Assembly: GCA_035653615.1 (NCBI GenBank)
Contig: DASRBN010000004.1
Coordinates: 1 to 64,000, forward strand
Length of the DNA stretch: 64,000 nucleotides
Direction of reading: 5' to 3'
DNA from: Ktedonobacteraceae bacterium
GTDB taxonomy: Bacteria; Chloroflexota; Ktedonobacteria; Ktedonobacterales; Ktedonobacteraceae
In this document: positions 1 through 64,000 of the stretch, in pieces
How positions within the stretch are numbered: position 1 is the first letter of the stretch
Layout: each line of letters begins with the position of its first letter
Translations under genes and position numbers: made by a program
Notes under the pieces: generated by a model
The model's database searches: none
Seen by the model: the letters and a program-made list of their open reading frames with translations, nothing else
Told to the model about the DNA's origin: nothing

Positions 1-2
1 CT

Positions 3-68
3 ACCCAGGAGCTGACCAGTGCGGTGTTGGAACAGGTGGCGGCGGCGCTCGAGGCTCAGTTGAACTAG
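3..68 (+). CDS. C-terminal tail of an unidentified protein (partial)
   Basis: The first bases hold an open frame that enters from outside the window and stops at TAG 66-68, giving a 21-residue tail ending ALEAQLN. Its composition (Leu, Ala, Glu, Gln, Val) fits an amphipathic helix, a common protein C-terminus. It lies 81 bases from the leader-distal end of the CRISPR array and points toward it, so a cas gene is conceivable, but nothing in the tail identifies one. The stretch 69-149 shows no gene. Confidence 0.35.
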   Translation, partial: TQELTSAVLEQVAAALEAQLN

Positions 69-149
69 CCGCTCGCTTGCTTGGTATGCTTCCGCGGGAG
101 GCTTGGGGGCGGCTGTCTCGTGTGAAGTGCAACTGTAGTGCAGCAACAG

Positions 150-3100
150 GTTTCAATCCCCAACGGGCATCCCAAGCCATTTAGCCAAGTGAGGACGTCC
201 GATGGCCGGATATAACCACTGGAGTTTCAATCCCCAACGGGCATCCCAAGCCATTTAGCCGCAGTACCCAGGATTGCGAGATTGTATCTTGCTGGCATCG
301 TTTCAATCCCCAACGGGCATCCCAAGCCATTTAGCCGGCGTGTCACCGCAAGCCACGAGTAGCACGAGCGCGACGTTTCAATCCCCAACGGGCATCCCAA
401 GCCATTTAGCCCGCCTACTGCTACCACAGCCCCCGCGCATCATAGCGGTTTCAATCCCCAACGGGCATCCCAAGCCATTTAGCCCACTTGCAAGGGCAAG
501 GCATCGAGTCAGACCGACAGGTTTCAATCCCCAACGGGCATCCCAAGCCATTTAGCCCTTGGCCCCGCGAGTGGTGGAACACTCCGGAGCCGTGTTTCAA
601 TCCCCAACGGGCATCCCAAGCCATTTAGCCAGCAATAGAATTTCGTGCCGGCTATCAATACCTCTGGGTTTCAATCCCCAACGGGCATCCCAAGCCATTT
701 AGCCCTCCATCAAGAGGCGCTTCACATGCGCGCCCTGCACGTTTCAATCCCCAACGGGCATCCCAAGCCATTTAGCCTTGTTCGCAGCCATGTGCTCAGC
801 GTCATAGAAGAAGGTTTCAATCCCCAACGGGCATCCCAAGCCATTTAGCCCGATTCCGGTCAATCGCGCCAACGTGAAGCTCCAGTATGTTTCAATCCCC
901 AACGGGCATCCCAAGCCATTTAGCCAGCTGGATTTGCCGGTAGAAGCCTACGAAGTCGTCTAGTTTCAATCCCCAACGGGCATCCCAAGCCATTTAGCCG
1001 ATGTCAATTTTCAATTTGGCACGACCGATGGCGAATTGTTTCAATCCCCAACGGGCATCCCAAGCCATTTAGCCATAGAAAAGAGAGTGCTGGCTCCCCT
1101 CCCCGTCTCTTGGTTTCAATCCCCAACGGGCATCCCAAGCCATTTAGCCGGAATACGAAACAGGTAGAGCTGCCTGCCGATAGCCGTTTCAATCCCCAAC
1201 GGGCATCCCAAGCCATTTAGCCTCGGCGCCCCGGCACCGCGACCATGGTACCTGTGAGTTTCAATCCCCAACGGGCATCCCAAGCCATTTAGCCTACAGC
1301 ATCACGCCGTTTAGCGCAAGTGCGCCAGGCGGTTTCAATCCCCAACGGGCATCCCAAGCCATTTAGCCCTCGTGGAGGTTGCGGTATGACCACAAAACAT
1401 GTCGTGCGTTTCAATCCCCAACGGGCATCCCAAGCCATTTAGCCTGATGAGCTTATCTCAGGTACGAAGGCACGGTATGCTGTTTCAATCCCCAACGGGC
1501 ATCCCAAGCCATTTAGCCCGTCTACCAACGGCACCCGTGTCTACAAGGCCGTAGTTAGTTTCAATCCCCAACGGGCATCCCAAGCCATTTAGCCCTTTGC
1601 CTACACTCCGCATATCACGCTGGCCTATACGTTTCAATCCCCAACGGGCATCCCAAGCCATTTAGCCGGCCGCAGGCAAACTGGGAATCTTCATCGGCCA
1701 GATGATGTTTCAATCCCCAACGGGCATCCCAAGCCATTTAGCCCGCCCGCAAACACGGTATAACGATGGACGTGGCGCTTTCGTTTCAATCCCCAACGGG
1801 CATCCCAAGCCATTTAGCCTCAGGATGCCCCGCCTTGCTGTCGAAGTACCACTGACAGTTTCAATCCCCAACGGGCATCCCAAGCCATTTAGCCGCCAGC
1901 AGGAGGAGACGCAGCGGCTCAACGAGGCAGCAGTTTCAATCCCCAACGGGCATCCCAAGCCATTTAGCCCGGGCGGCTGCTCACCCACCCCGAATCCATC
2001 CAGTCGGTTTCAATCCCCAACGGGCATCCCAAGCCATTTAGCCACTTTCTCGGCATACAACATTTGACGAACAGCCGCTGTTTCAATCCCCAACGGGCAT
2101 CCCAAGCCATTTAGCCAAAAACAAACTTGGCATGCAGAACCTGATCGAAGATGAGTTTCAATCCCCAACGGGCATCCCAAGCCATTTAGCCGATCAAAGT
2201 GGGCGATGATGTGATGCCCATTTTATCCAGTTTCAATCCCCAACGGGCATCCCAAGCCATTTAGCCACTATTTGAGAAAGCGCGGCCTGAGCGATGAGAC
2301 AATTAGTTTCAATCCCCAACGGGCATCCCAAGCCATTTAGCCTTCCTGTAGGCACTCCAGCTTCCGGTGAGTGACACAAAGTTTCAATCCCCAACGGGCA
2401 TCCCAAGCCATTTAGCCGTCTATGGGGAAAACGGCCTGGTGCAGTGGTATCAGGGTTTCAATCCCCAACGGGCATCCCAAGCCATTTAGCCCAGAACAAG
2501 AAGCAGTGCTTGAACCATACAATAAAGTTTCAATCCCCAACGGGCATCCCAAGCCATTTAGCCGGGCAGTTATGAGTCTGTCGGCCTTTATGAAAGAGGT
2601 GTTTCAATCCCCAACGGGCATCCCAAGCCATTTAGCCCCCAGTGGCAATGGCCTGTACTACACGCAGAACGTGTTTGTTTCAATCCCCAACGGGCATCCC
2701 AAGCCATTTAGCCTTCGTCCATAGTGACCAGACAGTCTTGGGCCTCTTTTGTTTCAATCCCCAACGGGCATCCCAAGCCATTTAGCCACGAACTGTATAC
2801 CGGGCAGGAGTAGCTCCTTATCAGTTTCAATCCCCAACGGGCATCCCAAGCCATTTAGCCTTTGAGCGTACCGTACTTATACGAGCTATACATATCCCGT
2901 TTCAATCCCCAACGGGCATCCCAAGCCATTTAGCCGAGAGGCATGAGTACTGAACAGCAGCAGCAGCAAGAGAGTTTCAATCCCCAACGGGCATCCCAAG
3001 CCATTTAGCCAGTTGTTGGCCGCCATGCCGGAGCCTGTTGGAATGTTGGTTTCAATCCCCAACGGGCATCCCAAGCCATTTAGCCGCTTTCCACGATGAG

Positions 3101-4870
3101 GGTCAGCCGGGTCAACAGGTGTTTCAATCCCCAACGGGCATCCCAAGCCATTTAGCCCTCTGGGGGTGGTGGAACAACGAGAAAAGGCTCACCAGTTTCA
3201 ATCCCCAACGGGCATCCCAAGCCATTTAGCCCCAACAACACGGCAATTAATACCGCTGTAGCACTTAATCGTTTCAATCCCCAACGGGCATCCCAAGCCA
3301 TTTAGCCCAGGCGTTCATGCGGATGGGAGCAGCGTAAAGCCATGCGTTTCAATCCCCAACGGGCATCCCAAGCCATTTAGCCTACTACAAGAAAGATGGC
3401 CGCGAGTTCAGTTTTGAAGCGTTTCAATCCCCAACGGGCATCCCAAGCCATTTAGCCGGGCTGGCGGATGCCCTGTACAGGTGTTGAAAATAATGCGTTT
3501 CAATCCCCAACGGGCATCCCAAGCCATTTAGCCGGTGTTGCACCCATGCAACACTCACCCGCTACGAAAGTTTCAATCCCCAACGGGCATCCCAAGCCAT
3601 TTAGCCTGACAAACAAAAGTCAAGGAGTCAAAAACATGTACGGTTTCAATCCCCAACGGGCATCCCAAGCCATTTAGCCATTGTCTCAGGTCTATCCCAG
3701 CTTGCATACTGATTTGGGTTTCAATCCCCAACGGGCATCCCAAGCCATTTAGCCGTAGTCGAATATCAGTTAACACCGTTCGACGGACAGCCGTTTCAAT
3801 CCCCAACGGGCATCCCAAGCCATTTAGCCTTGAAGCCGGGCGCTTTCATTGCGGCCTGGAAAAGCTCAGTTTCAATCCCCAACGGGCATCCCAAGCCATT
3901 TAGCCAGAGGCACCAGCCTATGGGGAACTACCCAACCAGGAAGTTTCAATCCCCAACGGGCATCCCAAGCCATTTAGCCCCGCGCTGACGACGGGCGATA
4001 GCAAGTGCCAGCGCGACGTTTCAATCCCCAACGGGCATCCCAAGCCATTTAGCCGCGGCCAGTTGGGCCTGTGTCATTCCCAACTTAGTACGGTTTCAAT
4101 CCCCAACGGGCATCCCAAGCCATTTAGCCTCTTGCGCTACCAGGGGGTGATCGACACGTGGGAGCCGTTTCAATCCCCAACGGGCATCCCAAGCCATTTA
4201 GCCGCTGAACTGCAAGCGTTCGGTGCGCCCCTGGGATGGTTTCAATCCCCAACGGGCATCCCAAGCCATTTAGCCGGTCAGAGGCGAGCAGGATAGGCTG
4301 GCGCGTCATGAGTTTCAATCCCCAACGGGCATCCCAAGCCATTTAGCCCACTATGATTATGCTGTAAGTTACTCGATCTGGCGGGAAGTTTCAATCCCCA
4401 ACGGGCATCCCAAGCCATTTAGCCGCCTATACGGGTGAGGTGCTGGCTCTGCCATCCATGCAGTTTCAATCCCCAACGGGCATCCCAAGCCATTTAGCCC
4501 TTGCTGAAGAATGCGCGGCGCGTGGCTGCAAGATACAGTTTCAATCCCCAACGGGCATCCCAAGCCATTTAGCCAAAGAGCGGCTTGCGGACAAGGATTT
4601 GACCGAGGAAGTTTCAATCCCCAACGGGCATCCCAAGCCATTTAGCCCTCGTTTACCGGCTACGTCCTGCGTCATCCTGAGCAGTTTCAATCCCCAACGG
4701 GCATCCCAAGCCATTTAGCCTGAGGTTACGTGGAACGGGAAAGCTCAGCAATGGCGCGTTTCAATCCCCAACGGGCATCCCAAGCCATTTAGCCATATCA
4801 ATATCTGGCAAAGTTTGCCCAGGATATTGCGACGTTTCAATCCCCAACGGGCATCCCAAGCCATTTAGCC
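150..4870 (-). CRISPR. CRISPR array, 64 repeats and 63 spacers
   Basis: A 37-nt unit (plus-strand sequence starts GTTTCAATCCCCAACGGG and ends AAGCCATTTAGCC) recurs 64 times from 150 to 4834 with a period of 72-76 nt, so spacers are about 35-39 nt. I located every repeat start by eye and saw no variant copy, even at the left, distal end. On the minus strand the repeat ends in GGGGATTGAAAC; an ATTGAAAC-type 3' end is the usual crRNA 5' handle of type I-B/I-D and type III systems, so transcription is called leftward. A promoter and A/T-tract leader at the right end agree. No cas gene is seen on either side; type cannot be fixed from repeats alone. Many open frames across the array are by-products of the repeat. 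Confidence 0.98.
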
Positions 4871-5131
4871 TGCTACCCCCCTAGTATAGCATAACAAGCC
4901 GATCCATGCAAGCGTTTGCGAGAGACTCGATTTTTGGGCTATTTTTGGGTCAAAAAAAAGAGGGCATTTTTGGGGTGTTTTGCCCTGAAGTCGCTTCTGG
5001 CGCGTTGCGAGAGATCGTGCTCAGCGATCCCGTCACTGCGACTCTCGCGGCAGAGCTTATATTCGAAGAATATTTCGCTGTAGCAGTGGCACTTCTATCT
5101 CTTCCGGTGAAGAGAGACTCAGGGGATGCTC
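4871..5131 (-). promoter_or_regulatory. CRISPR leader region
   Basis: These 261 bases between the last repeat and the response-regulator stop codon hold no convincing gene. Features expected of a CRISPR leader are present: homopolymer A/T tracts (an A8 run near 4952) and three copies of TTTTTGGG at 4931-4938, 4942-4949 and 4967-4974. The imperfect palindrome ATATTCGAAGAATAT lies near 5059-5073. A sigma70-type promoter sits right beside the first repeat. That these motifs guide spacer integration is inference. Confidence 0.7.
4883..4911 (-). promoter_or_regulatory. Promoter of the CRISPR array
   Basis: Read on the minus strand this is TTGCAT (4911-4906), a 17-nt spacer, then TATACT (4888-4883). 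The predicted start, near 4876, falls in the short G-rich run directly before the first repeat. Position, spacing and orientation all support leftward transcription of the array. Confidence 0.65.
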
Positions 5132-5515
5132 TTAGTGGTTTGAGGATGGCAGGAATTGCTGAACCACCCGTAAGAGTTCGTCAATCTCAAACGGCTTGTA
5201 AAGAATGGGGATGCCTTTCTCTTTCAAAGTCTCTTCCTGCTCCCGCACCACCTGTACCGCCGCCGTACAGATAATCACCGGAATGTCTTTGGTCGGTCGG
5301 TACAACCTCAGCTTCTGTAACAGCAGGAACCCGCTTTCTTTTCCCCCCAGCTTCATATCCATCAGTATCAGGTCAGGTTGCAGCTGCTCTACATCCGCGA
5401 CTTGCTCATAGGCGCTCCTCGAAGTCGTCACCCGGTAGCCTTCCGCCTCCAGCAAGAGCTGGTATAGCTCCAATAAGGATGAGTCATCGTCGATGATAAG
5501 AATATGCGAAGCCAT
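5132..5515 (-). CDS. Single-domain response regulator (receiver protein)
   Basis: This 127-residue protein is one CheY-like receiver domain with no output domain. The acidic pocket D9-D11, the phospho-acceptor D53 (LILMDMKL), the switch T84 and the invariant K107 in LYKPFE are all present. Such proteins pass phosphate between histidine kinases and partners in the cytoplasm. The start is set at ATG 5515 rather than an upstream in-frame start at 5626, because AAGGAGG (5533-5527) lies 11 nt ahead of it and homology to the receiver fold begins there. No cognate kinase adjoins it; the nearest is the PAS/GAF kinase at 10.9 kb. It is transcribed toward the CRISPR leader. Confidence 0.93.
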   Translation of the reverse strand: MASHILIIDDDSSLLELYQLLLEAEGYRVTTSRSAYEQVADVEQLQPDLILMDMKLGGKESGFLLLQKLRLYRPTKDIPVIICTAAVQVVREQEETLKEKGIPILYKPFEIDELLRVVQQFLPSSNH

Positions 5516-5788
5516 TGGCCGACAAACCTCCTTCTTACCAGTGTGACTTCCTGAGCAGTAAAATTGCCTATATCCCACCGCTAAAATATAGCACATCTGC
5601 ATATTCCTGTCTATTGGCCCTTTCATCCACCTCTATACCTGGTCCAGAGTAGGTAATATTGCTGCGTATTTTACCTTGATCATCGAAACTCAGAAATTTA
5701 TACTTGAGGTACTGTCGCTTTCAGTACAATCGCTGAAAGAAGCCAGCTGTTCCCTCTATCCACATCATCTATTACAAAGGGGAGTCGT
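5516..5788. other. Divergent intergenic region
   Basis: Between the leftward receiver gene and the rightward short ORF there are about 270 A/T-richer bases with no supported gene. A rightward frame from 5676 has no ribosome site or family resemblance and is discounted. The region must hold the receiver gene promoter; I could not pick a clear one. Confidence 0.5.
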
Positions 5789-5839
5789 ATGTTACCGGGC
5801 AACCAGGCGGCTTATGCGCCGGCAGGGGCCAGCATGTAA
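5789..5839 (+). CDS. Possible 16-residue upstream peptide
   Basis: ATG 5789 follows a good ribosome site (AAAGGGGAG, 5776-5784) and opens a 16-codon frame (MLPGNQAAYAPAGASM). Its TAA at 5837-5839 overlaps the AAAGGAG ribosome site of the following PQQ-repeat ORF, so translation of the two could be coupled. It may equally be a chance frame or the remnant of a larger gene. Nothing is known of a function. Confidence 0.25.
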   Translation: MLPGNQAAYAPAGASM

Positions 5840-5847
5840 AGGAGAAC

Positions 5848-6207
5848 ATGATGATGATTCCAGCTACAAGGTCGGCGCCGATTCGCTCTATTCAGGCGGC
5901 CTTTCTACTCTGTACCCTCATGGCTGTCCTTGCCGCGAGTCCATTGCTCGCTTTCGCTTCCCCCAAAGCTGGTGGCTCCCAGGTATGGTCGTTCCAGACG
6001 GGTAACACCGTCACTTCCTCGCCGGCCATAGCCAATGGCGTCGTCTACATCGGCTCCGACGACTCCAATGTCTATGCTCTCAACGCCGCGACCGGCAAGA
6101 AAATCTGGTCTTTCAAGACGGGCGACCAGGTTCTCTCCTCGCCGGCAGTAGACAGCCTGATCGCCATCGGTTCGAACGATGACTTTGTCTACGCGCTGAA
6201 TCCATGA
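5848..6207 (+). pseudogene. Truncated secreted PQQ-repeat propeller protein
   Basis: ATG 5848 (with further ATGs at 5851 and 5854) follows AAAGGAG. The 119-residue product has a basic start, a hydrophobic core and an AFA-type signal-peptidase site near residue 37. Then come two PQQ-type blades (VWSFQTGN..SSPAIANGVVYIGSD..VYALNAATGK, then IWSFKTGD..SSPAV..SNDDFVYALNP). Full propellers of this family need seven or eight blades, so this looks like a 3'-truncated copy. The second blade also lacks a few residues after SSPAV. A dispersed repeat begins just downstream. It could still be expressed as a short exported peptide; the PQQ lipoprotein at 14.7 kb is an intact relative. Confidence 0.6.
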
Positions 6208-6260
6208 CTGGCATAGATCGATCAAGAGTTTTTACAAATGATTCCGGCCATCCCACACAA

Positions 6261-6348
6261 GCCGATGAATCGGCGGTGTGTACGATAAATCGAGAAGACC
6301 GAGGTCTCACTGGAAAAACTTGAACAACACACAAGCCGATGAATCGGC
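6261..6348. repeat. Dispersed repeat, family 1 (two modules)
   Basis: GCCGATGAATCGGC occurs at 6261-6274 and again at 6335-6348. The first copy continues GGTGTGTACGATAAATCG, matching the element at 17.03 kb and, inverted, those at 10.84 and 22.25 kb. Each core is a 14-bp palindrome. It fills the gap between two broken genes. Confidence 0.8.
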
Positions 6349-6349
6349 C

Positions 6350-6769
6350 TCATCGCAGCTTCGCGACAAACAGCGCGCGGTTGAGATAGCAATGCAAACA
6401 GGTGGCGGAAAAACTCGCCTCGCGCAGCCAGCGCAGGTGCTCTTCTAGTGTCGCGGGATGGTCTTCCTTGTGTTCCAATTGCTTCAGGAATTCATCCCCG
6501 CTCTGGCCACTCTTTACCGCACTTCCCTTCTCCAGGTGATTCCAGGCAACTCGATAAAGGTCCGCGAAATGATCTGCATCCAGGGCGATGCGGTCCATGA
6601 GCAGAAAGATGCCGTCCTCAGCAAGCAGATCGGCCACAAAGCGAAAGATAGCCTATTTTTTGTGATGCAAAGCCTGCACGCTCATCACAATTTGATACTT
6701 CCTGAAAGGCAGAACAAGCGTCTCTGTCTCCGAAAAATCACGCGTCACCAGCACATACTGCTCTTTCTT
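6350..6769 (-). pseudogene. Remnant of a SAM-dependent methyltransferase
   Basis: The open part (GTG 6637 to stop 6350, 95 codons) matches the C-terminal third of class I methyltransferases: ADLLAEDGIFLLMDRI, then KEDHPATLEEHLRWLREA and a final CLHCYLNRALFVAKL. Read upstream in the same frame, the homology continues (LVTRDFSETETLVLP and IVMSVQALHH, the motif IV region) but is broken by an in-frame TAG at 6653-6655. It ends at a TGA at 6770-6772. The SAM-binding glycine-rich motif I is missing. This is therefore a decayed gene with its N-terminus lost and an internal stop. Confidence 0.75.
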
Positions 6770-6829
6770 TCATACTACGCTCATCGCCTTTCCTCTCATC
6801 TTCTTCACGCTAGTATACAACACAACGTA

Positions 6830-6875
6830 GTCATTGTAAGGGCGCTACCTTGTGAACTCTTGTGGTCGCCCTCCT
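6830..6875. repeat. Dispersed repeat, family 3 (single arm)
   Basis: GTCATTGTAAGGGCGC followed by CTTGTGGTCGCCCTC is the same unit as the right arm of the inverted pair at 52.45-52.54 kb, with a short insertion in the middle. It lies between the decayed methyltransferase and the flavoprotein-FHA gene. Confidence 0.7.
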
Positions 6876-6931
6876 CAGGGTACGATACCTTTCAAAAAGG
6901 GACAGCATTCATAGCAAGTGCAGCAGTTTTC

Positions 6932-6940
6932 TGTTATACT
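6932..6940 (+). promoter_or_regulatory. Likely extended -10 promoter
   Basis: TGTTATACT is an extended -10 box (TGnTATACT) about 120 bases before the flavoprotein-FHA start codon. No good -35 was found, which is compatible with the extended -10 class. Confidence 0.35.
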
Positions 6941-7059
6941 CCTCTTGAAAATGGCATCAGGCAATTACGTGTGAAATAGCGCGCGGGCATCGTCCTGAAT
7001 AGGCACAAAAGACTATCGAAAAAGAGCGCATTCCGACGTATATTGATCAGGAGGGAACC

Positions 7060-9393
7060 ATGAATAGAATAACCAATCCAGATTTCCTGGCGATAGGCAT
7101 GGGCGGCACGAATATGATGGCCATGCTGTGGACTGTTGCAGCGGGCCGTCAGGCCGTTGGCGTCGAAATGCGCGGCGATCCCTTTCTCGGCGTGCATTGG
7201 AATATTCGTGAAGACTTTTATCACCAGCTGGGCCTGATCGACCAGTTGATGCTCGAACGCTATAGCGAGGAGCAACTGCCGCGCCGTGGTGACGGACGAC
7301 TATTTCGCCTCGCGGAATGCTTCTATAGCCCGCATACGGTTGCCGGAGACATCGTTGCCGACGAAATCATTGACGGCTTCGACTCTGACCAGCATATCGT
7401 AGGCACCATTCATCACGTTGAATTCATCGACGACCGCTGGCGCGATGGCTTGCCCAACCGTGTCATTACCGTGCTGGACCCACCTGAGCCACCAGACCAT
7501 CCTGACCCGCGCAAGATTCGTACCAGCATGGTCGAGGTGCTGGATGGCCCGTCCACTTTCCAGGCCGAAGCCGCCTCCATCCAGAAGTTGCTGCGCCGCT
7601 ACCTCGAGAAGCTGGAAGAGATCGACCGCAAGACGAACAGCAAGCCCCGCGTCCAACTCTATACGCACCACCGCGTAATTCCAACCGAGGGCGAGGGGTT
7701 TATCCACCTTCCCGATGGTCGCCTGCAGGTTCGCATCGAAGCCCTGCAGGAATTCGATTTCAAGGGGCAATTCGTGCGCGTGCGCGTGCCGGGTAGCGAG
7801 CCGATTGACCTCGGCGTGCCCGAATTGTTCATGATCGCCGAAGGGTTCAGTAGTTCCGATGCGAGACGCCTGGGATTTGAGCAAAAGGATGTCAAGGTCG
7901 ATCACGGTGACGGGCGCGGGCTGGTCGTCGCGCAGGCAGACTTCCTGGCCGGTCTGATTGAGGTACTTATCGGCGGACGCCTGCGACGGCGCATCTCCTC
8001 GGCCTTTGACGAAAACGGCAGAGAATACTGGGTGCGGCAGATCGCGGTGGGCCACGAGAATGACCCGGAGGTTGGTTGGGTGCTGGTCCAGGTGCCAGAC
8101 TTCAAGACCTTCGATCCCATTGTGGCGGGTCTCGTACCCGTGGGAACCGATCCCGGCTCGCCCGAATACTTCGCCTCTTACCAGCACCTGATCTACGACT
8201 ACTACATGCGGCAGGCCGAGGAAATCCTGGATATTCCCCGCAATCAACTGATGCAGGTGCAGATGATCTACGGCCCGACATTATTCAGCCTCGTTGAAAG
8301 GGTTGGAGACGACGCGCAGGTTGCCGCCAACGGTGTAGTCGCGGGCGATTCCTTCGGCAATGGCCACTTCCTGACCAGCGGCGGGGCGATGACGGGAATG
8401 ATCGGCCACGGCTACCGCGTCCTCGAATACTGGCGGGCGCGCGATGCAGGCGCTTCACCCTCTATCGCTATTCGCAAGCTCGCGGACAGCATCAAGGAAG
8501 ATACCCTTGCCTGGCTTCACGTGAGCGCGACGGAATATAGCCAGGCCGCCCCCATCAACTTTGGCGCCGAACGTATCGAACAGATCAATAGGGCCGGCGG
8601 TACCGACTCCGGCGCACGTGCCAATGCTATTGAGTCCGCTCGCCGCCAGCGCCACGCGCTTATTCCTCTCGATCCATCCAACTGGAGACGACTATTCGTT
8701 CGCAACGGCAGAGTCCTTTCGGCGCTGCCGGAACTTGAACCGGACCACCCATTGCAGCGTCCAGAACACGAAGCCACCCTGCTCGCGGTAATGAAATCAT
8801 TTCCGGTCGCACCCAACCAGTCAGGCCCTGTGCCCGCTACGGAGCAAGAGTCAGAGACCGGCGCGGAGACCATACGCAGGCCAGAGTCCCACGTAGATCA
8901 AGAACAGGAAGTTGGTCAGGAGACGATCCGCAGACCCATGCCTGTCGCCAATCAACCCCTTGATGTTGGCGAGGAGACCATCGTCAGGCCCAAAATCAGA
9001 ATCGGCCAGGTCGCGCCGGAGAGCGCAAAAACTTACGCCTTTCTGGATATCGAGCAGCATGGGCAGGCCCCGCGGCGCATCGCCATCAAAGAAGACGCTG
9101 TACTTATCGGGCGGGCCGACCCTAAGAGCGGTATCAAACCACAGATCGACCTCGCGCCATTCGATTCCTCAACCAAAGTCTCGCGCCAGCACGCCCGTAT
9201 TCGGGTGGAGGGCAATTCTTTCTCTGTCGAAGACCTCAATAGCCGCAATAAGACGCGCCTTGGCGATACAATATTGGCTCCGATGCAGCCGGCATCACTA
9301 CAGGACGGAGACGTGATTAGCTTCGGGCCGGTCAAAGCGACGTTCCACCTGCTTGGAACGAGTGCGTTGCCCGTGCCCTGGTCGCAATCGTAG
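7060..9393 (+). CDS. Flavoprotein monooxygenase-like / FHA-domain fusion
   Basis: This 777-residue cytoplasmic protein has two parts. The first ~560 residues look like a FAD-dependent oxidoreductase: a dinucleotide-binding GMGGTN near residue 13 and, near residue 430, a second FAD motif (AGDSFGNGHFLTSGGAM). From about 665 to 765 is an FHA phosphothreonine-binding domain with GR (684-685), SRQH (708-711) and a VEDLNSRN loop. The linker carries three ETI(R/V)RP motifs whose threonines are T604, T622 and T640, exactly 18 residues apart. In known FHA switches such as GarA, an N-terminal phosphothreonine binds the protein's own FHA domain; a similar switch here is inference. The substrate is unknown. 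A P450 gene follows by 16 nt, suggesting an oxidative operon under Ser/Thr-kinase control. ATG 7060 has AGGAGG (7049-7054) upstream. Confidence 0.85.
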   Translation: MNRITNPDFLAIGMGGTNMMAMLWTVAAGRQAVGVEMRGDPFLGVHWNIREDFYHQLGLIDQLMLERYSEEQLPRRGDGRLFRLAECFYSPHTVAGDIVADEIIDGFDSDQHIVGTIHHVEFIDDRWRDGLPNRVITVLDPPEPPDHPDPRKIRTSMVEVLDGPSTFQAEAASIQKLLRRYLEKLEEIDRKTNSKPRVQLYTHHRVIPTEGEGFIHLPDGRLQVRIEALQEFDFKGQFVRVRVPGSEPIDLGVPELFMIAEGFSSSDARRLGFEQKDVKVDHGDGRGLVVAQADFLAGLIEVLIGGRLRRRISSAFDENGREYWVRQIAVGHENDPEVGWVLVQVPDFKTFDPIVAGLVPVGTDPGSPEYFASYQHLIYDYYMRQAEEILDIPRNQLMQVQMIYGPTLFSLVERVGDDAQVAANGVVAGDSFGNGHFLTSGGAMTGMIGHGYRVLEYWRARDAGASPSIAIRKLADSIKEDTLAWLHVSATEYSQAAPINFGAERIEQINRAGGTDSGARANAIESARRQRHALIPLDPSNWRRLFVRNGRVLSALPELEPDHPLQRPEHEATLLAVMKSFPVAPNQSGPVPATEQESETGAETIRRPESHVDQEQEVGQETIRRPMPVANQPLDVGEETIVRPKIRIGQVAPESAKTYAFLDIEQHGQAPRRIAIKEDAVLIGRADPKSGIKPQIDLAPFDSSTKVSRQHARIRVEGNSFSVEDLNSRNKTRLGDTILAPMQPASLQDGDVISFGPVKATFHLLGTSALPVPWSQS

Positions 9394-9409
9394 GAAAGGA
9401 AATACCATT

Positions 9410-10648
9410 ATGACGACTTCGCCCGCGAACCAGCCGGGGCCATTCCCTTTTCGCTTTTTTGAAGGCCAGTTTACAGAAAATCCTTACCCTATGCTTGCCA
9501 ACATGCGGGCAATGGGAGCCATCGTGGAAATTCCTCTTCCCTATGGCGACGGTATGAAGGCCTGGATGGTGACGCGCATGGAGGAAGCAGTACAGGTACT
9601 TAAGGATAGGCGCTTCACGGTTGATCGCTCCGCGGTTTTCGGCGAACGCTATTCAAAAGGAACAGACCAGCAGTTCAATCGGGGGCCGGGCTTCTTAAAC
9701 CATTCCATGATTATGGTCGATGAGCCGGACCATCGCCGCCTGCGAGGACTGGTTTCTAAAGCGTTCACCCCGAAGTACATTGCAGGCCTGCGACCCGACA
9801 TCCAGCAGATCGCGGACGAGTTGCTCGATAAGGTTCAGGAGCAGGGCAGCATGGACCTGGTGAGTGATTTTGCCTATCCGCTGCCCATCAATGTCATTTC
9901 GGACATGCTCGGCGTCCCACGCGAAAACCGCGCGTACATCCGCGAATGGTCGCAGGCATTGGCCGGCGGCGGCAATTACAGCAGGGAGCAACGCCGCGAT
10001 CTCATGTACGCATTCTCCGACTATGTCGCGCAGCTGGTGGCCGAAAAGAGGCGGCACCCGCAGGATGACCTGATCAGCCATCTTATCACGCAAGAAGACG
10101 AAGGTGACCACCTCAGCGAGTCTGAATTGCTTTCTATGGTCGGCCTGCTCATCTTTGCCGGGCACGAGACAACTTCTAACCTGATCGGCATCGGCACACT
10201 GATGCTGCTGGATCACCCCGACCAGTTAGAAAAGTTGAAAGCAGACCCCAGCCTGGTGCCGTCAGCGGTAGAAGAGCTGTTGCGCTATAATGGGCCGGTT
10301 GCTGCGCCCATGCCACGCTTTGCCCTGGAAGATATCGAGCTGGGCGGGCAGCACTTCCACAAAGGTGATCTTGTACTCATCATGCTCGCCTCAGCGGACC
10401 GCGACGAGACGTTCTTTACGGACCCCGAAGAGCTGGATATCGCCCGCAACCTGAATCGTCACATCGCCTTCGGACAGGGCATTCATATCTGCCTGGGTGC
10501 CCCCCTGGCTCGGCTCGAAGGAGACATCGCCTTTACCACGCTGCTGCGGCGCATGCCCAACCTGCGGCTCAATGTACCTCGTGATACTATCACCTGGCGC
10601 GGCGGTTTCAACCTGCGCGGGCTTGTCAGCTTGCCGGTAGCATTTTAA
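9410..10648 (+). CDS. Cytochrome P450
   Basis: A 412-residue soluble bacterial P450. Key motifs are all present: the I-helix oxygen-activation motif AGHETT (250-255), the K-helix ExxR (E289-R292) and the heme loop FGQGIHICLG with the thiolate ligand C361. It would hydroxylate or epoxidise a small organic substrate using electrons from a ferredoxin system not encoded here. ATG 9410 is chosen over an in-frame start at 9353, which lies inside the preceding gene, because GGAAAGGA (9393-9400) precedes it. The 16-nt gap to the flavoprotein-FHA gene implies co-transcription. The substrate cannot be read from sequence. Confidence 0.95.
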   Translation: MTTSPANQPGPFPFRFFEGQFTENPYPMLANMRAMGAIVEIPLPYGDGMKAWMVTRMEEAVQVLKDRRFTVDRSAVFGERYSKGTDQQFNRGPGFLNHSMIMVDEPDHRRLRGLVSKAFTPKYIAGLRPDIQQIADELLDKVQEQGSMDLVSDFAYPLPINVISDMLGVPRENRAYIREWSQALAGGGNYSREQRRDLMYAFSDYVAQLVAEKRRHPQDDLISHLITQEDEGDHLSESELLSMVGLLIFAGHETTSNLIGIGTLMLLDHPDQLEKLKADPSLVPSAVEELLRYNGPVAAPMPRFALEDIELGGQHFHKGDLVLIMLASADRDETFFTDPEELDIARNLNRHIAFGQGIHICLGAPLARLEGDIAFTTLLRRMPNLRLNVPRDTITWRGGFNLRGLVSLPVAF

Positions 10649-10692
10649 ACAAGGTCAATACGTTGCTGCATGGCGCGCAAACGATGCTTGTG

Positions 10693-10866
10693 GAGCCGAT
10701 AAATTGGGACATTCATAGGCCACTCTCAGTCCCGACGATGCCACGTGGGCCGATCAATCGGGACCTACGGTCGGGCATTCCCCGCGGCGAAGCCGCGTAG
10801 GGGCCGGGCAGTCCTGTCTGGGGGACAGGCATACCGTACACACCGCCGATTCATCGGCCTTCGTGG
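10693..10866. repeat. Composite dispersed repeat, family 1
   Basis: This gap between convergent genes is packed with modules: GGGCCGATCAATCGGGACC near 10748, a CCGCGGCGAAGCCGCG hairpin near 10782, GTCCTGTCTGGGGGACAGGC near 10811 and ACCGCCGATTCATCGGCC near 10843. The same modules, inverted and reordered, occur at 17.03-17.28 kb. Being between convergent genes it may also terminate transcription. Confidence 0.75.
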
Positions 10867-10896
10867 AGAGCGGCAATAATTTGTGAAAATCCACTA

Positions 10897-13071
10897 TCAG
10901 CCCTCCTCGAGTACCGGCAGAAAAACAGAAAACGTCGCGCCCTCACCCTTGCGACTATAGACCTCTATTCTGCCCTGGTGTTGCTCCACGATCTCTTTTG
11001 AGATATGCAATCCAATTCCCAGGCCGGGATAGGTTCTTTCCGCCGGGTCGGTGACCTGGTAGAAACGTTCAAAGATTTTTTGCTGGTAGACCTGGTCGAT
11101 GCCAATGCCAAAATCCTGCACGCGCACGACGGCATATTCAGCATCTCGTGCGACATGCACTACCACCCTGTTTGCCTGTGGAGAGTATTTAACGGCATTC
11201 GTCAGCAAATTGATCATCACCTGCCCAAGCCGGTCCCTGTCTCCAAAGACCTGCGCCCCAGCTTTTCCCTCGATAGCTATACGGTGGGTTGGAGTAGCCG
11301 CCTGCACATTTTCCACCGTTTCCGCGATAAACGTGTCCAGGTCGAAAGCCGCCAGTTGAAATTCCAGCTTGCCCAATTGTATGCGCGAGAGGTCCAGCAA
11401 ATCGCTGACGAGCCTGGTCAGCTTATCAAGCTGTGCCTCCATGCGTGTGAGATAATGCAGCGCCTGGTCATCGCCTTGCTTGCGCAGGCGGCGCCGTAAC
11501 ACGTAGGCAAAACCCTTAAGGCTGGTGACCGGGGTCTTCAGTTCATGACTGGCCAGGCTAATGAACTCATCCTTGCGATGCTCCTCCAGCACGCGTTCGG
11601 TAATATCGTGCAAAATCGTGATCGCGAAAAGCGCGTTCCCCTGTTCATCATAGATCGGACTCGATTTGACGAGAGACCAGCGTTCAGGAGGTCCGTTCTC
11701 CTTCTCAGTATAGCCAATCGTTGCCTGCGCCTCGCGTTCGCCGCCCAGCACGCGCCTATGGGGCAGTTGAGCAAGAGGGAATCGTTGCCCCTGTTCGTCC
11801 GTGAGCCTGAATCTGTTGACGGGCTCCAGTGGCTGGGCCCGTCGCAGGTCCTGTACCGAGGCATAGCCGCTCATGCGCGCCGCCGCTTCATTCGCATAAA
11901 TAATCTGGCTGTTTCTATCATAGACGATAATGCCATCGGCAACACCTTGCAGGATAACCTCCAATTGATCGCGCGCCTGCCGGACTTCCTGGTACAGCCG
12001 CGCATTATCCAGCGCGACTCCTGCCCGCCGGCCAACTTCTTCCGCCAGCGCCAGGTCACGCTCGTTATACCTCCTGCCCGATTCGGTAGAGACGAATGTA
12101 ACCACACCGGTCGTCTTTCCGCGCGCAACCAGGGGTACCAGCATCACCGAATTGTAGCCAATCTGCCGCGCGATGGCAAGTTCCTCCTCGCTGCGGGCGC
12201 CGGCCACCAGCATCTCATCCGTAATCTGCGGATAGAGTTCGGATCGACCGGTACGTACGACGTTGGGAGTGCCGGCAGGGGCATCATAATCGATGGGAAA
12301 TTTCTCGCGTAACGCCCTTGCCCATTGCACCTGCTCCGGGTCCTGGTGTTCGAGTACGACCAGTTCAAAATGCCCCTGGGCATCTAACAGATCTACCGCG
12401 AACCAATCGGCCAGCCGTGGCACAATCAGGCGCGCAATATTGGCCAGCGTCTCCGAATAATCCAGGCTCGAAGAAAGCACTTTGCTGACTTCGGTCAGAA
12501 AACGCTCTTGCTCCTCTGCCTCTTGCAGTTGCCTGGCCATGGTCTTCTGGCGCGTGATATCGCGAGCAATTTTTGCTCCGCCGATTACTCTTCCCTGCGC
12601 ATCCCTGATAGGTGAAATACTGAGCGATACATCAATGAATCTACCATCTTTCGTGACGCGTACCGTTTCATAATGCTCGATGCGCAGGCCCTTGCGCAGC
12701 CTGGCAAGAATCTCGTCCTCTTCTTTGTGCCGGTCGGGAGGAATAATGAGCGTGATATGCCGTCCAACGGCCTCCTCAGCGCTATAGCCAAAGAGTTTTT
12801 CCGCCGCGCGATTCCAGCTGGTGATGATGCCATCGAGGGTTTTACTGACAATAGCATCATCCGAAGAGGTGACAATAGCGGCCAGTAGTTTTTGCGCCTC
12901 CTCTGCCCGTTTTCGCTCAGCAATCTCGTCAGAACTGGCCGGTGCGGTATCAAAATATGTCATGGCAGCTGAAGTTGTAGGCGGAAGCAGAGGCGGGGAA
13001 TTATCAGGCAATCCCTCATACATAACCTGGTGAAGTGCATCCTGGCTCTCAAACTGGTCATCCGGCATCAT
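10897..13071 (-). CDS. PAS-GAF-PAS sensor histidine kinase
   Basis: A 724-residue kinase with no clear membrane segment. Domains in order: PAS 62-175, GAF 195-360, PAS 366-495, HisKA with phospho-acceptor H509 in SLASHELKTPV, and HATPase_c with the N box (NLLTNAVKYSP), G1 (DFGIGID) and G2 (GLGIGL). It should autophosphorylate in response to a cytoplasmic redox or ligand cue and pass phosphate to a receiver not encoded next to it. Orphan receivers occur at 5.1 and 50.6 kb. The start is set at ATG 13071 (a second ATG follows at 13068): AGAAGGGG precedes it, and the 35 extra upstream codons show no homology. No receiver or HTH is fused. Confidence 0.93.
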   Translation of the reverse strand: MMPDDQFESQDALHQVMYEGLPDNSPPLLPPTTSAAMTYFDTAPASSDEIAERKRAEEAQKLLAAIVTSSDDAIVSKTLDGIITSWNRAAEKLFGYSAEEAVGRHITLIIPPDRHKEEDEILARLRKGLRIEHYETVRVTKDGRFIDVSLSISPIRDAQGRVIGGAKIARDITRQKTMARQLQEAEEQERFLTEVSKVLSSSLDYSETLANIARLIVPRLADWFAVDLLDAQGHFELVVLEHQDPEQVQWARALREKFPIDYDAPAGTPNVVRTGRSELYPQITDEMLVAGARSEEELAIARQIGYNSVMLVPLVARGKTTGVVTFVSTESGRRYNERDLALAEEVGRRAGVALDNARLYQEVRQARDQLEVILQGVADGIIVYDRNSQIIYANEAAARMSGYASVQDLRRAQPLEPVNRFRLTDEQGQRFPLAQLPHRRVLGGEREAQATIGYTEKENGPPERWSLVKSSPIYDEQGNALFAITILHDITERVLEEHRKDEFISLASHELKTPVTSLKGFAYVLRRRLRKQGDDQALHYLTRMEAQLDKLTRLVSDLLDLSRIQLGKLEFQLAAFDLDTFIAETVENVQAATPTHRIAIEGKAGAQVFGDRDRLGQVMINLLTNAVKYSPQANRVVVHVARDAEYAVVRVQDFGIGIDQVYQQKIFERFYQVTDPAERTYPGLGIGLHISKEIVEQHQGRIEVYSRKGEGATFSVFLPVLEEG

Positions 13072-13401
13072 GTATACCCCTTCTACATAAAGAGCTGGGA
13101 CCTGTCCTCGTAAAACATATCTTTGACGTACTATACCATTATTGCCGTTCCCTAGCAATAGAAAGAGCGCGAGCAACAGCCGGATACCCTGGCTCCTGCT
13201 GGCGCGACCTTTCTACACATGCTCTAGCAGACAAACTGAAGCTACTATGATCCGAGAAGAGCAAAATCCATTCAGGTTATTTTGTTCTATTTTGTGCGAA
13301 GATGTGTTAAGATGTATTTGATAAGCAAACGTATATGATTTTCAACGACCAATTGGACTCCGGGCGGACAGGCCCCAGGCGCTGTCCCTACTGGGTGCTG
13401 G

Positions 13402-14661
13402 GTGTCAGGCATGCTTGCAACATATTTCAGGCGCTATAGAGCTTTTATCTTGATCGCGCTACCGGTTATCGGAATGCTCCTGATCGGGCTGGTGCGGGTG
13501 ACGGATCCGCAGGCTCAGACGCTGGTCTATCTGAATTCGACGATTTTATCTCAACAGGCGCAGCAGGATATATCAGATGCTCGCCTGCTGCATGGGCAAC
13601 TGGCCTCGTTGGGTTGGATAGTGGGATACGATTGCCAGCGCAGCCTGCAGGCATACATGAAGACCGCGGCTACCAATCCCGACGCTGCCCTGGTCGGCAC
13701 GGGCTGGCTCGATCCCACGGATGGTCATTTGATCAACGGCCAGCGCAATAGCTGCATGCCGGGCAGCACCAGCATGGATAATGTCGTGCAGCTCATTCAC
13801 AGCAAAGGCGGCATGGCCTATCTGACCATTACTATGGATACAGCTGATGCCGGTGCGTGGACATCGCAGCAGCAATCGGACTATATCGCCAGGGCCGCGC
13901 GCGATAATAGTTTGATCGAGCCGATCATCCGCGAAGTACAGCGCCTTAACTATGATGGTGTGATTATGGACCTGGAGGGCAGCGATGCGGCCTACCCCAA
14001 CATCCAGCAGCTTTTCGCCACCTACAACCAGCACATATGGGCCTTGCTCAAGCCCCTGCACAAGCTCTACGGCATTGCGCTCATCCACAAAGTGAGCGAT
14101 TCCGACGCCTATTATCACCTCAACGCGTTCGAGAACTGGTCGCTGCTGGGGCATTGCGCCGATTTCATGGTCATTATGGCGGTCGATCAATCCTACTTCA
14201 CGCCTGGCCCCACAGTCAGCGTCCCCTGGTTGCAACAACTGCTGGCCTACCAACTGAAGACCATGCCGCAGATGGTGCCACATACGATCTGGGAGCTGCC
14301 GCTCTATGGCGCTTCGTGGCATCTATCGGGCGGCAAGTGGATATACGATGGGCCAGATTATGACGATGCCCGGGCGTTTGTGTCACAACTCGATCCCGCG
14401 GAAATTGATGCCGCTGCCAGCAATCTACACGATTCCACCAGCGCCCATGTTGTCTACACCGACACATCCGGGGTAGAACACGCGCTGTGGTATCCTACGG
14501 CCCAGAACCTCTACTACATCATTACAAACTTCCAGCAGATATTGAAGAAGACTCCGCAATTCCAGAACAGGTATCTCCAGGTTGCTTTCTGGTACCGCGC
14601 GACCTGGGAGCCAACCGCCCTCTGGCCGATGCTCGCTAAAGTATTGCCTGCTGCTCCGTAA
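13402..14661 (+). CDS. Exported GH18-like glycosidase or cortex-lytic-type protein
   Basis: Starts at GTG 13402 or, nine bases on, ATG 13411; the ribosome site is weak. A hydrophobic segment (about residues 14-31) after an Arg-rich start indicates a signal anchor or signal peptide. The remainder resembles the TIM barrel of GH18/YaaH-type enzymes: QRLNYDGVIMDLEG (182-193) matches the DGxxxDxE catalytic strand, with D190 and acid E192 retained and the first Asp at D185. Family members cut N-acetylglucosamine polymers such as peptidoglycan or chitin; some are inactive binders. It stands alone, with 71 nt to a PQQ lipoprotein in the same direction, so a cell-surface operon is possible. Confidence 0.7.
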   Translation: MSGMLATYFRRYRAFILIALPVIGMLLIGLVRVTDPQAQTLVYLNSTILSQQAQQDISDARLLHGQLASLGWIVGYDCQRSLQAYMKTAATNPDAALVGTGWLDPTDGHLINGQRNSCMPGSTSMDNVVQLIHSKGGMAYLTITMDTADAGAWTSQQQSDYIARAARDNSLIEPIIREVQRLNYDGVIMDLEGSDAAYPNIQQLFATYNQHIWALLKPLHKLYGIALIHKVSDSDAYYHLNAFENWSLLGHCADFMVIMAVDQSYFTPGPTVSVPWLQQLLAYQLKTMPQMVPHTIWELPLYGASWHLSGGKWIYDGPDYDDARAFVSQLDPAEIDAAASNLHDSTSAHVVYTDTSGVEHALWYPTAQNLYYIITNFQQILKKTPQFQNRYLQVAFWYRATWEPTALWPMLAKVLPAAP

Positions 14662-14732
14662 ATCTTTCTTTGCGACACGGCAGTATAATAGGTGAACTGG
14701 TAATTTGCGGTGGCTAAAAAGGAGATTCACGT

Positions 14733-16139
14733 TTGAAAACATACATCCGGCGGAAACGCTGTTTCATATGGCCTACCATGCTGGCGCTGCTCATTGTCCT
14801 GACGAGCTGCGGCGGCTTCCCATCCTCGAATTCGTCCACTCCTCAACCAACGCTCGTAATTTCTCCCGTGCCATCGTCGGGTTCCACCACAACAGGCAGC
14901 GATTGGACGATGTATCATAATGACAACACGCGCACAGGTTATATCGCAAATGCGCCCGATCCCGGAAGCCTGGCGAAGAGATGGTCTACCAACCTGGATG
15001 GCGCTGTCTACGCCGAACCGCTGGTCGTCAATGGGCACGTGATCGTTGCCACCGAGGGCGATTCGCTGTACTCGCTCGACGCCAATACGGGGCGGGTGCT
15101 CTGGCATACAAATGTGGGCACGCCGGTTCCGCTCTCTGATCTTCCATGTGGGGATATCGACCCGCTGGGCATCACGGGCACGCCGGTCTACGACCCACAA
15201 ACGCAACTGGTTTACGCGGTAGCCGAGGTTACCGGGTACTCGCATATCCTGGTAGGTGTCGATGTAAACACGGGCAAGGTACGAGTGCGCCAGCCGGTTG
15301 ACGCTCCTGGCATGGATGCTCGCGCGCATCAGCAGCGCGCGGCGCTCGCGCTTGCCAATGGCATGGTCTACATCGCTTACGGCGGACTGGATGGCGATTG
15401 CAGCGACTATACCGGTCGCGTCGTTGCTTTACACACCAGCGGGCAGGGACCCTTGCTGGTCTACACGATTCCTACGTCACGCGAGGGCGGCATCTGGGCG
15501 CCACCAGGTCCGTCCGTCGATGCTAGCGGCAATATCTATGTCTCGGTAGGCAATGGCGCGTCCACCGGTGGAAACTGGGATCATAGCGACTCGGTGCTCA
15601 AACTCTCGCCTACCCTGCAATTAGAGGATGGCTTTGCTCCTCAACAATGGGCGCGGGACAATGCAGGTGATGCCGACCTCGGCTCAATGGGTCCCGTACT
15701 ACTGCCGGGAGGGCTTATTTATGCCGACGGGAAATCGAGCAACGCCTACCTGTTGAACGCCAATCACCTTGGAGGGGTTGGCGGCCAGGTCGCGCAGGCC
15801 TCTGTCTGCACGGCATTTGGAGGAGCTGCTGTGCAAGGCTCAACCATCATAGTTCCATGCGTTGATGGAATCCGGCAGGTTATCATTGGGGCAGGAAATC
15901 AGATAACCGTTGGCTGGCACGCTTCGGGGCTGATACCCGGTTCGCCCATTATCGGCGGCCACACGGTCTATAGCATTAACTCTAACGGGACGCTCTACGC
16001 TCTCAACATGTCCGATGGCAGTATTGTGGCCTCGCTATCCGTAGGTCAGACATCGCGTTTCGCAACACCTACGCTGTTCGATGGGATGATCCTCGTTGGC
16101 ACATTGTCAGGCGTAGTTGCGGTCAGAATCAATTCCTGA
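14733..16139 (+). CDS. PQQ-repeat beta-propeller lipoprotein
   Basis: TTG 14733 is taken as start because AAAGGAG lies 8 nt upstream and the signal sequence begins there. The product has a basic N-terminus, a hydrophobic core and a lipobox ending at C26 (LTSC), so it should be lipidated on the outer face of the membrane. A Ser/Thr/Pro-rich linker is followed by a propeller with repeated 'LDGAVYAEPLVVNG..LYSLDANTGRVLWH' and 'YALNMSDGSIV' blades. Such proteins resemble quinoprotein propellers but mostly lack catalytic residues and serve as scaffolds or binders. Length (468) fits a complete propeller, unlike the truncated relative at 5.8 kb. Confidence 0.85.
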   Translation: MKTYIRRKRCFIWPTMLALLIVLTSCGGFPSSNSSTPQPTLVISPVPSSGSTTTGSDWTMYHNDNTRTGYIANAPDPGSLAKRWSTNLDGAVYAEPLVVNGHVIVATEGDSLYSLDANTGRVLWHTNVGTPVPLSDLPCGDIDPLGITGTPVYDPQTQLVYAVAEVTGYSHILVGVDVNTGKVRVRQPVDAPGMDARAHQQRAALALANGMVYIAYGGLDGDCSDYTGRVVALHTSGQGPLLVYTIPTSREGGIWAPPGPSVDASGNIYVSVGNGASTGGNWDHSDSVLKLSPTLQLEDGFAPQQWARDNAGDADLGSMGPVLLPGGLIYADGKSSNAYLLNANHLGGVGGQVAQASVCTAFGGAAVQGSTIIVPCVDGIRQVIIGAGNQITVGWHASGLIPGSPIIGGHTVYSINSNGTLYALNMSDGSIVASLSVGQTSRFATPTLFDGMILVGTLSGVVAVRINS

Positions 16140-16307
16140 CGGGAGTTGGAGGGCAATAACCCTTTTAGTGAAGGCACAAACCCTTATGGAACCATTGGTT
16201 ATGGCGACTCGACAACCTTGGGGCTTCTATAACGTATTAATTATACACAGGCACGTTACTGTCAACGTAATCGCTGCAAGGAAGCGATGAAAGGAGATTA
16301 TTCCGTT

Positions 16308-16991
16308 ATGAGCAACGAGTTTACCTCGAGTGATAAAGAGCGAGAGAAGCGGGGTCCGCAGACATGGGAGGCCAGCTTTGGCCGCAGCCGTTTTCGCGCG
16401 CAGTGGAATCGGGAGCCGGGACGCGTGTGGTTCCATTTCCAGGGGCCATTTGTAGAGGAAAATGATCCTGATGGCATGGGCACCCCCTTTACGCCCGACT
16501 TCGGTATCGAATGGGAGCGTGGAAAAATACCCCACACTTATGGTGAATACGACGAGCGTCTCGACGATATTCGCGAGAAGGCCGAAAAGGCGGCGCGGCG
16601 CACGGCGGAGCGTGCCCGAGGTTATGCCGAGCGCGCCTCAAAGCACATGCGCGACAGGGACTGGGATGCTATAGAGCATGAGATGAGATCAGCCGTGGAT
16701 AAGGCCATGGAAGAGCTTGAGAAGACGCTCAGAAGGCTGCGCCTCGAGTGGGAAAAACGCCAGGAGGAGGCGCAGGCCGCCGCCAAGAAAACCCGGGCGC
16801 AGCGCGTACCCGTTGAGTACGAAGTGAGCGAGGAACCATCCGCGGACGAAGGCGCCGGTACCATGAACACCCCCTCGTCAAGATTCACCAGCCAGGAACG
16901 CGATGAGATGCGGCGCAATATCCTCGCGGAGTTGGCAACTGGCAGCATCACTTTAGATGAAGCCGAGCGCCGCCTGCGCGACCTGGGCTAA
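16308..16991 (+). CDS. Coiled-coil protein with SHOCT-like C-terminus
   Basis: ATG 16308 follows AAAGGAG (16290-16296) at an ideal distance; an in-frame start at 16287 lies before that site and is rejected. The 227-residue protein has no signal peptide. Its first part (WEASFGRSRFRAQW..RVWFHFQGPF) is unfamiliar, residues ~85-165 form a highly charged helix or coiled coil, and the end (RDEMRRNILAELATGSITLD, EAERRLRDLG) resembles SHOCT, a short C-terminal oligomerisation motif. The function is unknown. It stands alone before a repeat-rich gap. Confidence 0.7.
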   Translation: MSNEFTSSDKEREKRGPQTWEASFGRSRFRAQWNREPGRVWFHFQGPFVEENDPDGMGTPFTPDFGIEWERGKIPHTYGEYDERLDDIREKAEKAARRTAERARGYAERASKHMRDRDWDAIEHEMRSAVDKAMEELEKTLRRLRLEWEKRQEEAQAAAKKTRAQRVPVEYEVSEEPSADEGAGTMNTPSSRFTSQERDEMRRNILAELATGSITLDEAERRLRDLG

Positions 16992-17032
16992 AGCAGCATT
17001 GCTTTAAAGATCTGATAGACAGGTACCCATAG

Positions 17033-17284
17033 AGGCCGATACATCGGCGGTGTGTACGATACATCGGCCCCTACGGCTCCGCCGCGATGGAAGGCCGATC
17101 AATCGGCGGTGGGCGCGGTATGCCTGTCCCCCAGACAGGACCGCCCGGCCCCTACGGCTCCCGTGGCGATGGAATGCATATCCCACGGCGGAGCCGTAGG
17201 CCCCGATTGATCGCGGGCACCGCCGATGTATCGGCCCGCGTTCATTACTGGAACCGCTGGTAAAACTCATTATCGGCCCCTACG
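17033..17284. repeat. Composite dispersed repeat, family 1 (largest copy)
   Basis: At least four GCCGAT-core palindromes (17035, 17093, and inverted copies near 17204 and 17225) alternate with GGCCCCTACGGCTC blocks and the CGGTATGCCTGTCCCCCAG block that is inverted at 10.8 kb. The outer edge carries AAAACTCATTATCGGCC, also seen at 22.32 kb. The gap 16992-17352 between convergent genes contains nothing else. Confidence 0.75.
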
Positions 17285-17352
17285 TCGTTTCCATAGGTAC
17301 TTCACGCATCCAACTACCTGGGGTCACCACAATGCCGGCATGCTTGTTTCCG

Positions 17353-18552
17353 CTAACTATACTGCTCGGTCAACGTCAACTCGTCGCTCTGGCTATTATA
17401 ATAGGACCCCACGGCCCACAGCGTACCGCTATGTGGTACCTTGGCCAGTCCGTATAGCATACTGATATTCGAGGGGTTCGGGCTGGAAACGACACTCCAT
17501 GTTTTGCCATTCCAATGTTCTATCAGTGTACTGGTGTTCCCCTGACCATCGTAATCATCCCCCACAATCCAGGTGCTTTTCGTTGAGAGAGCGACAATAC
17601 TGTACAGTTGACTGCCAACTCCAACCGCAGGCAGTGTGACCACGCTCCAGGAAGTGCCATTCCAGGCTTCGACCAGGGTCTGCGTATTAGTACCATCAAA
17701 CGTATATCCGGCAGCTATCAGGTTGCTCGTGCCGGGCACGGAACTTAGACTGAGCAAAACATTGTTGTTGGAAGCCGGGCTTGGGCTACTGACGATGCTC
17801 CACTGCGTACCGTCCCAATGCTCAACCAGCGTATATCCGGGCGACTCAATGCCATTGTCGTATGAGCCAACCGCCCAGGCATCCGTGGCGGAAAAGGCGG
17901 TGATGCTGTTGAGGAAACTGTGCTGGGAGCCGCTGGGATAGGCCACAGGAACCTGGCTCCACTTCGTCCCATTCCAGTGTTCGATCAACGCGGCATTCGG
18001 CATTTGACTGCTTTGATAGTAATTGCCAACCGCCCAGGCATCAGTGGTTGAAAGAGCCGCAACTCCAGAGAAGACGGATGAGTTGACGACGGCGGTGGAG
18101 ATAATCTTCCAGCGGGTCCCGTTCCACAACTCCGCCAACCCCTGCTGGCCATGCTTGCTGGTTGACCATGTACCTGCTGCCCACAATTGGTGTGTTCCAG
18201 GGATGGTGGCTATGGCGTTGAACTCGCTAAATGTGCTGGAAGGTGGAGTTGAAACGATGCTCCATGTACTGCCATTCCAGTGCTCGACGATCGGATTAAG
18301 CGGTGAGGGTAAGTACTGTACCTGCCCAACCGCCCACACATCGCTGGCCGAAAACGCGGCCACGCCGCTGAACAAATTGTACGTTGCCGAAGTGCTGGGG
18401 CTGGAAACGATCTGCCACGATTTGCTCTCATGTACCAATCTAGATGTAGAGGCAGCCTGTACAGTTCTGCCACCGGCAAGCAGAACCACGACCATCATCA
18501 TGAGAAGAGTTGCGCCTGTTATGCGCAAGCGAGGGGTAATTTCCTGATGCAT
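17353..18552 (-). CDS. Secreted beta-propeller protein with VWAVG repeats
   Basis: A 399-residue protein with a signal peptide (residues ~1-33, TVQAAS cleavage region) and six or seven repeats of about 50 residues. Each reads roughly W.IVSSPSP...L..VAA.S..DVWAVG....VEHWNGT.W. The repeat predicts a Kelch-like or WD-like propeller exposed outside the cell; a catalytic role is not suggested. ATG 18552 is preceded by AAAAGGGAAAA. The divergent neighbour is a DinB-family gene. Such proteins tend to occur as many copies in Ktedonobacteria (general knowledge, not tested here). Confidence 0.85.
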   Translation of the reverse strand: MHQEITPRLRITGATLLMMMVVVLLAGGRTVQAASTSRLVHESKSWQIVSSPSTSATYNLFSGVAAFSASDVWAVGQVQYLPSPLNPIVEHWNGSTWSIVSTPPSSTFSEFNAIATIPGTHQLWAAGTWSTSKHGQQGLAELWNGTRWKIISTAVVNSSVFSGVAALSTTDAWAVGNYYQSSQMPNAALIEHWNGTKWSQVPVAYPSGSQHSFLNSITAFSATDAWAVGSYDNGIESPGYTLVEHWDGTQWSIVSSPSPASNNNVLLSLSSVPGTSNLIAAGYTFDGTNTQTLVEAWNGTSWSVVTLPAVGVGSQLYSIVALSTKSTWIVGDDYDGQGNTSTLIEHWNGKTWSVVSSPNPSNISMLYGLAKVPHSGTLWAVGSYYNSQSDELTLTEQYS

Positions 18553-18874
18553 ACATTTTTCCCTTTTGATTTGAAACGAACCTGGTAAGAACTTTTTCGG
18601 AGTTGATCAGAATAGAGGGACACTCAAAAATTGAGTAGCATACAGGACGGCGAAGAGAAACTTTTCTTCACTGAGGAGTTTACACCTTCCTGCATGTTCA
18701 GCATGTGATTTTCTTCACAAGTGGGCAGTGAAACAGGTCACAATTTGGATGAGTTGGAGCTTGATCTGGATTCAATGAATCACATACATTCCTCCCATTT
18801 CCCACTATTTAGGACCGATTCTTACCGCTTTTTGTGGTAGCATGTGAGTAAAGTAGCAGAAAGGAATAGACTCT
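18553..18874. other. Divergent promoter region with two short palindromes
   Basis: No gene fits in these 322 bases. Two operator-like inverted repeats stand out: ACTCAAAAATTGAGT (18628-18642) and GATTCAATGAATC near 18770. They could serve either divergent gene; no regulator is known. Confidence 0.4.
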
Positions 18875-19381
18875 ATGGCTGAAAACAACTTCACACTTAC
18901 GACGTTCTATACCAATTGGAAAGAGTACCAGGATCGTATTAAAAAGGCGATTGCCCCACTTACCACCGAGCAGCTTGAGCTGCGCGCCGCGCCTCACCTG
19001 CGCTCCATCGGCGAAAATGCCCTGCACATCATCGGCTGTCGTGCCGGCTGGTTCGCCGATTTTCTGGGCGAGGACGGTGGCGAAGAAATGAAGATGTATG
19101 CGGAGTGGAATGAGGCAGCATTAGCGCCGGATCCATCCATCCCCACCTCTGTCAAGCTGGCTCAAGGCCTTGATCGTACCTGGCAATTCATGGTGGACTG
19201 CCTGGCACGCTGGAGTCCTGAAGACATGCAGAAAACCTTCCCTGATGAATGGGATGGCAAACGGATTGACCTGTCGCGCGCCTGGGTCGTCTGGCACGTA
19301 ATGGAGCATGATCTGCACCACGGCGGCGAACTCTCGCTCACCCTCGGCATGCACGGGATTCCGGCGGATTTTCCCGGCTAG
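18875..19381 (+). CDS. DinB-family metal-dependent protein
   Basis: A 168-residue four-helix-bundle protein of the DinB/DUF664/YfiT superfamily. The predicted metal triad is complete: H51 in the second helix and H145/H149 in WHVMEHDLHHGGE. Members include thiol-dependent S-transferases (mycothiol or bacillithiol) and proteins of unknown role, so the reaction cannot be named. ATG 18875 has AGAAAGGA upstream. It is monocistronic, ending 33 bases before a perfect palindrome that separates it from the convergent reductase gene. Confidence 0.85.
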   Translation: MAENNFTLTTFYTNWKEYQDRIKKAIAPLTTEQLELRAAPHLRSIGENALHIIGCRAGWFADFLGEDGGEEMKMYAEWNEAALAPDPSIPTSVKLAQGLDRTWQFMVDCLARWSPEDMQKTFPDEWDGKRIDLSRAWVVWHVMEHDLHHGGELSLTLGMHGIPADFPG

Positions 19382-19414
19382 AACCTGCCAAACTGCTGAT
19401 TACTCATAAGTGTG

Positions 19415-19484
19415 CGAAAGATTCTTCGCTTCGCTCAGAATGACATGCCGGCATGTCATTCTGAGCGAAGCGAAGAATCTTTCG
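19415..19484. repeat. Perfect 70-bp palindrome, family 2
   Basis: The two 35-nt arms are exact reverse complements with no loop, centred on GCCGGC at 19447-19452. The core GATTCTTCGCTTCGCTCAGA is the family-2 motif found at 27.0, 35.9, 53.7 and 62.6 kb. It lies between convergent genes, so it could act as a bidirectional terminator. Confidence 0.9.
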
Positions 19485-19567
19485 TTCGAGGGTGTGCAGC
19501 TATCCTGACTTCAGTCACCCAGCCTATTTAGGAATAATCACCGTTGTAAAAGGCGCACCAGGGCATC

Positions 19568-20452
19568 TCAAATGTGATGATCCGCCAGGTCCTCAAGATA
19601 CGTGAGTAGGGCCGTATGGTCGAGATCACCGTGCCCGCGAAGCTCAAGCGAGGCAAACATTTGATCGACCAGCGCGGTCGTAGGCAGCGAGACACCGTAG
19701 CTACGTGCGGCTTCCAGCACGAACCCCAGGTCTTTGTGATGGAAGCGCACGCGGCCACCAGGCGTAAAATCGTGGGCAAGCATGTTCGCTCCACGCAGCT
19801 CGATGATGCGATTGGCGGCCAGACCTCCGCCCAATACTTGCAGAATCTTAGCCGGGTCAACACCAGCCTTCGATCCAAGTACCAGTGCCTCGCTCACGGC
19901 CTCAATCGTGAGAGCAACGACAATTTGATTGCAGGCTTTGACAATCTGGCCCGCGCCATTCTCTCCAACATGCACAATCGTCTTGCCCAGCGCTTGAAAG
20001 ATGGGCAGGCAGCGTTGAAACGTCCCTTCGTCGCCTCCCACCATAATGGAAAGCGTACCGGCAATCGCCCCCTTATCGCCGCCGCTCACCGGAGCATCAA
20101 GCATTGCTATCCTGCGTTCAGCCAAACGTTCCGCGAAGGTTCCCGTCGCAACCGGCGAAATAGTACTCATATCAATGGCAATCAACCCCGCACGCGCTCC
20201 CTCAACCACGCCATCCTTGCCAAACAGAACCTCCTCAACTTCAGCAGTACCCGGCAGCATAGTGATGATCACATCGCAGGCCGCGGCGATATTCGCCGGT
20301 CGATTGCGTGCCGCGGCTCCGGCAGCCAAAAATTCATCCGTCACCTCCTGGTGGCGATTCTGTACGATCAGCGGAAAACCGGCCTTGAGCAGGTTATGCG
20401 CCATCGGCCTGCCCATGATACCCAGACCGATGAAACCAATCGTGTCCGGCAT
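19568..20452 (-). CDS. garR: 2-hydroxy-3-oxopropionate reductase-like dehydrogenase
   Basis: A 294-residue member of the beta-hydroxyacid dehydrogenase family. The NAD(P)-binding GxGxxG is G9-G11-G14 in FIGLGIMG; the substrate loop is DAPVSGGDKGA (119-129); the catalytic lysine is K172 in GAGQIVKACNQ. Both the length and DxSTxSP (94-100) fit tartronate-semialdehyde reductase, which makes D-glycerate. 3-hydroxyisobutyrate dehydrogenase is the main alternative, and the ilvD neighbour (valine pathway) makes that plausible. It starts 14 nt after ilvD ends and is surely co-transcribed. The gene symbol is tentative. Confidence 0.85.
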   Translation of the reverse strand: MPDTIGFIGLGIMGRPMAHNLLKAGFPLIVQNRHQEVTDEFLAAGAAARNRPANIAAACDVIITMLPGTAEVEEVLFGKDGVVEGARAGLIAIDMSTISPVATGTFAERLAERRIAMLDAPVSGGDKGAIAGTLSIMVGGDEGTFQRCLPIFQALGKTIVHVGENGAGQIVKACNQIVVALTIEAVSEALVLGSKAGVDPAKILQVLGGGLAANRIIELRGANMLAHDFTPGGRVRFHHKDLGFVLEAARSYGVSLPTTALVDQMFASLELRGHGDLDHTALLTYLEDLADHHI

Positions 20453-20466
20453 TGTGCGACTCCTTC

Positions 20467-22143
20467 CTATACACGGGTAATCGCCCCCTCCGAAGCCGAT
20501 GTCACCAGGGCGGCATATTTGGCAAATACACCACTTTTATAATGCGGGGCAGGTTCCGTCCAGTTTGCCAGGCGGGCGGCAATCTCGGAGTCTGGAAGCT
20601 CTACATCGAGACGCCGCTTCTCAATATCTATGACGATGCTATCTCCTTCTCGCAACGCGGCCAGGGGGCCACCACGTGCCGCTTCGGGCGCAATATGACC
20701 GATCATTAAGCCCCGTGTTGCTCCGCTGAAGCGCCCGTCAGTCACCAGCGCCACCGTCTCACCAAGTCCCGCGCCGACAATGGCTCCCGTGACATCCAGC
20801 ATCTCGCGCATCCCCGGCCCACCGCGCGGACCCTCGTAGCGAATGACCACCACATCGCCCGCCTGGATACGTCCCTGTGTGACCGCGCTCATCGCATCTT
20901 CCTCGCGGTCGAAAACGCGCGCCGGCCCGCGATGATACAGGCGCTCGTGGCCCGCGATCTTCACCACGCAGCCATCCGGGGCCAGATTCCCCTTGAGAAT
21001 GACCAGCCCACCATTGGGCTTGAGGGGATTGGAGAGCGGGCGCACAACATCCTGGCCGGGCGTCTCAACCGCTCTGCTTGCCTCCTCGGCTAAGGTTCGA
21101 CCGCTCGGAGTCATCTGCTTCTCATCAACCAGACCGGCCTCAACGAGCCGCTGGACAAGTAATGGCACACCTCCGGCGCGATCCAGGTCCACGGCCATGT
21201 AGCGTCCGCCCGGCTTTAGATCGGCCAGCATGGGAGTGCGCCTGCTAATAATATCAAAATCATCGATGGTCAGCGGTATTCCGGCTTCACGCGCCATCGC
21301 CAGCAGGTGGAGTACGGCATTGGTAGAGCCACCAGAAGCGGCCACTCCCGCAATCGCGTTCTCAAAAGCCGCGCGTGTCAGAATATCGCCCGGTGTCACA
21401 CCGCGTCGCAACAGGTCCATAATCAACCGCCCGCAGTTGCGCGCCACCTCGTCTTTGCGCGGATCGACCGCCGGAACGCTCGCCGTACCCATGGGAGACA
21501 GGCCGATAAACTCCATCACCATCGCCATGGTATTGGCCGTAAATTGCCCGCCGCACGCGCCCGCTCCCGGACATGCCACGTTCTCCAAAGCTCGCAGGTC
21601 GGCATCGCTCATCTTGCCCGCCGCATTGGCTCCGATGGCTTCATACACATCGCCCACCGTCACATCGCGCCCCTGAAAACGCCCGGGTGCAATGGAGCCG
21701 CCATACAGCAGGATGCCGGGTACATTCAAGCGGATCAGCGCCATGGCAGCCGCGGGTATGGTCTTATCGCATCCAACCAGGGCAACGATAGCATCGAACA
21801 TGTGGCCGCGCCCGACCAGTTCAATAGAATCGGCGATCACCTCGCGGCTCACCAGCGAGGCCTTCATGCCCTCCGTACCCATCGTCACACCATCGCTGAT
21901 CGCGATAGTATTGAACTCCATCGGCGTCCCACCGGCCTCTCGAATGCCCTCTTTCACGCGAGCCGCCAGTCGCCGCAAATGATAGTTGCAGGGCATGGTT
22001 TCAATCCAGCTATTGGCTATACCGATGATCGGACGCGCCAGGTCGTCATCGCTGAAGCCGATAGCCTTGACCATGGCACGCGCACCCGCGCGATTGCGTC
22101 CTTCAAATAGAATACGGCTATGCTCTCGTGGATCGGTTGTCAT
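20467..22143 (-). CDS. ilvD: Dihydroxy-acid dehydratase
   Basis: A 558-residue IlvD/Edd-family dehydratase for isoleucine, valine and leucine synthesis (dihydroxy acid to 2-keto acid). The three cluster cysteines are in place: C52 (ETMPCNYH), C125 (VGCDKT) and C197 (GAGACGGQ), the pattern of [2Fe-2S] or [4Fe-4S] enzymes. ATG 22143 is chosen because CAGGAG precedes it by about 7 nt and homology begins at residue ~8; an upstream in-frame start at 22242 is discarded. Sugar-acid dehydratases of the same family are an alternative, given the neighbouring GarR-like reductase. It heads a two-gene leftward operon. Confidence 0.92.
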   Translation of the reverse strand: MTTDPREHSRILFEGRNRAGARAMVKAIGFSDDDLARPIIGIANSWIETMPCNYHLRRLAARVKEGIREAGGTPMEFNTIAISDGVTMGTEGMKASLVSREVIADSIELVGRGHMFDAIVALVGCDKTIPAAAMALIRLNVPGILLYGGSIAPGRFQGRDVTVGDVYEAIGANAAGKMSDADLRALENVACPGAGACGGQFTANTMAMVMEFIGLSPMGTASVPAVDPRKDEVARNCGRLIMDLLRRGVTPGDILTRAAFENAIAGVAASGGSTNAVLHLLAMAREAGIPLTIDDFDIISRRTPMLADLKPGGRYMAVDLDRAGGVPLLVQRLVEAGLVDEKQMTPSGRTLAEEASRAVETPGQDVVRPLSNPLKPNGGLVILKGNLAPDGCVVKIAGHERLYHRGPARVFDREEDAMSAVTQGRIQAGDVVVIRYEGPRGGPGMREMLDVTGAIVGAGLGETVALVTDGRFSGATRGLMIGHIAPEAARGGPLAALREGDSIVIDIEKRRLDVELPDSEIAARLANWTEPAPHYKSGVFAKYAALVTSASEGAITRV

Positions 22144-22245
22144 GGTGTTCTCCTGGTAGTGAAGTTCTGCTTTTCGTTCAAGCAAATTAACTATTTTCTG
22201 GACGGAGCAAGTGTTATCAGTATATGATATTTTCGGAACCAATCC

Positions 22246-22338
22246 GTAGGGGCCGATTCATCGTACACATCGCCGATTCATCGGCCCGCGCAGGGATTTA
22301 TCGTTGTCGGGTTATTTTCTCAAAATCCATTATCGGCC
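22246..22338. repeat. Dispersed repeat, family 1
   Basis: GGGGCCGATTCATCGTACAC, CGCCGATTCATCGGCCCGCG and a distal CAAAATCCATTATCGGCC reproduce the module order of the 17.03-kb element. It lies in the divergent gap between ilvD and the LigB-type gene, ending a few bases before the latter's ribosome site. Confidence 0.8.
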
Positions 22339-22359
22339 TATGCCAAAGGAAGGAATCAT

Positions 22360-23202
22360 ATGAGCGGTTTAGTATTCGCCTGTATAGCCCCGCACGGCAG
22401 CATGATCGTCCCACTACTCAACGAAGAGGGCGCGCAAAAAGCCCTGGCGACCCGCGCCGCCATGGAAGAATTGGGCAGGCGTATGGCCGCGGCCCAGCCG
22501 GAAACCATCGTACTGATCACCCCACATGGCCACCGAGTCGACCACGCCTTCTCGCTACTCAACAACGAACGTGTTCGAGGAGAACTGAGCGACGAAGAGG
22601 GCAGCGGAGGAGGCTTCATCCTCTCATTCGAGGTGGACAAAGAGCTGAACGCCGCCATTGTCGAAGCCGCTCAATCCCTGCAAGTCCCCGTGACGCGCAT
22701 AGGCTACGCTGTACCCGACGATCCCGACTTCTACCAACCGCTCGACTGGGGAGCCAGCGTCCCACTCTACTTCATGGGCGGCATGTACCATCCTCGGCCC
22801 AAAGTAGTCATCGCCTGTCCCGACCGCGGGAATATGCCTTGGACATTATTTCCAACCTTTGGTAAGGCCATTCGCCATGCAGCCGAATCCCTTGGACGCA
22901 ACATCGCCCTGATCGCCAGCGCCGATATGGGACACGCCCACGACGAAAACGGCCCTTATGGCTTCGATACGGCCTCAGCAGAGTACGACGCCGCGGTGAT
23001 AGAAGCCGTCAAAGCTCAAGACCCGGGTCGATTGTTGACTTTCGATTCAAACTGGCTGGAACGCGCCTCAACCGATTCTTACGGGCAGATACTCAATTTG
23101 CATGGTGCTATCGAGGATACGAATTTCCGTGGTGAGTTGCTGTCGTATGAGGTGCCGACTTATTTTGGGATGATGTGCGTGGGGTATGAGGGGAGGGGTT
23201 AA
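22360..23202 (+). CDS. LigB/MEMO-type extradiol dioxygenase family protein
   Basis: A 280-residue protein of the class III extradiol ring-cleavage dioxygenase superfamily. Metal-ligand candidates are H12 (IAPHGS), H56/H58 (TPHGHR) and the DMGHAHD motif (H192, H194), with DWGASVPL (129-136) as the typical core strand. True dioxygenases open catechol rings with Fe(II); MEMO1-like members of this fold act in other chemistry, so activity is not certain. ATG 22360 has AAAGGAAGG upstream. It is a single gene with no aromatic-degradation neighbours. Confidence 0.8.
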   Translation: MSGLVFACIAPHGSMIVPLLNEEGAQKALATRAAMEELGRRMAAAQPETIVLITPHGHRVDHAFSLLNNERVRGELSDEEGSGGGFILSFEVDKELNAAIVEAAQSLQVPVTRIGYAVPDDPDFYQPLDWGASVPLYFMGGMYHPRPKVVIACPDRGNMPWTLFPTFGKAIRHAAESLGRNIALIASADMGHAHDENGPYGFDTASAEYDAAVIEAVKAQDPGRLLTFDSNWLERASTDSYGQILNLHGAIEDTNFRGELLSYEVPTYFGMMCVGYEGRG

Positions 23203-23415
23203 GAAGGATTAGGCTACCATATCTTTTAGAATTTTAGGTTATTGCTGCATGCCTTTACCATGCCCGATCATTTCTTGTTGTCTTTTCTGTAGCCATTTCA
23301 TCAAGAGTTAGCTTGAATCGGGATATAAACTTTCTGTCCAGTGTATCGGCAAACCTCATAATACAGACTTTTCGTAAGGCATCTCCCATTTCCCTGATCT
23401 TCTAAAGGGACCTTT
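23203..23415. other. A/T-rich tail without a supported gene
   Basis: Between convergent genes this 213-base stretch is visibly richer in A/T than its surroundings. Leftward frames of 40-65 codons exist but have no ribosome site or recognisable motif. It may be decayed sequence of the same origin as the next gene. Confidence 0.35.
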
Positions 23416-23979
23416 TTAAATCTGCCAATAATGGCGGTAAGCAGCGATAATCGTGTTGCCAATAAAAATGGGATCTCCAAAGGCCGGATTGATGTCACAT
23501 TTTAGATAAGTCCCATTACTATAAAACACGTCCAGCCAGTAGTAATTTCTAGTTGTTATTATCCCGTCACTAACCTGGACCGTAGTCTGGTTTGCAAGAC
23601 TTATACTATTAATTTTCGAAAAGTTAAATGAGTAATACTTCCTATAATCTTCTGGTTGGAATTGGACAATACCATCGGGCAATATAACTAAAAGAGGCTG
23701 CTTAGAAGAGGCTGGTTCTCTTCGAAATAAGTATCTAAATATTAACAATGAAGCTCCTCCAAAGCAAAGGATAATGATAATGGACACAAAAATTGAAGAT
23801 ATATCTAAATGATTATTTAGTAATGCTAAAGGAATGATAACAGCTACTCCAATGAAGGCTATAGCAATCAAAATCCATACAAACCCATCTATGTCAGTAT
23901 AATTACCTGGAAAAACATTCCATTCGGATGGATAGTTACCATCTTTTACTAGTTCTATCACTTCTTTCGCATTCATCAT
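23416..23979 (-). CDS. Small membrane protein of unknown family
   Basis: A 187-residue protein with a very strong ribosome site (AAAAGGAGG, 8 nt before ATG 23979; a second ATG at 23976). Two adjacent membrane spans (about residues 33-53 and 60-80) follow a short cytoplasmic start. The remainder (PDGIVQFQPEDYRKYYSFNF and a Tyr/Asn-rich end) looks like a small beta-rich or PH-like domain. I do not recognise the family. Codon use is A/T-rich and unlike its neighbours, which suggests recent acquisition. Confidence 0.75.
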   Translation of the reverse strand: MMNAKEVIELVKDGNYPSEWNVFPGNYTDIDGFVWILIAIAFIGVAVIIPLALLNNHLDISSIFVSIIIILCFGGASLLIFRYLFRREPASSKQPLLVILPDGIVQFQPEDYRKYYSFNFSKINSISLANQTTVQVSDGIITTRNYYWLDVFYSNGTYLKCDINPAFGDPIFIGNTIIAAYRHYWQI

Positions 23980-24224
23980 TTTTTCCTCCTTTTAGTAATC
24001 TGTCTATCATCATTTGACGATTGACATGTAGTGGCACCCCTTGCGGATGCCAGGTTCCTGTCCCACTAGCCAAAACAGGCCATCAAACGTGTAGTAATTA
24101 GTGCATGTAACAGCAAGCAGACACGATACACTCTATCTTGCGTATAATAACAGGGACAAGAAAACACAAACCCAGGACTTCCTGGGCAGCTACTCGACAA
24201 AACCGGAGTGAAAGGAAAAACACT

Positions 24225-25295
24225 ATGGAACTTGGACTCGTTGGACTTGGGCGCATGGGCGCTAATATGGCCAAACGACTGCTGCGCAATGGCCATACGG
24301 TCGTTGGCTACGCGCGTCACGAAAGTACAGTGCAGGGGCGCTTGCAAGATGGCTCTATTTCGAAAGGAGCTAGCTCGCTGGAAGACCTCGTTCATCAACT
24401 CGCGCAGCCGCGCGCTATCTGGTTGATGGTTCCTGCCGCCTCGGTAGACGACACGTTGAATACGCTTATCCCACTGCTGGCAAAGGACGATGTGGTGATC
24501 GATGGCGGCAACTCCTACTATCATGATGACATTCGCCACGCGAAGATGCTTGAGCCGCATGGCATCCATTATCTTGACGTCGGTACCAGCGGCGGCGTCT
24601 GGGGACTCGAGCGCGGCTATTGCCAGATGATCGGTGGCGAGGAAGAGATCGTCAAACGCCTCGACCCGATTTTCTCCGCCCTGGCACCTGGAGTTGACGC
24701 GGCGGTTCGCACTCCTGGGCGCGAAGAAATCGGCGGCACAGCTGAAAAAGGGTATTATCATTGCGGCCCGCATGGAGCTGGTCATTTCGTCAAGATGGTT
24801 CATAACGGCATCGAGTACGGCGTCATGGCAGCCTATGCCGAGGGTCTGAACATCCTCAAACACGCTAATATCGGCAAGCAGCAGCAGACCGTCGATGCCG
24901 AAACCGCCCCGCTAAGCAGCCCTGAATATTACCAGTACGATTTCAACCTCGCCGATATCGCGGAACTGTGGCGGCGTGGCAGTGTCATCGGCTCGTGGCT
25001 GCTCGATCTGACCGCCAGCGCGCTGCTCAAGAGTCCCAATCTCGAGGATTTCCAGGGCCGCGTCTCCGATTCGGGCGAGGGGCGTTGGACGATTGCCGCC
25101 GCCATCGACGAGGCCGTTCCCGCATTCGTGCTGACTGCTGCCCTTTACGAACGCTTCAGCTCGCGCGGCCAGGCCGATTTTGCCAACAAGATCATGTCCG
25201 CCATGCGTTTTGAATTCGGCGGCCATCATGAAAAGGAAGCCACGGATGAGACACATCATACGCAAACGAATACCACTTCGAGCGGTACTGAATAA
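24225..25295 (+). CDS. gnd: 6-phosphogluconate dehydrogenase, decarboxylating
   Basis: A 356-residue enzyme of the shorter GndA/YqeC-like class that oxidises and decarboxylates 6-phosphogluconate to ribulose 5-phosphate. The nucleotide-binding GLGRMG spans 7-12, [12 protein letters not shown] and [15 protein letters not shown] form the substrate site, and the catalytic lysine lies in [19 protein letters not shown] 24225 is preferred over an upstream start at 24138 because GAAAGGAA lies just before it. The short class often uses NAD+. Its Gln/Thr/His-rich tail is probably disordered. pgi follows after 11 nt, so the pair is an operon linking the pentose phosphate and glycolytic routes. Confidence 0.92.
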
Positions 25296-25306
25296 GGAAT
25301 GAGCTT

Positions 25307-26950
25307 ATGTCTACAACTGTAACACCGCTGACGCAGCGGCCAGCCTGGAAAGCCCTCGAAGACCATTATGCTCAGGTAAAGGACCTGCACCTGCGCAAGC
25401 TCTTCGCCGATGATCCCCAGCGTGGTGAGCGTTTCGCAGCCGAGGGCGTGGGCATCTACCTGGACTATTCCAAGAACCGCATTACCGGCGAGACCATCCA
25501 GTTGCTCTTGCAGCTGGCCGAGTCTTCGAACCTGCGCCAGCGCATCGACGCCATGTTCAGCGGCCAGAAGATCAATATCACCGAGCAGCGTGCCGTACTG
25601 CACGTTGCCCTGCGCGCTCCAGGGGATGAAACGATCATGGTGGATGGCGAGAACGTGGTGCCGGAAGTCCACAAAGTCCTCGACAAGATGACGGATTTCT
25701 CCAACCGCGTGCGCAGCGGCGAGTGGAAAGGCTATACCGGCAAGCGCATTCGCAACGTCGTCAATATTGGCATCGGCGGCTCCGACCTTGGCCCGCATAT
25801 GGCCTACGAGGCGCTGAAGCATTACAGCGACCGCGATATGACCTTCCGTTTCGTCTCCAACGTCGATGGCAGCGAGTTTGTGGAACTGACGCGCGACCTC
25901 GACCCGGCAGAAACGCTCTTCATCGTCTCCTCTAAAACGTTCACCACGCTGGAGACGCTGACCAACGCCAACTCGGCTCGCGAATGGCTGGTGCGCGCTT
26001 TGGGTAGCGAGCAGGCGGTGGCAAAGCACTTCGTGGCCGTCTCAACGAATACCAAAGAGGTGGAGAAGTTCGGCATCGACACGCAGAACATGTTCGAGTT
26101 CTGGGACTGGGTCGGCGGCCGTTACTCCTACGACTCAGCCATCGGCCTCTCGCTGATGATCGCCATCGGGCCGGAGCAGTTCCGCGAAATGCTGGCCGGT
26201 TTCCATGCCATGGACGAGCATTTCCGCACCACGCCTTTTGAGCGCAACTTGCCCGTGCTGCTGGGGCTGATCGGCATCTGGTACAACAACTTTTTCGGCG
26301 CGCAGACGGTGGCAATCCTGCCCTACGATTACTATCTAGGGCAATTGCCAGCTTACTTCCAGCAGCTTGACATGGAGAGCGATGGCAAGCATGTCGATTT
26401 GCAGGGCAGGACGGTGAATTACCAGACCGGACCGATTATCTGGGGGCAGCCTGGTACCAATGGCCAGCACGCTTTCTACCAGCTGATTCATCAAGGCACA
26501 AAGCTGATTCCCTGCGACTTTATCGGCTTCTGCCAGACATTGAACCCGCTCGGGCGGCATCATGACCTGCTGATGGCCAACTTCTTCGCCCAGACCGAGG
26601 CGCTGGCCTTCGGCAAAACGGCGGAAGAGGTCGCGAAAGATGGCGTGCCATCCTTCCAGGTTCCGCATCGCACCTTCGAGGGCAATCGTCCGACGAACAC
26701 TATCCTGGTCGAACGATTAACGCCTGAAACATTGGGCAAGATCATCGCTCTCTACGAACACAAAGTCTTCGTCCAGGGCACGGTCTGGGATATCAACTCG
26801 TTCGATCAATGGGGCGTCGAACTGGGCAAAGTGCTGGCGAACCGCATCATCCCCGAGCTTGAGAGCAAAGAGGAGCCAAAGCTGACGCACGATAGCTCGA
26901 CGAATACGCTGATCCAGCGATATAGGAAGTTGAGGGGTCAGGCATCCTGA
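25307..26950 (+). CDS. pgi: Glucose-6-phosphate isomerase
   Basis: A full-length 547-residue PGI converting glucose 6-phosphate and fructose 6-phosphate. Visible signatures are [18 protein letters not shown] for phosphate binding, [12 protein letters not shown] with the start of signature 1, the catalytic-region [15 protein letters not shown], and [11 protein letters not shown] with the catalytic lysine. AAGGAATGAGCTT before ATG 25307 serves as ribosome site. It is the second gene of the gnd-pgi operon, which a family-2 palindrome closes about 70 nt downstream. Confidence 0.97.
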
Positions 26951-27018
26951 GCTTGAGCTTGTGGGAATTCGGGGCGTCCCTCACGGATTACTCGAGTAGA
27001 GTTTTTACATCTCCACAT

Positions 27019-27094
27019 GGGCCTGTCATTCTGAGCGCAGCGAAGAATCTCTGGTGGCACACAGATTCTTCGCTGCGCTCAGAATGACAGGCCC
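27019..27094. repeat. Long inverted repeat, family 2
   Basis: Two perfect 32-nt arms (27019-27050 and 27063-27094) flank a 12-nt loop; core TCTGAGCGCAGCGAAGAATC. It lies between the ends of convergent pgi and the nucleotidyltransferase-like gene, the position expected of a terminator. Confidence 0.9.
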
Positions 27095-27101
27095 CGGAGT
27101 C

Positions 27102-27752
27102 CTATACATGCCCACCATTAGCACGTGCTGGTTTATCACGCTCGGCCAGGTATCGCTCGAACTCTCCTGGGGTACGTACACCATACTGGAGAACGGCCTC
27201 GTAAATATCGGTGCTGTAGACGCTGTTGCGGTAGGTGGGAAGCTGAACCCAGGTGTCTTTGATCCAGAGGATGGCGAGACGTGTTTCGGCAGCCAACTGC
27301 TTTGCCAGAGCATCGTGAAGTGGCTCTGGATGCATGCCTTCTCCCAGCCAGAACGAAATATCGATCTTCCATTCAGCCTGTCCGTGAAAATCGTAGTAGA
27401 TCATGAAAAAATAGCGTGCATCTATTTCGTCCGGTTTAAAATTTCCACTTTCGTTGAAGTAGCGTACCTGCTTAACTCCTGCATGGGTAAACAGCGGTCG
27501 CATGGCATCGTAAGCGCGTTCAATGCTCAAACCTGGGCTGGAGACGGCCAGGTCGATATCGCGCCAGACCATCAGTCCTAACGCGGAACTCCCGATTTGC
27601 CTGACGCTGCCTACGGTCGATAGTAGTCTATACAGGTCCAGTGCTGCCAGGACAGCCTGGGCCTCAGTTTGAAGCTTTTCCTGGCGTTCGAGAAGTTCAG
27701 CAGCGCGGGTGGGGTGAAGTATTTCAGAGTTGGTCATAATGCATATCTTCAC
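27102..27752 (-). CDS. Nucleotidyltransferase-fold protein
   Basis: A protein of up to 216 residues with the signature of the minimal nucleotidyltransferase fold, GSSALGLMVWRDIDLAV (GS-x-DxD). It is followed by beta strands (RYFFMIYYDF, WKIDISFWLG) that could supply the third acidic residue. Family members transfer NMP to drugs, proteins or RNA; the acceptor here is unknown. GTG 27752 abuts the apbE stop and would give translational coupling; ATG 27737 is the alternative. It ends 7 bases from a family-2 palindrome. Confidence 0.7.
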   Translation of the reverse strand: MKICIMTNSEILHPTRAAELLERQEKLQTEAQAVLAALDLYRLLSTVGSVRQIGSSALGLMVWRDIDLAVSSPGLSIERAYDAMRPLFTHAGVKQVRYFNESGNFKPDEIDARYFFMIYYDFHGQAEWKIDISFWLGEGMHPEPLHDALAKQLAAETRLAILWIKDTWVQLPTYRNSVYSTDIYEAVLQYGVRTPGEFERYLAERDKPARANGGHV

Positions 27753-28739
27753 TCATTTAGCCTGCTCCACCATCAACTGCACAGGCCACGCATCCGTCGC
27801 TTCCCACGCTCCATCCACCTGAACGAGCAAACCAGCAAGCCCATGCTCACTCAGAAAGGCTTTCCCTTCTTGCGAACCCAGGATGAAAGCCACTTTCGCG
27901 GCGATCTCGACCTGCTCGCAGCGGTCGGCGACCACCGTCACGGACCACAAATCGGTCTGCGCCGGTTCGCCCGTGCGCGGGTCGAGCAGGTGGTGGCGCT
28001 GCTGCTTTCCTTGCTGCCAGTGGCGGCGCGCGATGCCGGAGGTGGCCATGGCCCCGCGACGCAGCGGCATAGACCAGAATGTACCTTTCCCAGGCACCGT
28101 GATTGACCACTGCTCTTCTCCGGGCGGCAATCCTATCACAGCCAGGTCGCCACCCGCGTTGACAAGGGCAGTATTAATACCTTTCTCCTGTAAACGTTCC
28201 AGGGCGGCATCCACAGCCATGCCCTTGGCAATGCCCCCAAAGTCCAGGCCGACACCGGCAGGCAACTTTACGATGCGCTTCTCGCTGTCCAGGTAGATGC
28301 CGCGCCACCCGCCACCCGGCTCGGTGCGGATTGTTGTGCCGGGCAGCGACGCAGGCAAGGCATCGAAAGTACGGTCGTATCCCAGCCCAACAATCTGACC
28401 TAACAGGGTCGGGTCATAGACGCCGTTCGTTGCCTGGGCCGCGGCGATAGCTCTGGATAGCACCGTATAAAGCAGATCGCTTACCGCGACATATTCGCCC
28501 GCATGCGCATTCAAGCGCGAAAGTTCGCTTTCCGGTAAGAAACGGCTCAGGGCCTGCTCCCATTCGCTGAATAGCGAACGTACAACACTGACACCCACTT
28601 TAAGACGGTTTTCGGGCAGCAGAAGGGAAATCGTCGTACCCATGGCCCAGAATTCCTCGCGTCCCATACCCTCTGGCGTGCGAAATGCGGGAAATGCCGG
28701 GCCTGGATGCCTGTCCTGGTGAGTAGCTTTTTCGTCCAT
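27753..28739 (-). CDS. apbE: FAD:protein FMN transferase
   Basis: A 328-residue ApbE-family flavin transferase, which attaches FMN to Thr residues of target proteins using FAD and Mg2+. Conserved blocks are MGTTISLLL, LDFGGIAKGMAVD, NAGGDLAVIG, TSGIARRHW and HHLLDPRTGEP. No lipobox or signal peptide is seen, so unlike many ApbE proteins it appears cytoplasmic. No NqrB/RnfG-type flavinylation target lies in the window. ATG 28739 has GAAGGGAAA upstream. The nucleotidyltransferase-like gene overlaps its end and shares its transcript. Confidence 0.92.
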   Translation of the reverse strand: MDEKATHQDRHPGPAFPAFRTPEGMGREEFWAMGTTISLLLPENRLKVGVSVVRSLFSEWEQALSRFLPESELSRLNAHAGEYVAVSDLLYTVLSRAIAAAQATNGVYDPTLLGQIVGLGYDRTFDALPASLPGTTIRTEPGGGWRGIYLDSEKRIVKLPAGVGLDFGGIAKGMAVDAALERLQEKGINTALVNAGGDLAVIGLPPGEEQWSITVPGKGTFWSMPLRRGAMATSGIARRHWQQGKQQRHHLLDPRTGEPAQTDLWSVTVVADRCEQVEIAAKVAFILGSQEGKAFLSEHGLAGLLVQVDGAWEATDAWPVQLMVEQAK

Positions 28740-29115
28740 GATATATTTCCCTTCTTACTGTTTTTAGAGAAAGTGGATAGGAACAGCGTACCACATTTTC
28801 TCCCTGTTCCTATTCTTTCAGAGAACGTATTATTTCTATTGTTCATACACATCCACATCTATGGAAATGATTGAGCAGGCCAACTTAGTACAGCTTGCTT
28901 GCCATATGCGCTTTCTTCCCGCTCAATCAGCTATGCATATGGTATTCCGGCAATATCAGAGAACTGGCAGGATTCTGTAAAAAGATTGTAAATAGGCCAC
29001 TCAGCATAAAGGCTTTGACATTCTCGCAGCGACGGGATTATACTTATCACGAAAGAAGGGTTTATCCTGGCAGTTAGAAGCGGGAGCATAGACGCAAGAG
29101 GAGTTGTTTCCGGCA
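28740..29115. other. Divergent intergenic region
   Basis: This gap between leftward apbE and the rightward LuxR gene carries no supported gene. Its right part holds a consensus promoter for the regulator (listed separately); the apbE promoter was not located. Confidence 0.5.
29015..29044 (+). promoter_or_regulatory. Consensus sigma70-type promoter
   Basis: TTGACA (29015-29020), an 18-nt spacer and TATACT (29039-29044) form a near-perfect housekeeping promoter. The predicted start near 29051 leaves a leader of about 65 nt before the LuxR-type regulator. Confidence 0.7.
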
Positions 29116-31894
29116 ATGTCTCAAGCAGACCAGTCCCCGGCTGAAAATAGCGATCCATTCCTGCTGGCGACCAAACTTGCTATTCCGCCTGTTCGTTCCG
29201 GCATGATCGAGCGACAACGGCTGGTTGATACGCTACAGGCGGCTCTGCGCGGTCCTCTCACGCTGCTGACAGCTGCCGCGGGTTTTGGCAAGACGACCCT
29301 GCTCTCCACAGCACTCCAGCATTACCGTTTGCCGGCGGCCTGGCTTTCTCTTGACGAGAGCGATAATGATCTTACTCGTTTCTGGTCTTACGTTTTTGCG
29401 GCATTGGAAGGCATTCAGCCGGGTGTGAGTAAAGCCGCCCGGTCCACTAAGGCAGGTGCCTATCGAAACCGTGCTGACCGCGCTCATTAACTCTCTGATG
29501 CAGTTTGAGCAGGATATCGTTCTGGTTCTGGATGATTATCATAGTATTACCTCGCAATCGATCCATAGTTCGCTGACCTTCTTCCTGGAACACCTGCCGC
29601 CCTGCCTGCATGTTATCATTGCCACTCGCGTTGACCCGTTATTGCCCCTGGCACGCTGGCGCGCTCGCGGCCGGCTAACTGAAATTCGCTCGGCTGACCT
29701 GCGATTCACTACTGAAGAAACCGCAGCATTTTTTCAACAGGCTGTTGGTCTTCCTCTCTCAATAGAAGAGATCGATGCACTGGATAAGCGAGCGGAAGGC
29801 TGGATTGCCGGGCTGCAACTGGCCGCGCTCTCAATGCATGGCCGCAAAGATATCTCCGACTTTATCAAGGTCTTTACCGGCAGCCATCGCTACATCGTCG
29901 ATTACCTGATCCAGGAAGTATTCGACCGCCAGCCAGCCAACATACAAACTTTTCTGCTGCGTACCTCGATCCTTGAGCGCATGTGCGGCTCGCTCTGCGA
30001 AGCCATCTCAGGGCAACCAGGTGGGCAAGCCATGCTTGAGCACCTGGAACAGGTAAATCTATTCTTACAACCGCTTGATGACGAGCGGCGCTGGTATCGT
30101 TATCATCACCTGTTCGCCGAGTTGCTACGCCACCGCCTGCAACGCGAACAGCCCGAACTGGCGCCCACGCTCCATCGCCAGGCCAGCGCGTGGTTTGAAC
30201 AACATGACCTGCTGCCTGAGGCCATCCGGCACTCGCTGGCAGCGGCAGATTTTCAATCGGCAGCCAGGCTCATCGAACAGGTCGGCATTACACTGACAAA
30301 ACGAGGAGAACTCATCACACTCTCTTCCTGGCTCGATAAGCTTCCTGCTGAAGAGATGCAAGCCCGCCCTGGTCTGACCGTTTTGCGGGCCTGGCTGCTC
30401 TTTCTCACCGGCCAGTATGCCGCCGCCGAACAGCAACTTCAGGAAATAGAGCAGCGCTATAGCATCCATGCCGCCATGCAAACCTTTGAAGGTCTCGCAT
30501 CTCCACCGCAAGGAATGCAGCATGTCTACCACCTGATAGGCGAGATAGCTGCTATACGCGCATCGATAGTCATTATGCAGGGAGATGGAGAGCGCACTAT
30601 TGAGCTGGCGCAGCAGGCGCTTCGCTACCTGGCCGAGGATGATATTTCCAGGGGATTGGTGATGTGGTACCTGGGATTGGCTTACTGGATAGCCGGAAAT
30701 CTGGAAGCGGCGGTTCAGGCGATGGTAGATGCTTGCGCCTACAGCATGGCTCATGGCAACCTGTATATGGCGTTCATGACAACGCACGAACTGGCCTCGT
30801 TTCAGGCGGCGCAGGGATATCTCCACCAGGCAGAACACACATACCGGCAGGCGCTCCAGCTTGTGAACGAGCAGGACTCCTCAACGGTTGTTCTCGGCCC
30901 GATTCATGTCGGTATTGGAAGTTTACAATACGAGTGGAATAACCTGGAAGCGGCAGAACGCTTTTTACAGACCGGCATCCAACAATGCCTGTATATGGAA
31001 AATAGCAGGACTGCGCTGGATGGGTACATCGTCCTGACCAGAATCAGGCATGCCCGGGGGGATCAGGAGGGCGTACAAATGCTATGCGAGAAGATGAGCA
31101 GCCTGGCAAGCCATCCTAATGTTCCACCAACTCAGGCACGCTTTCAAACCGCATTTCTGGCGCGAATAGCTCTTGAGCAGGGCAATGCAGCGGAGGCATC
31201 GCGATGGGCGCAGCAATGCGGGCTGCGCGCAAGCGACGAAATACATCCCTTGCGCTTTAACGAATACCTGATCCTGGCGCGCATACTGATCGCGCAGGGG
31301 AATTTCGATGATGCAAGTACCTGCTTGCGGCAACTCTTTCACCTGGCGCAAGCGAGGAAGCGCATCAAAAATAGCATCGAGGTTCTCATCCTTCAGGCGC
31401 TGGCCCATCAAGCTCAGGGAGACATAGAAACGGCCACGGGTACGCTCGAACATGCGCTGCTGCTTGCCGAAACGGAGGGCTATATCCGGCTCTTCGTCGA
31501 TGAAGGCCCGGTTCTGGCAAACCTGCTTATCATAATCTCTACAAAGCTACAAAAGCAGGCCGATACTTCCTCAGCAGTGCCAGAACTACTGACCTATATT
31601 GAAAAGTTACTCGTGGCTTTTGGGGACCAGAACTTCCCCCTCACTGCCGCTTCGCCCCGGCCCTCACCTGCGATTCCAACCGGCACGCGGCCATCTCTGG
31701 CCGAACCACTGAGCGAACGCGAACTCGAAGTGCTGCGGCTAATTTCCGAAGGCTGTTCCAATCGTGAAATCGCGGATCGTCTTGTTCTTGCCGTCAGCAC
31801 GGTGAAATGGTACGTGAATATCATCTACGGCAAGTTGCAGGTCGAGAGCCGCACAAAGGCGGTGGCGCGAGCCAGGGAATTGAAGTTGATATAA
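29116..31894 (+). pseudogene. MalT-like LuxR ATPase regulator, frameshifted
   Basis: Two overlapping frames together make one ~925-residue LAL/MalT-type regulator. The first frame (ATG 29116, AAGAGGAG upstream, to 29490) has the arm and Walker A AAAGFGKTTLL and loses homology after QPGVSKAA. The second (from about 29432 to 31894) resumes with VPIETVLTALIN, Walker B LVLDDYH, a long TPR-like region and a C-terminal LuxR HTH (LSERELEVLRLI..GCSNREIADRL). A one-base excess near the C/G run at 29434-29442 explains the shift. Since the downstream frame is open for over 800 codons, the change is recent, a sequencing error, or programmed. The intact protein would be an ATP-driven transcription activator. 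Confidence 0.8.
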
Positions 31895-32047
31895 AAAGGC
31901 GGGGCTTTATCACAGAGCGACTCTTGCATACCCTGGAAATCCCACCCCTTTTCCCACCCTTTGATGGGTGCCCACCCAACCAGGTGCCGTTTATACTTTT
32001 CCCAACAAGACAAAATGAGTCTGCTCATAAGAAAGGAAGTAAAAATC

Positions 32048-32776
32048 ATGACACAGGCACCTCTCACTTCAACACCATCGGCTACGGAACTCAAACCGCC
32101 TTCGCTGCGCACAATGGTTGTTGGGCTTTTACCCAGCATCCTTGTGAATGGCGTACTTGTCATCGTCATTTACCAGCTTATCAAGCACTTTACCTCGCTA
32201 TCGGACGTAGAGGCGCTATTCATTTCGGCCATACCTGCGATGATTGACACTATCGCCAGCCTGCTGCGTCAGCGGCGGGTAGATGTACTGGGAGCGTTCG
32301 CTCTCATCACGATTGCCGTCTCTATCGTCCTCACCTTTGCCAGCGGCGACGCTCGACTGTTTCAGATACGCGAATCGTTCCTGACGGTCCTTTTTGGCAT
32401 CATCTGCCTGGTCTCGCTGCTCTTTCCCAAACCGCTGTGGTTTTATATTATCCGTTACTTCACCACCGGCAACAACCCACGGCAGGAAGCCACGTTCAAC
32501 GCAGCCTGGCAATATCCGGCCTTTCGCGCCTACATTCGCAACGTCACGATTGTCTGGGGAGTTACCTATGCCATTGAGTTCATCGTGCGCCTGGTGCTCG
32601 TCTACTCTCTACCGCTGTCACAATTCCTGGTCATCTCGCCCATCATCTTCTATGGCATCACCATCGCGGTAATCGCCTGGACGGTTCGAGCCGGAAGTCG
32701 CCTGCGCAAGCGCAGCCAGGCAAGGCTTCTCCAGGCATCCAGAGAAGCCGGCAACCTCGGCCCTAATGGATTTTGA
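32048..32776 (+). CDS. VC0807-like integral membrane protein
   Basis: A 242-residue protein with five or six predicted membrane spans (near 22-42, 55-72, 80-98, 110-130, 170-190 and 195-215) and a basic Arg/Lys-rich tail. Spacing and motifs (SAIPAMIDTIASLLRQRRVD, 'F.AAWQ.PAFR') resemble the VC0807/DUF3159-like family of unknown function. ATG 32048 has AAAGGAAG upstream; a longer in-frame start at 31961 lacks a ribosome site. The LuxR gene ends 153 bases before and the transcript may continue. Confidence 0.7.
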   Translation: MTQAPLTSTPSATELKPPSLRTMVVGLLPSILVNGVLVIVIYQLIKHFTSLSDVEALFISAIPAMIDTIASLLRQRRVDVLGAFALITIAVSIVLTFASGDARLFQIRESFLTVLFGIICLVSLLFPKPLWFYIIRYFTTGNNPRQEATFNAAWQYPAFRAYIRNVTIVWGVTYAIEFIVRLVLVYSLPLSQFLVISPIIFYGITIAVIAWTVRAGSRLRKRSQARLLQASREAGNLGPNGF

Positions 32777-32830
32777 CAACCGGATGGGGAGATTTCCTCG
32801 TCCTGTAGGGACAGCAGCTGGCCCCTGTCC

Positions 32831-32873
32831 CCGTAGGGGCCGATTGATCGCGCCCACCGCCGATTCATCGGCC
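32831..32873. repeat. Dispersed repeat, family 1
   Basis: CCGTAGGGGCCGATTGATCG followed by CACCGCCGATTCATCGGCC, in the gap upstream of the carotenoid oxygenase gene; the same two-module order as at 22.25 kb. Confidence 0.8.
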
Positions 32874-32933
32874 TCCGCCTGTTGCCAGACTATGCTGTGA
32901 AAATTCATAAGACAAGAAAGAAAGAGTAGATCA

Positions 32934-34358
32934 ATGAGCAATCCTTTTTCCTCTGGTTACACATCGTTGCAAGAAGAGATTCAAGTAGAGAAGCTGCCCG
33001 TCGAAGGATGCATTCCCGCGTGGCTTTCCGGTTCATTGTTGCGCAATGGCCCCGCGAAGTTCGAGGTCGGCTCCGAAGAGGTCTGGCACTGGTTCGATGG
33101 ATTAGCTATGCTGCACCGCTTCTCATTTCAGAACGGTAACGTGTCATACGCGAACAAATTTGTGCGCAGCCAGGCTTATGCGACCGCGATGCAGGAGAAG
33201 CGCCTGACATACGCCATGTTTGCTGCCGACCCCTGCAAGGCGCTGTTCCGGCACGCCATGACCGAGATGATCAACCCCAATGTGAGCATTCAGCAGGTAG
33301 CAGGAGAATTTCTTGCGATGACGGAAGCTCCATTGCCGATTGCCTTTGATCCCCATACGCTCGAGACGCTGGGCATTATTCATTATAACGACCAGGTCAG
33401 TGGTCATTATGGATCGGCTCATCCACATTACGACCGCGCCGGAAAGATGACCATCAGTTACCTGACCGAATTCGGCATGCAGAGTATGGTGAAGGTCTTC
33501 AGCATCGCGGATGGAGATGGGCGCAACCGCAAGCTGATTGGCGCTTATCCCACCCTGGAACCGTCGTATATCCATTCCTTCAGCATCACCGAGCATTACA
33601 TTGTGCTGGCCGAATATCCATTCCGCGTCATGCCCCTCGAAATGCTCAGCGGGCAAAAGGCCTTCATCCAGTACTTCACCTGGCGACCTCAAGAACCCGC
33701 GCTGTTTATCGTCATGAGCAGGCAGGATGGCAGCATTGTTGGCAGGTACGAGAGCGAAGCCTTCTTCTCATTCCACCATATCAATGCCTTCGAGCGCGCC
33801 GGAGAAATCGTACTTGACCTTTCAGCATACCCCGATGCCGCGATTATTGAGGAGACCAACCTGTCCAATCTGAGGGATGGGACGGGGGCAGAAAAACGGA
33901 GCGCGCGCAGCGAGTTCCGGCGGTATCGCCTGCCGCTGAGCGTCTCATCGGCCATTGCCACGTATGAGCGCATAAGCGGGCAGGAGATTGAAATGCCAAC
34001 CATCAACTATACCCATTCCAACAGCCACGATTACAGTGCTGCCTACGGCGTCAGTACGGCCAGGGAAGCGCCACTAACCCTGGCCCACCAGCTCGTGCGC
34101 GTTGACATACCCACAAACGCTACAAAAACCTGGGCGCAGGATGGATGCTATCCTGGAGAACCCGTCTTTGCTCAAGCTCCTCAAGCCCGTGGAGAAGATG
34201 ATGGCGTTGTTCTCTCAGTCGTCTTGAATGCCTACAAGGGCAATTCATTCCTGCTGGTGCTGGACGCGCATACATTCGAGGAACTTGGGCGAGCTGAAGT
34301 GCCGCATCACATCCCGCTCGGCCTTCATGGGCAATATTTCCCAGGCCTTGTGATTTGA
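32934..34358 (+). CDS. Carotenoid cleavage oxygenase family protein
   Basis: A 474-residue RPE65/ACO-type protein. All four iron-ligand histidines of the seven-bladed propeller are present: H163 (SAHPHYD), H214 (YIHSFSIT), H281 or H282 (FFSFHHINAFE) and H465 (GLHGQYFPG). These enzymes cleave a carbon-carbon double bond of carotenoids, apocarotenoids or stilbenoids with O2. No carotenoid biosynthesis gene lies nearby, so the substrate may be scavenged or the pathway is elsewhere. ATG 32934 has AAAGAAAGAGTAG upstream, a modest ribosome site. Confidence 0.93.
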   Translation: MSNPFSSGYTSLQEEIQVEKLPVEGCIPAWLSGSLLRNGPAKFEVGSEEVWHWFDGLAMLHRFSFQNGNVSYANKFVRSQAYATAMQEKRLTYAMFAADPCKALFRHAMTEMINPNVSIQQVAGEFLAMTEAPLPIAFDPHTLETLGIIHYNDQVSGHYGSAHPHYDRAGKMTISYLTEFGMQSMVKVFSIADGDGRNRKLIGAYPTLEPSYIHSFSITEHYIVLAEYPFRVMPLEMLSGQKAFIQYFTWRPQEPALFIVMSRQDGSIVGRYESEAFFSFHHINAFERAGEIVLDLSAYPDAAIIEETNLSNLRDGTGAEKRSARSEFRRYRLPLSVSSAIATYERISGQEIEMPTINYTHSNSHDYSAAYGVSTAREAPLTLAHQLVRVDIPTNATKTWAQDGCYPGEPVFAQAPQARGEDDGVVLSVVLNAYKGNSFLLVLDAHTFEELGRAEVPHHIPLGLHGQYFPGLVI

Positions 34359-34466
34359 TCTCCCCTTCGAATAGACGATATAATGCCGTAGCATCACCAT
34401 TTTCTGTACCTGTATATTTGACCACCTTCGGTTCTTACCGGAAAGAAGGCTATTCAGGAGATTTGC

Positions 34467-35846
34467 ATGACCACGACCAGCGGCTATTCGCCCATCAATT
34501 GGAATGTCGTAGAAGATGAAGTCATCACCCACCTGCGCAACATCCTGCGGCTTGATACACGCAATCCGCCCGGAAATGAGATACGGGCCGCCGAATATAT
34601 TCGCGATGTGCTGCAAGCGGATGGTATCAGCAGCGAGATTGTTGGACCATCGCCTGACCGCGGCAGCATCGTTGCGCGCTTGAAAGGCAATGGCTCGGCC
34701 CCGCCGCTGCTGTTAATGTCGCATACCGATGTAGTAGCGGTCGAGCCTGAGAAGTGGACGCATGATCCTTTCGCGGCGGATATTGCCGATGATTTCATCT
34801 ATGGACGCGGCGCTCTGGATATGAAGGGCATGGTCACTATGGAATTGATGACCATGCTGCTGCTCAAACGCGCGGGAGTGCCGCTCAAACGCGATGTGAT
34901 CTACATGGCGGCGGCGGATGAAGAGGTGGGTGGGCACATGGGTGCGGGCTGGGTCGTGCATAACCGGCCAGAGTTGATCCAGGCCGAATACGCGCTCAAC
35001 GAAGGCGGCGGCAGCGGCTTTGAAGTCAATGGGAAGCGTTATTATACCGTCGAGGCCGCGGAGAAGGGAACGGCCCGTTTCCGCCTGCGGACGACCGGCA
35101 AACCCGGACACGGCTCTGTGCCGCATGATAACAATGCTATCGTTAAACTGGCGGCATTACTGAGCAAGCTGGATGGCACACAGCCCCCGGTACATTTTAC
35201 GGAAACCTTCCGCGCGTACATCACCGGTATTGCCAGTGCGCAACCACCAGAGGTCGCGGGCCTGTTTATGGCCGTGCTGGAAGATGAGAAAAACGCCGAT
35301 GCCGCCATCGAGGCCTTGCCACTCGAAGATATGCTTAAGTGGCAAATGCGCGCCATGATCCGCAACACCATCGCGCCCACCATGCTTACGGCAGGCTCGC
35401 AAATCAACGTCATCCCATCCGAAGCGGAAGCACGGCTGGATGGTCGTACCCTGCCCGGTTGGACGGCGGAGACGTATCTTGAGGAACTGCGGAGTATCTT
35501 TGGGCAAGACATCGATGTGAGCTTTATCGACCCATCCATACCTCTAGAGGCCGATCCCGCGTCTCCCCTCTTCGAGGTCATCAAGGCCCTGGTCGAGGAA
35601 CACGATCCTGGCGCGACCGTCGTTCCAACATTGCTCACAGGTGGCACCGATGCCAAACACGTGGCGCTACTCGGAACGAAGGTCTACGGTTTTGCGCCAC
35701 AACTCTATATCCCTGGAGCGAGGGATTGGAGCGGAGTTCACGGTCACGACGAGCGTATACATATCCGAGCCTTGCAATGGGGTACGCGCGTCCTTTATGA
35801 TGTTGTAGCACGGTTCGCCACAAACAATGGCGATGAAGTAGTGTAA
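34467..35846 (+). CDS. M20-family metallopeptidase / acylase
   Basis: A 459-residue cytoplasmic M20 (ArgE/DapE/ACY1/CPG2) zinc hydrolase. Metal and catalytic residues are visible: H86 in MSHTDVV, D118 in GALDMKG, the general base and ligand E152/E153 in AADEEVGGH, and a distal histidine in VHGHDERIHI. A dimerisation domain occupies roughly 205-330. Length and the GGTDAKH motif fit acetylornithine deacetylase- or carboxypeptidase-like members that remove an N-acyl group or a terminal amino acid. It follows the carotenoid oxygenase by about 108 nt; a functional link is not obvious. Confidence 0.92.
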   Translation: MTTTSGYSPINWNVVEDEVITHLRNILRLDTRNPPGNEIRAAEYIRDVLQADGISSEIVGPSPDRGSIVARLKGNGSAPPLLLMSHTDVVAVEPEKWTHDPFAADIADDFIYGRGALDMKGMVTMELMTMLLLKRAGVPLKRDVIYMAAADEEVGGHMGAGWVVHNRPELIQAEYALNEGGGSGFEVNGKRYYTVEAAEKGTARFRLRTTGKPGHGSVPHDNNAIVKLAALLSKLDGTQPPVHFTETFRAYITGIASAQPPEVAGLFMAVLEDEKNADAAIEALPLEDMLKWQMRAMIRNTIAPTMLTAGSQINVIPSEAEARLDGRTLPGWTAETYLEELRSIFGQDIDVSFIDPSIPLEADPASPLFEVIKALVEEHDPGATVVPTLLTGGTDAKHVALLGTKVYGFAPQLYIPGARDWSGVHGHDERIHIRALQWGTRVLYDVVARFATNNGDEVV

Positions 35847-35865
35847 GGAAACAATTGGGTGCGGA

Positions 35866-36036
35866 GCCGATGATGACTTTTTACCCGCAAAATCTGGAAT
35901 CATGCTCTGACCGTGTCATTCTGAGCGCAGCGAAGAATCCGTACCTCGTGCTACTGGGATTCTTTGCCGCGCTCAGAATGACACGGCCTGGGTCACTCAG
36001 GTTGCGGTTTTGGTTGGTAAACTTCATCATCGGCCT
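35866..36036. repeat. Composite element: family-2 palindrome inside divergent ends
   Basis: The central inverted repeat has 30-nt arms at 35911-35940 and 35957-35986 with two mismatches. It is flanked by a second, outer pair: GCCGATGATGACTTTTTACC on the left and, inverted, GCCGATGATGAAGTTTACC on the right. The whole is about 170 bp and resembles a small non-autonomous element. Confidence 0.65.
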
Positions 36037-36062
36037 CGCGTCCACTTGAAGGAGAACATGCC

Positions 36063-36839
36063 ATGCCATATGAACTGATCACCTTAGAATTTGAAGGCGA
36101 TTTCGCGACCATCACCATGAACAACCCGCAGCGGCGCAACGCGCTTTCGCTCAAACACATGCTTGAACTCACCAGCGCTTTCCGTAAAGTTGGTGAGAGC
36201 GAGGCCCGCGGTGTGATTCTGGCCGCCAGCGGGCCGGTTTTTTCCGCCGGTCACGATTTCGCCGATATGGTGGGGCAGGACCTCGTTGCCGTGCGCAAGA
36301 TTCTCAAGGTCTGCACCACCATGATGAATACGATTCAAGAGATTCCCCAGCCTGTTCTCGCGCGCGTGCAAGGCCTGGCTACTGCTGCCGGATGCCAGCT
36401 CGTCGCTACCTGCGACCTGGCAGTTGCCTCAACCGATGCGGGCTTCGCGACTCCAGGTGGGAAAGGCGGCTGGTTCTGCACCACGCCCATGGTGGCAGTC
36501 AGTCGCAATATCGGACGCAAGCGCGCTCTCGAAATGCTGCTCACCGGCGACGTAATCGACGCGCAGACGGCGGCAGACTGGGGACTGGTCAACCGCGTCG
36601 TTCCGCCCGAACGCCTGGTCGAAGAATCACAAAGCCTGCTCGAGCGCGCCACACGCGGCAGCTTCATCTCCAAAAGCATCGGCAAGCAGGCCTATTACGC
36701 GCAGATCGACCTTCCGCAGCCGCAGGCCTACGCCTACGCGCAGGAAGTGATGGCCTCCACTTCTCAGATTCCCGACGCCCAGGAAGGGATGAGGGCGTTC
36801 TTGGAGAAACGCAAACCGAGGTTTGAGCAAAGAGGATAG
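36063..36839 (+). CDS. Enoyl-CoA hydratase/isomerase family protein
   Basis: A 258-residue crotonase-fold protein. The oxyanion-hole segments are FSAGHDFADM (70-79 region) and the GLATAAGCQLVATCDLAVAS strand. The usual catalytic glutamates of hydratases are not clearly placed: the second oxyanion helix continues ATPGGKGGWFCTTP where a canonical hydratase has a Glu. This pattern resembles ECHDC3-like members, so classic 2-enoyl-CoA hydration is uncertain. ATG 36063 has GAAGGAGAAC upstream. No beta-oxidation partners are adjacent. Confidence 0.85.
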   Translation: MPYELITLEFEGDFATITMNNPQRRNALSLKHMLELTSAFRKVGESEARGVILAASGPVFSAGHDFADMVGQDLVAVRKILKVCTTMMNTIQEIPQPVLARVQGLATAAGCQLVATCDLAVASTDAGFATPGGKGGWFCTTPMVAVSRNIGRKRALEMLLTGDVIDAQTAADWGLVNRVVPPERLVEESQSLLERATRGSFISKSIGKQAYYAQIDLPQPQAYAYAQEVMASTSQIPDAQEGMRAFLEKRKPRFEQRG

Positions 36840-36900
36840 GTAAAATCCTTTCCAGATTACTCATCTTATCGAATGAATACCACTAAGTGATAAGCAGAGC

Positions 36901-37094
36901 CTATATTCTGGGAACCCGAATGAAACCAGCCTGAATGAAGTGATGATCGGTAGTGAGCGCCTGGGTTATACCGAATCGCTTCATAACAACAAAGCTGCCA
37001 GGTATTCATCATGTCTATCAGCCCAACCCGGTTCGCCTATGGCAAACATTCCTGCAATCTCGAAGAGTGGGCTATTTACATCTTCTTCATTGCC
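36901..37094 (-). pseudogene. Collapsed vapBC-like toxin-antitoxin cassette
   Basis: Two fragments lie head to tail. The upstream one (37094-36981) encodes an antitoxin-like end (EDVNSPLFEIAGMFAIGEPG, WADRHDEYLAALLL) after an in-frame TAA at 37095-37097. The downstream one (about 36999-36901) encodes the last ~32 residues of a PIN-domain toxin (GSFVVMKRFGITQALTTDHH, then FIQAGFIRV), including the TxDxHF motif. The toxin's N-terminal three quarters, with its acidic active site, is missing. The two overlap at about the position where vapB would normally overlap vapC, so an internal deletion is the simplest history. Neither piece should be functional. Confidence 0.65.
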
Positions 37095-37119
37095 TTATAT
37101 TTCTTCTTGCCCGATAATC

Positions 37120-38043
37120 TCAATCCACTCGAAAGACCGCTTTTCCGCGGATACGCCTCTGGCGCAGTGCCTCCATAACCTGCCCGACATCGCGCCAGCT
37201 TGCCTCCGAGCCGATCTGTGGGTGAAGTTTACCGGCGGCAACCAGCGCTACCAACACTGCCAGGTCTTTACCGAAGCTCTCGGGCGGGCCTGAGAGGTAG
37301 GAGAAGAAAGCCTGGATGCGCGCCCCGGCATGTCCGGCGAAGTCTCCAAAGCTGATAGTGGTGGGCTGCTGGGAAGAATTGCCAAATACGACGATGGTGC
37401 CGTTGGGCGCGATATGGCGTATGGCCATCGCCAGCGATTCGCCGCCAACCGATTCCAGGATCAGATCGTATTGCTCGTTCACGTCGTCGATGCCGATTGC
37501 GATGCGATGAGCGCCCAGTTCTCGCAATCCGTGGCCGCGTTCAGGGCTGGCTACGACGCCCGTCACCTCGGCTCCGGCATCGGCGGCGAGTTCGACGGCG
37601 AAACGGCCCACGCCGCCTGCCGCGCCGGTGATCAGCACGCGCTTCCCCAGCAGAAAGTCACCGATCCGCAGCGTGCGCAGCGCCGTCAGGCCCGCAATAG
37701 GTAGGGTAGCAGCAGTGGTGAATTCGACATGGTCGGGAAGCACAGCCATGCGCGCTGTGGGTGCCGCGGCCTGCTGGCTCCATCCGCCCTGGTCCACCAG
37801 GCAGACGACGCGACTCCCCTCGGGCGGTCCGCTGTCATCAGCGGCACGGCGCAAGATGACGCCCGTGATGTCCTGCCCGGGGCGCCATCCTTCGGGCCTA
37901 TTTGCCAGCAGGCTCAGTTCTCCACGGTTCAGCGAAAAGGCGTGTACCTGGACAATCGCCTCGTTCGGAGCCGGCGATGGTTCCTCTACCTCGCGTATCT
38001 CAACCGGCCTCTCGGCTTGATGCGTAGCTACCAGCGCAAGCAT
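37120..38043 (-). CDS. MDR-family quinone oxidoreductase / alcohol dehydrogenase
   Basis: A 307-residue medium-chain reductase of the zinc-free quinone oxidoreductase type. The N-terminal GroES-like fold shows VHAFSLNRGELSLL and GQDITGVI. The Rossmann motif is ITGAAGGVGRFAVELA, where GxGxxG is replaced by the AAGGVG typical of NADPH-dependent quinone reductases. No zinc-binding cysteines are seen. ATG 38043 follows AAGGGGTG. It lies 5 nt downstream of the aldo/keto reductase remnant, with which it must once have formed a redox operon. Confidence 0.9.
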   Translation of the reverse strand: MLALVATHQAERPVEIREVEEPSPAPNEAIVQVHAFSLNRGELSLLANRPEGWRPGQDITGVILRRAADDSGPPEGSRVVCLVDQGGWSQQAAAPTARMAVLPDHVEFTTAATLPIAGLTALRTLRIGDFLLGKRVLITGAAGGVGRFAVELAADAGAEVTGVVASPERGHGLRELGAHRIAIGIDDVNEQYDLILESVGGESLAMAIRHIAPNGTIVVFGNSSQQPTTISFGDFAGHAGARIQAFFSYLSGPPESFGKDLAVLVALVAAGKLHPQIGSEASWRDVGQVMEALRQRRIRGKAVFRVD

Positions 38044-38048
38044 AATGA

Positions 38049-38372
38049 TTACACCCCTTCATCCAGTGCCTGAAATTCAGCGTCACTCAGTCGAATCTCC
38101 GCTGCCGCAAGGTTTGCCTCCAGGTGCTTTACAGACGAGGTGCCTGGAATGGGCAGCATGTTGGGCGAGCGAAGCAGCAACCACGCCAGGGCAATCTGAC
38201 CCGGCGTGGCATGATGCCTCTGCGCGACCTGGTTTAGTTTACCACCTCCCCTGGCGAGATCACCAGTCGCCAGCGGGAACCAGGGAATGAATCCGAGGCG
38301 ATAGACCGTCAGGTCTCCTCCAATGGTAAATGTGCCACTGGCGCTAGCGGGACGTGGATTTGTTTGTGCCAT
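38049..38372 (-). pseudogene. Aldo/keto reductase with central domain deleted
   Basis: The frame is intact (ATG 38372, AAAGGAG upstream, 107 codons), yet only the two ends of an aldo/keto reductase remain. Residues 1-28 match the family start ([16 protein letters not shown]). From residue 29 the sequence matches the last third ([43 protein letters not shown]). About 170-180 residues including the catalytic Asp-Tyr-Lys-His tetrad are absent. The deletion is in frame, so a short product could be made but could not reduce carbonyls. Confidence 0.8.
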
Positions 38373-38609
38373 GATATATGCTCCTTTGTTTACGTGTATC
38401 ACGAGGTTACAGGTAATGTACGTCCACAGGTACTACGACAACAAGGGGATTGGCGAATACTCGACATTGGAGGACGGCCCATCCCTGGCACATAGAGGGC
38501 CTGGCAAAATGCTACCTTTTCCCTGCATTGCTCGTAATATGTTAGGATAATCAGCACCCGAAACAATCAATTGGCAATGCATCAGATTTAGAAAGGAGCT
38601 ATTTATCTC

Positions 38610-39185
38610 ATGAGCCATATAAATGTAAAGAGCGAACAGGTCATCGATGCCAGCCCTGAAGAGGTCTATGCCGCCCTCAAAGATTACAAACAGAAACGCC
38701 CGCAAATACTGCCACCCAACTTCGTGGATTATGCGGTTGAGAAAGGCGGAGTGGGGACAGGCACAGTGGTCGATTATCGTTTAAAGGCCGGCGGGCGCGA
38801 ACGCCCCTATAAGATGCAGGTAGATGAGACCATCAAGGGCAAGGTCATCACCGAGCGCGATACAAATTCGTCGCTGGTGACAAGATGGTCGCTCCTGCCT
38901 CTGAAAGAGGGCAAGCAAACGCAGGTGAGCGTGATCACCGAATGGGAAGGTGGTAGCGGCATCGGAGGCTTTTTCGAGCGCACATTTGCTCCCATGGGCC
39001 TGCGCCGCATCTACGGCAGTATGCTATCGAAGCTGGCCAGTTTGCTACAAAACGAGGGGCAGAGCGCCTCTGGGAAGAACCAATCGGGTAGTAGTGCCAC
39101 GAATATCGGCATGTTTCTCCTCGTCGCGGCTATCGTTTTGGGAATCGCGATTGGCTTGAGCTACCTGCGAAAGGTGCGTGAATAA
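38610..39185 (+). CDS. SRPBCC-domain protein with C-terminal membrane anchor
   Basis: A 191-residue protein whose first ~145 residues form a START/Bet v1-like lipid-binding fold (polyketide cyclase/dehydrase family: VIDASPEEVYAALKDYKQKR at the start and FAPMGLRRIYGSMLSKLASL at the end). A Ser/Gly/Gln linker leads to one membrane span (about 168-186) and a basic KVRE tail. It would hold a hydrophobic-ligand pocket on the cytoplasmic side of the membrane. AGAAAGGAGC precedes ATG 38610. It stands alone and the ligand is unknown. Confidence 0.82.
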   Translation: MSHINVKSEQVIDASPEEVYAALKDYKQKRPQILPPNFVDYAVEKGGVGTGTVVDYRLKAGGRERPYKMQVDETIKGKVITERDTNSSLVTRWSLLPLKEGKQTQVSVITEWEGGSGIGGFFERTFAPMGLRRIYGSMLSKLASLLQNEGQSASGKNQSGSSATNIGMFLLVAAIVLGIAIGLSYLRKVRE

Positions 39186-39246
39186 GGGTCCGGCATGCGA
39201 AATTCGGTCAGGGTAGATCTTTGCGGGCCGCCTGGATGGTTCGCTG

Positions 39247-40329
39247 TTAGCTATCATCCTGCGCCAGCAAATCCATCGCTGCCTCAACCACTTCCTCTAC
39301 TGGAACATCAGCTACGAACGACACGCGGTGCCCGCACGGTTCAAAAATCTGGTTGCTGCCGCAGACCGGGCATTCTAGTCGCCACGAGATGACCGGACGA
39401 TGGCGCGTGCGCGTAATCGGCGCCGCCGTGATGAGATTGACGCACCAGTAGATGCCCACCGTGGACGCGCCGGCGGCCCTGCCCAGGTGCAGCGGGCCAG
39501 AGTCGTTGGAGATCACCACCTTACAGCGGTGCAGCAGGCCAGCCAGCCCGCCCAGCGAGAGTTGCCCACACGCACTCTGCGCCTGCGCCTTCATATTACG
39601 AATGACCCCTTCGACCAGCGCATTTTCTGCTTTTGTGCCTGTGACAACGACCTGAGCTCCTGCCGTGGCCAGAGCATCCCCCGCGGTGGCGAATTTCTCG
39701 ACGGGCCAGCGACGTTGCGGACTGCCCGCGCCGGGATGCAACGCCACCAGCGGCTTTCCGCTTTCCGGCACAACACGTCTGGCCTCCTCCAGGTCCTCTT
39801 CGATAATCGCGATACGCGGCTCCAATTCTTGCGTACCAGCCCCCGCCAGCGCGACCACTTCCAGGTAGCGCGCAACCTCGGACTGAAAGTAGATGTACGG
39901 CACCCACCTGTCAAGCAAGGCCGCGTCTGGCGTTCTCAGGCCAATCGTCATTCGCGCGCCCAGCCGTAGCAGGAACGGATTGGAGTACCGGCCACCGCCA
40001 TGTAACTGAAAGGCCAGGTCAAATCGCTCCTCACGCATGGCTGCGAAAAAAAGCTCCTCTTCCGAGGTGTCCTCGAGCATATACGCTTCACCAGCATCTC
40101 TACCTACACCCTGCGTGGCAGGAATGACAATCACACGATCAATCGGCGATGGCCTGTTTTTAAGGAAAGCGGCATGCCAATCTTTTGCCAGCAGCACAAT
40201 TTCAGCCTGTGGATATGTAGTGCGCAACGCCTGCAGCGCGGGAAGCGCGAAAATGAAATCGCCAAGGCCATTAGCGCGCAGCACGGCAATTTTGCGCACA
40301 CCGGGAATGATCTTCTTTTCACATAACAT
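39247..40329 (-). CDS. Glycosyltransferase family 9 (heptosyltransferase-like)
   Basis: A 360-residue GT-B glycosyltransferase of the ADP-heptose:LPS transferase family. Diagnostic segments are VLRANGLGDFIFALPALQAL (the N-terminal GxxGD site), HPGAGSPQRRWPVEKFA and NDSGPLHLGRAAG. The end carries a cysteine cluster (ECPVCGSNQIFEPCGHR) common in this family outside Proteobacteria. If the host is a Chloroflexota member, LPS heptose is unlikely and another envelope sugar is the probable donor. The ribosome site is weak. It is convergent with the SRPBCC gene; xylB lies upstream, but a 78-nt gap makes co-transcription uncertain. Confidence 0.88.
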   Translation of the reverse strand: MLCEKKIIPGVRKIAVLRANGLGDFIFALPALQALRTTYPQAEIVLLAKDWHAAFLKNRPSPIDRVIVIPATQGVGRDAGEAYMLEDTSEEELFFAAMREERFDLAFQLHGGGRYSNPFLLRLGARMTIGLRTPDAALLDRWVPYIYFQSEVARYLEVVALAGAGTQELEPRIAIIEEDLEEARRVVPESGKPLVALHPGAGSPQRRWPVEKFATAGDALATAGAQVVVTGTKAENALVEGVIRNMKAQAQSACGQLSLGGLAGLLHRCKVVISNDSGPLHLGRAAGASTVGIYWCVNLITAAPITRTRHRPVISWRLECPVCGSNQIFEPCGHRVSFVADVPVEEVVEAAMDLLAQDDS

Positions 40330-40407
40330 GATCCGCGTCGTCTCTCCTTGTGGAAACTGACACGAAGAATAATGGCTCTCTCTTTACAATGCCGGATGAG
40401 TGCAAGC

Positions 40408-41937
40408 TCACTCCGCTATTTTATTGAAGATCGGTTTGAGGGCCGGATAGAGGGCCGCGTAGGTTTCGTATGCGCGGGCATAGAGTTGCGAGGTCTCTGG
40501 AACGGGCGGAGTTGGCGCCATCACCCGCACTGTCGCATCGCAGGCTTGCTGTATCGATGGATAGAGGCCGGCGGCGACTCCGGCGAGCAGGGCAGCGCCG
40601 AAGGCCGGCCCTTCCTGCGCGTTGGTCGTAACAAGTTCCACACCAAGCACATCGGCAATCATCTGCCGCCATAGCAAGCTTTTCGCGCCTCCACCGGTAG
40701 CGCGTACCTGCTCGATGGGCAGACCCTGCTCGCGAAGAATAGTGAAACAGTCTTTCAGGCTGAACGCCACACCTTCCAGCACGGCACGCACAAGATGACG
40801 CCGGTCATGGCTCGCGGTGAGGCCAATCCAGCCGCCACGCGCCAGCGGATCGAGGTGAGGAGTGCGCTCGCCTTGCAGGTAGGGCAGGAAGAAAAGGCCA
40901 TCGCTGCCAGGCGCTATGGATGCCGCTTCTCGCGTCAGAAGTTCGTAGGCGTCGAGGCCCGTCCAGCGTTCAAGGGCGCGTTCGGGCAGACCGATATTAT
41001 CGCGCAGCCAGCGGAAGGAAAGCCCGGCTCCCTGTGTGACGCCCATCAGATACCAGGCCTGTGGAACGGCATGGTTGAAGGTATGCACGCGCGGCACAAC
41101 GGCGGAAGTGTCGACGCGATGAGTAGCGGCATAGGCCAACACGACGCCGCTGGTACCAATAGAGACGAGCGCCAGTCCGGGCCGCACAACGCCATTGCCA
41201 ACCGCAGCGCAAGCATTGTCGGCTCCTCCCCCTGCCACCGGCGTGCCAGGCAGCAGACCGGTGAGTTGCGCCACTTCTGTAGTGATCGCGCCGGCCACGG
41301 CATTGGACGCGATAACAGGCGGAAGCAGGGCCGGATCGAGTTCAAGTGCCTCTAGTACGGGCATTGACCAGCTGCCATGCTGCACATCCAGCAGATTGGT
41401 ACCCGCGGCATCCGAAATCTCGATGGCCTGCGCTCCTGTCAGGCGGTAGCGAATATAGTCTTTGGGCAGCAGAATACGCTGTGCCCGCGCAAAAATAGCC
41501 GGCTCATGCTCGCGTATCCAGAGGATTTTAGGGGCGGAAAAACCGGTCAGCGCCGGGTTGCTGACCAGCGCGATAAGACGGTCTGCTCCGACGCGCTCGC
41601 TGATTTCCAGGCTTTGAGCCGCGCTGCGCTGGTCGGCCCAGATGATCGAGGGCCGTAGAACACGATCTTGTTCGTCTAAGAGTACGACGCCGTGCATCTG
41701 GCCTGAAAGGCCGATCGCGCACACATCCTGAGCCTGTATGCCCTGCGCGAGACAGGCGCGAATGGCTACAACCGTGGCCTCCCACCACTCGGCGGGATTC
41801 TGTTCCGCCCAGCCGGGCTGCGGGTGCATGAGAGGATATTCAACGAAGGCAGAGGATAAAAGACGCCCATCTTCCGCGGCGAAAGCCGCGGCTTTGACGC
41901 CCGTAGTGCCAAGATCGATCCCAAGCAGTGCCTGCAT
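40408..41937 (-). CDS. xylB: Xylulokinase
   Basis: A 509-residue FGGY-family sugar kinase, full length for XylB. Visible are the phosphate-binding GIDLGTTGVKAAAF, the GLSGQMHGVVLLD segment with the substrate-binding MHG, and GGGADNACAAVGNGVV and GGGAKSLLWRQMIADVLG for ATP binding. It phosphorylates D-xylulose to xylulose 5-phosphate, feeding the pentose phosphate pathway. AAAAGGAGAGG before ATG 41937 is a strong ribosome site. No xylose isomerase or transporter is adjacent, so other ketopentoses are possible substrates. Confidence 0.93.
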   Translation of the reverse strand: MQALLGIDLGTTGVKAAAFAAEDGRLLSSAFVEYPLMHPQPGWAEQNPAEWWEATVVAIRACLAQGIQAQDVCAIGLSGQMHGVVLLDEQDRVLRPSIIWADQRSAAQSLEISERVGADRLIALVSNPALTGFSAPKILWIREHEPAIFARAQRILLPKDYIRYRLTGAQAIEISDAAGTNLLDVQHGSWSMPVLEALELDPALLPPVIASNAVAGAITTEVAQLTGLLPGTPVAGGGADNACAAVGNGVVRPGLALVSIGTSGVVLAYAATHRVDTSAVVPRVHTFNHAVPQAWYLMGVTQGAGLSFRWLRDNIGLPERALERWTGLDAYELLTREAASIAPGSDGLFFLPYLQGERTPHLDPLARGGWIGLTASHDRRHLVRAVLEGVAFSLKDCFTILREQGLPIEQVRATGGGAKSLLWRQMIADVLGVELVTTNAQEGPAFGAALLAGVAAGLYPSIQQACDATVRVMAPTPPVPETSQLYARAYETYAALYPALKPIFNKIAE

Positions 41938-42268
41938 ACGTATCCTCTCCTTTTAAATAAGCATAGATGCCTCAATCATCGATATGCTACCACACCACAC
42001 AATGCTCATCAAATATCTTGAGGCCTGTGCCTGTATGGTTTTGTCAACCGGCAAGGGCCTTTTTTAACGTCATCGCAACATGATAGTAACCATTTTCATA
42101 TATAACATCTTCTATGCTTGGCTTAAGGCTCTCCCCTTAGAGCTTATCTCGAGTACCGTCCATGCAAATAAAGGTAAAATGATGTTTTCCGATAAAAATA
42201 GAGAAGTGGTTAAGGGATGGAGCGCGAACACAATTGAGCTTGATGATCGCAATGGAAGGTAAACCGCT
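41938..42268. other. Divergent region between xylB and the A-PCP gene
   Basis: The 331-base gap is A/T-rich. Its rightmost part contains a short ORF (next entry). A TTTTTTAACG tract near 42061 follows a CAAGGGCC run but does not form a convincing terminator. Promoters for xylB (left) and the NRPS operon (right) must lie here; none was unambiguous. Confidence 0.45.
42179..42262 (+). CDS. Possible 27-residue peptide before the A-PCP gene
   Basis: ATG 42179 (or 42182) follows AAAGG and opens a 27-codon frame (MMFSDKNREVVKGWSANT, then IELDDRNGR) stopping at 42260-42262, six bases before the A-PCP start. Its last codons overlap the GGAAGG ribosome site of that gene. A longer reading from 42080 exists but has no ribosome site. 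It could be a coupled leader peptide or chance; it does not match MbtH-like proteins. Confidence 0.3.
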   Translation: MMFSDKNREVVKGWSANTIELDDRNGR

Positions 42269-44176
42269 ATGGTGATATCCCTGCTTACTGAGAACGAGCA
42301 ACGGCTTCTGGCCGCCTGGAACGATACCTCCCAGGACTATGCGAGAGACGCCTGCATTCCACAATTAATCGCGAGACAGGCCTCGATTCGCCCGCGAGCA
42401 ATAGCGCTTGTAGCGGACGGCGAGGTGGTGACATACGAACAACTTAACCGGCGGGCTAACCGGCTGGCGCATCACCTGCAATCGCTGGGAGTGGGTAGCG
42501 GTTCGGGATATCCGTATGTGGGATGTTACCTGGAGCGCTCCATAGACCTGGTGGTGGCATTGCTCGCTATTCTTAAGGCTGGCGCTGCCTATGTGCCACT
42601 GGACCCGGCTTATCCGTCCGAGCGAGTTGCGTTCATGCTGGCAGATGCCAATGTGCCTGTGCTGGTGACAAAAGCAAGCCTCGCTGGCCGCCTGGCAAAC
42701 TATCATGCTCAGATCGTGCGCGTTGACGCGGATGCAGCGCTGCTAGCACAGCAAAGCGAGGTCGATCCCCCCGCGCTTGCCACCGTCGATGACCTGGCTT
42801 ACGTCATTTATACATCTGGCTCTACGGGGCGTCCCAAGGGCGTGCAGATCACGCACGATAACCTGCTCAACATGATATACTGGCACCAGCGCGCCTTCGC
42901 CGTAACCCTTGCTGATCGTGCCACCCAGCTTACCAGCCCGGCTTTTGATGCCACTGGCTGGGAACTCTGGCCGTATTTAACCATTGGCGCAAGCGTTTAT
43001 CTACCGGACGAGGAGACCCGTGTTTCACCCGCGCGCTTGCGCGACTGGCTGCTTGGAAATCGCATTACGATCTCTTTCTTGCCGACCGCGCTTGCCGAAC
43101 ACATTTTGACGCTGGAGTGGCCTTCCCAGGCGCCGTTGCGCTTCCTCCTTACAGGGGCCGACAGGTTGCGCCACTACCCACCGGCTCATTTGCCTTTCAC
43201 CTTGATCAATAACTACGGTCCCTCGGAGGCCACCGTACTCGCGACCTCTGGCGAGGTTCTTGCATCGGACGCCTGTGATGAGCCGCCGACTATCGGTCGT
43301 CCCATCGCCAATACTCACATCTACCTGCTGGACGAGCAACTACGGCAGGTTCCAATTGGCGAGCCTGGAGAAATCTACATTGGTGGAGCAGGCGTAGGCA
43401 AGGGCTATCTCAACCGGCCAGAGCTGACAGAAGAGCGCTTTCTTCCCGACCCATTCCGCAAGGAAACCGGGGCGCGCATGTACAAAACCGGCGACCTGGG
43501 GCGTTTCTTGCCCGATGGCCGCATCGCTTTTCTCGGGCGCGCCGACGATCAAATCAAACTGCGTGGATTTCGCATTGAACCGGAAGAAATTATCGCGGTT
43601 CTCAATGCTCACCCGGCTATTGAGACGAGCGTCGTGGTGGCACGCGCAGAGCAGGGTAATCCAGATGAAAAGCGCCTGGTGGCCTACCTTGTACTGGCGC
43701 CAGGAGTCGATATAACGGTAGACGCTTTGCGCGCAATGCTGGCAGAACGCCTGCCGGAGTATATGATTCCGGCGACCTTTGTCCGCCTGAATACGCTGCC
43801 GATCACCCCCAATGGCAAAATCGACCGTCATGCCCTGCCCGCGCCGGATGCCTCAAATACGCTGCAAGATGAGCAAGGGATTGTTTTGCCCACGACGCCA
43901 ATGGAAGAGCACGTGGCAGCGATTGTCTCTTCTCTTTTAGGGCTGGAGCAGGTCAGTATCGATGATAACTTCTTCATGCTGGGTGGGCATTCCCTGCTGG
44001 GCACGCAGGTTATCGCGCGCATCGCCAGCACGTTTGATGTTGAGCTGACGCTGCGCAGCCTGTTCGAGGCTCCGACGGTAAGGCAACTCTCGGCATTGAT
44101 CGAAAGACGAATTCTGGCCCGGTTGGAGTCGATGAGCGACGAAGAGGCCCTGCAACTCCTGGCGCGGAAGGGATGA
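42269..44176 (+). CDS. Free-standing NRPS adenylation-PCP didomain
   Basis: A 635-residue protein with an adenylation domain (about 30-520) and a peptidyl carrier domain (about 535-610), and no condensation or thioesterase domain. Core motifs: A3 YTSGSTGRPKGV, A4 FDATGWE, A5 NNYGPSEAT, A7/A8 YKTGDLGRF and KLRGFRIEPEEI, A10 NGKID. The carrier serine is S575 in LGGHSLL. Aligned by eye to GrsA, the pocket residues read D-A-W-F-L-G-N-V-L-K, one change from the published leucine code DAWFLGNVVK. The first 35 residues look like a condensation-adenylation linker, implying descent from a larger synthetase. The P450 starts 4 nt after its stop. Expected role: load leucine or a similar residue on the carrier for modification. 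Confidence 0.93.
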   Translation: MVISLLTENEQRLLAAWNDTSQDYARDACIPQLIARQASIRPRAIALVADGEVVTYEQLNRRANRLAHHLQSLGVGSGSGYPYVGCYLERSIDLVVALLAILKAGAAYVPLDPAYPSERVAFMLADANVPVLVTKASLAGRLANYHAQIVRVDADAALLAQQSEVDPPALATVDDLAYVIYTSGSTGRPKGVQITHDNLLNMIYWHQRAFAVTLADRATQLTSPAFDATGWELWPYLTIGASVYLPDEETRVSPARLRDWLLGNRITISFLPTALAEHILTLEWPSQAPLRFLLTGADRLRHYPPAHLPFTLINNYGPSEATVLATSGEVLASDACDEPPTIGRPIANTHIYLLDEQLRQVPIGEPGEIYIGGAGVGKGYLNRPELTEERFLPDPFRKETGARMYKTGDLGRFLPDGRIAFLGRADDQIKLRGFRIEPEEIIAVLNAHPAIETSVVVARAEQGNPDEKRLVAYLVLAPGVDITVDALRAMLAERLPEYMIPATFVRLNTLPITPNGKIDRHALPAPDASNTLQDEQGIVLPTTPMEEHVAAIVSSLLGLEQVSIDDNFFMLGGHSLLGTQVIARIASTFDVELTLRSLFEAPTVRQLSALIERRILARLESMSDEEALQLLARKG

Positions 44177-44180
44177 TACT

Positions 44181-45437
44181 ATGACAACGCACGCGCAAAC
44201 GTTCCCGCCAGGAGAGAACAAGGCCGGTGATCCCAGCTTGAGCCTTTTTCATTTGCTCGATCCCGAAGTGCTTGCCAACCCGTATCCGTTGTATCATCGC
44301 CTGCGCAACGAGGACCCCGTTCATTGGGATCCTTTTCTGCATGCCTGGGTGGTGACACGCTACGCGGACGTAATTAACGTCTTCCAGCACTTTTCCGCGA
44401 AACGCACGCCGACGCCGGAACAATTAACTGCCCTGGGCCTATCAGCTTTAACTCCGCTGGCGCAGGTAATGGTACGCCAGATGCTCTTTCTTGATCCCCC
44501 TGAACACGGGCGCGTGCGCGGCCTGGCGGCGAAGGCATTTACACCTCGCCGGGTAGAACTCCTGCGCTCGCATATCCAGGATATTACCAATAACTTGCTG
44601 GATGCGATACTGGCAAAAGGCACAGGGCAGATGGACGTAATGTCTGAACTCGCCATCCCGCTGCCTGCTATCGTTACCGCGGAATTGCTCGGCTTACCCA
44701 CTTCCGACTGGAAGCAGCTCACGAAGTGGTCGAGCGACTTCGCCATGGTGCTGGGCAATTTCCAGCACAACCCGGATCATGCATCGCGCGTCTTACGTAG
44801 CCTCGAGGAGATGCTGGTCTACTTCCGGGCAGCCGTGCGAGACCATCGCGACCATCCACGTGAAGGGCTGATCAGCGCCCTATTGAATGCTGAAATAGAT
44901 GGCGACCGGCTATCAGAGGAAGAAGTGGTTGCTAACGTTATCGTGACTATGGTTGGCGGCCAGGAGACAACGACAAACCTGATCGGCAATGGTGTCCTTA
45001 CCCTGTTGCGGCAGCAGGATCAATTGGAGCGCCTGCGAGCAAACCTTTCGCTCATTCCATCAGCAGTCGAGGAACTGCTGCGCTACGAAAGTCCCAGCCA
45101 GCACACGGCACGGCTCGCGCCCGGTGATGTAGAGCTGGGTGGGAAGTTGATTCGCAAACGCCAGGCCGTGATCGCCGTGATGGGCGCGGCCAATCGCGAC
45201 CCGGAGCGCTTCCCCGACCCCGACCGGCTCGACCTGGCACGTCAGGACAATAGGCACGTCGCGTTTGCCTGGGCCAGCCATTTCTGCTTCGGGGCACCGC
45301 TGGCACGCATCGAGGGTCAAATCGCCTTCGATACACTATTGAGACGTATGCCCAACCTGCAACTGCTGCCTGGGCCGATTACATGGAGAGAAAATCTTGG
45401 GTTGCGCGGTTTGACTGCCCTGCATGTCACGTTTTAG
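44181..45437 (+). CDS. Cytochrome P450 of the NRPS cluster
   Basis: A 418-residue P450. Present are the I-helix motif GGQETT (259-264, Gln in place of the usual His or Asp partner), ExxR (E298-R301) and the heme thiolate C369. The heme loop reads FAWASHFCFG, so both glycines of the FGxGxHxCxG consensus are alanines, which is unusual. It is translationally tied to the A-PCP gene (4-nt gap). By analogy with A-PCP/P450 pairs such as NovH/NovI and NikP1/NikQ it probably hydroxylates the beta-carbon of a carrier-bound amino acid; that is inference. A P450 acting on a free substrate cannot be excluded. Confidence 0.92.
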   Translation: MTTHAQTFPPGENKAGDPSLSLFHLLDPEVLANPYPLYHRLRNEDPVHWDPFLHAWVVTRYADVINVFQHFSAKRTPTPEQLTALGLSALTPLAQVMVRQMLFLDPPEHGRVRGLAAKAFTPRRVELLRSHIQDITNNLLDAILAKGTGQMDVMSELAIPLPAIVTAELLGLPTSDWKQLTKWSSDFAMVLGNFQHNPDHASRVLRSLEEMLVYFRAAVRDHRDHPREGLISALLNAEIDGDRLSEEEVVANVIVTMVGGQETTTNLIGNGVLTLLRQQDQLERLRANLSLIPSAVEELLRYESPSQHTARLAPGDVELGGKLIRKRQAVIAVMGAANRDPERFPDPDRLDLARQDNRHVAFAWASHFCFGAPLARIEGQIAFDTLLRRMPNLQLLPGPITWRENLGLRGLTALHVTF

Positions 45438-45460
45438 CGCTGCCAGTTTATCCCTGCCAC

Positions 45461-45489
45461 TTGTGTTCGCGGTGGTCCGGCTGTATACT
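45461..45489 (+). promoter_or_regulatory. Internal promoter before the PPTase gene
   Basis: TTGTGT (45461-45466), 17-nt spacer, TATACT (45484-45489). The predicted start near 45496 lies 44 nt before the PPTase start codon, so the last genes of the cluster may be expressed independently of the A-PCP/P450 pair. Confidence 0.5.
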
Positions 45490-45539
45490 GGAGAAAATGT
45501 TGAGGGCGCAGTCAAGTATAACACCACGAGAGCTAGAGA

Positions 45540-46289
45540 ATGCAGGCACCAGTATCCCCCTGGGACACCTCACCAGGGATGCTATTATTGAATCAGGAAG
45601 AAGTCCACGTATGGCGCGCCTGGCTAGACCTGCCACAGCCAAAAATAGAGGTGCTTGAGCCGACGTTGAGTGATGATGAGCGCATACGAGCGCGACGATT
45701 TCACTTTGCCAGAGATCGTATACACTTTATCGCGGCCCGCGGCCAACTGAGAGCAATAGTGGGGCGTTACCTCGCCAGGGAGCCGCAGTCACTCAGCTTT
45801 ACGTATAATGCCTATGGCAAACCATCGCTTGCCGGGATATCCAGAGACAAAGAACTCTCTTTCAATATGTCACACGCGGGGAACATAGCTCTTCTCGCAA
45901 TTGCGCGCAATCCTGTCCTTGGCATCGATATTGAATATATTCAGAGGCAGATGGAATGGGAATCAATCGCCGAACGTTTCTTTTCTCCTTACGAAGTTCG
46001 CGTGCTGAAGGCCGTTCCCCCCGCTATGCGGCACATCGCTTTTTTCAACTGCTGGACACGCAAAGAGGCCTATATCAAGGCCCGAGGTATGGGTCTGTCG
46101 CTGGCGCTGGATTCGTTCGATGTCTCGCTGGCGCCTGGAGAGCCGGCGAGGTTGCTCAACATCCGAGAAGAGGGCCAGGATAGCGCGAACTGGTCGCTTT
46201 ACGAGTTATATCCTGGCGACGATTACATTGCCGCTCTCGCCGTCGAGGGGCATGTTTCCTCGTTAAAGTGCTGGCAATGCGTCGTGTGA
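45540..46289 (+). CDS. Sfp-type 4'-phosphopantetheinyl transferase
   Basis: A 249-residue Sfp-class enzyme that moves phosphopantetheine from CoA to carrier-protein serines. Conserved motifs: KPSLAG and FNMSHAGN (the PPT-1 region), LGIDIEYI with the Mg-binding aspartates, and the signature FFNCWTRKEAYIKARGMGL. Its place 102 nt after the P450 suggests that it activates S575 of the A-PCP protein. ATG 45540 follows a GAGAGCTAGAG stretch. An internal promoter precedes it. Sfp-type enzymes are often broad, so it may also serve other carrier proteins of the cell. Confidence 0.93.
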   Translation: MQAPVSPWDTSPGMLLLNQEEVHVWRAWLDLPQPKIEVLEPTLSDDERIRARRFHFARDRIHFIAARGQLRAIVGRYLAREPQSLSFTYNAYGKPSLAGISRDKELSFNMSHAGNIALLAIARNPVLGIDIEYIQRQMEWESIAERFFSPYEVRVLKAVPPAMRHIAFFNCWTRKEAYIKARGMGLSLALDSFDVSLAPGEPARLLNIREEGQDSANWSLYELYPGDDYIAALAVEGHVSSLKCWQCVV

Positions 46290-46387
46290 TAATTTCCACC
46301 CCAGTTTCTGCTATAATGCATAATGCAGAGGCAGCATTTAAGGCTATTTTCATTTCACTACGCTATTTTCAGAAAGGCAGCAGGCTC

Positions 46388-47362
46388 ATGAAAGCAGTGC
46401 TATGTAAAGTCTATGGCCCCCCGGAAAGCCTGGTCATCGAGGATATCGAAGCGCCACGACCCAGACGAGGGCAGGTAGTGGTCGCGGTTAAGGCGTGTGG
46501 CGTCAATTTCCCGGATACGCTGATTATCCAGGGGAAGTACCAGTTCAAGCCGCCGATGCCTTTTACGCCGGGTGGCGAGGTCGCGGGTATCGTGAAAGAG
46601 GTAGGCGAAGAGGTAGATACGGTCAGGGTTGGGGACAGGGTAATCGGTTTTACCAGCTGGGGTGGCTTTGCCGAAGAGGTGGCCGTCGATGCCCATGCGA
46701 TCATCCCCATCCCCGATTCGATGGATTTCAACACGGCAGCCGCCTTCTATATGACCTATGGAACATCACATTACGCGCTAAAAGATCGCGGGCAGCTGCG
46801 AGCAGGTGAGACCTTACTTGTGCTGGGCGCGGCAGGCGGGGTGGGACTCGCGGCAGTACAGATCGGGAAGGCAATGGGGGCACGCGTAATTGCCGCCGCT
46901 TCGACTGACGCGAAACTTGAACTATGCAGGCAGCAGGGAGCCGACGAAGTGATCAATTATGTAACCGGGGACCTCAAGACGCGTATCAAGGATCTCAGCG
47001 CGGGTAATGGCGTTGATGTGATTCTCGACCCGGTTGGTGGTGATTACTCGGAACCCGCTTTGCGTGGCATGGCGTGGGGAGGACGCTTTCTGGTCGTTGG
47101 CTTCACGGCGGGAGAAATCCCGCGCATACCGCTCAATTTGACGCTGCTCAAAAGCTGCTCCATTGTAGGTGTTTTCTGGGGGCCTTTCACGATGCGCGAG
47201 CCGCGGCGCAACCGGGAGTATGTACGGGAATTGCTCGCCTGGTACGAAGAGGGAAAAATCCGGCCCGTGGTGTCCGCGGCTTATCCTCTTCCGAAGGTGG
47301 CGGATGCGCTGAACGATATGATGCAGCGAAAGGTGACGGGGAAGGTGGTGGTGCTGCCCTGA
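46388..47362 (+). CDS. NADPH:quinone oxidoreductase-type MDR protein
   Basis: A 324-residue zinc-free medium-chain reductase. The substrate domain shows KACGVNFPDTLIIQGKYQFK, and the nucleotide site is VLGAAGGVGLAAVQIGKAMG, diagnostic of NADPH:quinone or enoyl reductase branches. ATG 46388 has AGAAAGGCAG upstream; an earlier in-frame start at 46268 lies inside the PPTase gene and is rejected. It follows the PPTase by 98 nt in the same direction and may belong to the cluster, or simply neighbour it. It is convergent with the kinase gene (16-nt gap). Confidence 0.92.
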   Translation: MKAVLCKVYGPPESLVIEDIEAPRPRRGQVVVAVKACGVNFPDTLIIQGKYQFKPPMPFTPGGEVAGIVKEVGEEVDTVRVGDRVIGFTSWGGFAEEVAVDAHAIIPIPDSMDFNTAAAFYMTYGTSHYALKDRGQLRAGETLLVLGAAGGVGLAAVQIGKAMGARVIAAASTDAKLELCRQQGADEVINYVTGDLKTRIKDLSAGNGVDVILDPVGGDYSEPALRGMAWGGRFLVVGFTAGEIPRIPLNLTLLKSCSIVGVFWGPFTMREPRRNREYVRELLAWYEEGKIRPVVSAAYPLPKVADALNDMMQRKVTGKVVVLP

Positions 47363-47378
47363 TGGCTTCGCGTCAATT

Positions 47379-49442
47379 TCATTGAGCTACCCATACCTGT
47401 ACCGTTTTATCCCAGGAGGCGGAAGCAATATGATTGCCGCGGGGCGACCAGGAGACGGAGCGGACGCTGCTGGTATGGCCGCGGTAGATATAGCGGTGGC
47501 CACCATTTGCCGCGTCCCAGACCTGCACGGTTTTGTCGTCTCCCGCCGAGGCAAGGCGCTTGCCATCCGGCGACCACGCCACTGTATAGACGAAATCGCT
47601 GTGACCGGTATAGACAAACAGGCGTTTGCCGTCGGCGGCATTCCAGATTTGCACCGTTTTATCGTCTCCAGCCAGGGCCAGGTGCCTGCCGTCCGGCGAC
47701 CACGCGACAGACCAGACGGAGGGAGATTGCGCCTGGTAGAGAGCAAGCAGCTTGCCGGTAGTGGCGTCCCAGATTTGTACGGTACCGTCATTGCCCGCCG
47801 AGGCGATGAGCTTGCCGTCCGGTGACCATGCCAGTGTATAGACGGGGGCCTTGTGACCGCGGTAGATGAAACTGCGCCCATCCCCCGCCGAACTCCAGAC
47901 CTGCACAGTGCTATCCCCGCCTGCCGAGGCGATGAGCTTGCCATCCGGCGACCACCTGGCGATCCAGACCCACGAGGAATGCCCGCGATAGGTGTAGAAA
48001 GGGTCGCCAAATGTAGCATCCCAGATTTGCACCGTCTTATCATAGCTGGCCGAGGCGATGCGCTCCCCATTGGGCGACCAGGCGACAGAGTACACCGAAT
48101 CCGTATGGCGCATATAGATATTAAGATGATCGCCGGTGGTGGCATCCCAGACCTGCGCTGTATCATCACCACTACCGGACGCCACACGCTGCCCATCCGG
48201 TGAAAAGGCAGCAGACCATACTAACCCGGTATGTCCCCGAAAAGTGAAGAGTAGACTGCCCGCGGTGGTTGTAACGGGATGCTGCGTGTGCTGTTCGTAC
48301 TCGAACAAGGCAAAACCGCCACCTGCCGCTGCGACAATCGCCGCTCCCACCAGGCCCAACAACACCTTACGCCGTGATATGGGTTTCTCTTTCATGCCGG
48401 CGGGTGGTTGAGCAGCTACCTGCGCTTCATCAACTAAGGGGTTTTCTGGAGACGAAGATATGGCTTGCAATAGAGAACCCATGCTGGGAGGCGTCTGGCT
48501 TGGCATAGTCAGGAGGTCAGCGGAGAGATCTTCCTGGTGCGAGAGCTGAATAGTCTCAACCGGTGATCCCTGAGCCGGCGGTAGAGCTGTATTGCTGGAA
48601 GCAATTATGGTTCCCGGCGCTTGCAGAGCGGCATGTTCGAGAGCAATGGCAAAGGCCTGGACATCCTCGAATCGATCTTGTGGGGCCTTGGCCAGGGCTT
48701 TCATTACCACCTGTTCGGTTTCCTCTGAAATGGTGGGAACTTTTTCGCGCAATGGTGGAGGAGCCGCCATGGTTTGCTTAACCGCGATTTCGGTAAACGA
48801 GCCTTGAAACGGGCGCGAACCGCTTAACCACTCGTAAACGACGATGCCAAGCGAATACTGATCGCTGTTAGGGCAAGCCTGAGCATGAATTTGCTCCGGT
48901 GCCATATAGGCGATAGTGCCGGCCATGTCCTGCATTTTGCCGTCGCTGCTGCTGTAGCGCGAACTCTGGGCGACGAGAGCGATGCCAAAATCGCTAAGTA
49001 GGATTTCGTTACGTCGTCCGATCAGCATATTCTCCGGCTTGACATCGCGATGGATGACCTTCTGCTCGTGCGCGTAATGCAATGCCGATGCGATCTGCTT
49101 GACATAACCAACGATGGTTATGAGTGGCACCGAAATGCTGCGTGGATGACGCTTACGCAGGGTGCCATTGGGTGCATAATCGACGACAAGGTAAGGAATG
49201 CCATCCTGGACATTGAATTCGAGAACGCGCACGATATTGGGATGAACGAGGCGGGCAATGGTACGTGCCTCAGCGCGAAAGTGTTCTATGTCATCATCAT
49301 CGAGACGCGTGTGCAGGACTTTAATGGCCGCGGTCGTATCGAGATAGATGTGCTCGCCAAGGTAAACTTCAGCAAAGCCTCCTTGCCCAAGCAAGCGGAC
49401 GAGACGATAGTTTCCAAGTTGTTGCCCGATACGGTCTGCCAT
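47379..49442 (-). CDS. Membrane Ser/Thr protein kinase with WD40 propeller
   Basis: A 687-residue PknB-like kinase. The kinase domain (11-270) has the glycine loop GQGGFA (20-25), K41, HRDVKPEN (131-138) and DFG (151-153). After a Pro/Ser-rich linker, one membrane span (about 355-378, after RRKV) leads to seven WD40 repeats, each ending VQVW or VQIW and starting GHxxxVxS, which form one complete propeller. The kinase would be cytoplasmic and the propeller extracytoplasmic, a sensor-like layout. A PP2C phosphatase lies 2 kb away and an FHA protein at 7-9 kb, so partners may be local; this is inference. Confidence 0.94.
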   Translation of the reverse strand: MADRIGQQLGNYRLVRLLGQGGFAEVYLGEHIYLDTTAAIKVLHTRLDDDDIEHFRAEARTIARLVHPNIVRVLEFNVQDGIPYLVVDYAPNGTLRKRHPRSISVPLITIVGYVKQIASALHYAHEQKVIHRDVKPENMLIGRRNEILLSDFGIALVAQSSRYSSSDGKMQDMAGTIAYMAPEQIHAQACPNSDQYSLGIVVYEWLSGSRPFQGSFTEIAVKQTMAAPPPLREKVPTISEETEQVVMKALAKAPQDRFEDVQAFAIALEHAALQAPGTIIASSNTALPPAQGSPVETIQLSHQEDLSADLLTMPSQTPPSMGSLLQAISSSPENPLVDEAQVAAQPPAGMKEKPISRRKVLLGLVGAAIVAAAGGGFALFEYEQHTQHPVTTTAGSLLFTFRGHTGLVWSAAFSPDGQRVASGSGDDTAQVWDATTGDHLNIYMRHTDSVYSVAWSPNGERIASASYDKTVQIWDATFGDPFYTYRGHSSWVWIARWSPDGKLIASAGGDSTVQVWSSAGDGRSFIYRGHKAPVYTLAWSPDGKLIASAGNDGTVQIWDATTGKLLALYQAQSPSVWSVAWSPDGRHLALAGDDKTVQIWNAADGKRLFVYTGHSDFVYTVAWSPDGKRLASAGDDKTVQVWDAANGGHRYIYRGHTSSVRSVSWSPRGNHIASASWDKTVQVWVAQ

Positions 49443-49722
49443 TGCTGCTCTTCCCTTGACGTATCTTTAATCAAACACATTGTAGAGAATCGGGAGGGAC
49501 ACGTCAAGAAGATCAAGATATTGCAGAGGACGCCGTACAAAACGCGCTCATAAGGGTGAGATTCACCCACTTTTATTGAGGCCCGAAACATGCGGGCTCA
49601 CCCATCAATTGTGCCAGACACAACATGTGACAGCACTTTTGTGATACACTGCGTCTATCTTTTATCAAGCTTTCATGCTTCCTTGAAGAATATGACCGGA
49701 TGTGAACCCGGTGGAGGAACTA
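49443..49722. other. Divergent intergenic region with a short palindrome
   Basis: No gene is supported in this 280-base gap. GGGTGAGATTCACCC (49554-49568) is a compact operator-like inverted repeat between the kinase and isochorismatase genes. Confidence 0.35.
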
Positions 49723-50286
49723 ATGCTCCCTTTCCCTCAAAATGCAGCACTCATTCTCATCGATATTCAAAAAGGCTTTGATGATCCTGTGTGGGGCCGC
49801 CGAAACAACCCGGATGCTGAGTCAAACATGGCCACCTTGTTATCTACATGGCGGCGAACCAGACGACCTGTTTTTCATATCCAGCATCTTTCCCAAGAGC
49901 CACACTCACCCTTGCGCGCCGACTCTCCAGGAAGCGAGATCAAAGAGATCGTCCGTCCTCAAGATGGGGAGCCTGTGATTCAGAAGCGGGTCAACAGTGC
50001 GTTCATCGGCACACATCTGCAAGAGCGCCTCGAGCGAGAAGGTATCACAACACTCATCATCACAGGGCTGACGACCAACCACTGTGTCGAGAGGACCACG
50101 CGCATGGCAGGCAATCTCGGCTTCCACACCTACCTCGTCCCTGATGCCACCGCGACCTTTGATCGTCAGGGACCCGATGGGGTTCTCCACACGGCAGAAG
50201 AAATTCAGGCAATGACCTTGACCAATCTACACCAGGAATTCGCCACCATTGTGACGACTGATGATGTGCTTCGAAATCTTGCGTAA
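49723..50286 (+). CDS. Isochorismatase-family cysteine hydrolase
   Basis: A 187-residue alpha/beta hydrolase of the cysteine-hydrolase superfamily (isochorismatase, nicotinamidase, ureidoacrylate amidohydrolase). The catalytic triad is visible: Asp in LILIDIQKGF, Lys in IQKRVNSAF and Cys in TTNHCVERTTR, with the cis-peptide TGLTTNHC loop. The substrate cannot be assigned; the acidic GPDG region is typical of plain hydrolases rather than siderophore isochorismatases. ATG 49723 is chosen because GGAGGAAC is immediately upstream; GTG 49702 lies before that site. Confidence 0.88.
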   Translation: MLPFPQNAALILIDIQKGFDDPVWGRRNNPDAESNMATLLSTWRRTRRPVFHIQHLSQEPHSPLRADSPGSEIKEIVRPQDGEPVIQKRVNSAFIGTHLQERLEREGITTLIITGLTTNHCVERTTRMAGNLGFHTYLVPDATATFDRQGPDGVLHTAEEIQAMTLTNLHQEFATIVTTDDVLRNLA

Positions 50287-50636
50287 TGCTGTCAACAACC
50301 TCAAGCTACACATTGAAACGGCTCGCGGAAGAATCATGGGATATAGAATAAATTTTCCCAATATATACTTCCAGCAGGTGAGTCGCTTAGTCAACACCTT
50401 TCACTTTTGTCTCTCTTTTACCACCTCGGGATAACAGGGAACGGGAAGCGATTCACCCTGGCATGACGAGCAACTCCTTTTCCCCTCGGAGTACTCGTCA
50501 CCTGCATTGGTCTTGTAGATAGACCATGCAAGTACCAGGCGACCATGTAGAGAGCGGATTCATCGCGCTCGTGGTCGCCCTGAATGAAATTCTACCGGAC
50601 AGATGGGAAGCACAAACTAGAGGGAGGAACAGAGGC
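50287..50636. other. Intergenic region with a leader-like hairpin
   Basis: There is no supported gene in these 350 bases. A bulged hairpin at 50464-50500 (TGACGAG..CTCC paired with GGAG..CTCGTCA) lies upstream of the receiver gene; it matches no riboswitch I recognise and lacks a T tract. Confidence 0.35.
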
Positions 50637-51035
50637 ATGAATAGCGTGGTTATCATTGACGATTCTACAGTCGTTCGCAAAATTGTAGAGATAAGTTTAC
50701 GCCGCATGGGAATCGTCTGTATCAGTTACGAGGATGGGTTCGAGGCGTTGTGCGCTTTTAAACAAGGCCAGAGTCCCATTCCCAACCTCATTTTTCTCGA
50801 TATCGGCCTTCCTAAAATGAATGGCCTCGACCTCCTCAGGCTGCTCAAAACCAGTCCTCAATTCGACCAGACGGTAATCGTTATGCTCACGGGACATGAT
50901 AGTGTTCTTGACAAAGTGAAAAGCCGCATCGCCGGAGCCAGAGGCTATATCACCAAACCTTTCACCACACAAGACCTGGTTTCCGTGGTTCTATCATGCC
51001 TGGATCAACACCAGCATGAAATACATCTTAACTAA
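50637..51035 (+). CDS. Single-domain response regulator
   Basis: A 132-residue stand-alone receiver domain: acidic pocket D8-D9 (VVIIDDS), phospho-acceptor Asp in LIFLDIGLPKMNG, switch Thr in VMLTGHDS and Lys in YITKPFTTQD. There is no output domain. The start is ATG 50637, preceded by GAGGGAGGAAC; the 38 codons further upstream in frame lack homology. It is followed, in the same direction, by a small helical protein and a PP2C phosphatase, suggesting a shared signalling unit mixing aspartate and Ser/Thr phosphorylation. Confidence 0.93.
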   Translation: MNSVVIIDDSTVVRKIVEISLRRMGIVCISYEDGFEALCAFKQGQSPIPNLIFLDIGLPKMNGLDLLRLLKTSPQFDQTVIVMLTGHDSVLDKVKSRIAGARGYITKPFTTQDLVSVVLSCLDQHQHEIHLN

Positions 51036-51159
51036 CCGCTGCGCAAGTTCTATGAGAAGAATGGTATAAGACAAGACTATCTTCTCTGCATAAGATAGTA
51101 ATTGTAGGTCTTCGTCAACTGTAGGGACACAGGAGCTCAGCGGAAGGGAAGCAAGTACT

Positions 51160-51420
51160 ATGTACGCAAGCGAAATCGCCCGCCTGCGCGAACAGATCGA
51201 GCTGCAACTGGAGGCGATGCATCGCGGTTTGCGAGGCTTGACTTCTGGTACCGCTCGTCACGCGTTTATCTATGAGCGTATGGAACGTATTGAGGAATAC
51301 CAGGACGCATTGGCGGCATATATAGGGGAACATACCGCCAGCCAGATTGTATGCGATATCTATGTTGAGGTGATGGAGCGTGAGCAGTCCATGAACAAAT
51401 TGACCAGCCAGCAGAGATGA
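51160..51420 (+). CDS. Small helical protein of unknown function
   Basis: An 86-residue, highly charged, almost wholly helical protein (REQIELQLEAMHRGLRGL, then YERMERIEEYQDALAAYIGE). ATG 51160 has AAGGGAAG upstream. The gap to the PP2C gene is 25 nt, so both are in one operon and could interact. It has no cysteine cluster, signal peptide or membrane span. I do not recognise a family. Confidence 0.7.
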   Translation: MYASEIARLREQIELQLEAMHRGLRGLTSGTARHAFIYERMERIEEYQDALAAYIGEHTASQIVCDIYVEVMEREQSMNKLTSQQR

Positions 51421-51445
51421 AGAAAGCACAGGAGAAGGAGATAGT

Positions 51446-52405
51446 ATGCAGATGTGGTGGAGAGAGAAGCACGCGCACCAGACTACGAGCAGTTGGCAAC
51501 CCTCGCGCGAGTACCTGCGTACCCACGCGCCTGAGCGCTATGCCGACCCGGCGGAAATTCCAACCAATCCTCAAAGGAACGGAAAAGCAACGGAATCCGC
51601 ACCCTCTACCATCGCGAAACCTGGACAAATGCTCAGTATAGATGTGGGAACCGGCTGGGATGCGGGCATCAAACGCAAAAACAGGCCCAATGAAGACGGA
51701 TTGCTTGTCCTGAATGGAATCTGTACGCACAATGATCAACTGCTACCTTTCGGCTTGCTGATAGTCGCGGATGGCATGGGGGGCCATGCCCATGGTCAGG
51801 ATGCCAGCATGTTAGCCATCCAGTATATGGCACAATCGGTCCTGGCAAGTTTAACAGACATTGACGATATTTCCGGCCTATTCCTTCTTCAAATGCTCAT
51901 GGATGGAGTACAATCCGCGAACCTGGCAATCTATACATGCAACCGGGACAACCGTATAGATATGGGAACCACGATCACCGCGGCACTGGTACTTGATGGG
52001 ATAGCCTATATTGTGAATGTTGGCGACAGCCGTACCTATCTTTATCGAGAAGCAGAGGGGCTGATACAGGCAACGCGAGACCATTCACTGGTGGCGCGTT
52101 TAGTTGAAAGCGGCGCTATCTCCCCGGGAGAGGTGTACACGCACCCGGAGCGCAACAAGGTCTATCGCTGTCTTGGAGAGAAGGAAGAAGTGGAAGTCGA
52201 TTGGTTCACCAGGAGTTTGCAGGAGGGAGATTGCTTACTACTCTGTTCAGATGGTTTGTGGGAGATGGTACGCGACCAGGAAATAGCCCGCATTCTGAAG
52301 CGGCATAGAGCCAATCCATCCCAGGCAAGTTCAGCGCTTGTGCAGGCAGCATTGAAAGCGGGAGGACCGGATAATATCAGCGTGATCGTGGCACGCCTGG
52401 CATGA
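51446..52405 (+). CDS. PP2C-type Ser/Thr protein phosphatase
   Basis: A 319-residue PPM/PP2C phosphatase with a ~70-residue, Pro/Thr/Arg-rich N-terminal extension before the catalytic domain. Metal-binding motifs are RPNEDG, VADGMGGHAHG, NVGDSRTYLY, CSDGLWE and GGPDNISVIVARL, all intact. It should reverse phosphorylation by Ser/Thr kinases such as the WD40 kinase at 47.4 kb. AGAAGGAG before ATG 51446 is a good ribosome site. It ends a receiver / helical protein / phosphatase gene run. Confidence 0.94.
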   Translation: MQMWWREKHAHQTTSSWQPSREYLRTHAPERYADPAEIPTNPQRNGKATESAPSTIAKPGQMLSIDVGTGWDAGIKRKNRPNEDGLLVLNGICTHNDQLLPFGLLIVADGMGGHAHGQDASMLAIQYMAQSVLASLTDIDDISGLFLLQMLMDGVQSANLAIYTCNRDNRIDMGTTITAALVLDGIAYIVNVGDSRTYLYREAEGLIQATRDHSLVARLVESGAISPGEVYTHPERNKVYRCLGEKEEVEVDWFTRSLQEGDCLLLCSDGLWEMVRDQEIARILKRHRANPSQASSALVQAALKAGGPDNISVIVARLA

Positions 52406-52445
52406 AAAGCGTAATGGAGGTCAGGCAAAAAGTCAGAGTGGATGA

Positions 52446-52540
52446 AGGGCGACCACAAGGGCGCGCCCTTACAATGACACGCTTTCCCACCAGGGGTGGG
52501 GCCGTCATCATTGTAAGGGTGTACCCTTGTGGTCGCCCTC
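52446..52540. repeat. Dispersed repeat, family 3 (full inverted pair)
   Basis: Left arm AGGGCGACCACAAGGGCGCG followed by CCCTTACAATGAC; right arm ATTGTAAGGGTGTACCCTTG followed by TGGTCGCCCTC. They are near-perfect complements around a short GC-rich centre. Single arms occur at 6.83 and 54.02 kb. It lies between the ends of the convergent PP2C and sigma-factor genes. Confidence 0.8.
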
Positions 52541-52590
52541 TCTCTACTCATATGTTATAATGTTTCACAAAATAATCTGGCAAGGGGCGC

Positions 52591-52628
52591 GGGGCCGGTT
52601 CACCCTACACAGCGCCGATTCATCGGCC
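52591..52628. repeat. Dispersed repeat, family 1
   Basis: A degenerate left module (GGGGCCGGTTCACCCTACAC) is followed by an intact AGCGCCGATTCATCGGCC, directly downstream of the family-3 pair, in the same convergent gap. Confidence 0.7.
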
Positions 52629-52666
52629 TTTCTCATCGCCCCCGTAATTCTTGTCATCATAATGGC

Positions 52667-53752
52667 TCATGCTAAAAAATCATCCAATTGGCGGGAGCGA
52701 CTCAGAGGATCAAGTTTGCGTAATGATTTCGATTCTACCTGGCGCACCGCCTCATGGCTCAATCCTAGCTTTCGACCTACCTCATGCAAGGTATGCTCGC
52801 GACTACCATCCAACCCATAGCGCAATTCGATCACTTGCCGTTCTCTTGCGGTCAGGTTCGCCAGGAGATCTTGCACCTGGGCTTCGAGTGTCCTGGAAAG
52901 AACCACGCTTTCAGGCGAATAAACCGGGTCATCTTCGAGCAGGTCGCTGAGTGGAAGAAGTTCTTCTTCGCTGATCCTGCGCGGCCTATCCAGGCTAACC
53001 GTTTCCTGTGTCATCGTTAAAAGGTCAATAACCTGCTGAACGTCAAGTTCCATCTGGTTCGCCAGCTCCTCAAGCGTCGGTTCCGTCTCCAATCCTTGCT
53101 GCAAGCGCTGCCGGACGCGGGCCAGGCGTTTGACCTTTTCCATCTTGTACAGGGGCACGCGGATCATGCGGGCCTGCTCGGTCAGGGCTCGTGCTATGGC
53201 CTGGCGAATCCACCAGATAGCGTATGTACTGAACTTGTAGCCTTTCCTATAATCAAATTTTTCGACCGCGTGCATCAGCCCCAGGTTGCCCTCTTGAACG
53301 AGATCCATCATGTCCGTACCCAATCCCCTGTATCTTTTCGCGACATACATGACGAGGCGCAGGTTGGCCTCAATCAGCCGGCGCTTAGCACGTTCGCCAT
53401 CTTCAATAATTTGCTGCTGCCCTGCTTGTTTTGGCGAATGCCGCGCTGCCAGCCGCCCTCTTTCTATGCGCTGTGCGAGAGCTACCACTTCTTCAGCAGT
53501 AAGTAGTTCGACGCGTCCAATCTCATCACTGTACAACCTGGCACAATCATCAAAACACACCTCAGTTGAAGCAAAGCCAGCGCTCGTCTCTGCTAGCTTG
53601 CCTGGCGGAATCTGCTCCACCTCCGGCAAATCAGTCGTAACCTGGGCCTGAGATGCTTCGCTGCGCTCAGCATGACATACCGCCGGTATGTCATGCTGAG
53701 CGCAGCGAAGCATCTTAACCTCTTTCTCTAGCAAGGTTGTTTTGTTACGCAC
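52667..53752 (-). CDS. Sigma-70 family primary-type sigma factor
   Basis: A 361-residue RpoD/SigA-like sigma factor. Region 1.2 begins near residue 68 (DDCARLYSDEIGRVELLTAE), region 2 contains NLRLVMYVAKRYRGLGT and GYKFSTYAIWWIRQAI, region 3 follows, and region 4.2 is the HTH HEVGRKLGLSHEAVRQVE. The start is GTG 53752: GGAGG lies 8 nt upstream and no other start precedes region 1.2 convincingly. This puts a family-2 palindrome (53651-53715) inside the frame, encoding MLRCAQHDIPAVCHAERSEA. Region 4.2 differs from the usual RERIRQIE. It may be an alternative group-2 factor. Confidence 0.92.
   Translation of the reverse strand: MRNKTTLLEKEVKMLRCAQHDIPAVCHAERSEASQAQVTTDLPEVEQIPPGKLAETSAGFASTEVCFDDCARLYSDEIGRVELLTAEEVVALAQRIERGRLAARHSPKQAGQQQIIEDGERAKRRLIEANLRLVMYVAKRYRGLGTDMMDLVQEGNLGLMHAVEKFDYRKGYKFSTYAIWWIRQAIARALTEQARMIRVPLYKMEKVKRLARVRQRLQQGLETEPTLEELANQMELDVQQVIDLLTMTQETVSLDRPRRISEEELLPLSDLLEDDPVYSPESVVLSRTLEAQVQDLLANLTARERQVIELRYGLDGSREHTLHEVGRKLGLSHEAVRQVESKSLRKLDPLSRSRQLDDFLA
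53651..53715. repeat. Perfect palindrome, family 2, inside the sigma-factor frame
   Basis: The 31-nt arms (53651-53681 and 53685-53715) are exact complements around a 3-nt loop. It carries the variant core GATGCTTCGCTGCGCTCAGC, and its whole length is an open frame for the sigma-factor N-terminus. Confidence 0.9.
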
Positions 53753-54106
53753 GGTAGCATCCCTCCAGTAATATCTCGTTTGTAGGAAAAGTATATACTG
53801 CTGACATTCGCCCTATCTCCCAGGATGCTCCCAATAAAGAGGAAGAGAGAAAGCAGGGGGAACAAGTGCGGATTATCCATCGTTTCTCACCATGTGCTGA
53901 AAGTCTTGCACGTGTCTTATACCGGTCTTATGATTTTTGGCTGAATTAAACAGGTGTACCCGTTTTTACTTATGTTGACATGTTTTGATATAATGGATGA
54001 GTCCTGACCTGGATGCGTAGGGGCATACCCTTGTGGTTGCCCTCCACATGACGGCACACGTTCCTCCAGTATGTGTTCGTAGTTGGTCCATGAAGGATAT
54101 GGTGAG
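53753..54106. other. Divergent region before the first STAND gene
   Basis: No gene is supported here. It contains a family-3 half element at 54017-54045 (GTAGGGGCATACCCTTGTGG) and a TTGACA-N8-TATAAT box listed separately. The sigma-factor promoter should lie near its left edge (GTATATACTG around 53791 on the complementary strand). Confidence 0.5.
53975..53994 (+). promoter_or_regulatory. TTGACA-N8-TATAAT box upstream of STAND gene A
   Basis: TTGACA (53975-53980) and TATAAT (53989-53994) are only 8 nt apart, too close for a classic -35/-10 pair. The same pair with a 7-nt gap precedes the paralogue at 59.04 kb. TATAAT is a likely -10; the TTGACA may be a shared operator. Confidence 0.45.
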
Positions 54107-57100
54107 ATGAATAGCAAGATCACATACCACCAGCAGGTCAGCTACTGCGGAAAACCGCGCTGCCGCAGGTGCCGTGAAGGAATAGGACATGGTCCTTACT
54201 GGTATGCCTATCAAACCGTCAATGGGCGAACGGTACGTACATATGTCGGCAAAGAACCCCCGGCTGAAATGCTATCCACACTCGACGAAGCCACAAATTC
54301 CAACCGCGGAGCGCAGGCCTCAGGACAGGGACAGGCCGCCGTCTCTATGGGTGCTGAACAACGCGGTAGCCTGGTACGTCTTTATGTCCTGGGTCAATTT
54401 CGTCTTGAGCATCGCAATGAGCAATACTGGCAAACCGTCAAGGATGCCGCGCTGCAACACCAACGCGTCCGTTCCTTGTTGACCTGCCTCATCAGCAATC
54501 CCGGACGCAAACTTGGGCGCGAGCAGGTGATGGATATGTTATGGCCAGACGCCGATTTCGATACTGCGTCCCATCGCCTCGACCGCGCCGTGCATAGCCT
54601 GCGCCAGCTTCTCGATCCGGGACGCAGCCGCCCGGCCATATCGAGCTTATTACTCACTGAACACCAAACTATTCAACTTGCCGGCCAGGTCCAATTGTGG
54701 ATTGATGCCGACGCTTTTGATGCCCTCGTTGCCCAGGCGCGTGCCTCAAATGATCCTGGCCAAGCCGAGCAATTGCTTGAAGAAGCACTGTTGCTCTACT
54801 GTGGAGATTTCTTACCCGACGAACGCAGTACTGACTGGATTCAATCGCGTCGCGAAGGTTTGCGGCGCAGTTGGGTCGGACTCATGCTCGAACTGGCCGA
54901 TCTACGTATCGCCCGCGAAGACCTCTCCAACGCCATCGACCTCTTAGACCGGCTACTCTCCGTCGATCCCACCAACGAGGCCGCGGTGCAACGCCTCATC
55001 GTCCTGCTTGCCCAGGCAGGAAGGCGCGGGGAAGCTATACGAGCCTACCAGCATTTCGCCGACGTGCTAAAAGAAGCATTCAACATCGCCCCGTTGCAAG
55101 AAACACGCCTCCTTTTCGACATGGTGCAGCGGGGAGAACATCCCGTAGACCGCCTGCACGCCCATACCAACGAGCAGCCATATCAAAAAGGGGCGAGCGC
55201 CGGCGATGAGAGACGTTCTTCAGATCAACAAAGCGATCTCGAAGAACAAAGCTACATGCACATTGGCCGCAGCCACCAGAGTCCCCTGGTTGGACGCGAG
55301 CAGGAATTGCAAACGCTGCGCCGGTTATTACGTATCACCGGCCAATCAACACGTATCAAGCTGGCGGGACAAAAGAAAACGGGCGGCGGAGCTCCTCTCT
55401 CGCTCGAAACACAAAAATTTGTGCAGTGTGTCTTACTCATGGGGGATGTAGGTATCGGCAAGACACGGTTAGCGGAAGAGACTGCGCGTGAGGCCAGGCG
55501 GCGCGGATGGTCTATCGCCTGGAGCCGGGCCTACGCCCAGGAAAGTAATGTCCCCTATCATTTGTGGACTGAAGCGCTGCGCAAAGCTATGGCCCATGGC
55601 ATCTGGCAACGGCATGAGATTACCAGGCGCCCGCTGATCTACCAATCGCTCGCCACACTGCTACCCGAACTACACGACCTTTTACCAGAAGCAGACCCTG
55701 TCACTATAATGCCGGTTGAGCAGGAACAAATTCGTCTGTGGGATGCCATGCGCTCCCTGCTCACCCTCGTCAGTGAAAGTATGCCTCTGCTGATTGTATT
55801 GGATGACCTGCAATGGGCCGACAGCAGCAGCTGCGAACTACTCAGCTACATCGTGCGACAACTGCGCGGCTATCCCATCTTCATCATAGGCACCTGCCGT
55901 GATAGAGAGCTTCCGGCAGATCATCCTTTGCGTTCCGTACTGATCGACCTGCAGCGCGAGCAGGCCATCGAGACTCTTTCTCTCCAGCCGCTCACAAATG
56001 AGCAAATCCGCACGCTCTTAGCATTTTTGCCAGAACCACTGGCGCAAGATATTTCGGCCCGCGCCGCAGGCAACCCTTTCTTTGCTGAGGAACTCGCACG
56101 CAGCGTCAAAATGTATCTCTCTTCATCTCTACTAGGCAGGGCGGGTGATGCAGGGAACCAGGCGCCCGCCTCAGATGCGCTATCTGAATTGCCCGGCACC
56201 ATCTCCGCCGTACTCGACCTGCGCATGGGTCGCATTAGTGAGGCCTGCCAGCGCCTGCTGGCGAGGGCGGCAGTATTAGGCGGCTCCTTCGAGTTTCACC
56301 ACATTCTCGCAATGGAGCTCAACGGCCCGGATGCAGACGAAGATACACTCCTCGACCTGTTAGAAGAAGCCTTGCAAGCAGGAATGCTGGTAGAAGAGGG
56401 CACAGGCACACACATCACCTATCATTTCTGGCATCCTATCCTGGTAAGTCACCTGTACGAAGGACTCTCGGCCAGCAGACGCCTCAGGCTACATCAAAGG
56501 GCCGCCGCGGTGTTACAGCAGCGGTATGCCGGGCGCGAAGAAGAGGGTGCGGCCAGCATCGTCTATCACCTCGTCAACGGTGGAGCCGAATCATCCAGCA
56601 TTGCCCACTACGCGCAGCTCGCTGGTGACCATGCCTTTGCCCTTTCAGCATATCCTGAAGCGGAACGCCATTACAAGCTTGCTATTGAGCATATGGGAAC
56701 AGGAACGCAGAATGCCGGCGCCAGCGAAATGCCCCAAATGGCCTACCTTTTTGAGCGACTTGGTGAGTGTAAAAGGTTTCGCGGAGACTTTACAGAGGCA
56801 CGTGCTTTCTATGCACAGGCGCTGGCAGTTCGCGAGCAACAGTCTTCAACTCTCCCTGCCGTCTCCGCAAGCGACGCTCAGTATGAGGCCCAGCTTCAGG
56901 CGCAGCTATGGTGCGAAATCGGCTGGACGTGGTACAACGAAGGCAACAATGCACAGGCTCTCCAATGCTACCAAAACGCGGAGCGCCTGCTGCGACAGGC
57001 AGAAGTGATGACTGGAGCTGTCTGGGCCAATCTTCGCCGCCAGCAGAGCTATGTAAAATGGCAGGAGGGCAACTACGATCAAGCGCGTCTGATGGCTCAA

Positions 57101-58327
57101 GAAGCCTTGCGTTTGTTTGAGGAAGTACTGGCGCGACAAAGTTCTACACCGAAGGATAACGCTCCTTCGACGCGCTCGAAACAGGTACCAGAGGGGAATC
57201 CTGTCGATCTTGGACGAACACATACATTACTGGCCGCCATAGCCGCCGCCCTGGGGAGCAGTTCTGAAGCGCTTACCCATCTCAATACTGCCCTGGCAAC
57301 CTTTGAACAGTATGATTGCCGGCGAGAGATTGCGATTGTTTGCGCAAACCTGGGTGATCTGTATTTAAGAAGAGCAGAACATGCGCAGGCGCAGGCCATG
57401 TTGCGCCGCTCTCTCAGCATGGCAGAGCAAATAGGCGATATTCCAAGCATGTCTGTGAGCCTGGGTAATCTTGGTGTGCTGGCGGCACGCCTTGGTGATC
57501 TCGCAGAGGCCGAAACCTGGTACAGGCGAGGGCTTACCCTGGCGCAGCAAACGAATGATCCGGTATATGTTAGTTTATTATGCAGCTATCTCGCCGCCGT
57601 TATTACAGATCAAGGCAGGCTTGATGAAGCCGGAGACTTACTGAAGCAGGCGTTAAGCATTGCCCGCGTGAAGCAGATTCCCCCATGTAGCGGCTTTGCC
57701 CTCGTCATGCTAGGAAATTTGCGCCTTGCGCAGGGCGACTCCATCAAGGAAGATCACCCTACATCCCGTACAGAAAAGCAGCGGGATGATAGACGCTTGC
57801 ATTATCTTATGCGCGCCAGAACATCCCTGCATCACGCGCTTGCCATTGAGGGAGTAGAGGCAGAGACAAGAACAGAGGGACAACTGCTACTGGCACAAGT
57901 TTGCTTATTATTGGGCGAAGTCGAGATCGCCTGGCAACAGGCCAGAACAGTTCTGCGAGAGGCGCGCCATTACGAACTCCTGTGGCTGGTTGCGCGCTCG
58001 CAGCGACTTCTTGGCGAGATTCTGGTGACCAGAGGCCAGCTGGATCAGGCAATGGAATATTTCTCACAGGCCTTTCAGGTTTTTCATGATAGCGGGATGC
58101 GTCTTGAGCGGGGGCGTACCCTGATGAGTCATGCCAGGGCTCTACTGAACCATCCTGCCCGTGAAGAAAACCATCAACAGGGCCTGAGTTGTCTGCAAGA
58201 GGCACAACGCATATTTGAGGAATGCAACGCAGCTAGCGATCTCAGAGCCGTCAATTCTGCTTTCTCTGAATATACTTCATCCACTTCCACATATCCTCGA
58301 AGGAAGACCAGAAAACGTCCTCGATAG
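54107..58327 (+). CDS. Giant BTAD/AAA/TPR transcription regulator (copy A)
   Basis: A 1406-residue STAND-class protein. Order: a short N-terminal Cys domain (C14, C19, C22; GIGHGPYWYAY), a winged-helix DNA-binding segment (about 87-190: RLYVLGQFRLE, GREQVMDMLWPDADFD), a BTAD helical domain (about 200-335), an AAA-type ATPase with Walker A GDVGIGKT (K452) and Walker B LLIVLDDLQWAD, and many TPR-like repeats to the end. It should bind DNA and activate transcription after an ATP-dependent, ligand-controlled assembly, as in SARP/LAL regulators. ATG 54107 follows GAAGGATATGGTGAG. A closely related gene lies 0.8 kb downstream. The signal and targets are unknown. Confidence 0.93.
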   Translation: MNSKITYHQQVSYCGKPRCRRCREGIGHGPYWYAYQTVNGRTVRTYVGKEPPAEMLSTLDEATNSNRGAQASGQGQAAVSMGAEQRGSLVRLYVLGQFRLEHRNEQYWQTVKDAALQHQRVRSLLTCLISNPGRKLGREQVMDMLWPDADFDTASHRLDRAVHSLRQLLDPGRSRPAISSLLLTEHQTIQLAGQVQLWIDADAFDALVAQARASNDPGQAEQLLEEALLLYCGDFLPDERSTDWIQSRREGLRRSWVGLMLELADLRIAREDLSNAIDLLDRLLSVDPTNEAAVQRLIVLLAQAGRRGEAIRAYQHFADVLKEAFNIAPLQETRLLFDMVQRGEHPVDRLHAHTNEQPYQKGASAGDERRSSDQQSDLEEQSYMHIGRSHQSPLVGREQELQTLRRLLRITGQSTRIKLAGQKKTGGGAPLSLETQKFVQCVLLMGDVGIGKTRLAEETAREARRRGWSIAWSRAYAQESNVPYHLWTEALRKAMAHGIWQRHEITRRPLIYQSLATLLPELHDLLPEADPVTIMPVEQEQIRLWDAMRSLLTLVSESMPLLIVLDDLQWADSSSCELLSYIVRQLRGYPIFIIGTCRDRELPADHPLRSVLIDLQREQAIETLSLQPLTNEQIRTLLAFLPEPLAQDISARAAGNPFFAEELARSVKMYLSSSLLGRAGDAGNQAPASDALSELPGTISAVLDLRMGRISEACQRLLARAAVLGGSFEFHHILAMELNGPDADEDTLLDLLEEALQAGMLVEEGTGTHITYHFWHPILVSHLYEGLSASRRLRLHQRAAAVLQQRYAGREEEGAASIVYHLVNGGAESSSIAHYAQLAGDHAFALSAYPEAERHYKLAIEHMGTGTQNAGASEMPQMAYLFERLGECKRFRGDFTEARAFYAQALAVREQQSSTLPAVSASDAQYEAQLQAQLWCEIGWTWYNEGNNAQALQCYQNAERLLRQAEVMTGAVWANLRRQQSYVKWQEGNYDQARLMAQEALRLFEEVLARQSSTPKDNAPSTRSKQVPEGNPVDLGRTHTLLAAIAAALGSSSEALTHLNTALATFEQYDCRREIAIVCANLGDLYLRRAEHAQAQAMLRRSLSMAEQIGDIPSMSVSLGNLGVLAARLGDLAEAETWYRRGLTLAQQTNDPVYVSLLCSYLAAVITDQGRLDEAGDLLKQALSIARVKQIPPCSGFALVMLGNLRLAQGDSIKEDHPTSRTEKQRDDRRLHYLMRARTSLHHALAIEGVEAETRTEGQLLLAQVCLLLGEVEIAWQQARTVLREARHYELLWLVARSQRLLGEILVTRGQLDQAMEYFSQAFQVFHDSGMRLERGRTLMSHARALLNHPAREENHQQGLSCLQEAQRIFEECNAASDLRAVNSAFSEYTSSTSTYPRRKTRKRPR

Positions 58328-58414
58328 GATGTAATCTGACCAGTTGGGCTTAATCATCAACATCCGAATGGCACGCCAGAGCCTATTTTCATTGCCATAT
58401 CAAAAATTTGCGAT

Positions 58415-58441
58415 GTCCCTCCTCTTTTTCAAAAGAGGGAC
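58415..58441 (+). terminator. Hairpin after STAND gene A
   Basis: GTCCCTCCTCTTTT and AAAAGAGGGAC can pair, leaving a bulge and a tiny loop. The T run lies inside the stem rather than after it, so this is only a possible terminator. Confidence 0.3.
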
Positions 58442-58618
58442 ACCCGCGCCTGGTAAGGTACACCGGCACCAACATATGGACAGGAACACACGAAATATAT
58501 GTCTTCAGAGACCATCTTTTTATCAAAAAACATGTATAAATGAAACAAGAAATATAAACAGGACGGTTGGTAGAACTGACCGCCCTACTCTCCTCAAAGA
58601 GGAAAGGAGCTACATCGC

Positions 58619-58774
58619 ATGGGTCTGGCACTCAACAAAAGGCAACTCCTGGTAATCGTCCTTGTCTTCCTATCATTGCTCGTGGCGGCCATTATTGTCG
58701 TTCATGGAGCCTTCCCCAGCTTATGGCAGCCGATTTTACATGCTAAACCACAAATAATTAATCGCTACGGTTAA
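58619..58774 (+). CDS. 51-residue single-span membrane peptide
   Basis: ATG 58619 has a strong ribosome site (GGAAAGGAGC) and opens a 51-codon frame ending TAA 58772-58774. The peptide begins MGLALNKRQLL, has one strongly hydrophobic helix (residues ~10-28, rich in Leu, Val and Ile) and a short tail (PSLWQPILHAKPQIINRYG). It would be an N-in single-span membrane protein. It sits between the two STAND paralogues, upstream of a long hairpin. No family is recognised, and expression is inferred only from the ribosome site and codon pattern. Confidence 0.55.
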   Translation: MGLALNKRQLLVIVLVFLSLLVAAIIVVHGAFPSLWQPILHAKPQIINRYG

Positions 58775-58916
58775 AACGACTGCGAATGTTCGTGCTCCGC
58801 GGTGGCGAGACCTATTAATCACTCGTACAGAGGGCCGATATCTACCGGTAGAATCACCTTTTGTTCATCCATAGAAAGGACGGCTATATGTCCCATTACG
58901 ATTAGAATGCATTGGC

Positions 58917-59012
58917 AAAAACAGGAGCCATCCCAGATTGAGGAACAGATAGATGGAGGGCGACTTTTCTCCCCTCCCCAACTCGTCAAGATTCGGGATG
59001 ACTCCTGTTTTT
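58917..59012 (+). ncRNA. Long hairpin with terminator-like 3' end
   Basis: Arms AAAAACAGGAGCCATCCC (58917-58934) and GGGATGACTCCTGTTTTT (58995-59012) pair over 18 bp with one mismatch around a 60-nt loop. The 3' arm runs into TTTTATTTTT, as in a Rho-independent terminator. It may be a terminator with a long loop, a small RNA or an attenuator ahead of STAND gene B. Confidence 0.4.
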
Positions 59013-59039
59013 ATTTTTCATAGATTGTTCGATTTGACG

Positions 59040-59058
59040 TTGACAGGTGCGATATAAT
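59040..59058 (+). promoter_or_regulatory. TTGACA-N7-TATAAT box upstream of STAND gene B
   Basis: TTGACA (59040-59045) and TATAAT (59053-59058), closely matching the arrangement before copy A, about 104 nt ahead of the start codon. Confidence 0.45.
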
Positions 59059-59161
59059 GACATCAGCTAGCTCATCACTACCATCCTGGCCAGCATGTGT
59101 ATCTTCTCGTCAGGTACAGAGCAGGACAGGCGCAAGGGCCGTCCCTACAGGAGACGCATCG

Positions 59162-62100
59162 ATGAACGGTAAGGTCACCTATCGCCAGCATGTGAGCTTT
59201 TGTGGTAAACCGAAATGCCGCAAATGCCGCGATGGGATTGGTCACGGCCCCTACTGGTACGCCTACCAGGTCATAGATGGGCATACCGTTCGCAGATATA
59301 TAGGGAAGCATCTCCCGGCAGAGGCAAAGATGAGCGAAAATCCCCTCGTCGAGCTTGATTCCCTACAACAGGTAGACCTGCATATTGCGCATGGGGCATT
59401 GCCTGAAGCCATCGACATCCTGGATCGCCTGCTGGCTATTGATCCTGCCAACGAGAAGGCAGTACAACGGCTGGTGCTGGCCCTGGCAAGGTTAAAACGG
59501 CGCGGAGAGGCATTGCAGGCCTACCAACGGCTCGCGTCCATATTACAAAAAAGTCACAATGCAGTTCCCTCGCCAGAGACACAGGATGTGTACAGGGCCG
59601 TGCTCCAGGGAGACGAAATAACGCTACCCCCTGCCAGCACGAAGGGCGACCATCATCCTCATCACATACAACGCCCCCTACCAGGATCATCACCGTCGCT
59701 TCCCCAGCCCTCGTCAAAAGAACCTGGAACAACGAAGCGCAAGGACTTCCTCTCCCAGAAATTTCCCCCTGCTTTCCACATTGGGCGTATCAACCAGAGC
59801 CAGCTGGTGGGACGCGACAGAGAACTGGCGGTATGCCGCCAGCTCCTCCTGATTCCCGAAGCGGTTTCTGTCCTCTCAAAATCGAATAGACAGGTTTTGG
59901 CAGAAAACCTGACGAGGATGAATGCCAGCGCGTCCGTTTCTTCCGCGCGGTTTATGGTGCTGATGGGAGAAGCCGGCATTGGTAAGACACGCCTGGCGGA
60001 AGAGGTCGCCCGCGAAGCCTTACAACGCGAATGGGCTGTGATTTGGAGCAATGCCTACGCCCAGGAGAGCGGCATTCCTTATCGTGTATGGACTGAAGCA
60101 TTACGCAAGCTGATAACTCAGGAACTCTGGCAAGAAGCCGGGGTATCTGCGCAAAAACAACTCTACCAACCACTCAAAGCGCTCCTACCAGAATTACAGG
60201 AGCTATTGCCACAGTCCGCCAGCCAGCGCTCGTCAAGCGCTTACAGCGCTTCATCACCCGAACAAGAGCAACTACAACTGCGCGAAGCTGTTTATGACCT
60301 GTTCACCACCATCAGCGCTCATAAGCCTCTCATGATCGTGCTGGATGATATACAATGGGCAGATAGAAGCAGTTGCGAACTGCTTGGCTACCTTGCTCGC
60401 CGCTTGCAAGGCCATGCCATCGCCGTACTGGCCACATGCCGCGACCAGGAGCTTTCAAGCTCGCATTCCTTGCGTTCCCTGTTTGCCCATATGCAACGCG
60501 AACATACCGTTGAGATGCTCCACGTCCAGCCACTCACCGACGCGCAAATTGGCATCCTCGTCTCCAATTTGCCACAAAAAACCGTGCAGCATATTCAAAT
60601 CCAGGCCGGTGGAAATCCTTTCTTCGCCGAAGAGTTAGCATCCTTCTTTCATACAGGAGCAGCAATTGGCGAGCATCAACCTCAGACGAAATCCGCTGAA
60701 ACCAGCTTACCGGCAACGATTATCGCTGCTCTCGACCAACGGCTCAATCGCCTCAGTGCGGCATGTTACCAACTCCTGAGTACAGCAGCCGTATTGGGCA
60801 GGTCTTTCGGGTTCCCTCTCATAGCCACGATTGAAGCAAAAAACACCGGCTACGACGAAGATGCCGTGCTCGATCTACTGGAAGAGGCGCTACAATCCGG
60901 CATACTGGCCGAGGAAGGCACCGGAACCCGTATCAGTTATTCTTTCTGGCACCCACTCTTCGCCACCCATCTGTATAACCGCCTTTCCTCCACAAAGCGC
61001 GCGCGGCTACACCGGCGAGCAGCAGAAGCGCTCCAACAAATCTATGCCGGGCGCGAACACGAACTGGCGGCCACCATCGTGCGGCACCTCGTGAACGGTG
61101 GAGCAGAGCCAGCGCGGATTGCGCACTATGCGGAGATGGCCGCGAACTATGCCTATAACCTCTCCGCCTATGCCGAGGCCGAACGATACTATCGCCTGGC
61201 GGTTGAGTACATCGAAAAAGACCACCTGGCAAGCGACGCTGCTACCAGCTTCGAGGCGCGATCTCGCCTGGCATTCCTCCTGGAACGGCAAGCCGAATGC
61301 ACGCGCATCCAGGGAGATTTCAAGCAAGCTCGCTCCCTGTTTGAACGTGTCCTCGAGACCCGCGCCTCCTTGCAAGAGAGCCAATCCATCTCTCCGGCTC
61401 CTCCAGGCCCTGTGCCATCGCCCCTTGACCCGGCGATGGAAGCGCAAATCCAGGCCCTATTATGGGGTGAAATTGGTTGGACATGGCGATACACGGGTGA
61501 TACCGCTCAAGCAAGGGCATGTTGCGAACGTGGTGAGCAGCTATTACGGGATGCCGGCATAAGCGCTGGACCCGCCTGGGCAAGGCTCCGCTTTCAGCAG
61601 GCAAGCCTCTCCTGGCAGCAGGGCCAGTATGAGGAAGCGCGCCATGCCATCGAGCAGGCTTTACACCTGTTTGAATCCACACCGCCACTCGCCACAGCAA
61701 AAGATGCAGACCTTGCATCACTGACCCGTACAAGGCGAACATTGTTGGGCGACCCCGTTGACCTTGGGCGCGCCTATGCCCTGCTGGGAGCTATCCTCAA
61801 CGCCACAGGGCAGCGCACAGAAGCCCTCGCCTCTATGGACAGGGCCCTCGCCATTTACCAGCAGAACAACCGGCAGCGCGAGATTGCCCATGTCTGCTGC
61901 AATATAGGCCACATCCATCTCAAAAAAGCGGAATACCAGCGCGCGGAAGCCTACTTGCGGCGCTCTCTCGACCTGGCAGAACGTAGCGGCGATACACCCC
62001 TCATCGCCGTCGTCTTCCACAATTTAGGAGAGTTGGCCGCCTCCGCCGGCAAACTACTGGAAGCGACGGCTCTTTACAAACGAAGCCTGGAACTGGCCCA

Positions 62101-62641
62101 ACAGTTCAACGACCGCGAATACCTCAGCCTGTGGAATGCCGACCTTGCAACCGTGCTGCGAGAGCAAGGTCACCTTGCCGAAGCCACCACGTGCGTAGGG
62201 CAGGCATTATCAACCGCTCGCGCCATACGCAATGCTCCATGCATTGGCCTGGCGCTCGTCGTATTGGGCGAACTGCGTATCGCGCAAGCCACAGTTGCAT
62301 CTCCGGCGCGCACTCCCCCCGACCAGGCCAGCGCTACCGCCGTGACAAAGCAACGCAACAAAAGGCCAACCACAGGCATTCCCCCGGTCGTATTGCTTGC
62401 CCGTGCCAGGGCCACCCTGCGCCACGCCCTCGCCCTGCCTGGATTAGAGGCCGAAACGCGAACCAGGGCGCAATTAGCCCTCGCCCATCTCGCCCTGCTC
62501 CTGCAAGATCGAGAAGCTGCCCGCCAACACGCGACACAGGCCATCGAGGAAGCAAATCATCACGAATTGATGGCTTTGCTCGCCCGTAGTCAACAACTCG
62601 TGCGCGCCCTGGCCAGGGATTCTTCGTTGCACTCAGAATGA
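59162..62641 (+). CDS. STAND/TPR paralogue lacking the DNA-binding domain (copy B)
   Basis: A 1159-residue paralogue of copy A. The N-terminal Cys domain is conserved (C14, C19, C22; GIGHGPYWYAY), but the frame jumps from about residue 55 straight into the last BTAD helices (PEAIDILDRLLAIDP). The winged helix and most of the BTAD, about 180 residues, are absent. Walker A is GEAGIGKT (K275), Walker B LMIVLDDIQWAD, followed by TPR-like repeats. ATG 59162 has AGGAG 8 nt upstream; a start at 59057 has no such site. The last residues (DSSLHSE) and the stop lie in a family-2 repeat. It may act as a partner or inhibitor of copy A, or bind targets via the Cys domain. Confidence 0.9.
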   Translation: MNGKVTYRQHVSFCGKPKCRKCRDGIGHGPYWYAYQVIDGHTVRRYIGKHLPAEAKMSENPLVELDSLQQVDLHIAHGALPEAIDILDRLLAIDPANEKAVQRLVLALARLKRRGEALQAYQRLASILQKSHNAVPSPETQDVYRAVLQGDEITLPPASTKGDHHPHHIQRPLPGSSPSLPQPSSKEPGTTKRKDFLSQKFPPAFHIGRINQSQLVGRDRELAVCRQLLLIPEAVSVLSKSNRQVLAENLTRMNASASVSSARFMVLMGEAGIGKTRLAEEVAREALQREWAVIWSNAYAQESGIPYRVWTEALRKLITQELWQEAGVSAQKQLYQPLKALLPELQELLPQSASQRSSSAYSASSPEQEQLQLREAVYDLFTTISAHKPLMIVLDDIQWADRSSCELLGYLARRLQGHAIAVLATCRDQELSSSHSLRSLFAHMQREHTVEMLHVQPLTDAQIGILVSNLPQKTVQHIQIQAGGNPFFAEELASFFHTGAAIGEHQPQTKSAETSLPATIIAALDQRLNRLSAACYQLLSTAAVLGRSFGFPLIATIEAKNTGYDEDAVLDLLEEALQSGILAEEGTGTRISYSFWHPLFATHLYNRLSSTKRARLHRRAAEALQQIYAGREHELAATIVRHLVNGGAEPARIAHYAEMAANYAYNLSAYAEAERYYRLAVEYIEKDHLASDAATSFEARSRLAFLLERQAECTRIQGDFKQARSLFERVLETRASLQESQSISPAPPGPVPSPLDPAMEAQIQALLWGEIGWTWRYTGDTAQARACCERGEQLLRDAGISAGPAWARLRFQQASLSWQQGQYEEARHAIEQALHLFESTPPLATAKDADLASLTRTRRTLLGDPVDLGRAYALLGAILNATGQRTEALASMDRALAIYQQNNRQREIAHVCCNIGHIHLKKAEYQRAEAYLRRSLDLAERSGDTPLIAVVFHNLGELAASAGKLLEATALYKRSLELAQQFNDREYLSLWNADLATVLREQGHLAEATTCVGQALSTARAIRNAPCIGLALVVLGELRIAQATVASPARTPPDQASATAVTKQRNKRPTTGIPPVVLLARARATLRHALALPGLEAETRTRAQLALAHLALLLQDREAARQHATQAIEEANHHELMALLARSQQLVRALARDSSLHSE

Positions 62642-62686
62642 CAGGGCCTGCGCGCAGGCCTGTCATTCTGAGTGCAACGAAGAATC
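62618..62686. repeat. Palindrome, family 2, at the 3' end of STAND gene B
   Basis: Arms 62618-62652 and 62653-62686 pair with a single bulged G. The left arm encodes the last residues of the preceding protein and supplies its TGA stop; a terminator role is plausible. Confidence 0.85.
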
Positions 62687-62934
62687 TTCCAAAAAATCTG
62701 GTACGCGCCTCTTCAACAGGCAGCGTTCTTCCTCCTACAGAATTTTTATCCTCCCTCTTCAAGAATGCCATAAAAAAGCACAATACCGCCCGCTATCGTC
62801 AAGTATACTTCCAGTAATGCGAATATAGTCCTTACCTGTCCTGGTCGCCCGCCGCGACCTATGTTTCTGATCGGTAGGGCACCGGATTCGACAGGTCATA
62901 TACGCCATCTTCAATCCGCTAGAAGGAGCATCCT

Positions 62935-63345
62935 ATGCTACATGTCATGCTCGATCTTTATCACTGCCGTCGTGATTTGTTGGCAGATCAGCTTTTTTTA
63001 CGACGGGTACTTGACGAATATCCTGCACGTATCGCTATGGAAAAAGTAAGTCTGGTGGAATTGCGCTATATTGAGACAACTAACCCACTCGATGCCGGTT
63101 ATTCGGGATTTGTCATTATTGCCACCAGCCATGTCAGCCTGCACGCCTGGCCCCCTTATGGCATGGTCAACATCGACATCTTTTCCTGCGAACATTTCGA
63201 TGTAGATGATGTAGCCACCTTTGCGAAGAGCATGTTTCAAACAAATGATCTAGAAGTGCATGTGGTACAACGCGCAACTCGCTCTCCTCGTATCCCGCTG
63301 CGCCCGGCGTCCATCGGTCTTGCCAGCCCCGCTCCGGGGTGGTAG
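62935..63345 (+). CDS. speH: S-adenosylmethionine decarboxylase proenzyme-like protein
   Basis: A 136-residue protein of the short prokaryotic AdoMetDC class, which makes decarboxylated SAM for spermidine synthesis. It matures by self-cleavage before a serine that becomes a pyruvoyl group. The cleavage-site segment is IIATSHVSLHAWPPYG: S65, H70 and C85 have the same spacing as Ser63, His68 and Cys83 of the Thermotoga enzyme, but the residue before the serine is Thr64 instead of the usual Glu. AGAAGGAG precedes ATG 62935. The TAG stop is the first base triplet of a family-1 repeat, so the Pro-rich tail may be newly acquired. No spermidine synthase is adjacent. Confidence 0.85.
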   Translation: MLHVMLDLYHCRRDLLADQLFLRRVLDEYPARIAMEKVSLVELRYIETTNPLDAGYSGFVIIATSHVSLHAWPPYGMVNIDIFSCEHFDVDDVATFAKSMFQTNDLEVHVVQRATRSPRIPLRPASIGLASPAPGW

Positions 63346-63366
63346 GGGCCGATTGATCGGCCCGCG
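63341..63366. repeat. Dispersed repeat, family 1, at the speH stop codon
   Basis: GGTAGGGGCCGATTGATCGG followed by CCCGCG; its TAG (63343-63345) is the stop of the SAM decarboxylase gene. Confidence 0.75.
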
Positions 63367-63440
63367 TGCCAATTTCCATACTATTTTGTTAAACAACATC
63401 ATCGCGCCCTGGGGGAATCACTACTTTAAAGGATTTGAGG

Positions 63441-64000
63441 ATGAGAATCAAAATCATAGCAGGTCTGGCATTTTTCCTCAACGTCATCCTCTTTGCAACC
63501 TACTACTCGGTGGCCAGGGAGGCCCTTGGCCGCTTTGACCCCATCATTTTTTCGTACTTTGAGATGATGGCGCTTGTCCCGGCTGCCATCTGTATCATTC
63601 TCCTGTCATGGCGCGAGATAAGCAGGGCAGTTGTGAATCGTGGTTTCATACTCGGCAGTTGTCTCTGCCTGTCGCTCTTCACAATAGGGATTGCCCTCAA
63701 GTATACTACTGCTACCAGTACTGCTTTTTTCCCTTCGTTGAATGGCTTCTTCGCAGCCCTGATCGCGTGGCTCTTTTTCCGCCAGCCTATTAGCAGGCTA
63801 ACGTGGTTCGCAGGTATACTCTCCATCGCCGGAGCGCTCCTCTTAATCACGAACACTCCCATGGGAGATGTTCGAGGGTCGTTGATTGCCTTTCTCGGCG
63901 GTCTCTTTTTTACCTGTTATGTGTTTCTTGGTGATCACCAGCACAAGGATACAGCCGCCCACTGGCCTCTCTTTGGCATAGAATTACTCACCATGGCAGT
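63441..64000 (+). CDS. EamA/DMT-superfamily transporter (partial)
   Basis: ATG 63441 (AAAGGATTTGAGG upstream) opens a frame still reading at the window end, 186 codons. The visible part has six hydrophobic helices: IIAGLAFFLNVILFATYYS, IFSYFEMMALVPAAICIILL, the GSCLCLSLFTIGIAL span, AFFPSLNGFFAALIAWLFF, LTWFAGILSIAGALLL and LIAFLGGLFFTCYVFLG. The third and fourth flank KYTTATSTAFFPSLNG, typical of the first EamA repeat. Proteins of this family export metabolites such as amino acids or nucleosides; the substrate is unknown. The second repeat lies outside the window. Confidence 0.85.
   Translation, partial: MRIKIIAGLAFFLNVILFATYYSVAREALGRFDPIIFSYFEMMALVPAAICIILLSWREISRAVVNRGFILGSCLCLSLFTIGIALKYTTATSTAFFPSLNGFFAALIAWLFFRQPISRLTWFAGILSIAGALLLITNTPMGDVRGSLIAFLGGLFFTCYVFLGDHQHKDTAAHWPLFGIELLTMA

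What the first reader, a model, noticed from the sequence alone, without database searches (positions are those of the whole stretch)
7060..9393. Flavoenzyme fused to an FHA domain through a triplicated ETI(R/V)RP phospho-switch-like linker
A FAD monooxygenase-like domain joined to a phosphothreonine-reading FHA domain is an unusual architecture. The linker holds three ETI motifs with threonines at 604, 622 and 640, an exact 18-residue (54-bp) period. In GarA-type proteins an N-terminal ETT threonine, once phosphorylated, docks onto the protein's own FHA domain and switches activity. Here one to three sites might grade such a switch and so couple Ser/Thr-kinase signals to a redox enzyme. The next gene is a P450, so a kinase-gated oxidation pathway is possible.
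Basis: partly seen in the sequence, partly recalled or inferred. Interest (0 to 1): 0.75.

Follow-up and report, generated by a model that had tools for sequence, protein, structure and literature searches.

The report
Flavoenzyme with phosphothreonine-reading tail
A soil bacterium (Ktedonobacterales) has joined an oxygen-using flavin enzyme to a domain that reads phosphorylated threonine, through a floppy tail carrying two to four copies of a conserved threonine motif; this suggests, but does not prove, that protein kinases switch, tether or cluster the enzyme.

Summary
One 777-aa ORF (7060-9393, +) holds a p-hydroxybenzoate-hydroxylase-fold FAD domain (residues ~3-517), a disordered linker with threonines 604, 622 and 640 spaced exactly 18 residues, and an FHA domain (682-756, Pfam E 2.5e-14) that keeps every phosphothreonine-pocket residue. 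Ten such genes occur in nine of 47 Ktedonobacterales genomes; their enzyme domains form one clade. All ten carry two to four linker motifs. The conserved core is not "ETI" but G/A-E-x-T-I/L-I/L-R/K: 23 of 25 units have Thr, and the unit nearest the FHA always does. The core is under purifying selection (pN/pS 0.26-0.38); the spacers are nearly free (0.7-0.9). All 21 actinomycete relatives examined (41-71% identical) lack both FHA and motifs, so the two came together. The FHA is nearest to that of a Ktedonobacteraceae pseudokinase-FHA protein. The adjacent P450 is not conserved next to relatives. Phosphorylation, self-binding and an effect on catalysis are inferred. The motif has Arg/Lys, not a hydrophobic residue, at +3, unlike the known self-binding FHA tails, so a GarA-type cis switch is plausible, not established. 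New variant of a known kind (FHA self-recognition), on an enzyme class where I found no report of it.

The parts
7060..9393 (+). Whole gene: flavoenzyme-linker-FHA protein, 777 aa plus stop
7066..8610 (+). PHBH-fold FAD domain (residues ~3-517); motifs GMGGTN at 13, AEGFSSSDA at 260 (DG-like, Asp replaced), GDSFGNGHFLTSGG at 429 (GD)
   Evidence: AF2 model and VIA/Foldseek matches; motif columns
8767..9027 (+). Linker (residues 570-656); a short helix at 568-579, disordered from about 580
   Evidence: pLDDT below 50 over 580-656 and again in a model of linker plus FHA alone
8842..8895 (+). Linker unit 1, EQESETGAETIRRPESHV, Thr604 (codon 8869-8871)
8896..8949 (+). Linker unit 2, DQEQEVGQETIRRPMPVA, Thr622 (codon 8923-8925); invariant Thr column in the ortholog alignment
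8950..9003 (+). Linker unit 3, NQPLDVGEETIVRPKIRI, Thr640 (codon 8977-8979); Gly, Glu and Thr invariant in all orthologs
9037..9351 (+). FHA domain (residues 660-764; Pfam match 682-756); pocket residues G684 R685 S708 R709 H711 N730 T732
9410..10648 (+). Neighbour: cytochrome P450, start 16 bp after the stop codon; probably co-transcribed here, but linkage not conserved in relatives

Best explanation
The protein is a FAD enzyme of the p-hydroxybenzoate-hydroxylase fold that gained, once in the Ktedonobacterales, a regulatory C-terminal module: a disordered linker with two to four threonine motifs followed by an FHA domain. Shown by sequence: the module's parts, their single origin, their co-occurrence, the invariant pThr pocket and purifying selection on the motif core. 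Inferred: one or more of the host's many Ser/Thr kinases phosphorylate the motif threonines; the protein's own FHA domain binds a phosphorylated motif, most likely the unit nearest to it, in cis; this moves the FHA and linker relative to the flavin domain or blocks the FHA from outside partners, so changing activity or location. Extra units raise the chance that one is phosphorylated and bound.
For: FHA found with all pocket residues invariant in ten copies. Linker disordered in two models. 23 of 25 units have Thr (one Ser, one Ala); the unit nearest the FHA is Thr in all. Core pN/pS 0.38 within proteins and 0.26 between orthologs, against 0.89 and 0.79 in spacers. Motifs in 10 of 10 FHA-bearing copies and 0 of 21 FHA-less relatives. 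The motif array is found nowhere else in 29 family genomes at E below 0.01, as expected of a ligand dedicated to this protein. The acidic N-terminal side resembles the M. tuberculosis PknA target logo, enriched for acidic residues at -1 and -3 to -6 and basic at +4 (PMC7164672). Glu at -2 and a hydrophobic +2 are shared with the self-binding tails of DgcB, OdhI and GarA (PMC6733907). Kinases abound: 92 Pkinase matches. Best sequence match of the FHA in the PDB is DgcB (6hc0/6hc1), a self-binding FHA on an enzyme.
Against: No phosphorylation data. The +3 residue is Arg/Lys where known self-binding tails are hydrophobic. AF2 does not dock the unphosphorylated motif, which is uninformative for pThr. 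Motif core could be conserved for kinase docking or another partner. One unit has Ala and one Ser instead of Thr, so not every unit is needed.
Confidence: 0.42

Rival explanations
1. Trans assembly: phosphorylated motifs bind FHA domains of other copies, so several sites per chain cross-link the enzyme into clusters, as reported for the FHA/linker module of the transporter Rv1747.
For: Two to four sites per single FHA is what cross-linking needs and more than a simple cis lock needs. Precedent: phosphorylation-enhanced condensation of Rv1747 1-310, two FHA domains and a disordered linker (review PMC9312465).
Against: Some copies have only two motifs. Nothing on oligomeric state is known. The nearest unit lies 20 residues from the first FHA strand, which also permits cis binding.
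Confidence: 0.22
2. Recruitment: the FHA binds a phosphorylated partner (for example a kinase, or the pseudokinase-FHA relative), and the linker motifs are targets of that kinase or ligands for another FHA protein of the cell.
For: The FHA is nearest to that of a pseudokinase-FHA protein widespread in the family (tree, psk group split 100/99). The host has 37 FHA matches and 92 kinase matches, so trans partners are plentiful. Most bacterial FHA domains act in trans.
Against: The motif array occurs only in proteins that carry this FHA, which favours a ligand in the same protein.
Confidence: 0.22
3. Non-phospho linker: the repeats are a spacer or a short binding strand conserved for a reason unrelated to phosphorylation.
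For: The core hydrophobic residues (I/L at +1 and +2) and Arg/Lys are as conserved as Thr. Ala and Ser occur at the Thr position in one unit each.
Against: Thr is invariant in the two FHA-proximal unit columns; the motifs are tied to an FHA with an intact pThr pocket.
Confidence: 0.12

Closest known systems
DgcB of Bdellovibrio (FHA-GGDEF enzyme activated by its own phosphorylated tail; PMC6733907)
   Same: An FHA domain on an enzyme, preceded by a disordered stretch with a conserved Thr that has Glu at -2 and a hydrophobic residue at +2; its FHA is the best PDB sequence match.
   Different: Different enzyme, N-terminal FHA, one site rather than two to four, Val at +3 rather than Arg/Lys; self-binding was shown there and not here.
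GarA / OdhI
   Same: FHA domain with a Thr motif on its N-terminal side.
   Different: Small free-standing FHA proteins that inhibit other enzymes; ETT(S) motif; NCBIfam OdhI match only 23 bits against a cut-off of 200.
Rv1747 FHA-linker-FHA module (PMC9312465)
   Same: Disordered linker beside FHA domains in one polypeptide, phosphorylated by host kinases.
   Different: Two FHA domains on an ABC transporter; no regular 18-residue motif array is described in what I read.
Group A (PHBH-type) flavoprotein monooxygenases such as UbiH, PnpA, PqsL and PHBH
   Same: Fold (VIA Z about 24 over ~350 residues), GD motif (GDSFGNG), Rossmann GxGGxN.
   Different: No Pfam match; Asp of the DG motif is Gln/Glu in all 29 rows; the C-terminal linker and FHA are absent from them.
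Actinomycete flavoenzymes A and B (L068-L081)
   Same: Same enzyme family, 41-71% identity.
   Different: No FHA and no motifs; often in tandem, with copy B fused behind an MFS transporter.

Membership tests
FHA domain (PF00498) | Profile match above the curated cut-off | tested here: met
   53.9 bits against 20.7
FHA domain (PF00498) | Conserved pocket residues Gly, Arg, Ser, His, Asn | tested here: met
   G684 R685 S708 H711 N730, invariant in ten copies; residue list from PMC5549992
FHA domain (PF00498) | Binds phosphothreonine peptides | not testable with these tools
   Needs a binding assay
Group A flavoprotein monooxygenase | PHBH-type fold | tested here: met
   VIA Z about 24, rmsd 3.1-4.1 over ~350 residues, model range 3-517
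Group A flavoprotein monooxygenase | GD motif (second FAD-binding motif) | tested here: met
   G429 D430 invariant in 29 rows
Group A flavoprotein monooxygenase | DG motif | tested here: not met
   A-Q/E-G in all 29 rows, Asp never present; motif role from PMC6043778. I therefore say PHBH-fold FAD enzyme, not member
Group A flavoprotein monooxygenase | NAD(P)H-dependent hydroxylation through one bound FAD | not testable with these tools
   Needs enzymology
GarA/OdhI | Small free-standing protein with N-terminal ETT motif and FHA | tested here: not met
   777-aa enzyme, C-terminal FHA, GE-x-T motif; OdhI model 23 bits against 200
Self-binding FHA proteins (works like) | Conserved Thr on the N-terminal side of the FHA in a disordered stretch | tested here: met
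Self-binding FHA proteins (works like) | Hydrophobic residue at +3 of the tail motif | tested here: not met
   Arg/Lys (rarely Met or Ala) at +3; rule from PMC6733907
Self-binding FHA proteins (works like) | Phosphorylated tail docks on the protein's own FHA | not testable with these tools
   Phosphorylated residues cannot be modelled here

The most novel reading that the evidence does not exclude
A kinase-graded flavoenzyme: a tunable array of two to four phosphothreonine sites feeding one FHA domain in the same chain, with site number changing between species by unit duplication, so that kinase signalling sets the activity or clustering of an oxidative enzyme.
Probability: 0.3. Interest if true: 0.7.

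Novelty: new variant of a known kind. Interest (0 to 1): 0.52.

Why it matters
FHA self-recognition is known on few enzymes. Here a whole regulatory module was added once to an enzyme whose close relatives (up to 71% identical) lack it, which gives a natural before-and-after pair. The number of candidate phosphosites varies from two to four between species, so it can be asked directly how many sites a phospho-switch needs. If true, it would tie the large Ser/Thr kinase sets of Ktedonobacteria to an oxidative, probably specialised, metabolic step.

Tried and rejected
Linkage to the P450 as part of the mechanism: the P450 follows by 16 bp here, but no homologue lies within about 6 kb of any of 21 relatives, and relatives have unrelated neighbours such as a molybdopterin enzyme, RNA polymerase beta, a Na/H exchanger and a kinase with beta-helix. 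Motif as a general Ktedonobacteria linker repeat: a search of 29 family genomes found it below E 0.01 only in this protein family. Flavin family by sequence: no Pfam, NCBIfam, PHROGs or PADLOC flavin match and no PDB sequence match of the family profile; only the fold search was informative. The catalysed reaction could not be inferred: actinomycete neighbours (PLP decarboxylase, TauD-like dioxygenase, DDAH-like, aminotransferases, radical SAM) hint at amino-acid-derived metabolites but differ between loci. AF2 of linker plus FHA left the motifs undocked, which says nothing either way. The main Rv1747 paper was not held. Direction of FHA transfer between the pseudokinase and the flavoenzyme: the tree separates the two but cannot be rooted.

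Full report
What was checked. The ORF at 7060-9393 (+) is open and 777 aa long. The three threonines are at 604, 622 and 640. The 18-residue periodicity is far beyond chance (0 of 20,000 shuffles).

Domains. Pfam finds the FHA at 682-756. Nothing in Pfam, NCBIfam, PHROGs or PADLOC covers residues 1-570. An AF2 model built on 29 relatives (mean pLDDT 76.6) matches PHBH-fold FAD monooxygenases at VIA Z about 24 (rmsd 3.1-4.1, about 350 residues, model range 3-517; Foldseek E about 1e-13). A shared fold does not give the reaction. Two of the three classic flavin motifs are present in recognisable form (GxGGxN at residue 13, GD at 429); the DG motif reads A-Q/E-G in all 29 sequences, so I do not file it as a standard group A hydroxylase. 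Residues 580-656 are disordered in the full model and mostly so in a model of linker plus FHA alone.

Relatives. A survey of 47 Ktedonobacterales genomes found the enzyme in nine, ten copies in all, one of them frameshifted. All ten have linker motifs and an FHA; one MAG copy is split over two contigs and its second half carries three motifs and the FHA. In the actinomycetes the enzyme is rare (2 of 394 genomes sampled), 41-71% identical, and without FHA or motifs in all 21 proteins examined. A maximum-likelihood tree of the enzyme domain puts the eight ktedonobacterial rows used in one clade (100/99) inside a tree of mostly actinomycete proteins (L080 was mislabelled as actinomycete in the group table of that call, but its place in the tree is clear). 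The simplest reading is one gain of the module; a gain followed by loss elsewhere cannot be excluded because the tree is unrooted.

The motif. Across nine distinct proteins there are 25 units; 23 have Thr, one Ser, one Ala. The unit nearest the FHA has Thr in all. In the alignment of ten linker-FHA regions, Thr622 and Thr640 and also G637 and E638 are invariant. Core codons -4 to +4 have pN/pS of 0.38 between units of one protein and 0.26 between orthologs; spacer codons have 0.89 and 0.79. These are crude Nei-Gojobori proportions near saturation at silent sites and pairs are not independent, so they rank core against spacer rather than give exact rates. The unit length is mostly 18 but 20 in one relative, so the fixed period may simply record tandem duplication of a 54-bp unit, now too diverged at DNA level for a repeat finder.

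Origin of the FHA. The nearest FHA domains lie in a kinase-like-FHA protein found in many Ktedonobacteraceae, including this genome. By sequence it lacks the beta-3 lysine and the asparagine of the catalytic loop, so it is probably a pseudokinase. The flavoenzyme and pseudokinase FHA domains are neighbours in the tree and the pseudokinase group is one side of a branch with 100/99 support. A domain copy from one gene to the other is likely; the direction is not resolved.

Mechanism. Inferred from FHA biology: kinase phosphorylates the linker threonines; the FHA binds one. Cis binding, trans clustering and recruitment of other partners remain open. In favour of self-recognition is the strict co-occurrence of motif and FHA and the absence of the motif elsewhere in the family. 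Against a plain GarA/DgcB copy is the Arg/Lys at +3, where the known self-binding tails have a hydrophobic residue (PMC6733907). The acidic residues before the Thr fit a mycobacterial kinase logo (PMC7164672), but that logo is from another phylum and its +3 preference is hydrophobic as well.

Context. The P450 gene starts 16 bp downstream and is probably co-transcribed here, but that linkage is not conserved. The host genome has 37 FHA matches and 92 kinase matches, so kinases and competing FHA proteins are plentiful.

Literature. Searches of the open library for FHA with monooxygenase, FAD, oxidoreductase or Ktedonobacter found no report of this architecture; the library lacks most subscription papers, so this is a limited test.

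Verdict. Real, conserved and functionally constrained; the phospho-switch reading is reasonable but untested. New variant of a known kind.

Noticed in passing
window 149-4870: CRISPR-like array: a 37-bp repeat (GTTTCAATCCCCAACGGGCATCCCAAGCCATTTAGCC) every 73-76 bp over about 4.7 kb.
   Followed up: no
L027 (G000:C7, about 53288-54720) and L041-L056: Pseudokinase-FHA protein widespread in Ktedonobacteraceae; no beta-3 Lys or catalytic-loop Asn; its linker holds a recurrent T-x-E-M/I motif between kinase-like and FHA domains.
   Followed up: partly
L073, L075, L076, L081 and others, about 7.8-11.3 kb: Actinomycete relatives come in tandem: flavoenzyme A, then an ORF with an MFS transporter fused to flavoenzyme B.
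   Followed up: partly
L040:1219-4398: In another family of the phylum (G161) the same flavoenzyme is followed in one ORF by an ATP-grasp-like region (weak Pfam matches).
   Followed up: no
L065 / L093 (Ktedonobacter sp. SOSP1-85): A second flavoenzyme-FHA copy is frameshifted near residue 90 but keeps linker motifs and FHA; recent pseudogene or sequencing error.
   Followed up: no
L068, L069, L073, L078, L079, L080: A Na/H-exchanger family gene lies near the flavoenzyme in six loci, one of them ktedonobacterial.
   Followed up: no
window 47379-49442 (-): Ser/Thr kinase domain followed by WD40 repeats, in the same window.
   Followed up: no

Follow-up and report, generated by a model that had tools for sequence, protein, structure and literature searches.

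Two adjacent genes in the DNA of a Ktedonobacteria soil bacterium encode what we consider, on balance, to be the detached initiation module of a peptide assembly line. In this reading, leucine would be loaded onto a discrete A-PCP protein, oxidised on the carrier by a cytochrome P450, and passed in trans to an NRPS encoded elsewhere in the genome (the C35 line), whose own thioesterase (TE) domain would release the product. The two genes and a PPTase gene that follows them lie in the window, by which we mean the whole 64,000-nucleotide stretch of DNA that was analysed (Table 1).

Table 1. Positions of the three genes and of selected features within them
Feature	Position	Strand	Details
A-PCP didomain protein, Leu-type code, NRPS loading module	42269..44176	+	635 aa; Pfam AMP-binding/AMP-binding_C/PP-binding
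PCP (carrier) domain, GGHSL phosphopantetheine site	43913..44101	+	PF00550, residues 549-611
Tail at the A-PCP C-terminus, LESMSDEEALQLLARKG (17 residues), probably a donor-side docking helix for a partner protein	44123..44173	+	tail conservation; docking role inferred
Cytochrome P450, proposed oxidation of PCP-bound leucine	44181..45437	+	418 aa; PF00067; 65-80% family beside Leu-type A-PCPs across phyla
P450 haem Cys369	45285-45287	+	
Sfp/HetI-type 4'-phosphopantetheinyl transferase (PPTase)	45540..46289	+	249 aa; PF01648; NF042922 HetI 241 bits

An intact A-PCP, P450 and PPTase gene trio

The gene order given in the initial annotation, an A-PCP gene followed within 4 nt by a P450 gene and then by a PPTase gene, held at the positions in Table 1. 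The 4-nt gap separates the A-PCP stop from the P450 start, and the PPTase gene begins ~100 nt after the P450 gene ends. Pfam searches identified AMP-binding (2.7e-79), AMP-binding_C and PP-binding (2.2e-15) domains in the A-PCP, a p450 domain (2.9e-24) in the P450 and an ACPS domain (2.1e-20) in the PPTase. All three open reading frames are intact and retain all of their core motifs (YTSGSTGRPKG, NNYGPSEAT and GGHSL in the A-PCP; ELLR, GGQETT and haem Cys369 in the P450; GIDIE and WTRKEAYIK in the PPTase). As the same annotation had stated, a domain search of the surrounding part of the window revealed no condensation (C) or TE domain near the trio; we recognised no natural-product biosynthesis genes beyond the trio in the surrounding window, and a promoter and terminator scan returned nothing beyond chance level. 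Neighbouring genes in the window encode a xylulokinase, a GT9 glycosyltransferase, a quinone-oxidoreductase-like protein and a Ser/Thr kinase with WD40 repeats. An NADPH:quinone oxidoreductase-like gene at 46268-47362 was dropped as a candidate pathway member because it does not adjoin the pairs in other genomes.

The A domain carries a near-invariant leucine code

Placing the A domain on the GrsA landmarks yielded the specificity residues DAWFLGNVLK (window A-PCP residues 227, 228, 231, 270, 294, 296, 315, 323, 324 and 517), in agreement with the pocket first read by hand and identical at nine of ten positions to DAWFLGNVVK, the Stachelhaus code for leucine. The top single-domain match among solved structures, at 534 bits, was the A domain of McyB from microcystin synthetase (PDB 8hlk), which is specific for leucine. 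The McyB domain sits in an embedded C-A module without a P450, whereas the window A domain belongs to a discrete A-PCP beside a P450. The leucine code was kept at all 68 relative loci where it was readable (DAWFLGNVVK at 61, DAWFLGNVLK at four, and DAWFLGNVV?, DGWFLGNVVK and EAWFLGNVVK at one each); that is, 66 read DAWFLGNV[V/L]K and the other two carry one further change. These comparisons strongly support the prediction that L-leucine is the substrate of the A domain, which would charge its own PCP with it.

The A-PCP/P450 pair heads NRPS lines in many phyla

Relatives of the A-PCP at 55-65% identity are present in a set of genomes of the class, and at 13 of these loci the A-PCP gene is followed by that of a P450 73-81% identical to the window P450. 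P450s at this level of identity occur in 15 of 47 class genomes, with a sharp gap to the next-best match anywhere (at most 50%). The pair heads an NRPS operon in six Thermogemmatispora and two Dictyobacter-group genomes, and a discrete thioesterase-family gene follows the P450 gene at four Ktedonobacteria loci (L066, L068, L070 and L079). The pairs of the window genome (G000) and of G030, a genome from another family, have neither an NRPS operon in cis nor a discrete TE.

Beyond the class, we scanned one genome per species and obtained 204 P450 loci, 80 of which were fetched. The fetched loci encode the P450 at 65-80% identity and come from about eight phyla (Acidobacteriota, Chloroflexota, Rokubacteria, Dormibacterota, Verrucomicrobiota, Planctomycetota and Actinomycetota, with one Roseomonas); their sources are mostly MAGs, in which binning errors may occur. 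An A-PCP lies immediately 5' of the P450 at 73 of the 80 loci. What comes after the P450 is directly a C domain at 52 loci, including P450-C-A-T-TE fusions, a fused A-T-TE without a C domain at eight (confirmed by Pfam for L178), and a discrete TE at four. The residue activated by the module after the pair is highly variable among these relatives. In the P450 tree, sequences cluster mostly by phylum, and a plasmid search returned only relatives below 60% identity.

Distances among the P450s and among the A-PCPs were correlated (Mantel r 0.76; none of 1000 permutations was as high), and in the subset with C domains the correlation was 0.85 for P450/A-PCP versus 0.72 for P450/C, statistics that are not phylogenetically independent, as six Thermogemmatispora genomes are included. 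By this measure, the A-PCP and the P450 co-evolve. The near-invariant code, the distance correlation and the C domain after the pair at 52 of the 80 loci argue that the pair is, at the level of sequence, a conserved NRPS initiation module with a single P450 family. The arrangement that marks such a module, A-T without a C domain followed by C-A-T, is found in cis at those 52 loci and as a trans candidate in the window genome, where we infer its use in trans. A self-contained minimal cluster that has a PPTase of its own and makes a small signal, as was proposed earlier, fits poorly with these operons and with the candidate partner described below.

We found no prior description of a Leu-A-PCP/P450 starter unit in the open-access literature searched. 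We tentatively suggest that the pair may be an ancient oxidised-leucine starter unit, present in about eight phyla of mostly uncultivated soil bacteria, in which an invariant Leu-A-PCP and an unnoticed P450 family acting on carrier-bound leucine cap many short peptides in cis, as fusions or in trans. One P450 family, accompanied by the leucine code wherever the partner is readable, heads differing NRPS lines in phyla that include Acidobacteriota, Chloroflexota and Rokubacteria, which turns an orphan trio into testable starter-unit logic. Once the oxidised leucine is known, the first residue would be settled for a large group of uncharacterised peptides of soil bacteria, and genome miners could use trans pairing to join split clusters.

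Comparison with known cassettes and the predicted P450 reaction

A discrete A-PCP didomain beside a P450, sometimes with a discrete TE, is the layout of NovH/NovI and NikP1/NikQ(/NikP2), the analogy drawn in the initial annotation and supported here, and also of Qui18/Qui15(/Qui14) and BpsD/OxyD(/Bhp). In these cassettes the amino acid substrate is carrier-bound, as we presume for the pair; in echinomycin biosynthesis, Qui15 hydroxylates solely Qui18-bound Trp in vitro (PMC3578932). The cassettes differ from the pair in carrying His, Tyr or Trp codes rather than a Leu-type code, probably in the sequence of the P450 (that of the pair is nearest BioI, PksS and PikC among solved structures), and in making a free building block, whereas the pair family normally heads an NRPS in cis. 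We count MbtH as a further difference, as none is encoded adjacent to the pair and the MbtH genes of this genome are on C29 and C33. In polyoxypeptin biosynthesis, a PCP, a P450 and a TE (PlyQ/PlyR/PlyS) are proposed to make 3-hydroxyleucine, with the PlyR step placed within that pathway (PMC3943440), but PlyR is a NikQ relative (37%) from Streptomyces and its product is a re-activated free building block, not the output of a starter module.

By analogy with these systems, beta-hydroxylation of PCP-bound leucine appears to be the likeliest reaction and beta-hydroxyleucine the likeliest product. Among solved structures, the closest to the P450 was BioI (CYP107H; PDB 3ejb; E 3.6e-79, profile 6.7e-100), with PksS and PikC also among the nearest, and the P450sky and OxyD entries were absent from the best 60 matches. 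BioI likewise acts on carrier-bound acyl chains, but it uses a fatty acyl-ACP substrate, cleaves a C-C bond and has no A-PCP partner. Because of this ranking, other oxidation positions or reactions on carrier-bound leucine are possible, among them gamma or delta hydroxylation, desaturation and BioI-like C-C cleavage. We regard such chemistry as possible but rather doubtful, as to our knowledge the characterised A-PCP/P450 cassettes (NovI, NikQ, OxyD, Qui15 and P450sky) all beta-hydroxylate; it would be compatible with transfer to the C35 line. The AlphaFold model of the P450 had a mean pLDDT of 61, which is too low for a structure search.

The C35 assembly line is a candidate partner in trans

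The window genome carries six C domains at three sites. The C35 line, named after contig C35 on which it lies, separate from the contig of the window, consists of C-A[DSALIAEVWK]-T / C-A[DALWLGGTFK, Val-like]-T-TE; it begins with a C domain, and no cis loading module for it was found on its strand. When the first C domain of this line was compared with 47 genomes, setting aside the self-match and the second C domains of two trans lines, it was 63% identical to the first C domain of an NRPS in G030 and 53-56% identical to eight C domains directly after a pair, while genomes without the pair scored at most 437 bits. A tree of 101 C domains placed it outside a clade (99% SH-aLRT) containing the other five C domains of the genome, its exact place among Ktedonobacteria being a polytomy. 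Its active-site motif, HHIIFDG, is the one seen most often in C domains that follow the pair, and is found in none of the genome's other C domains where the motif is readable. The N-terminus of the C35 NRPS, LSEVKRALLAQYL, resembles those of cis partners and discrete TEs, its helix motif being common among NRPS proteins and similar to one in the genome's own C29 module. Because of the similarity, the tree, the HHIIFDG motif and this N-terminus, we type the first C domain of the C35 line as pair-following.

The discrete TE that accompanies some pairs has a single homologue in the genome, the C35 TE, at 47% identity. A tail of the LESMSDEEALQLLARKG type is present in nearly all A-PCPs of Ktedonobacteria pairs and missing from the other inspected carriers of the genome. 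G030 repeats the arrangement, with an orphan pair (L067) and a three-module NRPS (L081) that opens with a C domain of the C35 type. The orphan pairs without a TE are those of G000 and G030, and these are the genomes that have a loader-less NRPS with a pair-type first C domain.

On this evidence, the C35 line is the best-supported candidate partner of the pair in the genome. We propose that the adjacent P450 would oxidise the carrier-bound leucine, most likely at the beta carbon, and that the C-terminal tail of the A-PCP may dock, in trans, onto the helix at the N-terminus of the C35 line. The first C domain of that line would then condense the oxidised leucine with the next residue, followed by what is probably valine, and its Cys-type TE would release an oxidised Leu-X-Val-type tripeptide. 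The initial annotation had held that its interpretation would fall if a complete NRPS elsewhere in the genome used the module in trans; the C35 NRPS, whose first C domain fits the pair and which is without a loader, is near to such a case, and docking, condensation and release in trans are predicted for it.

Besides the separate contigs, two observations weigh against this pairing. A divergent A-PCP (678 aa) encoded ~0.65 kb from the C35 NRPS is a possible loader of that line, though it has no tail of the MSDEEA type and the gene after it encodes an SHMT/GcvT fusion. A second C-A-T of the genome (C35, about 248.9 kb) is likewise without an obvious loader.

Alternative fates of the loaded leucine

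The pair could instead be a building-block cassette, in which free beta-hydroxyleucine or another oxidised leucine is freed by a stand-alone TE or by slow hydrolysis, as for the nikkomycin, echinomycin and polyoxypeptin precursors. The discrete TEs at L066, L068, L070 and L079 are consistent with this fate, as are the precedents of Qui18/Qui15/Qui14 (PMC3578932) and of PlyR/PlyS for 3-hydroxyleucine (PMC3943440). We consider it unlikely, however, as the window cluster has no TE within it or close by, the genome's sole homologue of the discrete TE being the C35 domain, and the discrete TEs are themselves partly degenerate, with a frameshift in L068 and replacement of the catalytic His in L079 and L167.

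This TE decay, together with the several occurrences within the class of pairs without cis partners, is also what might be expected of an evolutionary remnant of a dismantled NRPS operon that makes nothing useful or the product of a pathway not yet recognised. We judge a remnant quite improbable, given the intact genes and motifs described above and the condition of the P450. Its differences from relatives at codon positions 1, 2 and 3 are ~0.17, 0.10 and 0.62, a strong third-position bias which indicates that the reading frame is under purifying selection, and its branch length in the P450 tree is normal (0.17).

Release of beta-hydroxyleucine as a beta-lactone by a Cys-nucleophile TE, in the manner of ObiF, is very improbable: ObiF and SulM TEs do use a Cys nucleophile (PMC11298585) and GxCxG is present in the discrete TEs and the C35 TE, but Cys TEs are also part of the C35 and G030 NRPSs, neither of which has a pair in cis, and many of the lines that a pair heads use Ser TEs, for which reasons we rejected the Cys nucleophile as a beta-lactone sign, and the oxidised leucine of pair-headed lines would be N-terminal, not C-terminal, and so unavailable for lactone formation at release.

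The PPTase serves as the only Sfp-type enzyme of the genome

The PPTase has an ACPS fold with an AASDHPPT-type N-terminal half (PF01648 and PF22624), for which about 240 aa are expected, and its HetI score is under the cut-off of 370, which identifies it as Sfp-like and not HetI itself. It is the sole Sfp-type PPTase in the genome; a second ACPS match, a 167-aa protein on C1, was judged from its sequence to be of the AcpS type. A survey of related genomes for the same three genes, as suggested with the initial annotation, recovered the A-PCP/P450 pair repeatedly but found a PPTase gene adjoining it in no other genome of the class searched, so that this neighbourhood is unique to the window genome. 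The description of the PPTase as private to the pair is not borne out by these results, and we predict that the enzyme would prime the A-PCP, the C35 carriers and other carriers genome-wide. Its closest match in the class (57%) adjoins the loader-less NRPS of G030. The PPTase gene is thus found with the pair in G000 and with the NRPS in G030, as would be expected had the pair and the NRPS once belonged to a single cluster.

P450 fusions and divergent A-PCP loci

Among the surveyed loci (L-numbers), we observed that the P450 forms the N-terminus of a C-A-T-TE NRPS in L146, L149, L160, L165, L166, L171, L175, L184 and L192, giving fusion proteins of about 1590-1830 aa; sugar-transferase and sulfotransferase genes adjoin the fusion in L165. 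Acidobacterial P450-A-T-TE fusions were observed in L178, L152, L153, L158, L172, L176 and L186, and a condensation domain is absent after the Leu A-PCP in these loci. A neighbour of ~466 aa found beside these acidobacterial fusions had no match in Pfam. In L148, L156, L162 and L170, C-A-T modules lie upstream, and their code, VDWxxxIADK, resembles that for beta-alanine; a pyridoxal-dependent decarboxylase gene follows the cluster in L148.

The A-PCP of L083, a region of contig C35 from the same genome as the window, contains the unusual code DIWVVTNDDK, and it is followed by both an SHMT-GcvT fusion of 1057 aa and a nucleoside hydrolase. A possible role of this gene set is to modify an amino acid while it is bound to a carrier, through hydroxymethyl or one-carbon chemistry.

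Coordinates of features in the window and the surveyed loci
Feature	Location	Remark
A-PCP, SHMT-GcvT fusion, nucleoside hydrolase (in this order)	L083:8633-14911	C35, about 268.5-274.8 kb
Discrete thioesterase, degenerate	L068:12828-13852	beside a pair; frameshift
Discrete thioesterase, degenerate	L079:4443-5453	beside a pair; catalytic His replaced
Discrete thioesterase, degenerate	L167:131-1216	beside a pair; catalytic His replaced
P450-A-T-TE fusion	L178:9983-13969	acidobacterial
Pair A-PCP	L079:6782-9496	FkbM-type methyltransferase between A and PCP
Separate MT-PCP piece	L201:11181-12752	rearranged Ktedonosporobacter locus
Two large tandem BTAD/AAA_16/TPR regulators	window:54083-62641	DUF6788 at N-terminus
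Carotenoid oxygenase gene	window:32934-34358	RPE65 family
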